64,000 nt of DNA from assembly GCA_964036665.1 (NCBI GenBank), contig OZ038527.1, forward strand, positions 6,200,001 through 6,264,000, read 5' to 3'. Numbering within the stretch: position 1 is the first letter of the stretch; the number at the start of each line of letters is the position of its first letter. The notes beneath the pieces were generated by a model, which saw only the letters and a list, made by a program, of their open reading frames with translations, was not told the origin of the DNA and did not search any database. The DNA is from Gordius sp. MW1. Its lineage: Eukaryota; Nematomorpha; Gordioida; Gordea; Gordiidae. A program made the translations under genes and the position numbers. Shown in pieces: positions 1-64,000 of this stretch.

Positions 1-3000
1 AACATTGATTAACATTTTTCCTGATTTAAAAATTAAACACTTTATAGGGCTTTGATAATGTAACGCGGTCGTCGTGCTATACAAACTTTAATAATATTGT
101 AAATAAGGGAGACACTCGAGAAAAATCGAATTGCAAACTTATAATATGACGGACATTTTTTTGAGCAACAAACATAACATATTTCAAAAGCTTTTAAATT
201 AAAAGGGTTTATCGGAAATTTTAAAGGTTGTTCAATAAATACCTTTAGTTTCGTCGCCATCCATGTCTGATTTATCGGGAGAGACCGGATCGTTAGCTAC
301 TTGTTTTCTAAAAATGGGGTTTTAAGATTATATTTCTTTAGCCCTAACTTTTATACATATCAATCATTGTTATAATCGATTTAAAAAATAATCAACAAAT
401 CAAAGACCTAGCAACAGTCTAGATTCGAGAGGAGGCAAGAATATAAATGAGTCGGGAGAGAAAAAATAACTATTTCGAAGTTTTTAACAAAATTGCATTA
501 AAACCCTTTTTTGAGGAGTTGTCTCATCCTAGATACGCCGATGCCTTAAATCAAACTAAAATCTATTAATCCGTTCGACAATTACAAATTAAACTGGCTA
601 AAAAATTAACTGCATATCAATTAATGATAGAATTTTGTTGAATCACATCAAATTTAAGCTTTTTACAACCGTGCTTTGTGCAAATTTGCCATGTAATGTC
701 CCATACAAACATTCAAATCAATACACTATATCCAATAAAACACTAATGGTAAAATTGCAATCGTTAGCTCGAGAATCTCAATAAGAAATGATTTGAAAGA
801 GTACTTTTTATCAGGCAAAAGATCACAATGGAAATCGTTAAATCCAACACGAAGTCGTGAATGTAATTGTTTTCTACCATCCTAATAAATAATATTATAG
901 TCTCAAAGTGCTGACAAAACTTTAACAATCAAGACAAGTAGATCAAAGCCCGGAATAACAAGAGTCAATTTTAATGAAACCCCGCTAGTCTTATAACATA
1001 AATTTTTAATTAACTCTTCGAATGTCTGGCTGTGTTTGGATTGAGATGATGTAGAGCTATTACACTTGGGCAGCCGTTCCATAAATTCCTTTACTTTAAG
1101 CATTACGTAATCAGCGTTGGCAAAATCGTAAAAACAAACATCGGTCACAGCGTTAGTCTCATTAGTGATGGGTCTCAAAAGGGCGTCTAATTTCTTGATT
1201 CGAACCACCATGGCTTGAGACATATCAGAATATTGAAGATTGGATTTGGGATTAGAATGATTGTTGGAGGCGTCCAATAAGGATGAAGAACGAGATGTCT
1301 TTTTCTCGGTATTCGTTGGTTTACTTTTGTGTCCTACGTCGTCATATACATTTACAACGATAATATAATAAAACTCGGGCCTTCGGCCCTCGTGGGAAGG
1401 GGGAGAAGGGAAGGGGAGTAGGGGAAGGGAAGAGGGGAAGGGAAGAGGGGAAGGGGGAACTCTTCTATACTCCGTATAAACGTAGCATATTTGCTATGCA
1501 ATTTATGGGCGAGAAAGGTGGGAAGGGGCGAGAATGCCTATAGGGGGTATTAGATGCAAAATAATTAGTTAATTAGTTATAGGCCCTTGTAGGGGAGGAC
1601 ATAGGGTAATTATCAATGTTAACCAATTCAAAAACGAAAAAAAATTTCGATTTATTTGGCCAATGGTCATTTTTTTATTGGTCAGTAGCCAGCGGGCGGT
1701 CAAAAATTCATATTATCATTGGTATTAACATGAACAAATATTAATTTAATTTAAAAAAATTAAAAAAAAAATTTGTCCCCTCACTGACTTGAACCCCACA
1801 CCTCCAGTTCACAAGCCGGCGCTATAACCACTATACCATGCTGGCTTTAAAATAGTAGAAGTTATTATGTTATTTATATAGATGATGAAATAATAAAGTT
1901 GTGTTTTATGTTTAGAAAATCAATATATATCGTCGGTCAGTAGCCAGCGGACGGTCAAAAAGTCATATTATCAATGGTATTAACAAAAACAAAAAATTAA
2001 TTTAATGTAAAAAAAAAATTAAAAAAAAGTTTTTTTTTAGTTTTAAAAAAGGGCTAAATTCTTAAACTACCAGCCCGATTCGCTCGAAACTTTACCCGTA
2101 GGTGCCCAGGGCGGCCGGGGGTAAAATAACCTTTTCAGATTCCTAAAATACCTTTTCATTTTAAAAATATCGGACATTTCCCTGCCACACGTGCGGTGTA
2201 ATATCTATGACACGTAGAAAAATTTTACTAATTATATAAACTTACGCGCGCCATCTAATAAAGTACAATTCGTGTCTGAGTTTAATAGTAGATTCAATTT
2301 AATTAGAAATAACGGGCTATGCTTATACCTTTGAAGGAGGTTTCGAATTTTGTGTTAGTTTCTATCGATATATTTTATCGTAAATTAGAATCTAATACCT
2401 ATATTATTTTTTTAAATATTACTTTTTAGGTTTTCTATGAAATCACAATCTAATTAAATGAAATATATTAACCCAATAAAAAAATATATATGCATTTATA
2501 AGGTTAAAAATATATATTACATAGTTGGCTGTCTGTTAGACCATCTATAATAAATTTTTAGGTTATATATAAAATTTGGCCAATGGTCATTTTTTTCATT
2601 GGTAAGCAGCCAGGACACGGTAAAAGTGGATATAAATTCATAAGTCAAAAAAAACGAGAAAAAAAAAATTTCGAATCACATTTTGGCCAATGGTCATTTT
2701 TTCCATCGGTCAGGAGCCAGCGGACGGCCAAAAAGTCATAATAGCAATGGTAGTAACAGGAACAATCATAATAGTCAAAAAAAAACGAAAAAATAAACTC
2801 GGATTCACATTTTGGCCAATGGTCATTTTTTTCCATTGGTCAGCAGCCAGCACACGGTAAAAGTGGATATAAATTCACAAGAGTAAAAAAAACGAAAAAA
2901 AAATTTTCGAATCACATTTTGGCCAATGGTCATTTTTTTCCATTGGTCAGCAGCCAGGACACAATAAAAGTGGATATAAATTCATAATAGTCAAAAAAAA

Positions 3001-6000
3001 CGAAATAAAAGTTTTCGAATCACATTTTGGCCAATGGTCATTTTATTTCATTGGTCAGCAGCCAGCGGACGGCCAAAAAGTCATAATAGCAATGGTAGGA
3101 ACAGGAACAATCATAATAGTCAAAAAAAACGAAAAAAATAATTTCGATTCACATTTTGGCCAATGGTCATTTTTTCCATCGGTCAGGAGCCAGCGGACGG
3201 CCAAAAAGTCATAATAGCAATGGTAGTAACAGGAACAATCATAATAGTCAAAAAAAACGAAAAAATAAACTCGGATGCACATTTTGGCCAATGGTCATTT
3301 TTTTCATTGGTCAGCAGCCAACGGACGGCCAAAAAGTCTTATTATCAATGATAGTAACAAGAACAATCATAAAAGTCAAAAAAAACTCCGGGATTCTAAC
3401 CCAAAAACTAGTTAAATTGCATAGCAATTAAAAGTAAACAACTTTTATTTATGTTTATTATATAACATTGGTCAGCAGCCAGCGGACGGCCAAAAAGTCA
3501 TAATAGCAATGGTAGAAACAGGAACAATTATAGTAGTCAAAAAAAACGAAAAAAATAATTTCGATTCACATTTTGGCCAATGGTCATTTTTTTCATTGGT
3601 CAGCAGCCAGCGGACGGCCAAAAATTCTTATTATCAATGATAGTAACAAGAACAATCATAAGAGTCAAAAAAAACTCCGGGATTCCAACCCCAAAACTAG
3701 TTAAATTGCATAGCAATTAAAAAGTAAACAACTTTTATTTATGTTTATTTATAACTAGTTAAATTGCATAGCATTAAAAGTAAACAACTTTTATATTTAT
3801 TATATAACCAAAACTAGTTAAATTGCATAGCAATTAAAAGTAAACAACTTTTATTTATGTTAATTATATAACTAGTTAAATTGCATAGCACAACTTTTAT
3901 CTATGTTTATTATATAATAGATAATTTAACAAATCTTATATATAACCATTATATAGCACACCGAGGGAGATAGAGATGAGGGGTGGGGCACCTCTTATGC
4001 ATAGCAATTAAAAATAACACAGCGAGGGAGATAGAGATGAGGGGTGGGGCACCTCTTTCTCATCCATTAATTTAAAAAAGCGATAACCTAATATACCCAA
4101 TGCAAATAGATAGGGTAACGGACGACGGACGACGGACGGACACCAAAAAACGATCCCATAAATTGCATAGCAATTAAAAATAAATTAGTGTGCGTTATAG
4201 TGTTAAACAAAACTTCGTTAACGGAACTTTTATGTTCACAACTAGTTCGATGCAAAATAAAACCTATCGTATGTTGGTTTTACTTTTATAGCCTATTTTG
4301 AATTCGCAGTTTATGATAGCCAGCATTTGGCCTTAAATTTATACCCTTATCATTTTACACAATCATGGGCGTAGCCAGAATTGGAATGGGGGGGGGATAA
4401 TGATTTAGGGAGAGACAAAATAATAATGTTTAGTAATGCAACTATCTTTTTCAGTCATGATTTGAAATTTTTAAGAATTTTTCGATTTAGAGGGGAGCAG
4501 CCGATCCTCCCTGCCACCCCCTGGCTACGCCTATGTACTCAATAATTATCGATACACAATGATGCTTGACCGTTATTTTTTAATTCTAATAAACCCGGCG
4601 TTTACCTAATCAAACGTTTTTATATGAGGAGTTATGTATTTTAAAAATCTTCCATGTTAAAAAGTATGGAAGTGCAATATATAAAACCTCAGGCTTGCTA
4701 AGAAAATTTGCGAGTAACGACGGGCTTAAATCTAAGAGGAAATTTAATAAGCCGAGAGCATAATATACAAAGCCACAACTTGTAACCATCGATTGCAATC
4801 GAAATATTTTTAAACTGATATTGATCCCTACATAAGTGACAATTAACCGAAAAAAAAACTTAAAATAGAATAAAGAGAGATTATAAACCTGCTATTCATT
4901 TAGGTGAAACCTTTTGACAGCATATCTAAATAAAAGGCCTCGTTTGATGACAAAACTAACATTATGACACAATGAGGGTCATAATGTTTAAATGTCGCCA
5001 TAACTAGTGTTGACTAGGAGAAGCTTTCAAAAATTTTACCCTTCATTTTATTATTATGCCCTTTTATCATTAAAATATGTATTTCTAACATTTTAAAAAT
5101 GTACCGAGCGCGGCGTTATAAAGGTATCCCACGGCGGCATAAGCCAGGGAACTCGAACCCGAAGGTTTAGGCAACGAAGTTGAAGAACTAGGGCCAACTT
5201 TATTTTGGTTGTTGGTCGCTTCAGCGTTAACTTTATAAATATGCAGGATGTCTTTGAGAGGTATAATGACTTGAACGAGTCCTTCGAGCTATGTGGAAAA
5301 ATCATGGAGGTTCATGTCAGATATGTGCACAGATAGAAGAAGAGTTTTATTTTATGATATAAATATAATTAACATTGAGACATAGCATTTAAAAGCGTTT
5401 TTCGTCTGATTAAAATGACAAGCGAAACTTCTTGTAAAAACAAATCGTAAAAACTTAAAAGTTAATATTGTAAAAATAAAATGAATATGTTTAAGTCGTT
5501 AAAATATTAATTTTACTTTGCTACCGAAACAAAGGTAATGCGTTGAAAGGTACAAAGTTCCAAAGGCCGAGGTGTGAGGATGTTTACGGTAAGAAGTCAA
5601 TAGATAGCATTGGGCGCTTCCATCCAATTTTTCCTCGACCGGCAAGCAAAACGTTGTCCTATGTAAAGTGTCCAAGATTTGAGTTCAAAATATGTGAAAA
5701 TTGTGAAATAATTAAAATTTAAAACTTTTTACAAAAAAAATAATAATTAAAGTAAAGAAACGATCGCCATTCAAAAATATAGGTTTAAATATGTGTATTT
5801 TTCCAAAGATGATAAAAAGAGCAAATTTTCTACTCACCACCTTGTTGCGAAAAAGTGTTTACTATTTGAAGATTGTACAAAATTTGCTTACCAAGTGTTT
5901 AGAACAAGTGAAAAGCACTTTATAAATTGACAAGATATTTTGGAAACAAAATCACCGCAAAAAGGTCATTATTAAAACGTTAAGTTCATACACAACTATT

Positions 6001-9000
6001 TCGTGCATAATAAAAAGAACGGCTAGGCGCCACTAAAATTCTTTAAGTTTTTTAACGGTTAAAAAAGTAAGTAAAAAGCTTCCACCCGTTTAAAAGAACT
6101 ACAACTGTTTCACAAAAAACCCAAATAAAAGCTATAAATTCATGTTATTACTTTTCCAGCTATTTTAAACATAATTAAGCAAATCATGTGGCAGTAATCT
6201 AAGCGCAATTACCTAAAAGCCTGACTCCTGATTCGAGCTGCCAGGTTACGCTTGAGAGAAGACGGGTAGGGCTTAACTTTCTCGCTGCCCTCCAGGTCGG
6301 AAACCACTAAATTAGGCTCTCTCGGCTGCGTTTTATCGTCCGGACTTCCATTAGCTTCGCGCGAATTCTCGTTTTTTGCAGCCTTTTTTTGGTAATTTTT
6401 ACCACGGCTCGATTTGTTTGATTTGTGGGGAGTGACCGACGATTGACAATAATTAATTCTGGGTCGTCCGTTGAAAAGTCTTAAGAGGTCGGGATCCGCG
6501 GAGCCGTGCGGTTGTTGAAACATATCGTCCGAAAGGAGTTGCCTCAGGGCTAAGTTAGTGAGTTGCTCCATCAGGGCAAAAGTTTCGGCCGGTTTTAGCA
6601 GGAGGGAAAAGTAGTGCTAGGAATAAATGAAAACAAATTCGATAAACGGTAAACAACTTTATTGTGTGCATATATATGTAGGGAGATTGAATTAAAAACT
6701 AAGCAAAAACAATCATTTATCAAGTCGGCATATATCCATGGATTTTAAATAAAAAACGGGATAAATAAATAAGAGTTAAGCGTTACGAAATTTTATTAAA
6801 TTCAAATACTATTGGAAAAATAATATAAAATTTATATAAATTTATTAAACAAGTGGCGGGCTTGGCTCTTTGAAAAAAAAAGAATGTTAAACGTTAATTG
6901 AAATAAGGGTTTAAAACGATATTAGTATGTTGGGTAAATTGTGAAAAAAGAACCCGATTTACGAGTGAGATCCGCGAATCAAATTTGTAGGGTCGCTTTA
7001 ACAATTAAAAAATGTAATCAACAATATTTATACCAATATTGCAAGAGCAATCTATTCAACGTCAAGAGTAGCTTAAATACCATCAGAAACTTATCAATAA
7101 TAATAGAACTGTTTTTCCCTCAAAAACTTTTCCCTAATAAGTTAAAAAAATTTCGAAAATAAATGGTTGTAGTTAACTGATTTTGAGCAAACTTTCAAAG
7201 TCATAGCAAATGCCTCTACCAAAAGCAGCATTAAATTTATAGATATATATATATATCCGTATAATTGCAAATAAAAACAACGTCTAATCCATATATACCT
7301 CGGCACATTTGGTGGCCACTTTGATGGTGTTGGGAGAGAGGAAAGTTTGGTTTTGTTCGAGTTGAGTTACGTCTGTCCAACGGATGACCAATTTAATTTC
7401 GGAGCCCAATATGTAGGAATGGAAACAAGCGTGATTCAAGCTCAGGTAAAGCCAGCCCTGTCTAGGCACGTACCCCTTCCAATAGGAACAAGCGTAATCT
7501 GGTGCATGTGAATGCGGAGATGAGAAAAATAGAATTTTAAACTATAATGTAAAATCATGAGCGCAGTCAAAAGGGGGCAGGGAGGAGCGACTGTCCCCAT
7601 CTAAATCCAAAATTTGTTAAAATTTATTAAAATTATGGCAAAAATTTCAAAAAATGATCATTTTCCCCTCCCTAAATTATTATTGCCCCCCCCCATCTAA
7701 TTCCAATGCTGGCTACGCCCATGAGCAATTTAGATTCTTAACAATCGCAAATTTAAATGGATAAACTTATATTAACACGTATAATTGTTTATTCTAAGTA
7801 AAGGTGTCATGTCTCATATATATACAAGTCGGGCTAAAATTATGGTATTGAAGCTTAAAGTTGTGGCGTGTTTTTTGCGAAAACCAGTATATTAAGTGTC
7901 CTAAAAACGGCTGGATTTTTTTTGGTCGACTTTTGGTTTTAGGCGCAACTAAACATAAACAGACCAATAATTACCAAAATTCGACCAAACAAATCCCAGC
8001 CGTTTTTACAAAACTATATTGTAAAGCTAAAAACGTTTTTTTAACAGATCACTATCATTTCAAAAAGGTATATTATAACTAGAGAAATGCTTAAATAAAG
8101 ATGGGGCAATGCCATTTTTTCATTTTCAACGGTAATTTTATTAAATACATAGGAATTTTAATTTATCCAGCAACCGTTCATCATCCCTACGCTCACATGG
8201 ATATGCCTGGGCAATGTCATTATTTGTCACCATTACTATAATAAGGCTCAACTTGATGAGCTGGAGATATATTTATTCAAACCAGGCCAGAGCCGGACAT
8301 TCATGCATATAATAAAATTTTTAATAATATTTTTAATGGTAAAAAATTCGCTCAATTTGGATATAAAACCGTAATTTTTAAAAAGATTAGCCTTGAGTTT
8401 GACTCTTGATGCAATTTTAAATATAAACTTAAGTATCGATGATGAAAAATGACAGTATAATTGAGCTACACTTCCTACAATAATGATACTCCTTCTTAGT
8501 GTCAAACATACAAAGTTTCGAGAATGTTAGGTTTGGTCTTAGATAATTATCAAAAATATACAAGAAAGGAGGAGGTAATTTACGAAAAAAATTCGGCCAT
8601 TCGTACTATCATAAATTTCCCCAGGGATCGAACTAATTAAGGAGAAAATAAGACGCACCAAGGACGCCGAATAATGTCACTTAATCATGTGTTTTCAAGT
8701 AAGGTACGGATTCTGACAAATTTTAATTCTAAAACTTTGGGTAAGCACAAAATGCTTTTCTAAGTTGCCGAGTAGGAAGTGGCATTTTTCTGCCAAAATA
8801 ATCACAATCGATAGACTTACTAATGTTCAAGGGGATTTATGAAAGAGTAAGGAGGAAAAGTGTCTCAATATTGAATGACAAAAAACATATACATCAAAAT
8901 AAAGTAAAAAAGCTGCAATAAATTCGATTTATGCATTTATAACATATAAACTTTTAAATAATGTATTTTAATTTTTTGGGGGAGAAATATGACAAAAAAA

Positions 9001-12000
9001 CAATTAAAGGATGCTTACAGTTGACGAGTTTTTCCGACGGGGCCATTTTAAAGAGTTGGCGAAACTTATGGTTGACAATTTTAAACTGGGTAGCTGCCTC
9101 CCGCCCTCTTTCCCTCACCCCTCGGGACACATCGGCCCCAGGGGTCAGGTCTAAAGAGGAGGGCGGGACCGTTGAGTTACTGACGTAAGCATTTTCACTA
9201 GTGACGTCATCAACGCTAGATTGATCACTGGAGCCGACCATGGTCTCCAATTTGCACTTGACTAGGGCAGTGGCATCTGCCTCCTCTTCCATACCAGCTA
9301 TTGATTTGTAAAAATAAAAAAATATGGCAATTTAAATTATAAAAAATATCAATAAGGTTAATCTTATTTCGATGCCAAATTACTGGTTAAAAAGTGGCAT
9401 ACTTTGAATAAAAATTCAGCAAGAGATTTAGGAGAAGTGGATTTTTAATTTCTTAAATTATCTTTGTAATAAACTAATATTTAAACGTGCAAAAATGAAA
9501 CAGAAATTAATTAAAATAGCAATTTTAAAAATGTATTAATTGTTTATATTTATCTTTAAAGTCAAGAATAAATTATCTTTACCAAATGATATATATGTTA
9601 AGTAAATAATAAACTAATATTTTCAATTTAGTAGTAGGGTTTATCGATAAAATATGTATTTTAGGTTAAAATAAAATTTAGAAGGAAGAATTTACAAGTG
9701 TCATCAAGGATAAGAATTGTTTTTTTTTTAAATTACCAATTAAAATTGTTTATTTCAACTGAGACATGATTGATTAAAATTGGTACGATAGCATAGCACC
9801 ATGGTGAAAGTATCGATCCGAACAAGAATTTGAATATTTCAACGCAGACGATAGATTGCCACGATTGGATTAATTTAATATTTTTTACGATGATAGATAA
9901 AAAAATGACAATATCCCCGAAATGGACAAGCAGCTTTGCGAAACTTTAAAAAAGATAGGTAATTAACAAGGCCAAGCAGACCTGTTGATATTATGGATTT
10001 TAGAGGTCATCCTATGAGTTAAAATAAAGAGGACTCAAAAAAACAATTACTAATATGACCTCCAGGCAAACCAGGTAATGTGTGGTCTTCTTTTAGATAT
10101 TACCATGATATTACTTTAAAAGTTTGATTCATAGTTTTAGTAACATGTTACTGCTTTCATTCTCAAGAAGACCAAACGGATCCCACATAAAATTCCAAAA
10201 AGGAATGTGATCACTATAATTTAACAAATAATTTATTTGGAATTTAGAAAAACTATTAAATTTTAAAATTTAGTGACGTTTGCCCATTTTTGGTTACTTT
10301 ATAATCTGCCTTTTAATATAGATTTGTCCCTTATACAATAAACTCGGGCCTTCGGCCCTCGTGGGAAGGGGGAGGGGAGAAGGGAAGGGGAGACGACTCA
10401 TCTTTACTTCGTATAAATGTATCATATTTGCTATGCAATTTATGGGCGAGAAAGGTGGGAAGGGGCGAGAATGCCTATAGGGGGGTGTTAAATGCCTAAT
10501 GATTAATTAATTATTTATACAAATTTTCCATTTATAGGCAAAATGTAATATAGGCAAAATGTAATATAGGCAAAATGTAATATAGGCAAGGGTTAGGGTT
10601 AGATTTAGTGTTTGCATCTAGTTGCGTATTACATTCGTTTTTATGGCCTTTAGTGATTATGGGTCTAACAAACATTATATTATAAAACAACACAATGTTA
10701 AGAATTTGCAGAATTGTTGGGAGAAATTTTTGTTGAATTTGAACAATTTTTAATTAAAAAAATCAAAAATTTGGCGAATGGTCATTTTTTCTCCATTGGT
10801 CAGTACTAACAGATACTCTATAAGTCAATGATAGCCAAAAAAACGGAAAAAAAAAATTTGATGCTCACTTTGGCCAATGATCATTTTTTTCCATCGGTCA
10901 GCAGCCAGCACACGGTAAAAATGGATATAAATTCATAAGAGTAAAAAAAACGAAAAAAAAATTTTTGAATCACATTTTGGCCAATGGTCATTTTATTCCA
11001 TTGGTCAACAGCCAGGACACGGTATAAGTGGATATAAATTCATAATAGTCAAAAAAAACGAAAAAAAACTTTCGAATCACATTTTGGCCAATGGTCATTT
11101 TATTCCATTGGTCAGCAGCCAGCGGACGGCCAAAAAGTCATAATAGCAATGGTAGGAACAGGAACAATCATAATAGTCAACAAAAAACGAAAAAAATTAT
11201 TTCGATTCACATTTTGGCCAATGGTCATTTTTTCCATCGGTCAGGAGCCAGCGGACGGCCAAAAAGTCATAATAGCAATGGTAGTAACAGGAATAAGCAC
11301 AATAGTCAAAAAAAAACGAAAAAATAAACTCGGATTCACATTTTGGCCAATGGTAATTTTTTTCATTGGTCAGCAGCCAGCGGACGGCCAAAATATTATC
11401 AATGATAGTAACAAGAACAATCGTAATAGTCAAACCTAAAACGAAAAAAAAGCTTGGAATCACATTTTGGCCCATGGCCATTTTTTCCATCGGTCAGCAG
11501 CCAGCGGACGGCCAAAAAGTCATAATAGCAATGGTAGTAACAGGAACAATCATAATAATCAAAAAAAACGAAAGAATAAACTTGGATTCACATTTTGGCC
11601 AATGGTCATTTTTTTCATTGGTCAGCAGCCAGCAGACGGCCAAAAAGTCATAATAGCAATGGTAGTAACAGGAACAATCATAATAGTCAAAAAAAACGAA
11701 AAAATAAACTTGGATTCACATTTTGGCCAATGGTCATTTTTTCTTTGGTCAGCAGCCAGTGGACGGCCGAAAGTCGTATTAGCAATGGTAGTAACAGGAA
11801 CAATCATAATAGTCAAAAAAAAAAAATAAAATAAACTTGGATTCACATATTGGCCAATGGTCATTTTTTTCATTGGTCAGCAGCCAGCAGACGGCCAAAA
11901 AGTCTTATTATCAATGGTAGTAACAAGAACAATTATAAGAGTCTAAAAAAACTCCGAGATTCTAACCCAAACCCTTGTAGTGGAGGGCATAGGGTAATTA

Positions 12001-15000
12001 TAGCAATTAATATCAATGTTACCCAATTCAAAAACGAATAGATATACTTATGCATTAATTTAACGTAGCAATTAAAACCCGACCCCGCCCGAAAGCGAGG
12101 GAGATAGAGATGAGGGGTGGGGCACCTCTTTCTCATGCATTAATTTAAAAAATCGATAACCCAATATACCCAATGCAAATAGATAGGGATGGACGGACGG
12201 ACGGACGGACAACCAAAAAACGAGCCCATAAATTGCATAGCAATTAAAAGCATGACAGTTTTATACAACAAATTTAAATTCTTTAATCATATATAACCTG
12301 TATTATTATTTATCAAATTATGATTTCAACCAAATAATAGCCCAAACAATTGGCATTTTAAAAAACAAAAGTGATTTTATGCAAACTTAATTATAAGTTA
12401 TAATTTTAGGGGAAAAGTCATCGGCGTTGTCGTAAAATTATATTAAATGTAACATTTATGATCAATTATATGGATATTTAATTTAAATCCTAGAAAGGGG
12501 GAAATTACCCTTATCTCCCCCCCCCCCTCTGGAAGCAACCTTGTGTCTAAGGTATGCTGCACATTTACCTCTTATAAACAAATAACCATGGGCGTAGCCA
12601 GGGGGGGCAGGGAAGGGTGGCTGCCCCTCTCTAAGTCCAAAAATTTGTTGCAATTTATTAAAATTCTGGCAAAAATGTTTTAAAATGATTAATTTGCCCC
12701 TCCCTAAATCATTATTTCCCCCCCCCCCTCTAATTCCAATGCTGGCTACGCCCATGCAAACAACATGATGTAATAACATATTTTTCAGGCGACGACGGGG
12801 GTTGTTTCAAATGGTAGGACCAGAACCAGGTGCACAAGGAAGTATTATGTTGACCCAAAAACTGCACCCACTTGAACAAAAAAATCGATAAGGACATTAC
12901 AACCCATACACTGAGTTAGTAGTGTTCGCTCTTCTGAGAAAGGCTAATTAATATTTGCCTCACACCAAACGCTGAAATGATCCATTTACGGTTTAATGCG
13001 TCAAGGCTATCTAAGGGATTCGAGTTTTAAAATGATTTTAAACAACCCAAGGCATTCCGCGCATGCATTATTTGAATTAAAATTCTTAAAGATGTCCCCC
13101 CAACAAAAATTTATCAGACAAATGCAAAATTTATCAGATTATATTTTTGCAATTCTGGCCTCGTAGAATCAAGATCAATCTATCTTCTTTTGAAACAAAA
13201 TTTATTAATTAAGGTAGTATTTTAAAGGTGAATTCAATGTTACCTATATACAGCGCTTAATAAACCATATTGATCGGGTTTATTCATAGTGACTGACAAA
13301 ACTATAATTAGCCATAACTTGGTTATGTTATAGGCTTGACACGTTTTAAACTTTGCACGCATAGCGAGGAAAATCTTAAAAACCAATTTTATTCGAATTA
13401 GTGGTAAACTAGGGATTAATAAAAAAAATTATAAAAGACGAGTAGCTTTAACGGGGGCTTGGGGTTTCAGGGACCCCAACTAATCAATGATGGACTGTTT
13501 ACAAAAAACGTTAATTAGCTTCAACCCATAGGCTAATATTACTATAGACTGAAAAACAGCTGTTTTTTACATTGAAATTAATCGAGCTACCTAGACCGCC
13601 ATTTAGAGTGGATTTTTTGAATATGCGCCCTTGAGCAGTGACAAATTGCAAAACGTATGAAATAAAGAATAACATGAGAACATTAGAAATTGACATTTAA
13701 TTATTTAATAAAGTGAAAGGCGTTTATTTTGTTTATACATGCCCGCAGGCGTAGCCAGGGGGGCAGGAAGGGGGCGAAAGCCCCCCTCTAAATCCAAAAA
13801 TTTGTGGAAATTTTATAGAATTCTGGCTAAAATTTTAAAAAATGATTATTTTGCCCCCCCCCCCTAAATCATTAATGCCCCCCTCTAATCCCACTGCTGG
13901 CTACGCCCATGTATATATGTCTCAAACATACCGGTTTACACCCTTACTTAATAATTTTGAGCCGTTCGCCATTTTATAATATCTTATTATTAGTGTGTGC
14001 TTCTTACCCAGCAGGGGTACTAATTCCCGTTCTAACCAGGCAAAATTTTGTTCGACGTCGCCGAAGTCTACACCGAGAGAAAGTACGTAGGCCATTTCTG
14101 TGCCCGGGTAACGGTAGATGACGCGATACGGGGCCGAAGTTCCGACGTCGAATACCGCGTCAAACGTACCAAAAAGCAGGGAAGCCACGGCCGTACCCTT
14201 ATTAAGGATGGCGGCGCCCAAGCCCGAGGGGGTCAGTTTAGATGAAGTTGTCACGTGATCGTCAGCTGTTCGCGCAGCCTCGACCAATAGCGTGACGTCC
14301 GAATTCTCGGGAGTCGGGTCGAGCTTTTTGGTTTGAGGCATCTCGGGCCCCGTCCTACGCCTCTGCAAGGTAAAATACAGGTTTGCCCTCTCGTTGATCC
14401 TGTCAAGTAGAACAAACACTTTAACGAACAAAGAGTAAGATATTTTTGCAAATTTTAAAAATGGTTTTTGAATAGACTAATGTAGTTTTGAATCTAAAAG
14501 TCTATAATCCATGGATAAGTTAAGTTACATGGGTTCTCGACAATATCTATAATAAACCCTCACTAAAGATGATATTATAAGGGAGTCAGCAATAAAAAAT
14601 ATCTCTAAATGATATATTTTATTCAGGAGGTTTATTAAAGAGATTTGAAAAAGTTTAACATGCATAAAAAGCAGATAAAATTTATAATTATGGTATTAAT
14701 ATTTTACAATAATATCATTCAATATAATTTGATAGCCCACAATAAAGTTTAAACATTCATATAGTTGTGAAATCAATCCTGTTAATTTGTGCTATGTTAT
14801 ATAACTCTAACCTTTCCTGCCAAAGATATTCAGCTGTGTAAATGATTTTAAAAGTTGTTTTTATGCCTTTTCCTAACTTTATCTTTTAATCTAAAAATGC
14901 CAAATAGAATGGTGAATATGGTTCTAATTTTAATTCTATTTTACTGAATAGTTTTAAAAAATCATACAATTGCCAAGAGCATTATAAAAGAGCATTCATG

Positions 15001-15769
15001 AAGATCTATGATATAAATAACTTATATTTTGCCATTATTGGAATTAACGTAAAGCAAATAAACAAATTATGTTTAAAATGTTAAATCTACTAATCAAATT
15101 TTAATTAATTAATTGTTTTATACTAATGATTCATTTAAAAAATGAAGTTTTATTACGTAAAAACTTGATTTCCTGAGTGTTATATAATTTAAAGATATTG
15201 GCAATGTCATTTGGTTAGCACTTGATGTGTTGAACCACTTCTTAAATTTTTCTGTTCATCTAAAAGCATTTTATTTATTAAAAAACTTTAAAATACATAT
15301 TTAGCATCTTTGCGGTATTTTAAATATTAAACACTTGTATACTATAATTTATAATTTAAAATTGCAGTAATTAATACAAAATTAGAGGTTATAAAATTAC
15401 AATTATTTGATTTGGTTAAGTGGTGCATAATAATTACATGACTAATTTTCATTAGTTTCTTTGCAATTGACTCCTTACTATACATTAAATAAATTGACAA
15501 TAATTATATATTAAAGTATTTAAAGATTCTAATTTTTAATAATATATATTTTAGATTGTTATTTATTTAGAAAAACTGGCATAATCTGAGTGATATATTG
15601 CAAAACCAATAGCCGATAACCTTTAAAAAGATAATTATCAAAGATACTATGTCTCAAAATCTTTTCAAATTGTCATAAAGTAAAATTTATAATAATTCAG
15701 ATGCGTAATATATGTTTGAAATTACCAAAATGCATTGCTTAACAAAGTTTCCTCAGGCTTGACCCACAT
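1..15769 (-). CDS. TBC1D9: TBC1D9/TBC1D8-like Rab GTPase-activating protein, 5' part of gene (nine exons, 3' end off window)
   Basis: Family role: GRAM-TBC proteins act as GTPase-activating proteins for Rab GTPases in membrane traffic. Coding exons on the minus strand: 15769-15726, 14399-14008, 9297-9019, 7498-7299, 6616-6213, 5658-5517, 5288-5105, 1333-~1015, 307-243. All junctions are GT-AG and every phase matches, giving about 676 codons before the left edge. Exon 1 reads MWVKPEETLLSNAF, very close to the vertebrate TBC1D9 N-terminus. The first GRAM domain spans roughly residues 215-330, with SYWKGYVPRQGWLYLS and KLVIRWTDVTQLE. MEQLTNLALRQLL follows, then a low-complexity linker. The second GRAM domain spans about 440-635 and includes EEKLDG and VIIPLKDI. 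The TBC catalytic domain and EF-hand region are not in the window. TBC1D9, TBC1D9B and TBC1D8 are not separable from this part, so the symbol is a family label. Introns hold many transposons. Confidence 0.9.
243..307 (-). CDS. TBC1D9: TBC1D9-like candidate coding exon 9 (acidic linker)
   Basis: A 65-nt open stretch between a strong acceptor (CCATTTTTAG) and donor AAAG|GTATTT. It translates as KQVANDPVSPDKSDMDGDETK, in the phase set by exon 8. There is no direct homology, but it lies where the variable acidic linker between GRAM domain 2 and the TBC domain is expected. Supported by splice signals and phase only. Confidence 0.5.
308..1014. other. Intron of TBC1D9-like gene, no other feature seen
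   Basis: AT-rich sequence between candidate exons 8 and 9. No repeat family, ORF or RNA gene was recognised. Confidence 0.5.
1015..1333 (-). CDS. TBC1D9: TBC1D9-like coding exon 8 (end of GRAM domain 2); 3' boundary uncertain
   Basis: The acceptor ACGTAG fits the phase of exon 7. The C-terminal part reads VCFYDFANADYVMLKVKEF, corresponding to the family's TFLFANLKDRDFLVQRISDF. The donor is unclear: GAAGA|GTTAAT (1015) and CCCAA|GTGTAA both give the phase needed by the next exon and neither is strong. The first half is polar low-complexity sequence. Confidence 0.72.
1778..1850 (-). pseudogene. tRNA-like sequence inside array element
   Basis: Read on the minus strand, AGCATGGTATAGTGGTTA resembles a tRNA D-arm with A box. 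It is followed by an anticodon-arm-like CCGGCTTGTGAACTGG and a T-loop GGGGTTCAAGTC. Stems are imperfect and no acceptor stem closes, so this is a tRNA-derived fragment rather than a gene. Confidence 0.4.
2041..2290 (+). mobile_element. Helitron-related fragment
   Basis: The stretch with GTGCCCAGGGCGGCCGGGGG and AAAATATCGGACATTTCCCT is the reverse complement of the repeated unit in the element at 30602-31275. It is therefore a partial copy of that non-autonomous family in the opposite orientation. Confidence 0.5.
2570..3720 (+). repeat. Tandem array of ~110-125 bp CCAAT-hairpin unit (array 1)
   Basis: About nine imperfect units. Each has TTTGGCCAATGGTCATTTTT then CCATTGGTCAGCAGCC, an inverted repeat of CCAATGG, followed by AGCGGACGGCCAAAAAGTC and an A-rich tail with AAAAAAACGAAAAA. 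Units vary by small deletions and by a GGACACGGTAAAAGTGG variant. Confidence 0.9.
4364..4535. mobile_element. hAT-type MITE, CATGGGCGTAGCCAG family
   Basis: Inverted ends CATGGGCGTAGCCAG and CTGGCTACGCCTATG with G-run and C-run subterminal tracts. Flanks TACACAAT and TACTCAAT match at 7 of 8 positions, as an 8-bp target duplication. Confidence 0.75.
5105..5288 (-). CDS. TBC1D9: TBC1D9-like coding exon 7 (GRAM domain 2, middle)
   Basis: Starts LEGLVQVIIPLKDILHIYKV, matching the conserved LIIPLREV segment. The second half is a Ser/Ala-rich insert of low conservation. Acceptor CCACATAG, donor CTCG|GTACAT, phase 1, matching the acceptor of the next exon. Confidence 0.85.
5517..5658 (-). CDS. TBC1D9: TBC1D9-like coding exon 6 (GRAM domain 2, first part)
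   Basis: Translates as TTFCLPVEEKLDG through TLYLSTHYLCFGSK, aligned with the family block FRLPKDEKLDG and CFTSK. Of two possible donors, AGCAAA|GTAAAA (ending at 5517) gives the right phase and restores the conserved CFxSK. The alternative at 5525 (TTCG|GTAGCA) fits less well. Confidence 0.88.
6213..6616 (-). CDS. TBC1D9: TBC1D9-like coding exon 5
   Basis: Starts HYFSLLLKPAETFALMEQL, closing GRAM domain 1, continues NLALRQLLSDD, then about 90 residues of charged low-complexity linker, and ends YPSSLKRNLAARIRSQAF before the second GRAM domain. Acceptor ATTCCTAG, donor TTTAG|GTAATT. The linker is longer than in vertebrate TBC1D9. Confidence 0.92.
7299..7498 (-). CDS. TBC1D9: TBC1D9-like coding exon 4 (GRAM domain 1 core)
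   Basis: Encodes YACSYWKGYVPRQGWLYLS, then KLVIRWTDVTQLEQNQTFL and KVATKCAE, the most strongly conserved block of the first GRAM domain. Acceptor GCACCAG, donor GAG|GTATAT, ends in phase 0. This exon alone identifies the family. Confidence 0.95.
7556..7723. mobile_element. hAT-type MITE, CATGGGCGTAGCCAG family
   Basis: Degenerate left end CATGAGCGCAGTC and intact right end GCTGGCTACGCCCATG, with G- and C-rich subterminal tracts. No clear target duplication. In intron 3 of the TBC1D9-like gene. Confidence 0.65.
7724..9018. other. Intron of TBC1D9-like gene, nothing else recognised
   Basis: AT-rich intronic sequence. The short open frames on the plus strand (7861-8082, 8961-9188) have no family motifs and were not called. 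Confidence 0.4.
9019..9297 (-). CDS. TBC1D9: TBC1D9-like coding exon 3
   Basis: Runs from AGMEEEADATALVKCKLE to FRQLFKMAPSEKLVN, joining at T|AT (Tyr) to the next exon. It covers the segment just before and entering GRAM domain 1. The middle is Ser/Thr-rich and poorly conserved. Acceptor ATCAATAG, donor AACT|GTAAGC. Confidence 0.9.
9298..10339. other. Intron 2 of TBC1D9-like gene, unique AT-rich sequence
   Basis: No repeats, RNA genes or plausible exons were seen between exon 3 and the array element that begins near 10340. Confidence 0.4.
10543..10602. repeat. Short tandem repeat, 16-bp unit plus GGGTTA
   Basis: GGCAAAATGTAATATA repeated about three times, followed by AGGGTTAGGGTTAG. The latter is only two units of a telomere-like hexamer and is not evidence of a telomere. 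Confidence 0.7.
10764..11945 (+). repeat. Tandem array of CCAAT-hairpin unit (array 2)
   Basis: About ten units of the same 110-125 bp repeat as array 1, each with GGCCAATGGTCATTTTT and CCATTGGTCAGCAGCCAGCG. The units here are more uniform, suggesting more recent amplification or conversion. Confidence 0.9.
12587..12756. mobile_element. hAT-type MITE, CATGGGCGTAGCCAG family
   Basis: Intact inverted ends CATGGGCGTAGCCAGG and GCTGGCTACGCCCATG. Flanks CAAATAAC and CAAACAAC agree at 7 of 8 bases. Confidence 0.8.
12757..13746. other. Intron 2 of TBC1D9-like gene, nothing recognised
   Basis: Unique sequence between two MITEs. No exon of the host gene is expected here and none was found. Confidence 0.4.
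13747..13911. mobile_element. hAT-type MITE, CATGGGCGTAGCCAG family
   Basis: Left end GGCGTAGCCAGGGGGG, right end CTGGCTACGCCCATG. Subterminal G and C runs as in the other copies. Only about 95 bp from the exon 2 donor of the TBC1D9-like gene. Confidence 0.75.
14008..14399 (-). CDS. TBC1D9: TBC1D9-like coding exon 2
   Basis: Begins INERANLYFTLQRRR, matching the family's TERANPYFILQRR block. Ends at VPLL with donor G|GTAAGA. It carries a roughly 45-residue less conserved stretch, then LLFGTFDAVFD and FAWLERELVPLL, both recognisable in TBC1D9. The exon is clearly richer in G and C than the surrounding intron. Confidence 0.9.
14400..15725. other. Intron 1 of TBC1D9-like gene, AT-rich, no element seen
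   Basis: Very AT-rich and free of the GC-tract MITEs seen elsewhere. The spliced first exon lies immediately upstream in the gene sense. Confidence 0.5.
15726..15769 (-). CDS. TBC1D9: TBC1D9-like coding exon 1 (44 nt)
   Basis: Start exon encoding MWVKPEETLLSNAF followed by TG|, the first two bases of a Trp codon completed by the G at 14399. The donor reads TTTTG|GTAATT. The match to the conserved family N-terminus and the exact phase fix this start, and make the alternative ATG at 14431 unlikely because that ATG lies in the intron before a good acceptor (CTTGACAG). Confidence 0.88.
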
Positions 15770-15799
15770 GAAATAACAGCTGATTAATATGCAAAATAA

Positions 15800-16420
15800 G
15801 GGAACCGTACTTTTAATTGCTGTGCACTTTTAATTGCTATGCAAGTTATGGGCTCGTTTTTGGTTGTTCTGTCGTGTTCTGTCGTATTCTGTCATGTCCA
15901 ACTTGTAATTTTTGAATAAGGAAAACTCATACGGGTTTTCAATGGCTGTGGACTTATATATTTTGCTTTCGCAAATAGACTAGCTAATGACCGCTGGTTG
16001 GCTTTATTTTTGACCTCGCCCGAGCCCAATTTTCAATATTGTTATTGCGCCTGACTGATTACCTTTATACATTTTCTTTGTGCAACTTGTCGAGGTTGTT
16101 GCTAAATATCGGGTAATTGCAAAACTGGACAAATAATTCCCTGCAAATTAATGCTGACTGTTGCTTACTTCTACACTATCTGACCCAGGTCAGAGGTCAA
16201 TGTTCTTGTGCTATTTATATTTGATGCTTTGTGCATTTCTTTTGCCAATTTGTGTAAGTTGTTGCTTTATACCGGATGACTGCAACCTGCAAATTAATAA
16301 TGACCGTTGCTTACTTTTACTTAATCTGACCCCGGCCAAAGGCTAAAATCTATTTTTATTTTTGTGCCTGCAGTTTTGGCATTTATAGCTTCAAATATAT
16401 AAAAAAAAAAAAATTGGGTT
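15800..16420. repeat. Fragmented repeat region with array-element end and imperfect direct repeat
   Basis: TTAATTGCTATGCAAGTTAT followed by GGGCTCGTTTTTGG (15827-15860) is the terminal motif of the array elements, in minus orientation. The following 400 bp holds two imperfect copies of a stretch with TGACCGTTGCTTACTT and CTGACCC. Confidence 0.45.
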
Positions 16421-16934
16421 GAAAATAAATAATAATGACCGCTGTTGGCTAATTTTCCCTTTAGATTTGCCCCCCCCCCCATTTTTACCCTCTCGCAAAA
16501 AAGTTTTGCCCCGATAAGCCTACGTCAAATTGACGTCATATTTTGTCGTGTTTACTACTGTGACCGCTTGGGTTTGATTAAATCCTGAGTACGATACCCG
16601 ATGGCAACAAATCTTTCCCACTCACCGCACCCCCCCCCCCCTTACAACCGTCTATGCCTTCACTGATATGAGTTCGAATCTCGGTGAACTGATACCTTTT
16701 GCAACAACTTGTAACTTCTCATTTGTAATTGTTTTTCGGTCGCTTTCTTGTGTGAGTTTTTGCTAGTTTGGGCGACTAACTCTTAGGCCAACAATGTATA
16801 TATTTCTTGCTTATGAACACAATCGGATCGACCCGAGGCTCGAGCCCGAAATCCCTAAAGCAAATCTATCATTTATAAAATATAATTTGAATAAGCTCAA
16901 CTCGATATTTAGTAATTATCTTCGTACATCATAC

Positions 16935-17150
16935 GGCACCCTGTCAAAGTAGCAGAAAAATTGGTCAGAATTCATCAAGATAGGTCAGGACTTAACATGG
17001 AATTTAAGTTTTAACCTAGTTAGGGTTAGGGTTATATTTAAAAATACATCAGAAATTTCCTCCCCATTTGAGTTTAATTCTAATATCTTGATTATCTAAA
17101 AAATATTTTTCTGCTACTTATTTATCATTCTGCTACTTTGACGGGTATTC
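16935..17150. mobile_element. MITE with 8-bp target duplication (CCTGTCAAAGTAGCAGAA family)
   Basis: Inverted ends GGCACCCTGTCAAAGTAGC and GCTACTTTGACGGGTATTC are flanked on both sides by CATCATAC (16927-16934 and 17151-17158), an exact 8-bp duplication. No coding sequence. An AGTTAGGGTTAGGGTTAT stretch lies inside. Confidence 0.75.
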
Positions 17151-17439
17151 CATCATACATAATATTGTTCAAACTTCAGCCTTTTCACATGTCTATTATG
17201 ATATTTTGACCAAAATTGCAAATCTTATTCAGTATTTAAATATATTCATAGCAGCTGTTACTATAGAAATAAAAGAATGGATTATTTTAAAAAGTATTTT
17301 TATTTAAAACTGTTAAATGAAATGGTTTTAAAAATAGATTTTTAGTTTTAAATTAATAGCTGAATAAATTTTAACGAGTTAAAATGGATTTTTTATTTCA
17401 AACTTATCCTAGTTGTAAATTACGATATAACAATTTAAT

Positions 17440-17690
17440 TTTCCAAAAATAAATTTTTTGTTTCTATAAATCGGGTCGAAATAATTTCCAAAAATAAATT
17501 TCAAAAATAAATTTTTTGTTACTATATAATTTCCAAAAATAAATTTTTTGTTTCTATAAATCGGGTCGGGCTCGGGTCGGGCCAAAAATAAAAATATTGT
17601 TGGGGTTTGGGCCCGGCTCGGGCAAATAAAAACTAAGACTCCGGGCTGGGGTCTCGCTCGGGCCGAAGAAATTTCATTTTGCAGGGCTCT
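17440..17690. repeat. Minisatellite with GGGTCGGGCTCGGG motifs
   Basis: Three copies of a unit containing TTCCAAAAATAAATTTTTTG, followed by GGGTCGGGCTCGGGTCGGGC-type runs. A related GGGTCGG-rich stretch occurs at 48361-48540. Confidence 0.6.
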
Positions 17691-17720
17691 AAGTATTCTA
17701 CTTATAAAAATACCATATAT

Positions 17721-17884
17721 CATGGGCGTAGCTTGTATCGGAATTTGAGGGGGGCAAAATTAATTTAGGGAGGGATAAAATAATATTTTTTGACTATAAT
17801 TTAGCCATTATTTTAATAAGCTTCAAAGTGTTTTTGGATTTATAGGGGGAAGGCACCCCTCTTTGCTCCCCCCTGACTAGCATA
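17721..17884. mobile_element. Degenerate hAT-type MITE, CATGGGCGTAG family
   Basis: Left end CATGGGCGTAGCTTG is intact for ten bases; the right end (CCCCCCTGACTAGCAT) is decayed. The internal sequence resembles the other copies. Confidence 0.55.
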
Positions 17885-18940
17885 AATATCACTTTATTTT
17901 TATTTAATATCAAAATTGTGACTTGCACGCATTAATTTCTTCTAATTTTAATGGAAAAAACATTTGAAGGTTTAATGAAAATGTATCTTAAATATTATTT
18001 TAGTTTAATTTTAATGCACCGCAAGCAAGGCACACCGATGCATGCCCCGGTTTATTCAAATCAAACAATTTGAGTCTCTCTATCAGTCAATCCAACCAAC
18101 TTCATGACGTCATACAAATACGACAATGTAAATAATCTTTAATACATAAAAAGACTGAAATATTCTATTTATAAAAAGCATTCTATTTGTAAACATATCA
18201 GCAATAGGGCTATCAAATAAAATAAAACAAATACAATGTTAGTTTACTGTTTTTCACCTTTTCAATTTGATATATTAAATATGTTATATTTATAGGTAAC
18301 TGTCGCATTCTCGCTGAATGATAACTCCGAGAGATACGATTTACGAATTGAGGGAATAGGGGATTTATTGATACGATGATAAATAAATTTCGTACGGTAG
18401 GAAAAATGCGCGAGTTAGTCCAAACAAACTTTTTCAATTCATGCGAAACAATATATATGTATATAACAAAATGGATTATATATCATATATATTTTTTATC
18501 GATTCAGTACGCGTTGTGTAAGCGTATACAAAATTCAATGATGCGTGATGATAAATGATAATATATGGGGAAAGGAATAACACACTTTGTGAGGGAAATA
18601 AAATATTACACAGAGCGCATGGGGGGGGGGTGTACCACACTAACAATGACAGCTACACGCAAACAAATTGGGTCGTCGAACGAAAGAAAATGCAACGGTG
18701 ATAAATATAAGGGTACAAAAAACAGACGAACAAATTCTACAATACAATGCAGATATGGGTGTGAGCATGACCCAAAAACGTGAATCACAATCGAGGCGCG
18801 AGATAAACGAAATCAACAAAGACAATTACAAAGACTAGCCTGCCGATTTGTAATTAACACACGTAGTGCAAGGCCGACAAGTACAGCATTTATCTCGCCT
18901 TCATTCCTTTGACTAGCATTCCAGTATGAGCTTGATGTTG
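17885..18940. other. AT-rich intergenic stretch, no gene recognised
   Basis: Short ORFs at 18565-18825 on both strands overlap one another and show no motif. Nothing else recognised. Confidence 0.4.
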
Positions 18941-19620
18941 AATATTACGCCCATTCGAGAGTGGTCATTGGTACTATGGACAAGGTATGTCCGCATTGTC
19001 TTGCACTTAAATTTAAAAATGAGTCAGCCGGGATGTGTTGCGCATCAGGAAAAATGTGACTAACGGAAATTGAAACACCACCTGAACAATTGCACGGTTT
19101 ATTTATCGGTGCGGATCCTGATTCCAGCCTGTTCCTAAAGTCAATTCGCACATTCAATCCATGCTTTCATATGACATCGTTCGGAGCAACAGAAATAGTT
19201 CAAAATAGTGCTGCAAACGGTCAAGACCAAGTTTTTCACAAAGTGGGTTCATTGCTGTCTATGCCAAACAAATCTTATAAATTACAAATATTCTTTATGG
19301 GTGGTGACGACTCCTAACGCGCACTCGCTAATCGCGTGGATGCACGTTGCGGCTACAATAACCTCGATTCACCTTTTGCCAGACGCATCGTTAGCGAGCT
19401 GGACGCCCTGTTGAATGAGCACAATGAATTATTAAAATTATTTAAATCGCACATGCCCAAATTACTAAATGACAATTACGCTATTGTCATCGATCCTGAT
19501 AAAACACCAGTTGGAGAGCACATACGTAGGTAGATTCAATGCACCTGTAGTTGCCGACGTTGCCGGAATCATGGTTGGCGACCGTACGACTTCGCGCCAA
19601 ATCATGATTCGAAGAAAATA
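18941..19620 (+). pseudogene. Helitron Rep/helicase fragment (N-terminal helitron-like domain), broken
   Basis: A plus-strand remnant of a Helitron transposase. In reading order it shows MDKVCPHCLALKFKNESAG, TEIETPPEQLHGLFIGADPD, FNPCFHMTSFGATEIVQNSA, VDARCGYNNLDSPFARRIVS, and NDNYAIVIDPDKTPVGEHIR. This is the conserved helitron-like N-terminal region upstream of the Rep domain. Frameshifts and stops (for example after MGGDDS near 19316) break it, and Rep and the helicase are absent downstream. No function is expected. Confidence 0.85.
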
Positions 19621-19926
19621 ATAATCTTATTATTTTATGGAAAGGGCAAGATGGATATTTCAAACATTAAACAACGAGATCCCCTCCTACCAAATGTGCA
19701 CACATATTTTCATGAGAATCGGTCAAGCCGTTTCTGAGGAGTTTAACTACAAACACAGTGACACGAGAATTTTATATCTTAGATAAGACTAGCTGACCCG
19801 GCAAACGTTGTTTTGCTATGTACATTCTAGAAAATATTGTAAGTGTATGGGTATGTGGTCATGATTGAGATAAGAATAGAGCATTGTGACAATGATGGCC
19901 TATAAAATGACAATACACTAATCATT

Positions 19927-20148
19927 CAGGCGCGTAGCCAGGATTTTCTCCCGGGGGGGGGGGGGGAATTTCCAAAAATTTCTTGTAACATTTTTATTTC
20001 AACATCAAATCTGGTAAAAACATAAAGAAAGTCATTATAAATAATTAACTTGGTCAGTTACGTTGCACAACTATAAAACATAAACTTTAGATCTAAAATA
20101 ATTTTTTTTCATAAAAAATCGGGCCCCCCCCCCGTATTTACGCCACTG
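19927..20148. mobile_element. hAT MITE with CAGGCGCGTAGCC end, nested in Helitron pair
   Basis: Ends CAGGCGCGTAGCCAGG and TTTACGCCACTG, with exact 8-bp flanking duplications TAATCATT (19919-19926 and 20149-20156). Contains long G and C runs. Confidence 0.85.
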
Positions 20149-20289
20149 TAATCATTTATTAATTTCATTCTTTATACTTTATTAAATCAACAAATATATT
20201 TTAAATTGAATTTTTTGATATCTATATATACATAAAATTATGACGATCAAAAAGTAATTCAACGTCAGCCTCTAAGTGTTGTATGGTAT

Positions 20290-21251
20290 ATAATATTTTT
20301 GGTTAGTACGTCTTCAGCCAACACAAGCAAACTGGATGTTGGCCATGCGAGAACATGCCACGTAGAGCTGTCTGTGGGAAAAGAATGGTGTGACAAAATC
20401 TAAGCTACAAATAGACATCGTTTGGCCTTGCGCTTTATTGATTGTCATTGCGAATGCTAATCTAATTGAAAATTTAATGCGTTGAAATTCAATCGTCACA
20501 TCTGTGGGAATCATAGGGATTCGTGGCAGCGATACGTTTTCACCTCGGAACTTGCCATTCAAATTGTTGACTTCGAGTTTTTCATTAATATTTTAATGAC
20601 TAACCGTGTGCCATTGCACAGCCGTGGCGAGTTTAAATTACGAAGCAAAATTACCGGAGATCCAACCTTATATTGTAAATAGTATGGTGGAACGCCGGGA
20701 AATCCAATGAATTCAAAAACTCAATTGGATAATTACAGCTTTGGCATCGCAAACTGTATCGACATATCTGAATTATACCAAGTCACCTAGAGCACCAACT
20801 GTTGTACCTTGTAAAACAATAACGTCCACACTTTTTGCTGCCATATTGCTCTTTTTCCCAGTCAGTCAAGGTTTTTGTATTGTGCGTAGAGATCTGTAAA
20901 TATGTTGTCGATTGCACAGAAATCCGACGGTAATTTTATGCATCCAGTATTTTCTTGTAAGGCAGCTTTACCATCACCAGTATCTAACAGTTGTTTTGAG
21001 AATGTTTCAGCGGATGGATCTTTAAGCTTTTGAACGCCTATGTTTACTTTCAGCTGTACTTTTTCAACATTACGCCACAGAAACGATGATTTCAAGCAAG
21101 CGTTGATCTCATCAACGTACGCTGAGCGTGGAATGACGGGAAGTGTTTGTCTGAAATCACCAGTAAGGGGTAACAGACTGCCGGCAAATATTTTGTAGTT
21201 GTTGTTTTTTTGCACAATCGTCGACTCGCAAAGTACTCTCATCGAACACAT
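20290..21251 (-). pseudogene. Helitron Pif1-like helicase C-terminal fragment, minus strand
   Basis: Two open blocks: GSLLPLTGDFRQTLPVIPRS and the FSKQLLDTGDGKAAL block (20862-21251), then RIPMIPTDVTIEFQRIKFSI and RLAFAMTINKAQGQTMSIC with SHRQLYVACSRM (20314-20562). These are helicase motifs III to VI of Helitron Pif1-like proteins. The stretch between is frameshifted. The upstream Walker motifs are missing. Confidence 0.88.
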
Positions 21252-21261
21252 ATTTCCAGAT

Positions 21262-21890
21262 CCATATACTCAATACAAAAATCTTGCTTGGCTGTCAAAG
21301 AACAAGATTGTCAGCAAAAAATGTGGACGTCAATGTTTTAAATTTCAAGATAAAACAGTTGTTGCCAGGTGACTTGGTGTCATACTCTGTCGATTCAGTT
21401 TGCGATGCTAACGAAGCTGTAAATTATCCAAATGAGTTTATGAATTCTTTGGATCTACCAGGCATGCCACCGCACCATTTACAACTGAAGGTTGGATCTC
21501 CAGTAATTTTGCTTCATAATTTAAACCCACCACGGCTGTGCAATGGCACACGATTAGTCATTAAAAAATTAATTAAAAACGTTATAGTCAGCATTTTAAA
21601 TGGCAAGTTCCGAGGTGAAGTATTGTTCCCATTAATCCCTATGATTCCCACAAGTGTGGCGATTGAATTCAAACGTATTTAATTTCTAGTTAGATTGGCA
21701 TTCGCGATGACAATCAATAAGGCTCACCAAACGATGTCTATTTGTAGCTTAGATTTAAGCACATCATGCTTTTCCTACGGACTACGTGGTATGTTCTCGC
21801 GTGGGTAAACCATCCAGTTTTTTTGTGTTGGCTAAACACGGACTAACCAATATTGTATACTTCATCGCACTTACAGATTAATAGCTATCA
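21262..21890 (+). pseudogene. Helitron Pif1-like helicase C-terminal fragment, plus strand
   Basis: Reads YKNLAWLS, then after a frameshift AKNVDVNVLNFKIKQLLPGD, GMPPHHLQLKVGSPVILLHN and PPRLCNGTRLVIKKL, then a stop at 21680, followed by RLAFAMTINKAHQTMSIC in frame. It overlaps in content with the minus-strand copy, so two separate insertions or a local inverted duplication must be involved. Confidence 0.88.
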
Positions 21891-22053
21891 AATAAAGTAA
21901 TTTAAAATATAATTGTGAAAACAATTTGTGTATTGTCGTTTTATAGGTCATCATTGTCACAACGCTCGATTCCTATTTCAATCATAACCACATCCCTACA
22001 CACGCAAAAGAACGTTTGCCGGGTCAGCATATATATATTATACTAGCTGAACC

Positions 22054-22900
22054 CGGCAAACGTTGTTTTGCCATTTACCCGGGTGTATTAGCAGAATATA
22101 TATCATCTTATAGATAAGTTTCAATAGATTAAGAATATATCAAATATAATTGGTAAGTGTTTATTATGCAAAGATTTTTAAACAAATAGTTATAGAGGGT
22201 CCAAGGCCCAGGCCCACCCAAGAGAGAACTGGCCCCATGCCCCCCCCCCACAAGGGAAAAATCTTTGGCCCTCTGGCGCTTTAAGCATTTTTTGTAATTT
22301 TTTGTAATTGAGAAACAATATCATAATTATAATTATTTGTTTCTAAATAAAACTTTTAATTCTGAACTTAATAATGTCCGAAGAACTGAGATATATCAAC
22401 ATTTATTGGCACTTTGTTAAAAGTATTTTAATTTTTCTCCTTATTTAACGCGCAAAAAATGACAAAATTAGATTTTTTAATTTATTTAGCCACGCAGGAG
22501 GGGACACGACCGTCCTATAATAATAATAATTGACGTGAAAAATTAGCAAAAAAATGACTTTGATGCTCAATGTTTTAAATCGTAAAAACAGCACATGCCT
22601 ACATTTATCACACTACAAACGATAGATCCGCGCAGTACGTCATGAGGTTGCGTTTGATTGACATTTTATTAAACGTCAAAAGGTATAAAACAAACTCGAA
22701 AACTACTGGACCGATTTGGCTCGAAAAAATCTTAAAACATGCTCCGGAGTTTGGGGAATAAACTGTGAAATTTTGAGCCAAATCGGTCCGGTAGTTCTCC
22801 AAAATTGGTGGCGGCATAGTTTCATTTTTATATATGAGATTTCAAACTGGCTCGCAAACTATATATTGAGCGTCTGTATCGTGAGCGCATATTGTTTAGT
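22054..22900 (-). mobile_element. Helitron-type 3' end and associated non-coding repeat
   Basis: CTAGCTGAACCCGGCAAACG at 22054 repeats the terminal motif seen at 19786 and 30602. About 650 bp further is a hairpin with arms GGACCGATTTGGCTC and GAGCCAAATCGGTCC (22708-22790). No coding remnant in this piece; the 5' end could not be placed. Confidence 0.5.
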
Positions 22901-23271
22901 CTTTCGATTAGCTCTTCAGCTGATTCGGTAGCTCGTGAAGTTGTGGCTTGTGAGCGTTTAGTGGCTAGTCTTTCGATTCGCTCTTCAGCTGATTCGGTAG
23001 CTCGTGAAGTTGTGGCTTGTGAGCGTTAAGTGGCTAGTCTTTCGATTCGCTCTTCAGCTGATTCGGTAGCTCGTGAAGTTGTGGCTCGTAAGCGTTAAGT
23101 GGCTAGTCTTTCGATTCGCTCTTCAGCTGATTCGGTAGCTCGTGAAGTTATGGCTCGTAAGCGTTGAGTGGCTAGTCTTTCGATTCGCTCTTCAGCTGAT
23201 TCGGTAGCTCGTGAAGTTGTGGCTCGTAAGCGTTAAGTGGCTAGTCTTTCGATTCGCTCTTCAGCTGATTG
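22897..23271. repeat. 69-bp minisatellite, about five copies
   Basis: The unit contains GTCTTTCGATTCGCTCTTCA and GCTGATTCGGTAGCTCGTGA with GTTGTGGCTTGTGAGCGTTA. Copies differ by only one to a few bases, so the array is young. The unit length is a multiple of three, but stops occur in the frames checked. Confidence 0.9.
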
Positions 23272-24075
23272 CCATCAATTTATTAGTCCTACAACTCTAA
23301 TCACAAGCTCAACATCTGTATAGATACCAGTCGTCAACAAGACTTTCGACAAATCTTTTTTAGGACTGACTAAGCCAATATGACTCATCTTGTGAAACAT
23401 ACAAGTCCTCGGTCAGTTCGTCTAATTCTAACTCGCTTTTAGCGATGAAGAAAAAAGTAGTATCCGGATCCGGATTGATAAGATTCTGAACTTTGCTTAT
23501 TCCCTCGACGCCAAGCGGTTAAACATCCTTCAACTTTTGAACCGAATACGGTCAGGACTCTAAATCATGAAAAAGCTAATGAATATAAACCCCAAGCCTC
23601 GCAAGCCTAGCCGAACGAAAATATTATTTGCAAAGCTCTGCTGCATATGTTAAATAAATCTTTACCTATTAGTTAACTGTGGATTATGTTTAATATAATA
23701 ATCATTTCATATAAATTTCAATTGCTATAAATATTGGTTAATTTTCTAAGTTGTTACTTAAGCATATATAAATAAACTATATGCTGCATATATATCCAAA
23801 CCTAAAGCATTGGCTTTAAAAATAAATATTATTCCTATCCTATATATACAAAATTTTTGTTCCATCTAATTGATAATACCTATAACCCTGAATTTTTAGA
23901 GTATGTTGATGAAAACGTCTCACCTACAGTTACAAACAATGAAGTAGATCGGTGGCTTACCCACAGGGGGAAGGGCCCTCCCCCTAGCAATAATTATAAA
24001 AAAATTGATTGAGATAAAATGTTAAATTAAATAAAAAATATTTGTAGTCGGGCCAAAGACTAAGATAAATACTTC
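23272..24075. other. Intergenic stretch, nothing recognised
   Basis: No gene, RNA or repeat family identified. Confidence 0.4.
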
Positions 24076-24174
24076 CATGGGCGTTGCCAAGGGGGGCGGC
24101 CGTCGCCCCCCCCCCTAAATAAACTTTTTCACGTTTCGCCCCCCCCCCTAATCCAAAACCTGGCTACGCCCATG
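24076..24174. mobile_element. hAT-type MITE, short CATGGGCG copy
   Basis: Ends CATGGGCGTTGCCAAGG and CCTGGCTACGCCCATG, only 99 bp long. Flanks AATACTTC and AATACTTT match at 7 of 8 bases. Confidence 0.75.
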
Positions 24175-26069
24175 AATACTTTAAAAGCCTAAATATATTA
24201 AATTAAATTTTAGGCAAAAAGCTTTAACCACACTTTTTTGTCTTCCCAACACTATATGCATCAATGATCGTTGTTTTTCTATATTCAAGAGATTAAATTG
24301 GGAATGCTCCTACTTCAGATGAAATTTCCAAAGATAATCGCTGGGCAAATGAAGAATCAAATGACTATTTATTATAACCTTTCACATTCTGATTCTATAC
24401 ACACAGAATTAATACCTTTATCATTGATTATATTTGTCTAAATTTTTCTGCCAGAACCCATCACGTTTTGATACCTAAATTGCCTGCAGTTGTTCGCCCA
24501 AACCCTTCTATGAGTCAGATCGGCCATTTCGAAATCACTATAGCTGTTCAAACTGCCAGGCCCAAAATGATGAATTTAAAATTTCAAGCTTTAGTTTTGT
24601 CATATTTTCTAAAATTTTTGATTTAATTCTCGAATTTTTTAAATAAAAAGGTGATAACAAAATAGCAAACTTTATAAAATAACTTATTAAGCCCGCATTG
24701 CCCCAATCTGGTCATGGTGTCCGCCTGGGCCTACTTGAAAATCTAAATTTGCGACGGTTGCCTGCCCACCTAGGCCGAGAAGTTTGGCTGTTTAATCTTT
24801 ATTTTAAATTACAAATAAAATTGTTTAAATACAATTTTGGCAGGCATTCCGCTCCCCTGTCTCATATCGCGTTGCAATCCTATTTTTCAATCGTAATTTT
24901 AGTATTTACTCCTTTTATCCTTTTGATTTCTCAGAAACTATTTATAATTATAGATCCTCTAAACATGCAATTCTCAATTCCGACCTAGTAAACCTATATC
25001 GATGTTCAAAGAATAGAATGGCTAAAATATAAATGACTCTTTGATGGTCAGCAAATAAAAGTAGATATTTCACATCTACTTTAATAGGCATCATAAAATG
25101 ATTAATGAAAAATGGCGTTGAATTAATATATTATGTTTAAGGATTACATAATTTTAACTATATTTTTAAGATCAAATGGTTCAAAATTATGACCGGTTAG
25201 TTTGCTAAAAATAAGTTGCAAGTTATATATAATTTAATTCTTTTTAAATTATTAAGTTCTAACTTTCCTTAATCACATTTTAAATACTTGTTCAATCCTT
25301 TGTATGTCGCAATTTTAAGAATTAGTACTTTGAACAGGCAATATTGCTATAATACTTCGGGTTCGCTAAGTTTTTAATTCACATTTCAAGATATTTTGCC
25401 TCGAGGTTGTGATCAGATATGTATAAAAGTATGAATACTTTCCAATATTATGTTGCCTCGAGATTGGGATTATCAAACAATCCCCCAACCGTTTATAAAG
25501 TCATTTCCATAGGAAATTGTCTTGAACGGGAAGGTAGAGAATGCTCAAAATAGCGAGAAGTTGTTATTGGGTTATTGTCTGCTTTATCATACATTTTTTC
25601 ATATAAGGCATTTATGTAAGTAAATATCCAATTAAAGCATTGATTCCAAACTACAAATACATGGCAATTTGAACGTTAAAATAGAATGAGAAATAGAATG
25701 TGAAGTGTTAACGTACATATCATGTTCTTATTTATTAAATTTTTATGTCAAACAAATATTAGTAAAATATGGCATTATGGGAGGAGATAATTTGAGAATT
25801 TATAAAATTACTAATTGTTGACATATTATTATTGTGAAGGTTAATTTTTCAATCAGTAAATCCTCACTTTAATTTTTTATAAAATCGTAATTCTTAGAAC
25901 GTTGATTCTTAATAATTACTCACTACTCACCAGAGTTTAGCTTTTTCTAATTTGTTGTCAGAACTCTGCCCAGCCCGATATTAAAATAACTGCCTGCCCG
26001 ACACATTTTAAATGTCTGAAAGTGTGTGTCTAAATCATTTGAGCTGCCCATCCTGATCTGCCCGAACCA
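24175..26069. other. AT-rich intergenic stretch, no gene recognised
   Basis: The 96-codon open frame at 24698-24988 lacks any motif. Nothing else seen. Confidence 0.4.
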
Positions 26070-26512
26070 TAGACTAAATAGACTGCTCATCAACGCACAA
26101 AATGTGTACCCTTTTTTCCACCATTTTGAAACGAGGATTGTAACGTTGTGAGCATATAGAAATTAGTAATTTTCGCAAATTAAATAATTTTAAAAAGGTA
26201 AATAAAAAAATATTAAAGTGGGTAGATATCAAAAACAGCATTTTTAAAATAAAAATCATTTAAAAAATACATAAAAATTAAAAATGTAAAAACTGCGATT
26301 AAAGTTTGTTTAATAATATGGTGCCATCAATATTTTGTATAATATTAATTTATTGACGTTTTTTTAATTTATAAACTAGTGAGGAAGGTAAATTGACTGT
26401 TATAGGGCAAAATTACATGGTTAATACACCAAATACATTTTTCAAAATGGAGGAAAATTAGACACACAATTACCCATATGCAACATATGGCATGAGCAGT
26501 CTATATAGTCTA
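26070..26512. mobile_element. MITE with TAGACTA(A/T)ATAGACTGCTCAT ends
   Basis: Left end TAGACTAAATAGACTGCTC and right end GAGCAGTCTATATAGTCTA are inverted over about 21 bases. A second inverted block (CCACCATTTTGAAAC and TTTCAAAATGGAGG) lies further in. No coding capacity and no clear target duplication beyond a possible TA. Confidence 0.65.
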
Positions 26513-27089
26513 AGGCCCGAACTCATAATTGCAAAGTATTTTATTTCAATAAATTGAAAAAAGTAGTATTATATTCTTTATAATTACCAATGATTGGGAC
26601 AGTTTTTAACAATTTTATGGGTAACGTCGAGGGAGTTACAATAGAATATTATAATATTTCATATTATAAAGTGGCATTGTCAGATAATATTTAATAACAA
26701 AATAAAGGAACAAAAAATTAGAAAGAACTCTTTTAAGCTAGAACATTATTACTAGGGATAGTGCTAAAGTAGGATTATAAATATAAGGTGCTCAACAAAT
26801 CATACGACATTTAAATGGGCAGGGCTTTTGCCCTCGAACCTGAGCTCCTTTTTCGAAGAGCCTCCTATAAGCGGATTCGTGCCGGTGTAATGTTCAATTC
26901 GCGTATCGTTTGATATCGCGTAAATCAATCAAACACGTCAATCATGTATTTCTGCACTATAATTGCAAAAAAGATTATATAGGCTGGTATAAATGTCATT
27001 TAAAAATTGTGGTTTGTTATACAATAATTTTGTTAAGATTTTTTTCAATAAAGGTTTAACATAATATAAATTAAGCTTCATTAAATATT

Positions 27090-27270
27090 TAATTTTAACT
27101 ATTATAAACAAATTCAATTAATTTATATGTATTAAGTTTTTTACACTATTATAAAAAGTGGGGAACTTAAATAATATTTAATTTTAACTAATATAAACAA
27201 ATTCAAATAATTTATATGTATTAAGTTTTTTAAACTATTATAGAAACTGGGGAACTTAAATAATTATTTT
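27090..27270. repeat. Tandem duplication, 88-bp unit, two copies
   Basis: TTTAATTTTAACTATTATAA and its following 65 bases recur 88 bp later with few differences. Confidence 0.75.
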
Positions 27271-27714
27271 ATATATCCCTGATTAGGTGTCATATATTTG
27301 GTTTTATTTCTTTTATAAGTGATCCAATCTATATAAATTTAGTTTATTAAATTTATTTTGCATCTGATAAAGCTGTTATATTAAAAAATAATGATATTGA
27401 TATTATTATTTTAATAAATATATATTTTTAGCCATTACATATCATCATCTTTATTGAAAAAAGGCATATTAAAACCATGTTTTGTCAAATATCATTAGAC
27501 ATTGAAATAAGAATAATATATTTTATTTAAAGTATATATAAAGTAAAAACAGTATAGTAACAATTAATAATTTTTCATAAACAACTATCAAATATATAGG
27601 AATAGTCCCATTTTTCATATAATCCTTAATCTCAGCAAAACCATATTCTTCCATTCTACTAAATAAATGCTAAATTAATCAAAGTATAAATTAAGTAGTT
27701 TAATATTTATAATA

Positions 27715-28035
27715 TTAGGGACTTATAAGGCATACATCTAAAAAGGTCAATAACAAACTTTTGCATTAGCTTATATTTATAATCTTAAGAACTTACTTAT
27801 TACAAAATACAAAGTTTACTACAATTTCAACAATTATAAAGGCATACATCTAAAAAGGTAAATAACAAACTTTTGCATTAGCTTATATTTATAATCTTAG
27901 GAACTTACTTATTACAAAATACAAAGTTTACCACAATTTAAACAATTATAGAAGCATACATCTAAAAAGGTAAATAACAAACTTTTGCATTAGCTTATAT
28001 TTATAATCTTAGGAACTTACTTATTACAAAATACA
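27715..28035. repeat. Tandem repeat, 112-bp unit, about three copies
   Basis: GCATACATCTAAAAAGGTAA recurs at about 27730, 27842 and 27954, followed each time by AACTTTTGCATTAGCTTATA. Copies are nearly identical. Confidence 0.85.
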
Positions 28036-28039
28036 AGAT

Positions 28040-28380
28040 TGTTATGGTGAAAAAGTTTGCAAATTACGTGATCTCAAATGCATGTCATTACGTGAAATGA
28101 AATGTATGTTTTTCCGAAATTTGAACCAATCGTGTTCCTCAAAAAAATCACGTGATTGATAAAACAAGTACTTTTTTCGTGTTTTCAACGAATGTGGAGG
28201 CGTGATTGACGATTACGCGATCTCAAACGCTACGTCGTCTCATACGGTACACCGGAGGGCCGTGTTGACAATTATTTTAACCACGTGCAGTTTGTTTTTA
28301 CTATAATTGTAATTCAAGTATCACATAGTCACGTTATTATTCAGATTTCATTAGAGTTAAAAAAAGGAGAACAAATTAAT
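28040..28380. other. Unique flank with several CACGTG motifs
   Basis: Less AT-rich than the surroundings, with CACGTGATT at about 28152 and CCACGTGCAG at about 28281, plus CGTGATC-like repeats. It could be regulatory or part of an older repeat. No gene seen. Confidence 0.3.
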
Positions 28381-28621
28381 GTGCCCAGTAAAAAATTAAA
28401 TTTTCGCGCAGTAGAAAATTCAAATGCACAGTAAAATAATCAAATGCATAGTAAAATAATCAAATGCACAGTAAAATAATTAAATGCTCAGTAAAAAAAA
28501 TAATATTCAGTAAAATAATTTTTTGTACAGTATTAAATTCATTTGTTCAGTTATTTATTACGATGCTGTTCATTAAATATTATTTTTGCACAGTTATTTA
28601 AAATTCTTTCAAAATAATATA

Positions 28622-28702
28622 TAGGTATAAGCGAGTCTTGAACTCGCAACCTAAGTTAGAGAGGCCTACATAGTAGGGCGTGGATTACCAGTGGTCTCCT
28701 TA
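28622..28702 (-). pseudogene. tRNA-like sequence inside the Mutator-like element
   Basis: On the minus strand GGTTGCGAGTTCAAGACTCG forms a perfect T-stem and loop (GCGAG/CTCGC), and ACCACTGGTAATCCACGCCC sits where an A box would be. Acceptor and anticodon stems do not form properly, so a tRNA-derived fragment is more likely than a gene. Confidence 0.4.
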
Positions 28703-28821
28703 AAAGTTGATTTTTTTCGTTAATATATTAATAGCAAAAAGCTTTTTTTCCTAAATCTCAGACTCATACCGAAAATACTGACAAGCTTAAAATAAATAAT
28801 GAAATTAAAGATTAGATAAAA

Positions 28822-29310
28822 AAACTGTTTGATTTAGGCCTCAAGCCTAAATCTATTATGCATAATCTTAACAAAATGAATTAGAATATTTCTTTGGCTC
28901 AGCTATGAAATACATTAACTGCATTGAGAAGAAATAAATATGGTGTGTCAACAATTAGTTTAGGAGAGTTGGAGCAGTGGCTAATTGCTCATTCTCAAAT
29001 ACCCTTTGATGATAATGAATTCTATATTGTATCTTACATGGTGTCATACGAAGATTCCAATTTCAAATTTTTTATGTCGACAAAAAGGTATTTAGTTATT
29101 TATAATCTGTTAGTTTTAGGCTTTTATTAAAATGTAATTGTCCAGTGTTTTTCAAACAGTATATTTGCAAGCATATAGTGGGTTTGGCAATTAAATTGAA
29201 ACTTTGCATACCACCCAAAGAAGCTAAGTGTGTGCTTTAGGGCGAAAAAGAAAGAGGCGCAGACCCTCAAAAGCCAAATCGCCTTCATTGTTAGATAATG
29301 GTAAATTTAA
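28822..29310 (+). pseudogene. Mutator-like transposase remnant (N-terminus and SWIM zinc finger; core deleted)
   Basis: The first block reads KLFDLGLKPKSIMHNLNKMN, then ALRRNKYGVSTISLGELEQW and SNFKFFMSTKR, with two stops between. This is the N-terminal region of Mutator-like transposases. It then jumps directly to KCNCPVFFKQYICKHIVGLA (29130-29190), a SWIM zinc finger with the CxC...CxH pattern, and after a frameshift LGRKRKRRRPSKAKS, the usual basic tail. The DDE catalytic domain between the two blocks is missing. This ties the foldback element to the Mutator superfamily. Confidence 0.82.
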
Positions 29311-30601
29311 ATTATGTGCCTTGACTATAACAAATTTTAGGCTTGAATTAAAGGTTGCTCCAGCAAAAGGTGTTCACTATGTATATCTATTTAAAATTAT
29401 TTATGTTTATATTGTCAGCAAAATATGTTCATTATGCATTTGTATTTAAAATTATTTATGTTTACACTCTAATAAAAACTTCAAAAATTCATGAGATTTA
29501 AATTTATGACATATGCCTAGTAACATTAAGAGAAATGGCAATGTATATTATCAAGCCTCCAAACTATTTATTTTAGCTAAAATAAATAAGTGCTTAATTT
29601 TATTCACAAACTTAACTTTTTATATAAAAAACTTAAAATCAATGATAATTTAATTATTAGTTATTGAATTATAAAATGAGTATTTTTTTAATTTAGCATC
29701 TAAATATTATTGAACAATTTGTAAAGATTATTAGGCATTTTTTAAAATTTTGAAAACCAATCAATTCTATTGAAAACTAAGTTGTGTTTTGATTACTGAG
29801 CAATGCTCACAAACGACTTATCAATTCAAATTATTAAGCAATTTTATTAAAATATTGAGGTACTAAGCAATGTTATTAAATTACTGAGCAATGCTCAAAA
29901 ATTACTTATCAATTCAAATTATTAAGCAATTTTATTAAATTATTGAGGTACTGAGCTATGTTATTAAATTACTGAGCAATGCTCATTGCTACAAAATTAC
30001 TGAGAAATATTAAAAAAATAACTAGTCAAGGCTATATAATTACTAAGCTTACTAAATTACTGAGCAATTTTATTAAATTACTGGGCAATTTATTATTAAT
30101 TAACTGTGCAATTTTATTTAATTACTGTGCAATTTATTATTAATTGACTGTGCAATTTTTAATAATTTACTGAGCACTTAAATATATTACTGAGCATATT
30201 TTACTGCGCATTTTTTAATTTCTTACTGGGCACTTAAATAACATCCGTTAAAAAGTGATAGGTGTTGCTTAAATATTATAATGTAATATCGTGCAAGGTC
30301 CGCCCTTAAACAAACTCTCGATTCGCACACCCTCTTTTACGTTCTGTTGAATCGATAAAATTCAAGGGCCTCATTATTCCTACAAGTATCAATCAAATCT
30401 CCTTTTTTTTATAAAAAACTTTAAACATTCCTTTTTTGTATGCAAAAAAGCTATTATATAATTAAAAAGTTTTTTTGTGTTATGTATGCTTTAAGGCTTA
30501 AAAATACACCATGATTTCCGAGATTTGGAGTACTCTTATAATTTTTTTTGTAAATCTTATATATACTATAACTTACATAGAAGATGGGTTTTATATATAA
30601 A

Positions 30602-31275
30602 CTAGCTGACCCGGCAAACGTTGTTTTGCTAAAAATACAATTTTCTTTAATGAAATTCGAGAAAACTTCAGCCTTGTATGTATGACATCATTATTGTATA
30701 GGATGCTATAAATGAAACTGGCAGGGAATGTCCGATATTTTTAAAACGAAAAGGTATTTTAGGATTCTGAAAAAGCTATTTTACCCCTGGCCGCCCTGGG
30801 CATCTACGGCTAATTTTTCGCGCGAATCGGGCCTGTAGTTTCAGAGTTTAGCCCTTTTCTAAAACGAAATGTCCGATATTTTTAAAACGAAAAGGTATTT
30901 TAGGAATCTGAAAGATAGACCACGTGATAATAATGGCAAAAATTGCATAATTTAAATTTTTTTTATTTAATTAAAAATGATTTTGACCGTTTATTGTAAC
31001 ATTTTTATTATACTTTTAAATATCTAATTCGAGAAAACTTCAACCTTGTATGTATGACGTCATTGTTGTATATGATGCTATAAAAGAAACTGGCCAGGAA
31101 ATGTCCAATGTTTTTAAAACTAAAAGGAATTTTAAAATTCTGAAAAAGCTATTTTACCCCTGGCCGCCCTGGGCATCTATGGCTAAATTTTCGCGCGAAT
31201 CGGGCCGATAGTTTAAGAATTTAGCCCTTATCCACATACATACACACATACATAGACTTTACTTTATATATATAA
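30602..31275 (-). mobile_element. Non-autonomous Helitron-like element with internal duplication
   Basis: Begins CTAGCTGACCCGGCAAACG, the Helitron-type 3' end read from the minus strand, and ends in a CATACATACACACATACATA and ACTTTACTTTATATATAT stretch typical of the other terminus. The unit with CCTGGCCGCCCTGGGCATCT and CGCGCGAATCGGGCC occurs twice (30646-30860 and 31025-31235), so the element has an internal tandem duplication. No coding sequence. Confidence 0.65.
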
Positions 31276-31280
31276 ATAAG

Positions 31281-31435
31281 CATGGGCGTAGCCAGGTTTT
31301 GTAAGGGGGGGGGGGCAAAACGTTTAAAAGTTCAATTAGAGGGGGACAAAACCTAATTTTTTCCATTTTTCAAAGTTTTTGCATTGAAATTTTTTCTCGT
31401 AATTTAGGGGGGGGGGGCCCTTGGCTACGCCCATG
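31281..31435. mobile_element. hAT-type MITE, CATGGGCGTAGCCAG family
   Basis: Ends CATGGGCGTAGCCAGG and TTGGCTACGCCCATG. Flanks TAAATAAG and TATATAAG match at 7 of 8 bases. Lies about 580 bp upstream of the RER1 start codon. Confidence 0.8.
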
Positions 31436-32012
31436 TATATAAGACTTATTTAAACGTCGGCGAAGAAAAGCTAAAACACAAAAATGCTTTAAATCAATTT
31501 TAGTCGCCTGACATCATGAAAAGGTGTTCTTAACAGCCAAGATTACATTTTTCTTATTTATTGCCTGTAAAAATAATTTAAAATGAGATAAAAAATAAAA
31601 GACTGTAATTTTGAAACTCTTAAATAACAAATCTATTTTTGATAATAAATTTATTGCTACTTTGTCTAGTATGGATTGCGTGAATCGAGAAATTTGGTAA
31701 ACCACGTTTTATATTAAATAGATATATACACTTCTAATATACGATTAATCTTCTGCTAATTTTTGTAAGTATTCTAATATTGTAATAATTTTTTATTTAA
31801 TTTGTCATTTTTGTGCTCTTTATAATATTATTTTAGTTATAAGACATAACGCATCTTGAAATAATTTATAGCAAATGTCATAAGTCCTTATATCTTGTAA
31901 TTTATCAACCTTATTTTGGTTTGTCTGGTGCTTCCTCTATTATATAATTATAAATACTTATATATTTTTTTATATTTGTATTCTAGGTGAAGCATCTAGT
32001 ACAAACTAACTA

Positions 32013-32918
32013 ATGGATAAAGATAAAACTCCCTATACACCTATAGACAATTTTTCCAGGCCCAACACCAATGCTTCTTCTCCCACACATCCTGATCAGT
32101 TTAATGGTGCTACTAATCCTATTAGTACTGGACAAAACTCATCATATCCCTCTATAAATACATATAACATTATAAATTCACATAGCCCAACTCCCTTATA
32201 CATTCCTACTCATGGGAGCTCCACTAATAATGCTTACTTTCCTAATGCTCCTACTCTCAACCAAAATGCATCTCTTGCAGCTGAAAAACTTTTAGCACAG
32301 AGCAAAGAAACAGATGCATCTTATGATCCATCTGCTGTGGCCAAGAATTTTTCTAGACTTTGTCAATCTTACCTTGATAAGTCAGTTCCACACTCAACAC
32401 TAAGGTGGATTTTTACACTTCTGCTTTACATTGGGTTTGGGGTACGTATATTTACCACTAATGGCTGGTATATAATTACTTATGCCCTTGGAATATACCT
32501 TTTAAACTTGCTCATTGCTTTTCTGAGCCCTAAAATTGATCCAGCTGGTATGCAGGGGATGTATGGGGATGATCTTTATTTTGGTGGTTCACCCAACAGT
32601 TATTATGATGATGCCACATATTATGGGGACAATGAATCTTCCCTTCCCACCAAATCAGATGATGAATTTAGGCCATTCATTCGTCGTTTGCCAGAATTTA
32701 AGTTTTGGCTTTCTACAACCAAAGCCGTTATTGTAGCTTTCTTTTGTACACTCTTTGAAGCTTTTAATGTTCCCGTGTTTTGGCCCATCCTTGTCATGTA
32801 TTTTTTCATCCTATTTTTTATAACAATGAAGCGTCAAATACTTCACATGATCAAATATCGATATCTACCCTTTACCCATGGCAAAACCCGATACAACTCT
32901 GGCAAATCTGCAAAATAA
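32013..32918 (+). CDS. RER1: RER1, Golgi-to-ER retrieval receptor, with long N-terminal extension
   Basis: RER1 is a four-pass membrane protein of the early Golgi that returns escaped ER proteins and unassembled complex subunits to the ER. The 301-residue frame contains the whole family core from about residue 111: YLDKSVPHSTLRW, membrane segments near 132-149 and 152-171, then PTKSDDEFRPFIRRLPEFKFW, membrane segments near 236-252 and 254-271, and KRQILHMIKYRYLPFTHGK. Usual family length is near 196 residues. The excess is an Asn/Ser/Pro/Thr-rich N-terminus of about 110 residues and a Gly/Tyr/Asp-rich insert near 178-209 before the conserved EFRPF block. The start is secure: an in-frame TAA lies 6 nt upstream. 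An acceptor (TATTCTAG at 31984) suggests a 5'-UTR intron. The coding region has no intron. Confidence 0.96.
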   Translation: MDKDKTPYTPIDNFSRPNTNASSPTHPDQFNGATNPISTGQNSSYPSINTYNIINSHSPTPLYIPTHGSSTNNAYFPNAPTLNQNASLAAEKLLAQSKETDASYDPSAVAKNFSRLCQSYLDKSVPHSTLRWIFTLLLYIGFGVRIFTTNGWYIITYALGIYLLNLLIAFLSPKIDPAGMQGMYGDDLYFGGSPNSYYDDATYYGDNESSLPTKSDDEFRPFIRRLPEFKFWLSTTKAVIVAFFCTLFEAFNVPVFWPILVMYFFILFFITMKRQILHMIKYRYLPFTHGKTRYNSGKSAK

Positions 32919-33543
32919 CTTTACAACTCTCTCTCCCTTTCTTTAATTTCCATACATTTGTTATAAATTTAAAAGACTTAGAGTGTAATGTCTGAATTTA
33001 TTATATGCCTACCAATATCTCCCTTAAATACTTTTTGAATGATTGCCTAGATTACATTGTTTTAATTATTTTCTTTCATCGCTTATTATTGTTGTGAAAT
33101 TTGTTAGCTCTAAAAGTTAATAAATTAGTTATATTGGTTGCTTTATATTCAATAAGCTTTATTGCTAAAACTAATTTTTTTGTAAAATATAAATTTGATT
33201 AAGAGTCCATTATAAAGTGTTTTATTTTTCAGGTTCAAGCTTTAAATGTGGTTATTATCTTGTGGTTAAATACTAATTTGGGCAATCTTAAAGTTTGTTA
33301 GTTAAACACATTTACAAACATCAATTATTGGCAAAATAATTTTATGATTAATTAACCTGAGTATTTTTTGATGTTTTTGCACTAATTATCTAAATTTATT
33401 TGCATTCTACCACGTTAGCAAAAATGTTATTTTATATATGATGAAAGCCTTTTTAAGGGCTCTACCTTTATCTTTATAAACCACAATTTGCTAGCCTTAA
33501 TGATCAACTTTAGCTTTAATAATAATTTTTGCAACTATAATAT

Positions 33544-33710
33544 ATGGCAAAATGTGTGATTATGATTACATTAAAAATTAGTTGCGAAGGCCCAAAGATT
33601 TTGGCAACTGGAATTTCTCCCTCGCACAATTTTTTGGGAATTGCTTATGATGATAAGCACCTAAAAATATGGGAAGTGTTCAAGGAGGATTGGAAAATTG
33701 TTGGCAAAAT
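33544..33710 (+). CDS. WDR4: WDR4 exon 1
   Basis: Encodes [25 protein letters not shown] in two overlapping pieces of the first WD blade. The ATG at 33544 is the first in frame. Donor AAAAT|GTAAGT is near-consensus, phase 2. Confidence 0.88.
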
Positions 33711-36700
33711 GTAAGTATACGATTGATTTGAATAACGCCAGAAATTTTTTTCTAAATATATGTTATTTTTACATTAATAAATTTCTTTGTCTAGCTCATT
33801 CATGGGCGTACCCAGGGGGGGGGGCGGCTGCCCCTCCCCCAAATTAAAAAAAAAATTTCAATATACAAACCCTTAAAAATTAAAAAAAAATTATGTTTTG
33901 CCCCCCTTCTTCTTTGAACTTAATTTAAATTATTACAGATGCTTATAGCAAATTTACACATAAATTTAAATTATTTTGGTAAATTTAAATTTGAGATTAT
34001 ATTACTAGTTGTGTTTGTGTAGTTATCATTTATTTCCTATTCCTAATTTTTTTTTACGTTGGAAGGAAAATTCTTGAATAGTCGAGTTTCTTTTCTTCTT
34101 TTTTTTTGGTCGCAGGAAAATTTTTAAATAGTTGAGTTTTTTTTTTTTTGGTCGCAGGAGAATTTTTAAATAATCAAGCAAAAAAATTTTAATCTGCCCC
34201 CCCCCTAATTCAAAACCTGGGTACGCCCATGAGCTCATTAACGACTTTATAATTTCGTCTTGGTTAATTGGACTTGGCTAAAGACTTATTAACTAGTGCA
34301 TTGATGACATTTAATTTTGCGGCAGACGATATAATAACAAAACGGATTTAAAATTAAAGCAAATAATATTTAATTTCCTTTTAACTTGATGAGTCAATAA
34401 TAATTTTAAATATGTTAATAAGCTGGCCATTTTTAAATTTTAAATACTTAAAATCAATTATTAAAATTATTACTTATTCACGGTGATTTATTGGCTTTTC
34501 CAAGATTCAAAATATTTTTTATATTTATGTTGAATTCTTTTTTATAATAGAAATTGATTTATAAGTAACATGAGTATTAATGATAATTTGTAGAAAGTTG
34601 CTCAAAAAGATTACAAGCCTAACGATTTTAGACCATGACTCTGAGCAAAATTTGATTTTAACCAATGCAATGTACCCATCCCCTCTACCCAATCCTCCGA
34701 TGCTAACCATTTTGGTGGCTGATAAAGCTGGTATGGTTTACAAATATTTTATATGCCGATCGTGTCCGGAAAATACCGAATCGTATAGTGTGATAGCGGC
34801 CGACAATTATAATTATAAGGTGGTATCTGACACCGAAAAGTGTTGCATTAAGCCCGTACTAGGTCACGTTTCAATGCTCCTAGATATAGTAAATTAAAGA
34901 AATATTTATTTTATTTTTATGTTTGGTCGCTTATTGCATTTAACTTAATTTATTATTGTTTCTTCAAAATGACTAAAAGTCTTGAATAGTTTTTTAACAT
35001 AATTAGCCAAAATACAAGATTGATATGCAAAAAACGTAAATAAATACTTTCAATAAACATAATATTTGTATATTATCAATAAATTTAAGTGCATCTCCTT
35101 ATATTTACTGAATTTTAGGTTCACAAATAGATTAAAATACGATTTATTTAGTATAAATAGTTAATAAATTTTTTCGATTTATTAGCTCGTTACACCCGAC
35201 GCCAAATATGTAATTACTAGTGATAGGGACGAGAAAATTAGAGTCAGCCATTACCCCCGTTGTTACGATATACAATCCTATTGCCTCGGTCATACAAAGT
35301 ATTTTACTTCTTTTTAAAGTTGATTTGAAATGAAAACTAAATTATTTCCTTCACGTTTTTAAATCGTAACTAAAATTGCACAAATATCCGCCCCTAAAAT
35401 TAGTAGCTAGCCATCTTTGCCTCCCCTAGTTTGTTTAGGTATCCACTTTAAATAGTTATTCTTGAAACAACACGACTTAAGGCTTGTATTAATATCGGAT
35501 TTTGCTGCGCAGCAAAAATCGTTGTACTACAACATAGCCGTGTCTTTACTTCGAATTCACAGCAGATTTACATTTCAGACGCACGCAAAACATAACGCGA
35601 TTTTGTAAGATGCATTTTTCCTACGCTTAAATGTTGTATGTTTTTTAATTTTTAGGTGTCAGCAAATTTTGGATTTAATCTCAAGAGTTGAAATAAACAA
35701 AAAAACGATTTTAACTAATAAAAAACAAAATATTAATAATTACAACCTAGTTTGATCCACGAAATTGAATCGGATATTTAGACAAAGATAAATTCGCGCT
35801 ATTTGAATCTGAATCCGATATCAAGAAAAGCCCTTAGTTTATATTTTTAAATCCCTTTTTTTAACGAGGAAAGAGGATCTCACTAATTTGTGCTATAATA
35901 ATGAAAAAAATTAATTACACATTTTAAAGTAGCCTTTTTCTATGAGTTTATCTTTTCATTTTGGCTACGCAGGTTCGTAACCTCAATTTGTATTAGTCCA
36001 GCCGAGCCTAGCATATTATTTTCGGGCTCAGCAGATGGCACATTAAGATCTTGGAAATACGAAAGGGGACAACTTTTAACCACGACTTCAATTAGAAATC
36101 AGGAACGAATTCCCGAAAATTCTCAAATGTTGGTGACAAAAACAGCGGTCAGTAAATGCCTAATTGATCGACACCTTGTGTTAGTGGCTTTAGTGAAAGA
36201 GAATGAAAAGTAAGAATTAATTGTTGCTTTTACACAAAGCTTTAAACGGCGCTCATGGGTGTGGTTGTTTCTTTAAATGAAAATATTTGCATTTGTGCGA
36301 AAAAAAATTGTATTACAATGATTTATATTATTATTTAAAATATCATTTTCTAAGTATTAACATGCATGTTTTTAGCCAATTTATAGAATCTCTACTATTA
36401 AACTAGATTTTTATTTAAATCTCGACAACTTAGATACATATACTCTCGTTTAGTTAGAATTAAAATTTTGAATTAACAAAATTGTCCTGCTCAAAAAGTA
36501 ACGAGTAATTTTATCATTGTGAGTTTTTATTTTAAACTAGGAGTTGGGTTCTAATATATAAAGTTGGATCAAGCGTAAATCAAGGTTGCGCTGAAGAGTT
36601 GAAGCTGTTTCAAAAAATTGAGCCAGAGCAATTACAGACCTTTGAAGATTTTTGCTTTGGTCTCGAGAATACTCCCCTTCGGTTGTACTTATTGCAGGGC

Positions 36701-37089
36701 AATTCTAGCCCCATCAATAAAATTGAGATTTTTGAATTTTTCCAGGTATTTTCACCTTTAATCTTTTGGTTGAATTTTTATTTATTTATTAAGGACAGGT
36801 CAAACTTTGTCAAAAATTCTAAGAATACAGTAGAAAATGGTCAAGTGGATTGCTCTGACTATAAACTTGAATATGATATTGCTCAACGTTAGTAACAAGT
36901 TATTTAATTTATTTAACTTTATTTCATTCTTTTCTTTTTAAAAAAAATTATGTTTCTTTTGCAGATGTGCTTTTTGAAAAGGGCGACAATTTTTATGAGG
37001 AAATTAATGTGGAATTTGCCGAAGATGGCTCGACTGAATACTACAAAAATAAAAAGCTCAAGAAAATTTCAAACGGCGATAATATTTGA
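33544..37089 (+). CDS. WDR4: WDR4 (Trm82-like), non-catalytic subunit of tRNA (guanine-N7) methyltransferase
   Basis: WDR4 is a WD-repeat protein that stabilises METTL1 (Trm8) in making m7G46 in tRNAs, in the nucleus. Six exons: 33544-33710, 34594-34888, 35186-35298, 35973-36209, 36541-36887, 36965-37089. All phases match, giving 427 residues against about 412 in human. Diagnostic blocks are [33 protein letters not shown], then [14 protein letters not shown] and [15 protein letters not shown], all strongly WDR4/Trm82. The C-terminal tail is Lys-rich. An AATAAA lies at 37109-37114, just after the stop. The gene is 0.6 kb downstream of RER1 on the same strand. Intron 1 holds a hAT-type MITE and intron 3 a second MITE family. 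A 48-nt in-frame stretch in exon 5 may be a tiny intron; without it the protein is 411 residues. Confidence 0.95.
33801..34231. mobile_element. hAT-type MITE, CATGGGCGTA family, with exact 8-bp duplication
   Basis: Ends CATGGGCGTACCCAGG and CTGGGTACGCCCATG carry compensating changes in both arms. The exact flanking duplication AGCTCATT lies at 33793-33800 and 34232-34239. At 431 bp it is longer than the other copies because of an internal duplicated T-rich segment with GGTCGCAGGA. It lies in WDR4 intron 1. Confidence 0.9.
34594..34888 (+). CDS. WDR4: WDR4 exon 2
   Basis: Acceptor TTTGTAG and donor GATATA|GTAAAT. Contains [14 protein letters not shown] and ends GHVSMLLDI, the most characteristic WDR4 motif, in phase 0. 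Confidence 0.92.
35186..35298 (+). CDS. WDR4: WDR4 exon 3
   Basis: Encodes [20 protein letters not shown] and YCLGHTK. The [10 protein letters not shown] block is nearly invariant in WDR4/Trm82. Acceptor TTATTAG, donor ACAAA|GTATTT in phase 2. Confidence 0.93.
35480..35833. mobile_element. MITE, AGGCTTGT...ATATCGGATT family (copy 1)
   Basis: Ends AGGCTTGTATTAATATCGG and CCGATATCAAGAAAAGCCC are inverted. It lies in WDR4 intron 3. Related copies are at 49325-49659 and, inverted, at 54415-54740. TTA flanks may be a 3-bp target duplication. Confidence 0.75.
35973..36209 (+). CDS. WDR4: WDR4 exon 4
   Basis: Begins [20 protein letters not shown] and continues [15 protein letters not shown], a WD blade, then a less conserved blade ending [12 protein letters not shown]. 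Acceptor CTACGCAG, donor GAAAA|GTAAGA. Confidence 0.93.
36541..36887 (+). CDS. WDR4: WDR4 exon 5 (possible internal 48-nt intron)
   Basis: Starts [11 protein letters not shown] and runs to YDIAQ with donor CAAC|GTTAGT. Bases 36746-36793 begin GTATTT, end TTAAG, are T-rich, and encode an odd hydrophobic run ([15 protein letters not shown]). Being 48 nt and in frame, they could be either an intron or coding. Confidence 0.85.
36965..37089 (+). CDS. WDR4: WDR4 exon 6 with stop codon
   Basis: Acceptor TTTTGCAG. Encodes [17 protein letters not shown] and a Lys-rich end, stop TGA at 37087-37089, polyadenylation signal 20 nt later. The intron before it is only 77 nt. Confidence 0.9.
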
Positions 37090-37108
37090 TCAAATTGATG
37101 TTTTTGTC

Positions 37109-37114
37109 AATAAA
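37109..37114 (+). promoter_or_regulatory. Polyadenylation signal of WDR4
   Basis: AATAAA 20 nt after the WDR4 stop codon. Confidence 0.6.
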
Positions 37115-37862
37115 ATTTAATTTTTAATTAGAAATGTGTTATGAGTTGTAATAGTTTAAACTACCCATTGATTGATAAGTTATTTATCCTGTTCCAATGT
37201 TCTGGTGATTTTAATGGGCCTTGTTAAATTGGATTAAAGTGGACAATTTTTTGAATTCAGCCAGACTTTCATTAATTTAAAATATATGTTTGGAGTATGG
37301 ACAAGACGACTCCATTTCAATGGCTATGGTCATTTTAATATCCTTCTTAAAACCTGGTACAGGTTATATATATGTGATTAAACATAAAACTCGGGCCTTC
37401 GGCCCTCGTGGGAAGGGGGAGGGGGGAAGGGAAGGGGGAACGACTCATCTATACTCCGTATAAATGTATCATATTTGCTATGCAATTTATGGGCGAGAAA
37501 GGTGGGAAGGGGCGAGAATGCTTATAGGGGGGTATTAAATGCAAAATAATTGGACTGACGGGCATAGGGTAAATATCAATGTTAACCAATTCCAAATAGA
37601 AAAAAAAATTAAAATTTCGATTCACAATTTGGCCAATGGTCACTTTTTTCATTGGTCAGTAGCCAGGACACGGTCAAAAAGGATATAAATACATAAGAGA
37701 CGATTAAAAAACGAAAAAAAAATTTCAAATCACAATTTGGCCAATGGTCACTTTTTTCCATTGGTCAATAACAATAGACGGTCTATAAATAAATACGAGT
37801 CTAAAAAAACGAAAAAAAAATTTTGATTCACACTTTGGCCAATGGTGATTTTTTCCCTTTCA

Positions 37863-38215
37863 AGTCAACTCACAAAGGGTCAACTCACAAATCGTTAACA
37901 GGAGTTAACGATCGTTAACCTTTTTATAATGCGCATGCGTATGCATTTAACAGACCAATCAGATAGCTGCGCATTTATCAGATTTTTAATAATGCGCATG
38001 CGTATGCATTTAACAATTATTGCTGCACTATAAAATTTCAAGGAACAGGGTTAAAGTTCGGGGTAGTGTTTTAGGTCAGCGTTTTAGGTTAGGATTAGAT
38101 GCACAAATTCCTCCCCATTTGAGCTTTAATTCTAATATATTAATTATTTAAATCGTTAACCCTTTTTATAATGCGCATGCGTCATACATCGTTAACCCTT
38201 ATTTGTGAGTTGGAC
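37863..38215. mobile_element. Candidate MITE with GTCAACTCACAAA ends, inside copy C
   Basis: GTCAACTCACAAAGGGTCAA and GTTAACCCTTATTTGTGAGT are inverted, with several GCGCATGCGTATGCATTTAA palindromic blocks inside. The host sequence ATGGTGATTTTTT is present on both sides. Confidence 0.5.
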
Positions 38216-38490
38216 CTATGGTGATTTTTTTCATCGGTCAGTAACCAGCGGACGGTCAAAAAGTCATATAATCAATGGTATTAACAAAAACAATATATTA
38301 ATTTAATTTAAAAAAAAATAGAAATTTTGCCCTCTCCGGGATTCGAACCCACATTAGTAAAGGCATAGGCTTTTGTAGGGGCACAGGGACCCACATTAGT
38401 AAAGGCATAGGCTTTTATAGGGGCATAGGGACCCATATTAGTAGAGGCGTAGGCCCTTGTAGGAAAGGGCATAGGGTATTTATCAATGTT

Positions 38491-38500
38491 AACCTAATAT
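38491..38500. repeat. Target-site duplication, left copy (foldback element)
   Basis: AACCTAATAT, identical to 41927-41936. Undisrupted relatives of this site (for example 42892-42901) read straight through to ACCCAATTCAAA. Confidence 0.85.
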
Positions 38501-38869
38501 AGTGTTGTTAATCTGCTAAATGGGTTCTGCTGGTATAGTGCTAAACCTGGTAATAGGCACATATCTCCTACCATTACCATCATTATTAAGCAGCACATGC
38601 TGCTTAACCCGGTTACTAGCATGGCAGATTAAAGTTGCCATGGTTGCTGGTTGGGAGAGATGTAAGTAACCGGGCATTTGGCAGATTGGATTGATATAAC
38701 CGTGGTATTGAGCAGGCTTGTTTTAAACTAAACATGGTTTTTAGCAAATTTATGCTTAGCTTACTATTAGAGTTGGTAGCTGTCATATAATGCTAATCAA
38801 TATTTAAATCATTTATTAATACAAAAATGGTGATTAAAAAATTTAAATATATTATAAATTTGCCCCGTT

Positions 38870-40105
38870 ATTTGCCCCCCCCCCCTAATTTTTTATCCTC
38901 TTTCTCACCAGGGGGGAGGGGGGGTGTTTTGCCCCCCCCCTTATTTTTTATCCTCTTTCTCACCAGGGGGGAGGGGGGGGGGGGTGTTTTGCCCCCCCCC
39001 ACACCCCCCCCCCCCCCCCCCTTTATTTTTTACCCTCTTTCTCACCAGGGGGAGGGGGGGGGGGGTGTTTTGCCCCCCCCCCCCAATTTTTTACGCTCTT
39101 TCTTACCAGGGGGGAGGGGGGGTGTTTTGCCCCCCCCCCCTTATTTTTTATCCTCTTTTTCACCAGATGGGAGGGGGGTGTTTTGCCCCCCCCCCCCTTA
39201 TTTTTTATCCTCTTTTTAACCAGAGGGGAGGGGGGGGGGTATTTTGCCCCCTCCTTTTTTTATCCTCTTTTTGACCAGAGGGGAGGGGGGGGGGGGGGTG
39301 TTTTGCCCCCCCCCCTATTTTTTATCCTCTTTATGACCAGAGGGGAGGGGGGTGTTTTGCCCCCCCCCCTAATTTTTTACGCTCTTTCTTGCCAGGGGGG
39401 AGGGGGGGGGGTGTTTTGACCCCCCCTTTTTTTTATCCTCTTTTTGACCAGATGGGAGGGGGGTGTTTTGCCCCCCCCCCCTTATATTTTATCCTCTTTT
39501 TGACCAGAGGGGAGGGGGGCTATTTTTTATCCTCTTTTTGACCAGAGGGGAGGGGGGGTGTTTTGCCCCCCCCCCCTTATTTTTTATCCTCTTTTTGACC
39601 AGAGGGGAGGGGGGGGTGTTTTGCCCCCTCCCCTATTTTTTACGCTTTTTCTCACCAGGGGCGGTGTTCACCAGGCTTATTTTTTATCCTCTTTCTGAAA
39701 AGTAGGCAGGGGGGGTCTGGCCCCCCCCCCCCTAATTTTTATCCTCTTTCTGACCAGGGGGGGTGTTTTGCCCCCTCCCCTCTTTTTTACGCTTTTTCTC
39801 ACCAGGGGGGGTGTTCATCAGGAGGGGGGGGGGGGTTTGCCCCCCCCCCCCTCATTTTTTATCCTCTTTCTGACAAGAGGTCAGGGAGGGGTCTTTTGCC
39901 CCCCCTAACTTTTTATCCTCTTTCTGACCAGAGGGGTGTTTTGCCCCCCCCCCTATTTTTTACGCTTTTTCTCACCAGGGGGGGGGGGTGTTTTGCCCCC
40001 TCCCCTTATTTTTTATCCTCTTTTTTACCAGTGGGCCTTCCCTGATTTTTACCCTGATTTTTAACCGGTGGTAGGAGAGGGGGGTCATTTGCCCCCCCCC
40101 CCCGA
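38870..40105 (+). repeat. Left arm array of C-run/G-run minisatellite
   Basis: About 20 units, each with a C-run, TATCCTCTTTCTCACCAGGG-type core and a GGGGG(A)GGGGG run followed by TGTTTTG. Homopolymer lengths vary from unit to unit. Long apparent reading frames here come from the repeats. Confidence 0.9.
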
Positions 40106-40119
40106 TTTTTTACAACTCA

Positions 40120-40449
40120 GATGCGTGATAATTGCCCTAACAATTGTCAATTTTCAAGCTAATTCAATTTTTTAAACGTTAATCTAGTGGTGAAAAATTA
40201 GCTAAAACACAAATTATATTTTGTTAACTTAGATGAGTGATAATTGTTATAATTGTCAATTTTATAGCTAATTTAATTTTTTAAACGTTAATCTAGTGGT
40301 AAAAAATTATCTAAAACACAAATTATATTTTGTTAACTTAGATGAGTGATAATTGTTATAATTGTCAATTTTCTAGCTAATTTAATTTTTTAAACGTTAA
40401 TCTAGTGGTAAAAAATTATCTAAAACACAAATTTTATTTTGTTAACTTA
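40120..40449. repeat. Central 109-bp tandem repeat, three copies
   Basis: GATGAGTGATAATTGTTATA recurs at 40120, 40232, 40341 and partially at 40450, with CGTTAATCTAGTGGTAAAAA in each unit. This separates the two GC-tract arms. Confidence 0.9.
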
Positions 40450-40475
40450 GATGAGTTACAAAACCCTAACCCTAG

Positions 40476-41572
40476 TGGGGGGGGCAAAACACTCCCCCTC
40501 CCCTCTGGTCAAAATAAGGATAAAAAGTAAGGGGGGCAGAACACCCCCCTTCCTCCCCTCCCCCCCTGGTGAGAAAGAAGATAAAAAATAAGGGGGGGGG
40601 GCAAAACACCCCCCTCCCCCCTGGTAAGAAACAGCGTAAAAAATTAGGGGGGGGGGCCAAACACCCCCCTGCCCCCTGGTGAGAAAAAGCGTAAAATAAG
40701 GGGGGGGGGCAAAACACCCCCCCCCCTCCTGCCTGGTCAAAATAAGAATAAAAAATAAGGGGGGGGGGCAAAACATCCCCCCCCCTCCCCTGGTGAGAAA
40801 GAGGATAAAAAATAAAGGGGGGGGGGGCAAAACACCCCCCCCCCCCCCCTCCCCCTGGTGAGAAAAAGCGTAAAAAATAAGGGGGGGGCAAAACACCCCC
40901 CCCCCTCCCCCCTGGTGAGAAAAAGCGTAAAAAATAGTGGTGGGGGGCAAAACACCCAAAATAAGGATAAAAAATAAGGGGGGGGGGCAAAACACCCCCC
41001 CCCCCTGGTGAGAAAGAGCGTAAAAAATTAGGGGGGGCAAAACACCCCCCCTCCCCCCTGGTGAGAAAGAGGATAAAAAATAAAGGGGGGGGGGGGCAAA
41101 AAAACACCCCCCCCCCCCTCCCCCCTGGTAAGAAAGAGCGTAAAAAATTAGGGGGGGGGCAAAACACCCCCCCCCCCCCCCCCTGGTAAGAAAGAGCGTA
41201 AAAAATTAGGGGGGGGGGAGGGCAAAACACTTCCCCCCCCCTCCCCCCTGGTGAGAAAGAGGATAAAAAATAAGGGGGGGGGGGCAAAACACCCCCCCCC
41301 CCCCTGGTAAGAAAGAGCGTAAAAAATTAGGGGGGGGGGCAAAACACCCCCCCCCCCCCCTCCCCCCTGGTGAGAAAGAGGATAAAAAATAAGGGGGGGG
41401 GGCAACACACCCCCCCCCCTCCCCTCTCGTCAAAAAGAGGATAAAAAATAAGGGGGGGGGGGCAAAACACCCCCCCCCCCCACCCCTGGTAAGAAAGAGG
41501 ATAAAAAATTAAGCCCCCCCCCCTCCGCCCTGGTGAGAAAGAGGATAAAAAATTAGGGGGGGGGCAAAATAA
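40476..41572 (-). repeat. Right arm array of C-run/G-run minisatellite (inverted)
   Basis: The same units as the left arm in the opposite orientation: CTGGTGAGAAAGAGGATAAA cores between G-runs and C-runs, about 20 copies. Confidence 0.9.
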
Positions 41573-41926
41573 CGGGACAAATTTATAATATATTTAAATT
41601 TTTTAATCACCATTTTTGTATTAATAAATGATTGAAAAATATTGATTAGCATTATATGGCAGCTACCAACTCTAATAGTAAGCTAAAATTAAATTTGCTA
41701 AAAACCATGTTTAGTTTAAAACGAGCCTGCTCAATACCACGGTTATATCAATCCTATCTGCCAAAAGCCCGGTTACTTACATCTCTTACAACCAAGCAAC
41801 CATGGTTGCCAGTGATAGCAACCGGGTTATTAAGCAGCATGATGCTGGTTATGATGATGGTAATGGGCGAGATGTATGCTACTACCATAGGTTATGGTAG
41901 TAGCATTTTGGCATTTTAACAACACT

Positions 41927-41936
41927 AACCTAATAT
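41927..41936. repeat. Target-site duplication, right copy (foldback element)
   Basis: AACCTAATAT, identical to 38491-38500. Confidence 0.85.
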
Positions 41937-42398
41937 ACCCAATTCAAAAACAAAAAAATAAAATTTCGATTTATTTAGCCAATGGTCATTTTTTCATTGG
42001 TCAGTAGCCAGCGGACGGTCAAAAAGTCATATTATCAATGTTATTAACAAGAACAAAATATTAATTTAATTTAAAAAAAAAACAATATATTAATTTGAAA
42101 AAAAACGAAAAAAAATTTTGATTCACACTTTGGCCAATGGTGATTTTTTTCATTGGTCAGTAGCCAGCGGACGGTCAAAAAGTCATATAATCAATGGTAT
42201 TAACAAGAACAATATATTAATTTAATTTAAAAAAAAAAAAATTTTGCCCTCTCCGGAATTCGAACCCACATTAGTAGAGGCATAGGCTTTTGTAGGGGCA
42301 CAGGGACCCACATTAGTAAAGGCATAGGCTTTTGTAGGGGCATAGGGACCCATATTAGTAGAGGTGTAGGCCCTTGTAAGAAAGGGCATAGGGTATTT

Positions 42399-42878
42399 TA
42401 GAGATGCACCGATACCACCATTTTGTGCCGATACCGATACCAGCCGATACCTAAGATTTTTTTGCCGATATCGATACCATGCCGATACTTATAATAAAAA
42501 AAATTTTTATACTAAAAAATATATGCAAATTAATAACTCCATAGTGTATCTAAAGAATCCATCTAAGGCTTAATATATAATAATTTTTAAAATAAAACAA
42601 TATATACTTAAAAGCGCAGTTATTCGGGACAGATGGTCAATGAGTTTATTATACTCCGCATAGAAATATTTATAGCCAATCAAATGAAACAATTTTAAAA
42701 AATTTAAAAAGTCCTCTATTTTTTAATGGTAGGAGATACTATAAATATAATTTTTTGAGTTTCATATTGAAAAAGGTATCGGCTTGGTAATTGCCGATAC
42801 TAACAAAGTATCGGCCGATACTTTTGGCAAGGTATCGGCGCCGATACCATGCCGATACTTGGTATCGGTGCATCTCTA
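42399..42878. mobile_element. Non-autonomous hAT-like element (TAGAGATGCACCGATACC)
   Basis: Ends TAGAGATGCACCGATACC and GGTATCGGTGCATCTCTA are perfect inverted repeats, with further GCCGATACC/GGTATCGGC repeats inside. GTATTT occurs on both sides (6 bp). No transposase remnant found. Related in its ends to the element at 56804. Confidence 0.8.
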
Positions 42879-43289
42879 GTATTTATCAATGTTAACCTAA
42901 TATACCCAATTCAAAGACGAAAAAATAAAATTTCGATTTATTTGGCCAATGGTCATTTTTTTCATTGGTCAGTAGCCAGCGGACGGTCAAAAATTCATAT
43001 TATCAATGTTATTAACAAGAACAAAATATTAATTTAATTTAAAAAAAAAAATTAAAAAAATTCGTCCTCTCCCGGGATTGAACTCAAGACCTCCAGGTCA
43101 TAAAGCTGGCGCCAATAACTTGGTGGACGACATACGGACGACGGACGGACAACAAAAAACGAGCCCATAAATTGCATAGCAATTAAAAGTAACCCAGAAC
43201 TCGTTTTTTATTAGTAAATTTGTGAATTGGGGAGAGTAAACCCTTTCAAAACTCGACCCAAAATGTTTATTTAAAAAAAACTCTGTTTA

Positions 43290-43367
43290 GTCTATGGTTT
43301 TGACCCTCCCCCTAATTGAACTTAGAACATTTTCGTCACCCCCAATCCAAACCTGGCTACGCCCATG
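43290..43367. mobile_element. Half MITE, CTGGCTACGCCCATG end
   Basis: Right end CCTGGCTACGCCCATG with C-rich subterminal sequence. The left end is missing or unrecognisable. Confidence 0.45.
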
Positions 43368-44501
43368 CAATAATTATAGCAACGATTAAACTTTGCTGTA
43401 ATTTTGGCGTTAAAATATATTAAAAACAGCTTATTCCCGATAATTCATTAAAGCGTGCGAGAACGTTTTAAACACAAAGGATAAAGTTTCTATATCTTGG
43501 GAGTTGACATTTAATGCAAATTAGCACTTGGTCAATTTTATATCATAACCGTCTAAAAAATTGTGAACTTCTCAGGAAACTTTATAAATCTTTATTGATC
43601 AACTAATTGCCCCTAGTTAGTGTAAATCCTGGTCATACTTATGAAATAAGAGATGAATAAAAGGCATGCCTTAACTTTTCTTTATTTGTAATATAGAATA
43701 GGAATCTAAAACTATGAATATAAATATGAATAGGCGGGAGTAATAACAAAATGGGTAGAACATATTACAATATCGTTAATCGAATTCGTGAGATGATAGA
43801 AGTTATCTTCTGATTGTAAATGATATCTTTCATATCTCTGTTCTGAGTAAAATAAAAGTATATGCTATTGGGTATCTCATATAAATTAGGCGCAATTATA
43901 TTACGAGAAGAATCACATTTTTTGTGTAAAGGAAATATATTTTTGCTTTTTTTTCTCTATATATATAATAACAATTCTATGATGGGGGAGCATATATTAC
44001 TTTTTCGACAATATTCATATACGCAATATATTATAAATATATAAACAGATAAACATACATATATATGTATCAAAATGCCATTTGAAGAGAAAGTATCTAA
44101 TGTGCATCCCACGAAAACAGGATTAGAGAAAAGGGGACTAATTGCCTAAACAGAACCTTCGGGCGAATGCATAACGTATATAATGGTAGATAAAGTTGAC
44201 GTTCACAAAATTTTGAGCGAAAACGTTTATGTAATTTAGTGATGGGATAGATTGTTCGCTGACAATGTACCAGATTGACTAGGGTCGGTGTTAATATAAT
44301 ATCAAAAAAAGGTGTGTAAAGAACTTCAGAAAAATTAAAATACGTTTTTTAAAGAGCATCAACATACGCGAACACACACGCTTAACGATTAATTAAAACG
44401 TATTTTCTAAAGATATCAATACTAACTACTAACTAATAAAAAATTCACGACTTAATGTTTCTAGTGCTACTAATGACAAATTTTGAAGATCGATCTTTAA
44501 T
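43368..44501. other. Downstream flank of DDIT4-like gene
   Basis: AT-rich, likely including the 3' untranslated region of the minus-strand gene. A minus-strand AATAAA occurs near 43680. No other gene seen. Confidence 0.4.
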
Positions 44502-44637
44502 TCATTCCTCGGCAGAGGTGGTGTCATCGCAGCCACGGAATAATTTCTTTTTCTTGAGAGAGTAATGCTTGGACACTATGATAGGCGCTTTTTTGAATAA
44601 TCTTTTCGGTAACAGGTGACGTAATTTTGTCAAAAAT
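44502..44637 (-). CDS. DDIT4: DDIT4-like coding exon 3 with stop codon
   Basis: Acceptor ACTCTTCAG. Reads FLTKLRHLLPKRLFKKAPII, then VSKHYSLKKKKLF and an acidic tail, matching the C-terminal segment of REDD1/scylla. The single leading base completes the split Arg codon. Stop TGA at 44504-44502. Confidence 0.92.
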
Positions 44638-47600
44638 CTGAAGAGTGTAAATAAATATTACAGCCGATATTAATGTAAAAACGACAGTGATTTTATTAGT
44701 TGTTATATAGTATATAAGCGGAAATCAAAGGTTCCAAGATAATTAAAAATTTAGCAAAAATGTGATAGAAGAGGTGTCACTCACTATCTATTGGTTAAAC
44801 ATTGGTAAAACTGCAATTTTCCAATAAATAACTTCTAAATCAGCTTTGTTAATAAAACCTAGGAAACAATAAAACTTGGCCCGTCGCTTTTAAAATATCT
44901 TCGTGCAAATAGTCTATGACTAATATTCAAAGTCAAGATCAAAAACCTCAAGTCTGGTGATTATAAATAGGTTTTTTTAGAAATATTGAAAACGTTTTTT
45001 TAATACAAATATATATACACAAGGATAAATCTACATCATGGGAAGAGTCCGTTTTAAGGCCACCTAGACCTTAAGCATCTATATTACAAATCGTAGAAAA
45101 AAGTTCTCAGTTACATAACCATAGATAGACTAGAAATACGATAAACTGGCGAACAGCTGAGTAAGGGCGCATGGCGTACCTGCATTGGAATTAGAGGGGG
45201 AAAATTATGATTTAGGGACAGGCAAAATGATCATCTATTTTTAAATTTAGATATAATTTTAAAACATTTGAACAAATTATTGGATTTACCCTTAACTACG
45301 CCCATGTAAGGGTAAGTAAATATAACACCGTTCGTATAACCGCTAATGCTTCAAACAATTTGGATCATACTAAAATCTACAAGATTTATGCTTTATACGC
45401 CATGTTTATAGCATATATTAACAAATTAAACTCTCTTCATATGTTGATTAATAGATGTTAAACTAACGTATGGAATGGAAAGATAGTCCTTTAATGCTCT
45501 CATAATTATTCTCTCTTTCATAAATTTTGCAATTTATGACTTTACAAGGGAGCGCATATTTAAAAAATCCACCCAAAATGTCGGCCTAAGTTGCTCAATG
45601 CATAAATCAGCCGTTCGCCAGTCTATTATGGTTTTAGGGAGACCTTAAACATGAAAATTAATGATCCTAAAGCGCGTAGAAACATTTTTTCCACAGTTAT
45701 AAAACTTTCTTAATTTTTCGTTTGGCATTTATTTCGCCAACTACTACCTCTGGTCGTCCTCGCGGAGGGTAACCTCGATTTCGAACGTGGTCACGGTGTC
45801 GGGATCACATATCACGTGACCTAACGTGAAGGTACGATTACCTTTGACCCCGCCTCCGGCCTCACCACCCCCACGGGGTGTCGCCGCGGCGGTCAGCTGG
45901 ATACGAACGTGAACAACGCACCCTCGCGTCCCATATGGTTCGTACCGAGCGGCTTCCGAAACATCCCGAGCCAGGGACTCGGCAATCTCCGGAGGAATCA
46001 TGACGTTATTGTGAACGCTGGCGTCCGCTTCTTGCGACGACGACGTCATCGTGGTGGGAAATGATTGACGTCTGAAGGCGATCACTCCTCCTCCACTCCC
46101 GGTAATGGGGGGAGGCCCGCCCGTTGGGGTGTGAGGATGAGGATGATTGTGGGCGTGAGGGTTATGGGGGTTGGTGTAACGCTTGAGCGACCCGTCCAAA
46201 CTATTGACCGAAATGCCATCTGCGCACATAATTGAAAAATAAATTAGAACAAATTAATTTTATAAATATTTATAACCCATTTTTATTACCAAAACATAAA
46301 AATAGATAATGTAAATGGGAAAAGTAAAAATTTATAAAAAGTTAAATGTCATAATTAACATAAAGTTCCATAGGTAATGGCTGCATTGAAGATTAGATAT
46401 TTTACACATATATAATTTTGCAAAGTAATTTAAATTAATATGAAGATAATCTCTATGATTATAACGTTAAAAAATTTTCTCACTTGTAATGTAACCCAAG
46501 GGTTTGTAATAACAATAACTTCTAAGGGTGCGTCTTAATACGCGCTTTTGTAGCTAGCTTGAAAAAGCGAATGCATGTTAAAACATAGACGCGTCTTAAT
46601 ACGAGCGTCACGTCATTTTTGTAGTTTTGCCGTATCAATTCAACCGCGATCAACAAGCTACAAGCTATTGAGTAAGCTATTACTGTGACCTAATATGTTT
46701 ACATAGATAGACAAGATCAAGTAAAAACATTATTAAGAAGTGTGGAAAGGCACATGAAAAGCTCCACATGAATAATTGAATGGAATAAGCCTGGGGTTTG
46801 GTGGCCACATAATGCAACTTGGCTGGTAACTAGTATCAATTAAAATACTAACTTTAAAAGTGGATTATTGCAAAACTAAATGGAAAACACTCTGAAGAAA
46901 ATAGACATAGAGACAGAGAAGCAAAGAATTCTTAGGATTTGGAAAAGACATTCCTTGATTCTCTTCTTCAAGATTTTAAAGCCTTATCTGATCCCAATAA
47001 ATTTTTGTTAATAAATGTTTTACAAAACTTGTATTTTTACATGAATAAAGTATTAAAATTATTGGAATATGAACAAATATCTCATATCTCTCTAGCTTGT
47101 TGGGTTGAAAGATATTTTCAACTGTTAGGTATTGTTATTGTTAATCTCATAATCATATATAGGCAAAGCTTTATTATCAGTACATTTTGTAGTGAACAAA
47201 TACCCTAAACTATCTTTTCAGCCTTTTTAAGCTTTGTTTTTATAGGAGTTTTAAGTATACTAAATCTTAAAAATTTCACACTTTAAGTCTGGTAGGCTAA
47301 TAAATTTTTGTTTAAACTAAATGTTCTACATTATTTGAAAACTAATTGATGTTTATGATTTATTTTATATTAAATACTAATAAAATGGTATGTGTATTTT
47401 GAAGTATAAGCTTAATTATAGTTATTTACTAAACTTGACAATCCTAAACATTAATAACAATATATTAAGTTGATATTGTAGACAATAAAATGTATATTTA
47501 TTTACTAAACTTGACAATCCTAAACATTAATACAATATATTAAGTTGATAATCTATTTTTTATTTTCTAAACTTGACAATCCTAAACATTAATCTAATAT

Positions 47601-50600
47601 ATTAAGTTGATAATGTATATTTATTTTAAACTTGACAATCTAAACATTAATAACAACATATTAAGTTGATATTGTAGACAATAAAATGTATATTTATATT
47701 CTAAACTTGGCAATCCTAAACATTAATAACAATATATTAAGTTGATAATGTATATTTATTTTCTAAACTTGACAATCCTAAACATGTAAAATGATTAATA
47801 AAGTAATTGTATCCATGAAACGTGAAGCGCGTATTTGGACAGAAAAAAAAATTGCGGGCTTGAAGTTGTAGCGCGTATTAAGACGTAGCCTAAAACATTA
47901 CCTTCCAACGCCCTAATTCAATTTATAAACCAAAATTATAGGACAATTTTATTACATTAGTTCGGGGTAGGGGAAGTGGGAGTTGTTATTATAGCTTTCG
48001 TGCTTGCTGTATTAATTTTATTATCAAATATTCGCTCTCTGCGTGAATTTGTGCCTACGTGACTTAATTTCACGCTGCTTTTTAGCGACAAAACGTACAT
48101 TAAATCTCCTCCTGCCTGGCCTGCCTGCCTGCCACTCTCTGTTTCGCATTTACTCACACCCCCCCCCCCTGCTCACTGCTGCTTTTATCGATTTTAAGAT
48201 TTTCCCCATTTCTCAGAAACGTATAAAAAAGCTAGCTTTCTACTTTCTACCCTTACCCACCCTGTCCTCCCTCTACGTTCAATTCAACACTAGAGTATAA
48301 TTTGGTGCCAAAGTAAGTGCTAAGGGCAGGCATAGTCTTTTTGGGTTAATGGGAAGAAAAGACTTGCACGGGTCCCGACCCGAAACGAAACCCGACCCGA
48401 GTTGAAAATTTTGAAATGTCTTTGGGTCGGTTTCGGGTTGCAAATTTTAAAATGTCTTCGGGTCGGGTTCGGGTCTAAAATTTTAAAGTGCTTTCCGGTC
48501 GTTGAAAATTCTAAAATGCTCTCCGGTTCGGGGTGAAAAAAAGCGACTTTACAGTTATTGAATGGGAAGGGTAAGGGGCATGCATAAAATATAGGAGGCT
48601 TCGACATTTTTGATGCGCCACCACCTGCCCCCAACTTTTTTACATTTTACCATAGGACACGGTTGAAAATTTTCACCATATCTAAACCATTTTAGGGCGA
48701 GGAATTAGAGGTAATCGCGTTATAGTATTTATTTAAAAAACTTGCTTAAAAGCAATCGTTATAGTTTAAAATTTTACAAACAATTTGATCGAGTTTGAAA
48801 ATCAAATGGTTTTCGCTTCCTATTGGGCTGAGCTTTTAAGTTGTTCCTCGGGGACTTTGTAGACGAGAGATGAGGCTTTAGATGAACTAGCGTACTAGAC
48901 TAGCTAGGTCAGGTTAATAATGTAGAATCAGGCGCGTAGCCAGGATTTTCTCGGGGGGGGGGGGGGGAAATTATAAATTTTTTTTGTAACATTATTTAAA
49001 AAAAATAATCATTTGATATTTTTTTTTTTGGGGGGGGGATTTCCCGTTTCGCCCCCGTCTGGCTACGCCACTGTGTAGAATCGATTTTTTGCACGCAACC
49101 GCAACAAAAGAAATAGGCAATTAAGCGTTCCATTTAAAATACAATTTAGTCGATTTTGGTCTTATTTCCCGGTGAAACATAATTGGTAAGCATTAAATGT
49201 AATAAACGTGCGGTGGACGAAGGAATAATTGTGGTACGTAGGGATTTACTTTATTCCATAGTTATTCCAATTTTGTTAATAAATAATGTTGCGCGCGATT
49301 GTCGAGTGCAGGTAAAAATAATTAAGGGCTTGTTGTCCTAATATCGAATTTTGATGCGCAGCAAAAATCGTCATACGGGCTATAGCCGTGTCTTAACTTC
49401 GAATTCGCAACAGATTTAAATTTCAGACGCATAACATAACAGCGATTTTGTAGTGCAAATTATTTGCCTAAGCTTAAATGTTATGTTTTTAAATTTTTAG
49501 GTCTCAGCAAAGTTTAGATTTAATCTCAAGAGTTGAAATATATAAAAAAAACAAAATATTAATAATTACGATCAAGTTTGACCCATGAAATTGAATCTGA
49601 TATTAAGACAAAGATAAATTCGCGCGATTTGAATCTGAATCCGATATTAAGACAAGCCTCAAGATGTGCTTTAATATTGTCAAAGTGAAAGTTTATTGGA
49701 GAATAGTATTAGATTATAAACTTCTACAAAATGTAGCTCCTAAGGACTGGAAATTTTTTTGGCATATATTATTTAAAAAAGACAAATTCTCATGGTATCA
49801 ATCCGTGGACGGAATATGTGGGCCCAGCGTAAAAGAGTCCTTTAAAAGACAAACCCAAGGAAGTTTCCCAAAATCTCTGCTCAAGATCCTTAAAAATAAC
49901 CCATAAATCGCATAGCAATTATTAATGGCTATGACGATTCGAGTAAAAAGTTTAATAGATACAACTGGAAAAGAAACCTCCAAACCCCCTGCTGGGGGCT
50001 CCGCCCCCAGTCCCCCGTTGGGGGCTCTGCCCCCAAACCCCCGTTGGGGGCTACGCCCCCAAACCCCCATCTCCTGGGGGCTCCACCCCCAGACCCCCGG
50101 AGAAGGGGGAGATGGGAAGGGGGGGGGGGAAGGGAAGAGGGGACGACTCATCTATTCTACGTATAAATGTAGCTTATTTGCTATGCAATTTATGGGCGAG
50201 AAAGGTGAGAAGGGGCAAGAATGCCTATAGGGGGGTATTAAAGGCAAAAGAATTGGACTGACGGGCATAGGTAGGTATCAATGTTAGCCAAAAAAACGTA
50301 AAATTTTATTTTGATTTACAATTTGACGAAGCGGGAAAATATAAATGAGTTAAGTGTATAAATGTCGGCTGGATAAAGTATATAAATATCATCTTTATTT
50401 TTTATTTTTTAATAAATGAAATTAGGTTAAACATTTTAGGTTAGGAGGGTGAAGGGGCTAAAATGTAACTCTTGGAGGAAGCTTTATTGAAATTTTTTGT
50501 CATTTAGTGGGGGGGGACTAGTTTTGCCTGGGTTTTGCTTGGTCGACCTTTAGTTCAAATAAGAAAACCCCCCTAAATGACGAAAAAAAAATTTTTCAAT

Positions 50601-53600
50601 GAAAAAACTAAAAATTAAAAATTGTAGGTTTGGCCCCCCCCCCTGATTGAAATTTTAAAAGTTTCGCCTCCCCCCCCCCCAAACCAAAACCTGGCTACGT
50701 CCATGTCCCTGTCTAATCAATTAAATTTCATTTTTGATAAACATATTTTTACGATAAAATGTTTTTTAAAAGTGTACTGAATTATAGAGTTAGACGTCAT
50801 TTATAATAGGTTCATATGGAAAACATAACATTATACAAAGACATTTGGAATATATTAAAAATGTATTTAAAAAGGAGAGATTAATGTTTATTAAATGAAA
50901 GATTAAATTATTGAAGGAGAGATTAATGTTTATTAAATGATGAAAGAGGCGTTAAATAACAGAGATTAGATAAGGTATATACATAAGAAGTGGGGTCAGC
51001 ATAAGGAGGCTGGATTATTACCAAAAGTTCCGAGAAGATTGAATACATTAAAATATAAAGCTAGAAAAAATGCAACCATTTCATTTTTAAGTTAAACTGT
51101 TTGAACCAAAACAAAATCTAGTGGAACGTTATTGTAAGTAAAGGAAACCTTTAAATTAGTATGCCCTAATTCGCAGTTAATTAAATTAAAGATTAATTTT
51201 CTAATTTAAAAGATTTAAAAATAAATAGCCCTATAAATATTTGAGTGATATAAACAGCTGACTTGGCGCTCTAAGTGTATTTGCCTGAAGTGAGGGGGAA
51301 TAGAAGAGTAACTACCTCCTTCCCCCCCCCCCTTTCCCTCCGTTAAAACTAAACGCGCACACTATCCCCCCTTTCCCTCCGTTAATTTGCCAAAAGCATA
51401 TAAAAATCAATAATAATAAAAAGGGGTTGAGGGATGATCTCCTCCACTCCCGCCCCCTAATAATACCAACTCAGCGGTGGAAGGGTAAGATAGAGGGGTA
51501 GGGGTTTAACGTATAATCAATATAAAAATAAAAAACTCGCTACGTAATTCAGAGGTAATTTTTATTTAGTATGGTTAGTAATAATGGAAAACTTTGTTAA
51601 AAATAGTAATTAATTTAGGCGTCCTGTTACGTCTGCGCATCTAAAAATGGCACAATTACCAGCGATATGCAATAGCTCCGCTATTGCCTGTTACGAACGC
51701 GCATCTAAAAATGATAAAATTTAAAAACTTACTTTTGGTTAAGGTAAAATGTTATTAAATTGGGATAATTCCTATTGTAGCTTATAATAAAAAATTGCAT
51801 AGAAATTATTAAAAATTTTTACATAGAAATTAATGGGAAATAATAATAAAAATTAAAAAAATCCTTACGACGAAACTATCAGCGACATGCAATAGCTCCG
51901 CTATTGCCTGTTACGACCGCGCATCTAAAACTGTCACAGGTATCATAAAGATATATCAAAAAATTTACATGTGCTAAATTGTTCCATTGGTCAGTACCAA
52001 AAGACAATCTATTAATACATAAGAGTCAAAGCCAAATGGTCATTTTTTTCATTGGTCACTACCAACAGATACTCTATAAGTCAATGTTAGCCAAAAAAAC
52101 GAGGAAACAAATTTCACTTCATACTTTGGCCAATGGGCATTTTTTCCCAATGGTTAGTAGCCAGCGGACGGCCAAAAAGTCATATTATTAATGGTATTAA
52201 CAGAAACAATCATAAAAGTCAAAAAAAACGAAAAAAAATTTTCGATTCACATTTTGGCCAAATGGTCATTTTTTTCATTGGTCACTACCAACAGATACTC
52301 TATAAGTCAATGTTAGCCAAAAAAACGAGGAAAAAAATTTTACTTCATACTTTGGCCAATGGTCATTTTTTTCCAGTGGTCAGTAGCCAGAGGACGGCCA
52401 AAAAGGCAGATTATCAATGGTAGTAACATGAACAATCATAATAGGCGGAAAAAAGCGAAAAAATAAACTTGGATTCACATTTTGGCCAAATGGTCATTTT
52501 TTTCCATTGGTCAGCAGCCAGCGGACGGCCAAAAAGTCTTATTATCAATGGTAGTAACAGGAACAAACATAATAGTCAAAAAAAAACCCGGGATTCGAAC
52601 CCAAAAACTGGTTAAATTAACAAAAATTAAAAGTAAACAAAAAAGACATTCGGTGCAAGACATCCACGTTTTTTTCATTGGTCAGCAGCCAACGGACGGC
52701 CAAAAAGAAATATTATCAATGGTAGTAACAGGAACAATCATAAGAGGCAAAAAAAACGCAAAAAAAAATTTCGTTTAACATTTTGGCCAAATGGTCATTT
52801 TTTTACAGTGGTCAGTAGCCAGCGGACGGCCAAAAAGTCATATTATCAATGGTAGTAACAGTTACAATAATAATATTCAAAAAAAACCCCGAGATTCGAA
52901 CCCAAAAACTGGTTAAATTAACAAAAATTAAAAGTGCGTATCCACGTTCGGTTCGGTGCGTGACATCCACGATTCCATTGGTCAGCAGTTAACGGACGGC
53001 CAAAAAGTCTTATTATCAATGGTAGGAACAAGAACAATCATAAGAGTCAAAAAAAAACGCAAAAATAATTTCGCTTCACACTTTGGCCAAATGGTCATTT
53101 TTTTATTGGTCAGCACCCAACGGACGGCCAAAAAGTCTTATTATCAATGGTAGTAACAGGAACAATCATAATAGAAAAAAAAAATCCCGGGATTCGAACC
53201 CAAAAACTGGTTAAATTAAATTAACAAATAACAAAAATTAAAAGTGCGTGACATCCACGTTCGGTGCGTGACATTCGGAAAATGGAAAGTGAGCCCATAA
53301 ATTGCATAGCAATTAATACAACTGGAAAAGAAACCTTGATTTTTGAAATTACACCTATTTTAAGGACCGCTTTATGTTGGTTAACCAGAAAAACTCCACA
53401 AACCGATTATGCCCAAAATTAAACGAAATCAAGTTTTGAAATTTAATTCAAAATCTAAAGTATTGATTTGCATGGTTTATTTAGACGGTATTTAATCTCA
53501 TTTGACCATAACGGTGGAAAGTGGGAAATATGTGCGAACAATAATGAAAAGTGTGCAATCATAATTAGATACGACATAATAATCTCGTGCGGTATTTCAT

Positions 53601-56600
53601 ATCTCCCTAAATAAGCTCGGGGGGGGGGCTTATTTGCGTTTAATTACACTGCACCCAAAACCTTTATTGCTCCGAGTCATTCGATATAAGCTTATACAAT
53701 ATGTTGATTCCCTATAAAAATTGATTAAGATTAATTGGACTGCTCGGGGAAAGGTTCGGTTTATAGTTCAAAAATCTCTTTTTTTGCGATAACTTAACGA
53801 CGGTCGCTGGTTTATGACAAAATTAAAAATAGTGTAAAAAACGTCTTAACTTTTAATGTAACCAACCCATGCAAAAATTGCTAACTAAGTAATTGCAGCA
53901 GATATTTAGGGAAATTTACTAAGATAATCCAGCTTCAAAAGATAAAATAACGATCACTCCGCAAATGTTAGGAATTGTTTTAACCTAATCTTTACTTTAA
54001 AAAATCTACACAAAAACTTAGAAAATATTTTTGAAATCACTTATATTTATATAATAAAAATTCAACTTTTAAAACAAATATTTTTATTGGATAAAAATGT
54101 TCCTAATCTCTCTTACTAAGGGTAATGTAGCGCATAAAATATAGAAAAGAGCCGAGGGTGCATTAAGAGCAAAACATGAAGTGCGGGGTGAAGTACAAAT
54201 TTGACAAATGATAGCGAAAGGTAAAAAGAGCGAAAACCTTTTTAGCACTGGGGAAGGTCATTAGGAAAAAAAGGATTTTAATTTGTTAAAAAGCGCTTCT
54301 AGCTTCGGGGAAAATCCCAAGAAATATAATTACTTTAGATTTTAACAGAAAATGTAAAGGCGGTTAGTAAATTGAACAAATTTGTCATAACCAATAGCGT
54401 CTGAAGGCTTGTGATAATGTCGGATTCAAATTCTAATCGCGCGAATTTATCTTTGTCTAAAAATCCGATTCAACTTCATGGGTCAAATTCGGTAATTTTT
54501 AATATTCTGTTTTTTGATAGTTAAAAACGTTTTTTTGTTTATTTCAACTCTAGAGATTGAATCTAAACTATGTTGTTACCTAAAAATTCAAAAACATACG
54601 ACATTTAAGCCTAGTAAAAATTTGGCATCTTACAAAATCGCTGTAACGTTATGCGTCTGAAGTGTAAATCTGCTGTGAATTCGAAGTTAAGACACGGCTA
54701 TGTTATAACCCGTAAAACGATTTTTGCTGACAAAATTTGGGCAGTTTAGATATAAAAAATTTAAAATTTCACTTAATTTTGCTGATAAAATCGAAGATGA
54801 TGGCTCTAGAAAGAAAGGCAGGGGGTTCAAAAAATGATCTACCAAATTTTTTTCTATGTTCAATAAAACTATGGTTCAAAACTCAAAAATCTTGTTCACA
54901 GCCCATACATACGCCGACTTTACACCTATCCAAATTTGCTTCGAGTTTAAGTTCCAAAGATAAAACAAAATTTCACTATTAAATTTCCAACTCTGCCTGA
55001 AAAATTGGGCCGTTTTTGACTAAAATTTACGTTACAGCCAAAATGTTAAAACACCCAACTCTAACACATTAAACCAAACCATAAATTATAGCATAACCAT
55101 TTCTGTTTAGCTCCAGGCGTTTCACTTGCCCCATTTTTATGCCATTTCAAAACCTATTAAAAAATTGTAGCATCATAAAAAACTTATAAAAATGCAATTA
55201 TTGGCTTTATAGTTCGTTAGGTGGCGGGCGCTAATTTAATAAAAGAACACACGTTTTTAATTTCAACGTAAACTAGCGGCTTCTGTACAAAGAAATATTT
55301 TTTCTAATACATACACCATCAAAGAAACTAACTAGCTCGCTGCGCTAACTTGGATGCCATTATAAATCAAGAAAAAAATTTTACAAAGAAAAATTCTCCC
55401 CTTATGGATAGTCGTCGGTAAACCAGTTTTGTAGTTTAAAATAGCCTCAAAAGGGCTAAAAACTTGATTTTCATCTCGCACACAGCGCACAGTCAACTAG
55501 TTCAAACAAAATTAGAGAGAAAAAATATAAAATTTATGAGTTATTTAAGACGGACTGATTTTATAAAACCATTGAAGAAAAATATTAAAATTTTATGAAA
55601 AATAGGATCATAATGGTAAAGTAGGGTTTCCTTGGATATTGTAATTCTTAACAGTTCTCATTTATAAGGCCAACTTTTTTAGATAATATAGGAAATAACG
55701 TAATGCATTGTTTGACAGGAAAAATAAGCTCAAAAATTGTAATTTCCTGTGGTGGTTTCCGCCCCATTTAAAAAATTAATTACACATCACAAATTAAAGT
55801 TCCATTTTTAAATGCTATTTAAATTTTTAACAATCTAAAAATGAAATAAACACCATCAGTATGGTATAAAAACTTGGCATAAAAGTAAAAATAACCCACA
55901 GTATTTTTAATCGTTTTTAATTACTATGCAATTTTTTTACAATCTAATCAACTTTTAATTATCATGAAATTAAAAGGACCAAATTTATAACAAAGGGTTC
56001 ATACAGTCTAAATGAAGCATCTGAGCCAGGATTAGAATTAGAGTGGGGGGGATGTGAGATTTAGGGAGGAGCAAAAAGACAATTTTTGTAAAATGTAATT
56101 TTAGAGAATTTCTGGATTTAGAGGGGGGCAGCCGCCCCTCCCTGCCTACGCCCATAATCAGTCTTCCTTAAATTTCAGTTATAAAAGCAAAGGTGCTATT
56201 TCTTCCACTAGATCTTTTATGAATAGTTTTAATAAAAATTTTAGCAGCTACCATAAATGTGGATTGCTGATTTAAACGAATCGAATAAATTAAAACTCAA
56301 TTTTTAACCAAGGACAATTCCTGGAGAATTACAAAAAAGAGTTGTTTGTGAGTGTTATCCTTTTAAAGAAGATATATGAAACTTAATGAAATTTGCAAAA
56401 GACGAATAAAATTGGTTAACTGCATTGCGAAACAACGGCTTTCTACCTTTATTAATCGTGTCAAGAAAAAACATAACATGTAGTAGTAAACAAAGCTACC
56501 AATTGTAGTAGCCCATTAATCAAATAACCGAGCCGTGGTTCATGAGAGGAGGGAGAAAGGAAGGAGAAACATACACATACATTTTTCACTGCCAATCACA

Positions 56601-58618
56601 AAAATTAATTAAATGCGTTATACAGTCAAAAAGACCGTTTAATTGCAAAGCCTTGGGCCTGAAAAAATTCGCGATTAATCAATATTTCGCGATTAAACGA
56701 TGGAAATAAAAGTATATGTACATTATATTAAATATTCATTTCTTACGTTTCGCAATAAAACGATATTTTATATAATTATCTGGTTGATTTAAGGACTCGA
56801 AAATAGGGCTGCACCGATATTGGTATCGGTACCGATATCACGATTTTTTAACGATATCGGTATCGGTTATCAATTGTACCGATACCGATACCGATACTTG
56901 AAACTCAACAAATAGTTCCGATTTGCCAATATTAGGAACACTGGCCAGAAAATATCTGTCGTCACCCGCCACATCTATCCCTTCTGAATCTATTTTTAGT
57001 ATAACTGGTGATATTGATAATCCGCATAGAAGATCTCTTCTACCTGAGACTATCGAAAAATTACAATTTATGAAAAAAAATTTGGATTATTTTAAATAAA
57101 GCTTTATAAATATTAACTAACAAGTCTAATTTTTATAAGATGTAAAATATCGGTATCGGTATATTTATTTAAATATCGGTAGTATCGGTATCGGTTGAAA
57201 ATTTGATATCGGTGCAGCCCTACTCGAAAATGTTTGTAAATATCCGATATTGTACTATTAGGCGATTTGTCAATAAATGATGTTTTTGTTAATATTATCG
57301 TTTAAAGTAAACAGCGGTTAACTTCGCGATTAAAAGATTTTCGCGATAATCCGAATTGCGATTAAGAAGTTTCGACTTAGCAAGTGAGTCATCCTATCAA
57401 GTAACACAAAATTTGAACAGAAAGTAAAAATTTCAATGGCAAAAAAGTAATTGGCCAAAATAGAATCGCGACACAATGGCTATTTCATTCTATAGCATGT
57501 CAATGTAAGACGACGACAAAACAATAGTTTATAAAAATGTGGGAAAATATTTTTTGCGATTTAATGAGCGGGTGTTCGTTCCTGTCTTTGTGACCACAAA
57601 AGGCATATTTTTACAAATTCGCTATTATGTAAGTGGAAAATATTAAATTGTTTCTTTCTGCAAGCTTGTTAACGAGACCCTTTTGAATTACTAAGGCGCT
57701 TTAACATTATTTTTATTCGTTTATAGTACTAAAAGGCATGGGCGCATTGGAATTAGAAGGAGATAATAATGATTTAGGGAGGGGCAAAATGATCATTTTT
57801 TGAAATTTTAGCCATAATTTTAATATATTTCAGATAATTTAATAGATTTAGAAGGGGGAAGCCGCCCCTCCCTGCCCCCCCCCCGGCTGGGCCCATTATA
57901 TAAGAGGAATTAAAATAAAGCTCTCCGCAATACAAATGTTTACAAAAGAAGAGCATGCGCAGGTTAGGGTCTTATACAGGATCCACGCAAAATAAATCGC
58001 GATTTATATTTAAAAAGGGAAAAAAATTCTCGCCCCTCCCCTTGGATTGACTGTAGAAAGATATTCTGGTTCAAGCCCACCTGAACTCTTGTTCATGATA
58101 ACTAAAATCAACAAAACCAGTTTAGCGAGTGAAATGGTGCTATAAAATTAACTATGTCACATCTTTCTAGATTAAAAATAAAGAAATGCATATAAAAAAG
58201 TTGATCAAATTATCGACATGGGCAACAAATCTAGCTATAAAAACTAAAAAACAAATTGCATGCAAAACCTAAACATTTAACTAAAATAAAACATATTTAT
58301 TAAATGTAGTTCTCACTCTAACATCTTAATTTCGTCTGCATTTGAAAAAATATATGTGCATGCTTTAACTTTAATAAAATACTCACCCTAGACCTAGAGA
58401 ATTTAATATATTAAATTAGAGAGTTTTAGAGGTTAATTTAACGTGTAAAATTGAAAATTACCTTCCACGATGGCTGAAGAAGATAGGGCATCACTGGCTA
58501 AGGAAGCTAATGAGCAGCTTTTGGAATTGTAAACTTGCAGCAAATTTCCAAGTTTGAGGAGGAATTTGTGGGAACGTGGCAAAGAGCCGATATTTTGACG
58601 ATATTGTACCGTTGACAT
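44502..58618 (-). CDS. DDIT4: DDIT4/REDD1 (scylla/charybdis) homologue, stress-induced inhibitor of TORC1
   Basis: REDD1 family proteins are induced by hypoxia and other stresses and dampen mTORC1 signalling through TSC. Exons: 58618-58462, 46219-45748, 44637-44502, joined in matching phases to 254 residues. The N-terminal half is low-complexity, with a His/Pro-rich run near residues 70-90. The RTP801 C-terminal domain starts near 128: IPPEIAESLARDVSEAA, EPYGTRGCVVHVRI, then FTLGHVICDPDTVTTFEIEV, and the final exon gives APIIVSKHYSLKKKKLF. The last corresponds to the family's basic KKKLY patch, reported as functionally important in human REDD1. A Gly/Ala-rich insert of about 20 residues (162-181) sits in the domain. 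Intron 1 is 12.2 kb and packed with transposons; intron 2 is 1.1 kb. An in-frame TAG lies 36 nt upstream of the start. Scylla, charybdis, DDIT4 and DDIT4L cannot be distinguished here. Confidence 0.9.
45170..45306. mobile_element. Degenerate hAT-type MITE in DDIT4 intron 2
   Basis: Left end CATGGCGTACC, right end CTACGCCCATG. Flanks TAAGGGCG and TAAGGGTA agree at six of eight bases. Internal sequence resembles the CATGGGCGTAGCCAG copies. Confidence 0.55.
45748..46219 (-). CDS. DDIT4: DDIT4-like coding exon 2 (RTP801 domain)
   Basis: Acceptor TGTGCGCAG. Contains EPYGTRGCVVHVRI and GHVICDPDTVTTFEIEVTL, matching SEPCGLRGALLDV and QLALDPSLVPTFQLTLVL of vertebrate REDD1. Donor CAGAG|GTAGTA. It is much more GC-rich than its surroundings. 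Confidence 0.93.
46939..47208 (+). pseudogene. BESS-motif protein fragment inside Harbinger-like element
   Basis: FLDSLLQDFKALSDPNKFLL followed by INVLQNLYF fits the BESS motif that ends MADF-BESS DNA-binding proteins, which commonly accompany Harbinger transposases. The MADF part upstream is absent or unreadable, and the frame beyond about 47080 looks non-coding. Treated as a remnant. Confidence 0.5.
47396..47790. repeat. AT-rich tandem repeat, ~60-75 bp unit, about six copies
   Basis: TAAACTTGACAATCCTAAAC followed by ATTAATAACAATATATTAAG recurs through the right part of the Harbinger-like element. Units differ by short indels. Confidence 0.85.
48361..48545. repeat. GGGTCGGG-type short repeats
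   Basis: Repeated CCCGACCCGA/GGGTCGGGTT motifs alternating with AAATTTTAAAATG. Similar in style to 17560-17640. Confidence 0.6.
48929..49073. mobile_element. hAT MITE with exact 8-bp duplication (CAGGCGCGTAGCC family)
   Basis: Ends CAGGCGCGTAGCCAGG and CTGGCTACGCCACTG. Exact flanking duplication TGTAGAAT (48921-48928, 49074-49081). Same family as 19927-20148. Confidence 0.9.
49325..49659. mobile_element. MITE, AGGCTTGT...ATATCGGATT family (copy 2)
   Basis: GGGCTTGTTGTCCTAATATC at the left and GATATTAAGACAAGCC at the right. The interior shares GCGCAGCAAAAATCGT and TAGCCGTGTCTT with copy 1. Confidence 0.75.
49986..50105. repeat. Array of CTGGGGGCTCCGCCCCCAG hairpins
   Basis: Four near-copies of GGGGGCTCCGCCCCCAG with CCCCCGTTG spacers; each can form a strong stem. 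Far more GC-rich than anything around it apart from the foldback arms. Confidence 0.85.
50500..50705. mobile_element. Truncated hAT-type MITE-like sequence
   Basis: Right end ACCTGGCTACGTCCATG with C-run and G-run tracts. The left end is not clear. Confidence 0.4.
51657..51925. repeat. Two palindromes GCAATAGCTCCGCTATTGC with flanking repeats
   Basis: The palindrome-like motif occurs near 51670 and 51888, each followed by CTGTTACGAxCGCGCATCTA. It recurs inverted near 63600 and 63810. Confidence 0.8.
51979..53215 (+). repeat. Tandem array of CCAAT-hairpin unit (array 4)
   Basis: About eleven units of the 110-125 bp repeat, some truncated. Three copies carry GGGATTCGAACCCAAAAACT, whose complement contains GGTTCGAATCC, matching the Pol III B-box consensus. 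Confidence 0.88.
53321..54414. other. Intronic stretch, nothing recognised
   Basis: AT-rich part of DDIT4 intron 1. No repeats or ORFs with motifs. Confidence 0.4.
54415..54740. mobile_element. MITE, AGGCTTGT...ATATCGGATT family (copy 3, inverted)
   Basis: AGGCTTGTGATAATGTCGG at the left. The interior is the reverse complement of copies 1 and 2 (GACACGGCTATGTTATA and CGATTTTTGCTG near the right). The right end is decayed. Confidence 0.65.
54741..56020. other. Intronic stretch, nothing recognised
   Basis: AT-rich part of DDIT4 intron 1. The 81-codon frame at 54737-54982 has no motif. Confidence 0.4.
56021..56155. mobile_element. Degenerate hAT-type MITE, CATGGGCGTAG family
   Basis: Right end TGCCTACGCCCAT and interior GAGGGGGGCAGCCGCCCCTC match the family. 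The left end is eroded. Confidence 0.5.
56804..57222 (+). mobile_element. hAT element with transposase remnant and exact 8-bp duplication
   Basis: Ends TAGGGCTGCACCGATAT and ATATCGGTGCAGCCCTA. Exact flanks CTCGAAAA at 56796-56803 and 57223-57230. It has internal GATACCGATACCGATAC repeats and encloses a transposase C-terminal fragment. In DDIT4 intron 1. Confidence 0.92.
56923..57099 (+). pseudogene. hAT transposase C-terminal (dimerisation) fragment
   Basis: A 58-residue open stretch with LPILGTLARKYLSSPATSIP, SESIFSITGDI, RRSLLPETIEKLQFMKKNL. This is the hATC domain that ends hAT transposases. The rest of the protein is deleted. Confidence 0.88.
57737..57895. mobile_element. Degenerate hAT-type MITE, CATGGGCG family
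   Basis: Left end CATGGGCGCATTGG, right end CCGGCTGGGCCCAT. The interior matches other copies (GGGGCAAAATGATCATTTTT). Confidence 0.6.
58462..58618 (-). CDS. DDIT4: DDIT4-like coding exon 1
   Basis: Starts MSTVQYRQNIGSLPRS and ends SSSAIVE with donor GGAAG|GTAATT. The phase (one base, G) exactly fits the acceptor at 46219, 12 kb away, to give Asp. There is no family motif in this exon, so its assignment rests on phase, strand, and the lack of a nearer start exon. Confidence 0.72.
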
Positions 58619-60640
58619 TATTAAAACACAATTTAATAAATTCCTTATGCTCTATATTAAAAATGCAAAAAATAAAAACTTTGTTAAGGAATTGCAGCAG
58701 CGTTTTTCCTGGAATTTAAGGCCCGAGTTTAATTTTCAACTGGATGAGGAGTAAAGAAGGTTAATGGTAATGGATGAATTATGATGAGGTTTGCTAGTGG
58801 ATAGAGAGAGATCTTGCGAGGAGATAGATTGATAATAACGTTATTTTAAAGCCAAAAAAATATTCCCTTTAAAATTTGAAAGGCAGGCCAGGGGTGTAGT
58901 TAAGATGTTTTAAAGGTTTATACGAGTATCCGAAGAAAAATAAATGGTTGGCTTGTGCGTATAAACCTTCCGTTTTATAGGCGAGGTGTGTCCTCCTCAC
59001 TCATTTGGTATGCAAAAATAAACAAGAGTGCGCTAGCGCCTGACTTTGTAAACAAACACTGCTATTATTATCGATTTGTATTTGCCTACAATTTGGCCCA
59101 ACTTATTAATTGCTATGCAATTTTTTATTTACCATCTCGATTTATGTACGATGAATTTCAAAAGAATTTAAAACAATATTATTGCTTTTAATAAAAAATA
59201 ACTAATCATATGTTAACTAATTCAAATAAAACGAATTCTCAAGTCAGTTAAACTATTATACCCTATAATTTGATCTCACATCAATTGTAGAAATTACAAA
59301 GGTGGAAAGAATGCAGTATTTGCTTTGCATTATTTAGAAATAAGGAAAGCAACATTTGATTAATTTTTAAAAAGGTCGCGTGTCCTGTTTACTTTATTAT
59401 AATTTACTTCCTTTCGACCCAGAATTTTTTAAGTTACTGGCTTGTTTATTTAACTATAATTTAAATCAGTTTTTTTGTTTATTCTAAAAAAAACCTATAA
59501 AATTTGGTTAACTGTGAAGAAACATGTATTTGTAAAAACTTTTACCTGGCGCCTAAAGTGCAGACAAGATAACAAAATTAAATTATGGTAATTTAATAAA
59601 ACACAGCAGGAGGAACCTGGAGGTGTCTGTAGCCAAAATGTAACAGATGTTTCATTGCGATTTGGCGAAAACGCGTTAAAACCTCGTTTCAAGATAACTT
59701 CGCAAATTTTTAAAGGTTAGAGACATAGATAAATTATCAATAAAAGGCGCCGTTTGATAATGGCGTGGTGCTACTTTGGTTATTGGAAATTATTTTTGAA
59801 TAAAGTTTGTTAAAATATAATCCGAATATAAATTTCGTCTGCTCTCTTACGCAAATTTCACATTTAATATCGCATTATTTAATTCGAGATTGATATTTAA
59901 ATTCGTATAAATCTTAAAAATCGAGAAGAAAAATTGTTTGACTTTAGCCAAAGAAATATTATATAATCAGACAGGAATAACTAAATATTTGCTTTGTTGG
60001 TCCATAAACTAATTTTGGACGAGTTAAGATTTGCAAAATATATGCAATTAAACACACTACTAATTATTCCAAGCGCCAAGGTCAAAGGTCAATAAATAAG
60101 TCAAAGAACGTACCCTAAATCTGATAAGTCAGCCCAAGAGCTAATTCACATCCGTTCAAATAAATTGCTAACAATTACATAAATTGCATAAGAATTAAAA
60201 ATATTGCCACACATACGCCCTGGATAAGGAGTCGAGGTAAATTCGAATATATTTCTACTCGTGCAATCATTTCTAGAGGTGGGCGGGTACGGACAGGCAA
60301 TATTAAACAGCCGTCGCGGGCCTAAAATCCTTTAACAACGGCACTGGAATCTTATTGACCACAAACGGGCTCTAATTAAAAAGTTTAGACAATTTAATTT
60401 TTATTTAAATTATTATTTACATAGGATTATTGCACGTTTAATCTAAATTTTGGCGTCGATTTAGATGTGAAAATAGAAATCGCGTTGTAATTACTTTATT
60501 TTGCGCTTATTTAAAAAACTTTTACGAATTTCTGGCGCTAATGGATTTTAACAATTTGCCTAATTTAACTTTTTCACTTTGATTTGATTTCACCTCAACA
60601 TCACATAGTAAGTAACGTATCTATTTAAAATTAAGTGTAA
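58619..60640. other. Upstream flank of DDIT4-like gene
   Basis: Likely holds the promoter and any 5' untranslated exon of the minus-strand gene; no motif could be assigned. Short frames at 58955-59191 and 59495-59692 show no family motif. Confidence 0.35.
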
Positions 60641-60985
60641 TAATAGTTCAAGGTGAGAGAAGGCTAATGACACGGTGCCTCTCGATTGGGCTTGAAAACC
60701 AAATTACATCTGATACAAATATACGGCTTATAAAAAATATTTAGGAAGCCTCAAATTATTGCGTTCAGTTGGAACTCTAAAGCTAAACATTTTAGAGTTG
60801 GAATTGGATTACATCAAGGATCTGCTTTAAGTCCCGTTTATTTAATTATTATGAACACGATAGCGAGAATCTCCTTGGTGTAGCTATATGCCAATGATAA
60901 AGTACTTTGCGAAGAGACAAAGGTGGTTAAAGAGCTTATAGTTGGGTATGGTTAAAGGTCAACAATTGAAAAACGATATACATGG

Positions 60986-61559
60986 TAGAGGTGTGCACGG
61001 ATCAATCTGATCCGATTCCGAACTCGGATTGGATCGGATCAACATTTTATTTTAGTCGGATCGGATCGAATTCAAATTTAAAATAAACAATAATAAGTTC
61101 TAATTAATTAAATTAATAATTTTTAGTATACCTTTTCATAATTATCTTTGAAATGAAGATTGCAAATATGATTCAAAAAAAGATTTGCTGAAATGGTGGG
61201 TTTCATATCAAACAGTCCAGCCAAGGCTTTATAAGCTGGCAAATAAAGTTTTAGCTATACCTGCTACCTCTACCACTTTGGAAAGAAATTTCTCGGTGGC
61301 TGGAAGAACATTAGAAGAAAAAAGAACGCGAATTAAACCAGAAAATTTAGATTTCGGGTCTATTAAAATTGCTATACCTTATTTTTATGTATTTTGAATT
61401 TAATCATCAGTAAAAAGTTCTGTTCGTAAAAATTTAATTAAAAAATTTCGGATCGGATTTAGATTTTAAAAAACTCGAATCGGATCGGATTTAGATTTTA
61501 AAAAACTCGGATCGGATCGGATGGATATAAAATTTTTCAAAAACCCATGCACACCTCTA
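60986..61559 (+). mobile_element. hAT element inserted in LINE, exact 8-bp duplication
   Basis: Ends TAGAGGTGTGCACGGATC and CCATGCACACCTCTA. Flanks ATACATGG at 60978-60985 and 61560-61567. Many GGATCGGATC repeats near the ends. Encloses a transposase C-terminal fragment. Confidence 0.92.
61164..61397 (+). pseudogene. hAT transposase C-terminal fragment
   Basis: Reads DLLKWWVSYQTVQPRLYKLA, NKVLAIPATSTTLERNFSVA, GRTLEEKRTRIKPENLDF: the hATC dimerisation domain, in frame to a stop at 61395-61397. The N-terminal and catalytic parts are missing. Confidence 0.9.
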
Positions 61560-62165
61560 ATACATGGAGATAAATGTTACTGGCACGACACCCCAACAAA
61601 CAAGGATAATTTAAGTACCCAAAAGTAGACAGTTTTACATACCTCGGCTCGATGCCACTTTTAAGGGGGACGTTGCGCAAAAGAAGTCAATGCACAGATC
61701 CAAAAAGGAAGGCTTAAATGGCAAGTATATCCAATGTAATGTGCGACAAGAAGATGCCACTATGGTTGAATTGAAGATCATAGAAATCCATCGTTATTAT
61801 ACTGCTTTTACTATATGGAAGTAAAACTTGGGCCTTAAGCGCTAGCGAAGAAAAGTTATAACTAGCCATGGAGACGAGAATGATAGGGTGGAGCTTATGG
61901 CATACTAAGCTCGACCATATGACGAATGACTGTCTCATGGCAAAATGGATATTCAACCAAGGGCGGACTTAATAAACGTAAATCGGTTAAAGTGGCATGG
62001 TCATATACTTAGAAGGGAAACGAATGATGTAAAACAAAAATTGATGGACATGGAGGTACCGGAAATAAAAATGATGGAGATGACCTCATGTAAGTGGAAA
62101 AGGCAAATGGACAAAGTTAAGATGGATAGGACAAGGCCCTTAGTCGATCATGATATACACTGATT

Positions 62166-62390
62166 AAAACAAGCTCCACAACTGTGGAACCACTTGAACC
62201 ATAAAGAAGATTAAATTCCATTCAAACCCGACCCAACGGATATATAATTTTGCAACTCTAACCCAAATTTCGAGCCACCTATTATGATACAAAAAACAAT
62301 GATGACTGCCTGTTAAGCAGACATTTTTGGGGCCTGTGGTATTTAAAGTTTGATCAATTATTTGACGTCACAGCCTTATATCGTTAACTA
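62166..62390. other. Short spacer, nothing recognised
   Basis: Unique sequence between the LINE remnant and the inverted array element. Confidence 0.4.
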
Positions 62391-63926
62391 TTAATTGCTA
62401 TGCAATTTATGGGCTCACTTTCCATTTTCCGAAGTCACGTCACGTCACGTCACGCACCGAACGTGGATACCGAACGTGGATGTCACGCACTTTTAATTTT
62501 TGTTAATTTAACCAGTTTTTGTTTATAACCAGTTTTTGGGTTCGAATCCCGGGATTTTTTTTTACTATTATGATTGTTCCTGTTACTACCATTGATAATA
62601 AGACTTTTTGGCCGTCCGTTGGGTGCTGACCAATAAAAAAAAATCACCATTTGGCCAAAGTGTGAAGCGAAATTTTTTTTGCGTTTTTTTTTTGACTCTT
62701 ATGATTGTTCTTGTTCCTACCATTGATAATAAGACTTTTTGGCCGTCCGTTGGCTGCTGACCAATGAAAAAAACGTGGATGTCTTGCACCGAATGTCTTT
62801 TTTGTTTACTTTTAATTTTTGTTAATTTAACCAGTTTTTGGGTTCGAATCCCGGGTTTTTTTTTGACTATTATGTTTGTTCCTGTTACTACCATTGATAA
62901 TAAGACTTTTTGGCCGTCCGCTGGCTGCTGACCACTGGAAAAAAATGACCATTTGGCCAAAATGTGAATCCAAGTTTATTTTTTCGCTTTTTTCCGCCTA
63001 TTATGATTGTTCATGTTACTACCATTGATAATCTGACTTTTTGGCCGTCCTCTGGCTACTGACCACTGGAAAAAATGGTCAGTGTCCGAAAGTGTGAAGC
63101 GAAATTTTTTTCCCCGTTTTTTTGACTCTTATGATTGTTCCTGTTACTACCATTGATAATATGACTTTTTGGCCGTCCGCTGGCTACTGACCATTGGAAA
63201 AAAATGACCAGTGTCCGAAAGTGTGAAGCGAAATTTTTTCCCCGTTTTTTTTGACTCTTATGATTGTTCCTGTTACTACCATTGATAATATGACTTTTTG
63301 GCCGTCCGCTGGCTACTGACCATTGGAAAAATTGACCATTGGCCAAAGTATGAAGTAAAATTTTTTTCCTCGTTTTTTTGGCTAACATTGACTTATAGAG
63401 TATCTGTTGGTAGTGACCAATGAAAAAAATGACCATTTGGCCAAAATGTGAATCGAAATTTTTTTTAGTTTTTTTTGACTCTTATGTATTAATAGATTGT
63501 CTTTTGGTACTGACCAATGGAACAATTTAGCACATGTAAATTTTTTGATATATCTTTATGATACCTGTGACAGTTTTAGATGCGCGGTCGTAACAGGCAA
63601 TAGCGGAGCTATTGCATGTCGCTGATAGTTTCGTCGTAAGGATTTTTTTAATTTTTATTTCCCATTAATTTCTATGTAAAAAATTTTAATAATTTCTATG
63701 CAATTTTTTATTATAAGCTACAATAGGAATTATCCCAATTTAATAACATTTTACCTTAACCAAAAGTAAGTTTTTAAATTTTATCATTTTTAGATGCGCG
63801 TTCGTAACAGGCAATAGCGGAGCTATTGCATATCGCTGGTAATTGTGCCATTTTTAGATGCGCAGACGTAACAGGACGCCTAAATTAATTACTATTTTTA
63901 ACAAAGTTTTCCATTATTACTAACCA
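62391..63926 (-). mobile_element. Array-bearing element, copy E (inverted relative to copy D)
   Basis: Begins AATTGCTATGCAATTTATGG then GCTCACTTTCCATTTTCCG, and ends CAAAGTTTTCCATTATTACT. Its parts appear in exactly the reverse order and strand of 51573-53316. It contains about nine units of the 110-125 bp repeat (62510-63540), the two GCAATAGCGGAGCTATTGC palindromes and two GGGTTCGAATCCCGGG blocks. No coding capacity. Confidence 0.75.
62510..63540 (-). repeat. Tandem array of CCAAT-hairpin unit (array 5, inverted)
   Basis: Units read TTTTTGGCCGTCCGTTGGCT, then TGACCAATGAAAAAAATGAC and CATTTGGCCAAA, the complement of the other arrays. Confidence 0.88.
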
Positions 63927-64000
63927 AAATTTATAGAGATGGACCTTTTGCATATCATTTTAAGAAAGATGTAAAATAATAAAAATTAGGTTTCCTCATT

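Follow-up and report, generated by a model that had tools for sequence, protein, structure and literature searches.

A foldback element with GC-tract arrays in its arms in Gordius sp. MW1, very probably a non-autonomous hAT transposon

The element and its copies

The window analysed here is a stretch of 64,000 nucleotides from the nematomorph Gordius sp. MW1 (assembly GCA_964036665.1, contig OZ038527.1, positions 6,200,001 to 6,264,000), lying on contig C1 of a genome of 211.8 Mb in 12 contigs. An element of 3,428 bp occupies positions 38500-41927 of the window, begins with TAGTG and terminates in CACTA. Read from the outside inward, each side comprises a 12-bp terminal inverted repeat (TIR) TAGTGTTGTTAA, a stretch specific to that side, an arm of about 320 bp, and a GC-tract array. 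The features are listed below by position in the window.

38492-38499, no strand: left 8-bp target-site duplication ACCTAATA, read at the insertion edge
38500-38511, plus strand: left TIR TAGTGTTGTTAA, its first 10 bases common to 39/39 complete copies
38512-38547, plus strand: left-specific subterminal stretch, unmatched by the right end (comparison of the two ends)
38548-38870, plus strand: left arm, non-repetitive portion, 87.3% identical to the right arm (alignment)
38871-40113, plus strand: left GC-tract array, with units of a C run, an AT-rich core of about 25 bp, a G run and TGTTTTG (repeat and motif scan)
40114-40456, no strand: central tandem repeat, 109-bp unit, 3.1 copies (tandem-repeat analysis and homology)
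40476-41569, minus strand: right GC-tract array, inverted (repeat and motif scan)
41570-41887, minus strand: right arm, non-repetitive portion (comparison with the left arm)
41888-41915, minus strand: right-specific subterminal stretch (comparison of the two ends)
41916-41927, minus strand: right TIR TTAACAACACTA (comparison of copies)
41928-41935, no strand: right 8-bp target-site duplication ACCTAATA, read at the insertion edge
42879-42961, plus strand: related empty site, where the flanking repeat stands uninterrupted; the joined flanks of the element match it at 96.4% over 83 bp

The two inverted sides measure about 1.5 kb each and are largely repeat arrays, which places the element in the foldback class, defined by long inverted arms composed largely of tandem repeats. 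In a preliminary description, this DNA had been read as a foldback transposon that went in as one unit, with an intact version of its target site nearby; both proposals are supported, the second by the related uninterrupted site at 42879-42961. The GC-tract arrays in the inverted arms and the 109-bp tandem repeat at the center were likewise confirmed. The termini, which had been read as inverted for about 370 bp, are indeed inverted but not in one unbroken run: the 12 terminal bases agree exactly, the ends then differ up to base 49 on the left and base 41 on the right, and left bases 49-371 match the opposite arm at the identity given above. The side-specific subterminal stretches (36 bp left, 28 bp right) show no match between the two ends. 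A short hairpin, noticed by eye, covers part of the right-specific stretch and the edge of the arm. Arrays are present in both arms as had been described, but where about 20 units per arm had been estimated, the unit motif, which misses degenerate units, recognised 16 on the left and 11 on the right.

As the preliminary description stated, the element is without a recognisable gene. Coding within the arrays was considered and rejected because unit spacing is not kept to multiples of three; open frames in the array reach at most 271 codons, and the spacing between adjacent units leaves remainders of 0, 1 and 2 in 200, 265 and 254 cases, respectively. A telomere-repeat origin of the middle of the element, prompted by CCCTAACCCTAG at 40464, was also dropped; in the 39 copies, exact CCCTAA/TTAGGG units nowhere stand two or more in a row.

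A genome search with the left end, in which the best 40 of 930 candidates were scored, returned 40 matches including the window copy, and all of these were fetched. One of them, L043, has no right arm within the fetched stretch and was excluded. The 39 complete copies that remain are those with the most window-like left ends rather than a random sample, and range in length from 2,038 to 5,003 bp (median 2,937). All 39 begin with TAGTG, and 38 finish with CACTA. The preliminary description had made its reading depend on shared ends in copies elsewhere, and these are found throughout the set, bar L009, whose changed last base gives CACTG, and L031, which has a small deletion from base 11. Genome-wide, there are 532 exact matches to the 12-mer end (257 + 275) against 60 (27 + 33) for a reversed control, so elements with these ends outnumber the copies studied.

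The target-site duplication is 8 bp long and not 10 bp as first proposed: a perfect 8-bp duplication flanks 37 of the 39 complete copies (the exceptions being L011 and L032), while a perfect 10-bp duplication is found at four. The window copy belongs to this minority by chance, its target having carried an A before and a T after the 8-mer. L024 and L027 have their duplication and flanks in common (98.6% over 5.6 kb) and therefore represent a single insertion that was duplicated with its surroundings, leaving 36 distinct perfect duplications. The TIRs of hAT elements are short and start with the consensus YARNG, which TAGTGTTGTTAA fits. The Ac group of hAT elements prefers duplications of the form nTnnnnAn. 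In our set T at position 2 and A at position 7 made up 34 of 72 cases (P 0.009), but this is the best of eight positions and is not significant after multiplication by eight (0.07); a central TA (21/72) is not enriched.

Several copies show recent movement. Within the groups L037/L042/L044, L039/L041/L046 and L015/L021 there are no substitutions between the arms (gaps ignored; 371 bp per end), although the copies lie at different sites and have different duplications. The full-length alignment of L015 with L021 (2,029 aligned bases) contains 4 substitutions and 16 indels; between members of the L037 group there are 21-25 substitutions and 45-47 indels. From these alignments the arrays seem to change faster than the arms, a comparison to be read with the caveat that repeats align badly and that sequencing errors readily affect tract lengths.

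Transposase genes in relatives

The relative L057 came to light as a pair of ends 7.16 kb apart within the first 100 listed positions of the 12-mer. It is 7,159 bp long, lies on C2 and has both arms, which are 88.9% (left) and 88.7% (right) identical to those of the window element. Its interior contains a decayed gene on the minus strand, pieces of which we read by eye as a hAT transposase. The gene is broken by a nested insertion at 1453-3719 of the element, with its own duplication ATTCTTGG, and L057 itself is without a target duplication (CTATATAC versus GTTATAGG). A second relative, L058 on C1, is 92% identical to L057 over 1.9 kb, a stretch that takes in the greater part of the gene apart from the nested insertion. 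L058 has the same 5' arm-gene junction, is without the nested insertion and is without a right end; at 88-93% identity, the alignment of the two runs from the arm through this junction into the gene. In Pfam, the C-terminal piece of L058 matches Dimer_Tnp_hAT (PF05699) with an E-value of 7.7e-20; it also matches the Hermes transposase, with an E-value of 1.3e-12. As regards the catalytic RNase H domain, mid-protein pieces of the gene gave no hAT match in Pfam and one of them gave no match in a PDB search, any likeness being judged by eye; a BED zinc finger was not seen by eye in the gene pieces. A third relative, L059, is 1,753 bp long, with both arms and the 5' region of the gene including about 130 putative coding bases, and is flanked by a perfect duplication, ATTATAAC. 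The transposase-bearing relative that the preliminary description had called for is thus found in decayed form; the analysis turned up no intact transposase bearing these ends.

Remnants of the same interior persist in many copies without the gene. Internal DNA of the L057-type hAT is kept in 22 of the 39, the other 17 having neither of its two regions. The 109-bp repeat, which in L057 adjoins the 3' end of the transposase gene, is kept in nine copies including that in the window, whose central repeat is homologous to this DNA and resembles the arm unit of a related hAT described below. The region upstream (5') of the gene is kept in 13 copies, five of which (L033-L036 and L038) retain about 32 bases inward from the putative start codon; all five have perfect 8-bp duplications.

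Compared with a 124-residue piece of L057, the nearest other hAT in the genome shows 65% identity over 120 residues; three copies of it were located, at C3:2265039, C6:8986202 and C8:35007553. The flanks of the C3 copy form an inverted pair (96.6% identical over 1,077 bp) that contains arrays of a 119-bp unit. This unit is similar to the central repeat of the window element, at 82% over 45 bp and 78% over 51 bp, with a best E-value of 6e-8. Of 199 shuffled controls, one reached E 1e-4, so such E-values are somewhat flattering in AT-rich DNA. Opposed arrays, plus on one side and minus on the other, were seen by eye around the transposase in at least four places (on C3, C6 and C8 and at C1:26489544). 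Since inverted 119-bp arrays flank a related hAT, satellite arms recur in this hAT group.

We conclude with high confidence that the window element is a non-autonomous foldback hAT transposon. Its ends, arms, 8-bp duplication and interior all fit this assignment, and the transposase gene in its relatives decides it. The lineage, which the preliminary description considered impossible to name, can be named from the decayed hAT transposase held by relatives with the same arms (L057 and L058), and the suggestion that a 10-bp duplication suited Mutator-like or FB-type elements gives way to a duplication of 8 bp and a hAT gene between the arms of those relatives.

A Mutator-like (MULE) or Rehavkus-type foldback element is a very improbable reading, although foldback elements are often Mutator-like (Tm1, PMC3169594; a statement to this effect in PMC4079207) and MULE domains are present in this genome (at least 128 PF10551 matches, with 150 of 202 candidates scored). 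MULE duplications are 8-11 bp long (PMC6446971), so the 8 bp seen here, at the lower edge of that range, is non-discriminating and duplication length alone does not separate Mutator from hAT. We rejected the Mutator reading mainly on the gene in the relatives: elements with these arms carry a hAT and not a MULE transposase, and copies with perfect duplications retain pieces of its DNA. Additionally, none of the 128 PF10551 matches listed falls within the fetched copies (judged by eye; 150 of 202 candidates scored). Rehavkus is characterized by a 9-bp duplication and a minisatellite before one TIR, whereas the duplication here is 8 bp and the units stand on both sides.

It is about as improbable that the hAT gene of L057 and L058 is a passenger, brought by a hAT that landed in a foldback element of another lineage and inherited in pieces by its derivatives. 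Nesting does occur, as the insertion within L057 demonstrates, and a hAT interior is absent from the 17 copies mentioned above. However, a scan of L057 for inner pairs (inverted ends that agree at 9 or more of 12 positions and are flanked by an exact 8-bp duplication) yielded eight pairs, of which only the nested insertion exceeds nine matches and none spans the whole gene. The identical 5' arm-gene junction in L057 and L058, the agreement of ends and 8-bp duplications with hAT, and the related hAT at C3:2265039, which is likewise bordered by inverted arrays, also argue against a passenger. An assembly artefact is the least credible account of the inverted layout, for although homopolymer-rich arrays assemble poorly and our analysis rests on the assembly, misassembly would not yield an architecture and ends common to 39 copies, 37 of them with perfect duplications, 36 of which are distinct. 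The assembly may nevertheless misstate the exact lengths of tracts and the number of units.

The arrays and how the element may move

Both tracts were recognisable in 1,261 units, and the core is 24-29 bp long in 1,151 of them. C runs extend up to 18 bases and G tracts up to 29; their minimum lengths, 4 and 3 respectively, were fixed by the motif. Of the 25 positions compared in 1,286 equally long cores, 14 are more than 97% identical and positions 1, 10, 11, 14, 18 and 20 are the most variable, though this conservation is inflated by the motif used to pick units, which allowed three substitutions. A recent common origin of the units would equally explain the kept core length and the near-invariant positions. 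The number of recognised units per copy ranges from 5 to 25 on the left and from 1 to 21 on the right (n = 39). The capacity of the units to form stems, raised in the preliminary description, was supported for one 221-base piece of array, which is predicted to be more stable than dinucleotide shuffles of itself (z -3.09; 1 of 200 shuffles as stable); in the predicted fold, the G run, TGTTTTG and C run form a hairpin. There was no sign of gene conversion between the arms of one element, left-right arm identity within copies (mean 0.912, n = 39) being about that between copies (mean 0.909, 741 pairs).

We infer a history in which a larger hAT, whose arms already bore short GC-tract arrays, would have lost its transposase gene to give an element of the window type, the arrays lengthening afterwards to the widely variable unit numbers now seen. 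The simplest account of movement is cut-and-paste, in which a hAT transposase acting in trans would recognise subterminal DNA together with the 12-bp ends TAGTGTTGTTAA, cut the element out and reinsert it, generating the 8-bp duplication. Mobilisation is presumably by the hAT of L057 and L058 or a close relative of it.

The left end of Hermes is bound via several BED domains on subterminal repeats (PMC10368747), the Herves transposase binds a subterminal motif (PMC3143072), and the tandem repeats in the arms of Galileo hold further sites for the THAP domain of its transposase (PMC3688188). By analogy with the arm repeats of Galileo and the subterminal repeats of Hermes, the array cores could serve as extra transposase-binding sites, a proposal that we favour but put forward tentatively. 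There is an even chance that the arrays have no role, and are products of slippage or unequal exchange carried along by an element for which hAT ends suffice. Unit number and tract length both vary widely, as expected of such products, and L033 and L038 have one and two recognised right units, yet perfect duplications; long arrays on both sides would therefore be unnecessary, unless these shrank after insertion. On the other hand, core length is kept, many core positions are nearly invariant (which motif selection favours), and repeat arms are present in each of two related hAT lineages.

Known systems and significance

The window element resembles members of the hAT superfamily such as Hermes, Herves and BuT2 in its 8-bp duplications, its TIR of about 12 bp and the Dimer_Tnp_hAT transposase of its relatives. 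By description it also recalls the TU elements of sea urchins, foldback elements whose arms carry tandem repeats and whose duplications measure 8 bp. The TIRs of hAT elements measure 10-25 bp (PMC3942097), in contrast to the inverted sides of about 1.5 kb in the window copy, and long mirrored arms of tandem repeats are unusual for the family.

Other foldback elements share parts of this architecture. Galileo, a foldback element of the P superfamily in Drosophila, has long, internally repetitive inverted arms (PMC3688188) but a transposase of another superfamily, and the likeness rests on the description of its arms. Tm1, a Mutator/Foldback element of root-knot nematodes, has composite inverted arms with tandem motifs and consists mostly of non-autonomous copies with one transposase-bearing element, but has 9-bp duplications and a MULE transposase of the Phantom type (PMC3169594). 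Tetris, a non-autonomous foldback element of Drosophila virilis, has a variable number of arm repeats and duplications of 8-10 bp; it is without a found transposase, and its authors placed it in Mutator on the basis of duplication length and of suggestions made before (PMC4079207). Rehavkus has a minisatellite close to one end, but differs in having a PHD-finger transposase and a repeat before the 3' TIR only, in addition to its 9-bp duplication (PMC6446971).

Mutator is the usual assignment for foldback elements, in some cases, such as Tetris, with no transposase to go by (PMC4079207). Those with a known transposase in the literature examined are Mutator-like or P-like (PMC3169594, PMC4079207, PMC3688188), and in the literature searched, which took in few subscription journals and did not include Repbase, no paper listed described a foldback hAT. 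A hAT foldback beside those of P (Galileo) and Mutator (Tm1) supports repeated evolution of the foldback form. More speculatively, and with less conviction than for the binding sites, this hAT clade may have repeatedly built mirrored satellite arms, of GC-tract units in one lineage and of the 119-bp unit in its sister, as docking arrays for a multimeric transposase, with competition for transposase driving satellite growth and seeding new satellite DNA across the genome. The copies form a natural series, with 5 to 25 recognised units in the left arm and with recent copies among them, that is suited to testing the effect of arm repeats on transposition, and they suggest one way in which satellite DNA could arise from transposons.

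A duplicated copy of the element on contig C4

Two complete copies of the foldback element, in L024 (C4:1678000-1683600) and L027 (C4:185400-191000), represent one insertion with an identical target duplication; the 5.6 kb that hold each copy and its surroundings are 98.6% identical and are now found in opposite orientations with approximately 1.5 Mb between them. The hAT matches on this contig are likewise mirrored, with those at 197041, 199605, 315152 and 317671 corresponding to 1671666, 1669198, 1539257 and 1536834. The two regions are a large inverted duplication, either real or an effect of the assembly. Each copy is 5.0 kb long, a size probably due to an insert amid the array units, and a 159-residue open stretch in the extra DNA of L027 had no Pfam match.

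Termini of individual copies

L057, the transposase-bearing relative, has both ends and lacks a target duplication; the copy may be old, or two elements may have recombined. In the complete copy L031, approximately 24 bp are absent directly inside the left terminus (after TAGTGTTGTT) and the 8-bp duplication is perfect; this loss may have occurred later than the insertion.

The second hAT lineage

Members of the sister hAT lineage carry inverted arrays of a 119-bp unit on both sides. Among the matches listed, one further locus (C3:19224815-19228442) has 119-bp-unit arrays without a transposase between them.

Second hAT lineage, inverted 119-bp-unit arrays on both sides, among the matches listed
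C3:2262008-2268717
C6:8984280-8988825
C8:35004483-35010946
C1:26485700-26492716

Host genes and repeats in the window

Two loci in the window are likely host genes.

32013-32918, + strand, Rer1 family gene (E 6.1e-71)
45744-46229, - strand, gene whose product matches RTP801_C (E 3.7e-13)

Read by eye, a 480-bp insertion (42399-42878) with ends TAGAGATGCACCGATA/TATCGGTGCATCTCTA and the 6-bp repeat GTATTT on both sides lies within the adjacent copy of the flanking repeat. Also by eye, CCCTAACCCTAG at 40464-40475, adjoining the central repeat, resembles two telomere-type units. Arrays with a unit of approximately 107-130 bp, containing CCAATGGTCAT...CATTGGTCAGCAGCC and detected also at multiples of the unit length, are repeated along the window and are related to the flanks of the element.

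Arrays of the approximately 107-130-bp unit
2766-3755
10837-11952
52031-53219
62526-63519
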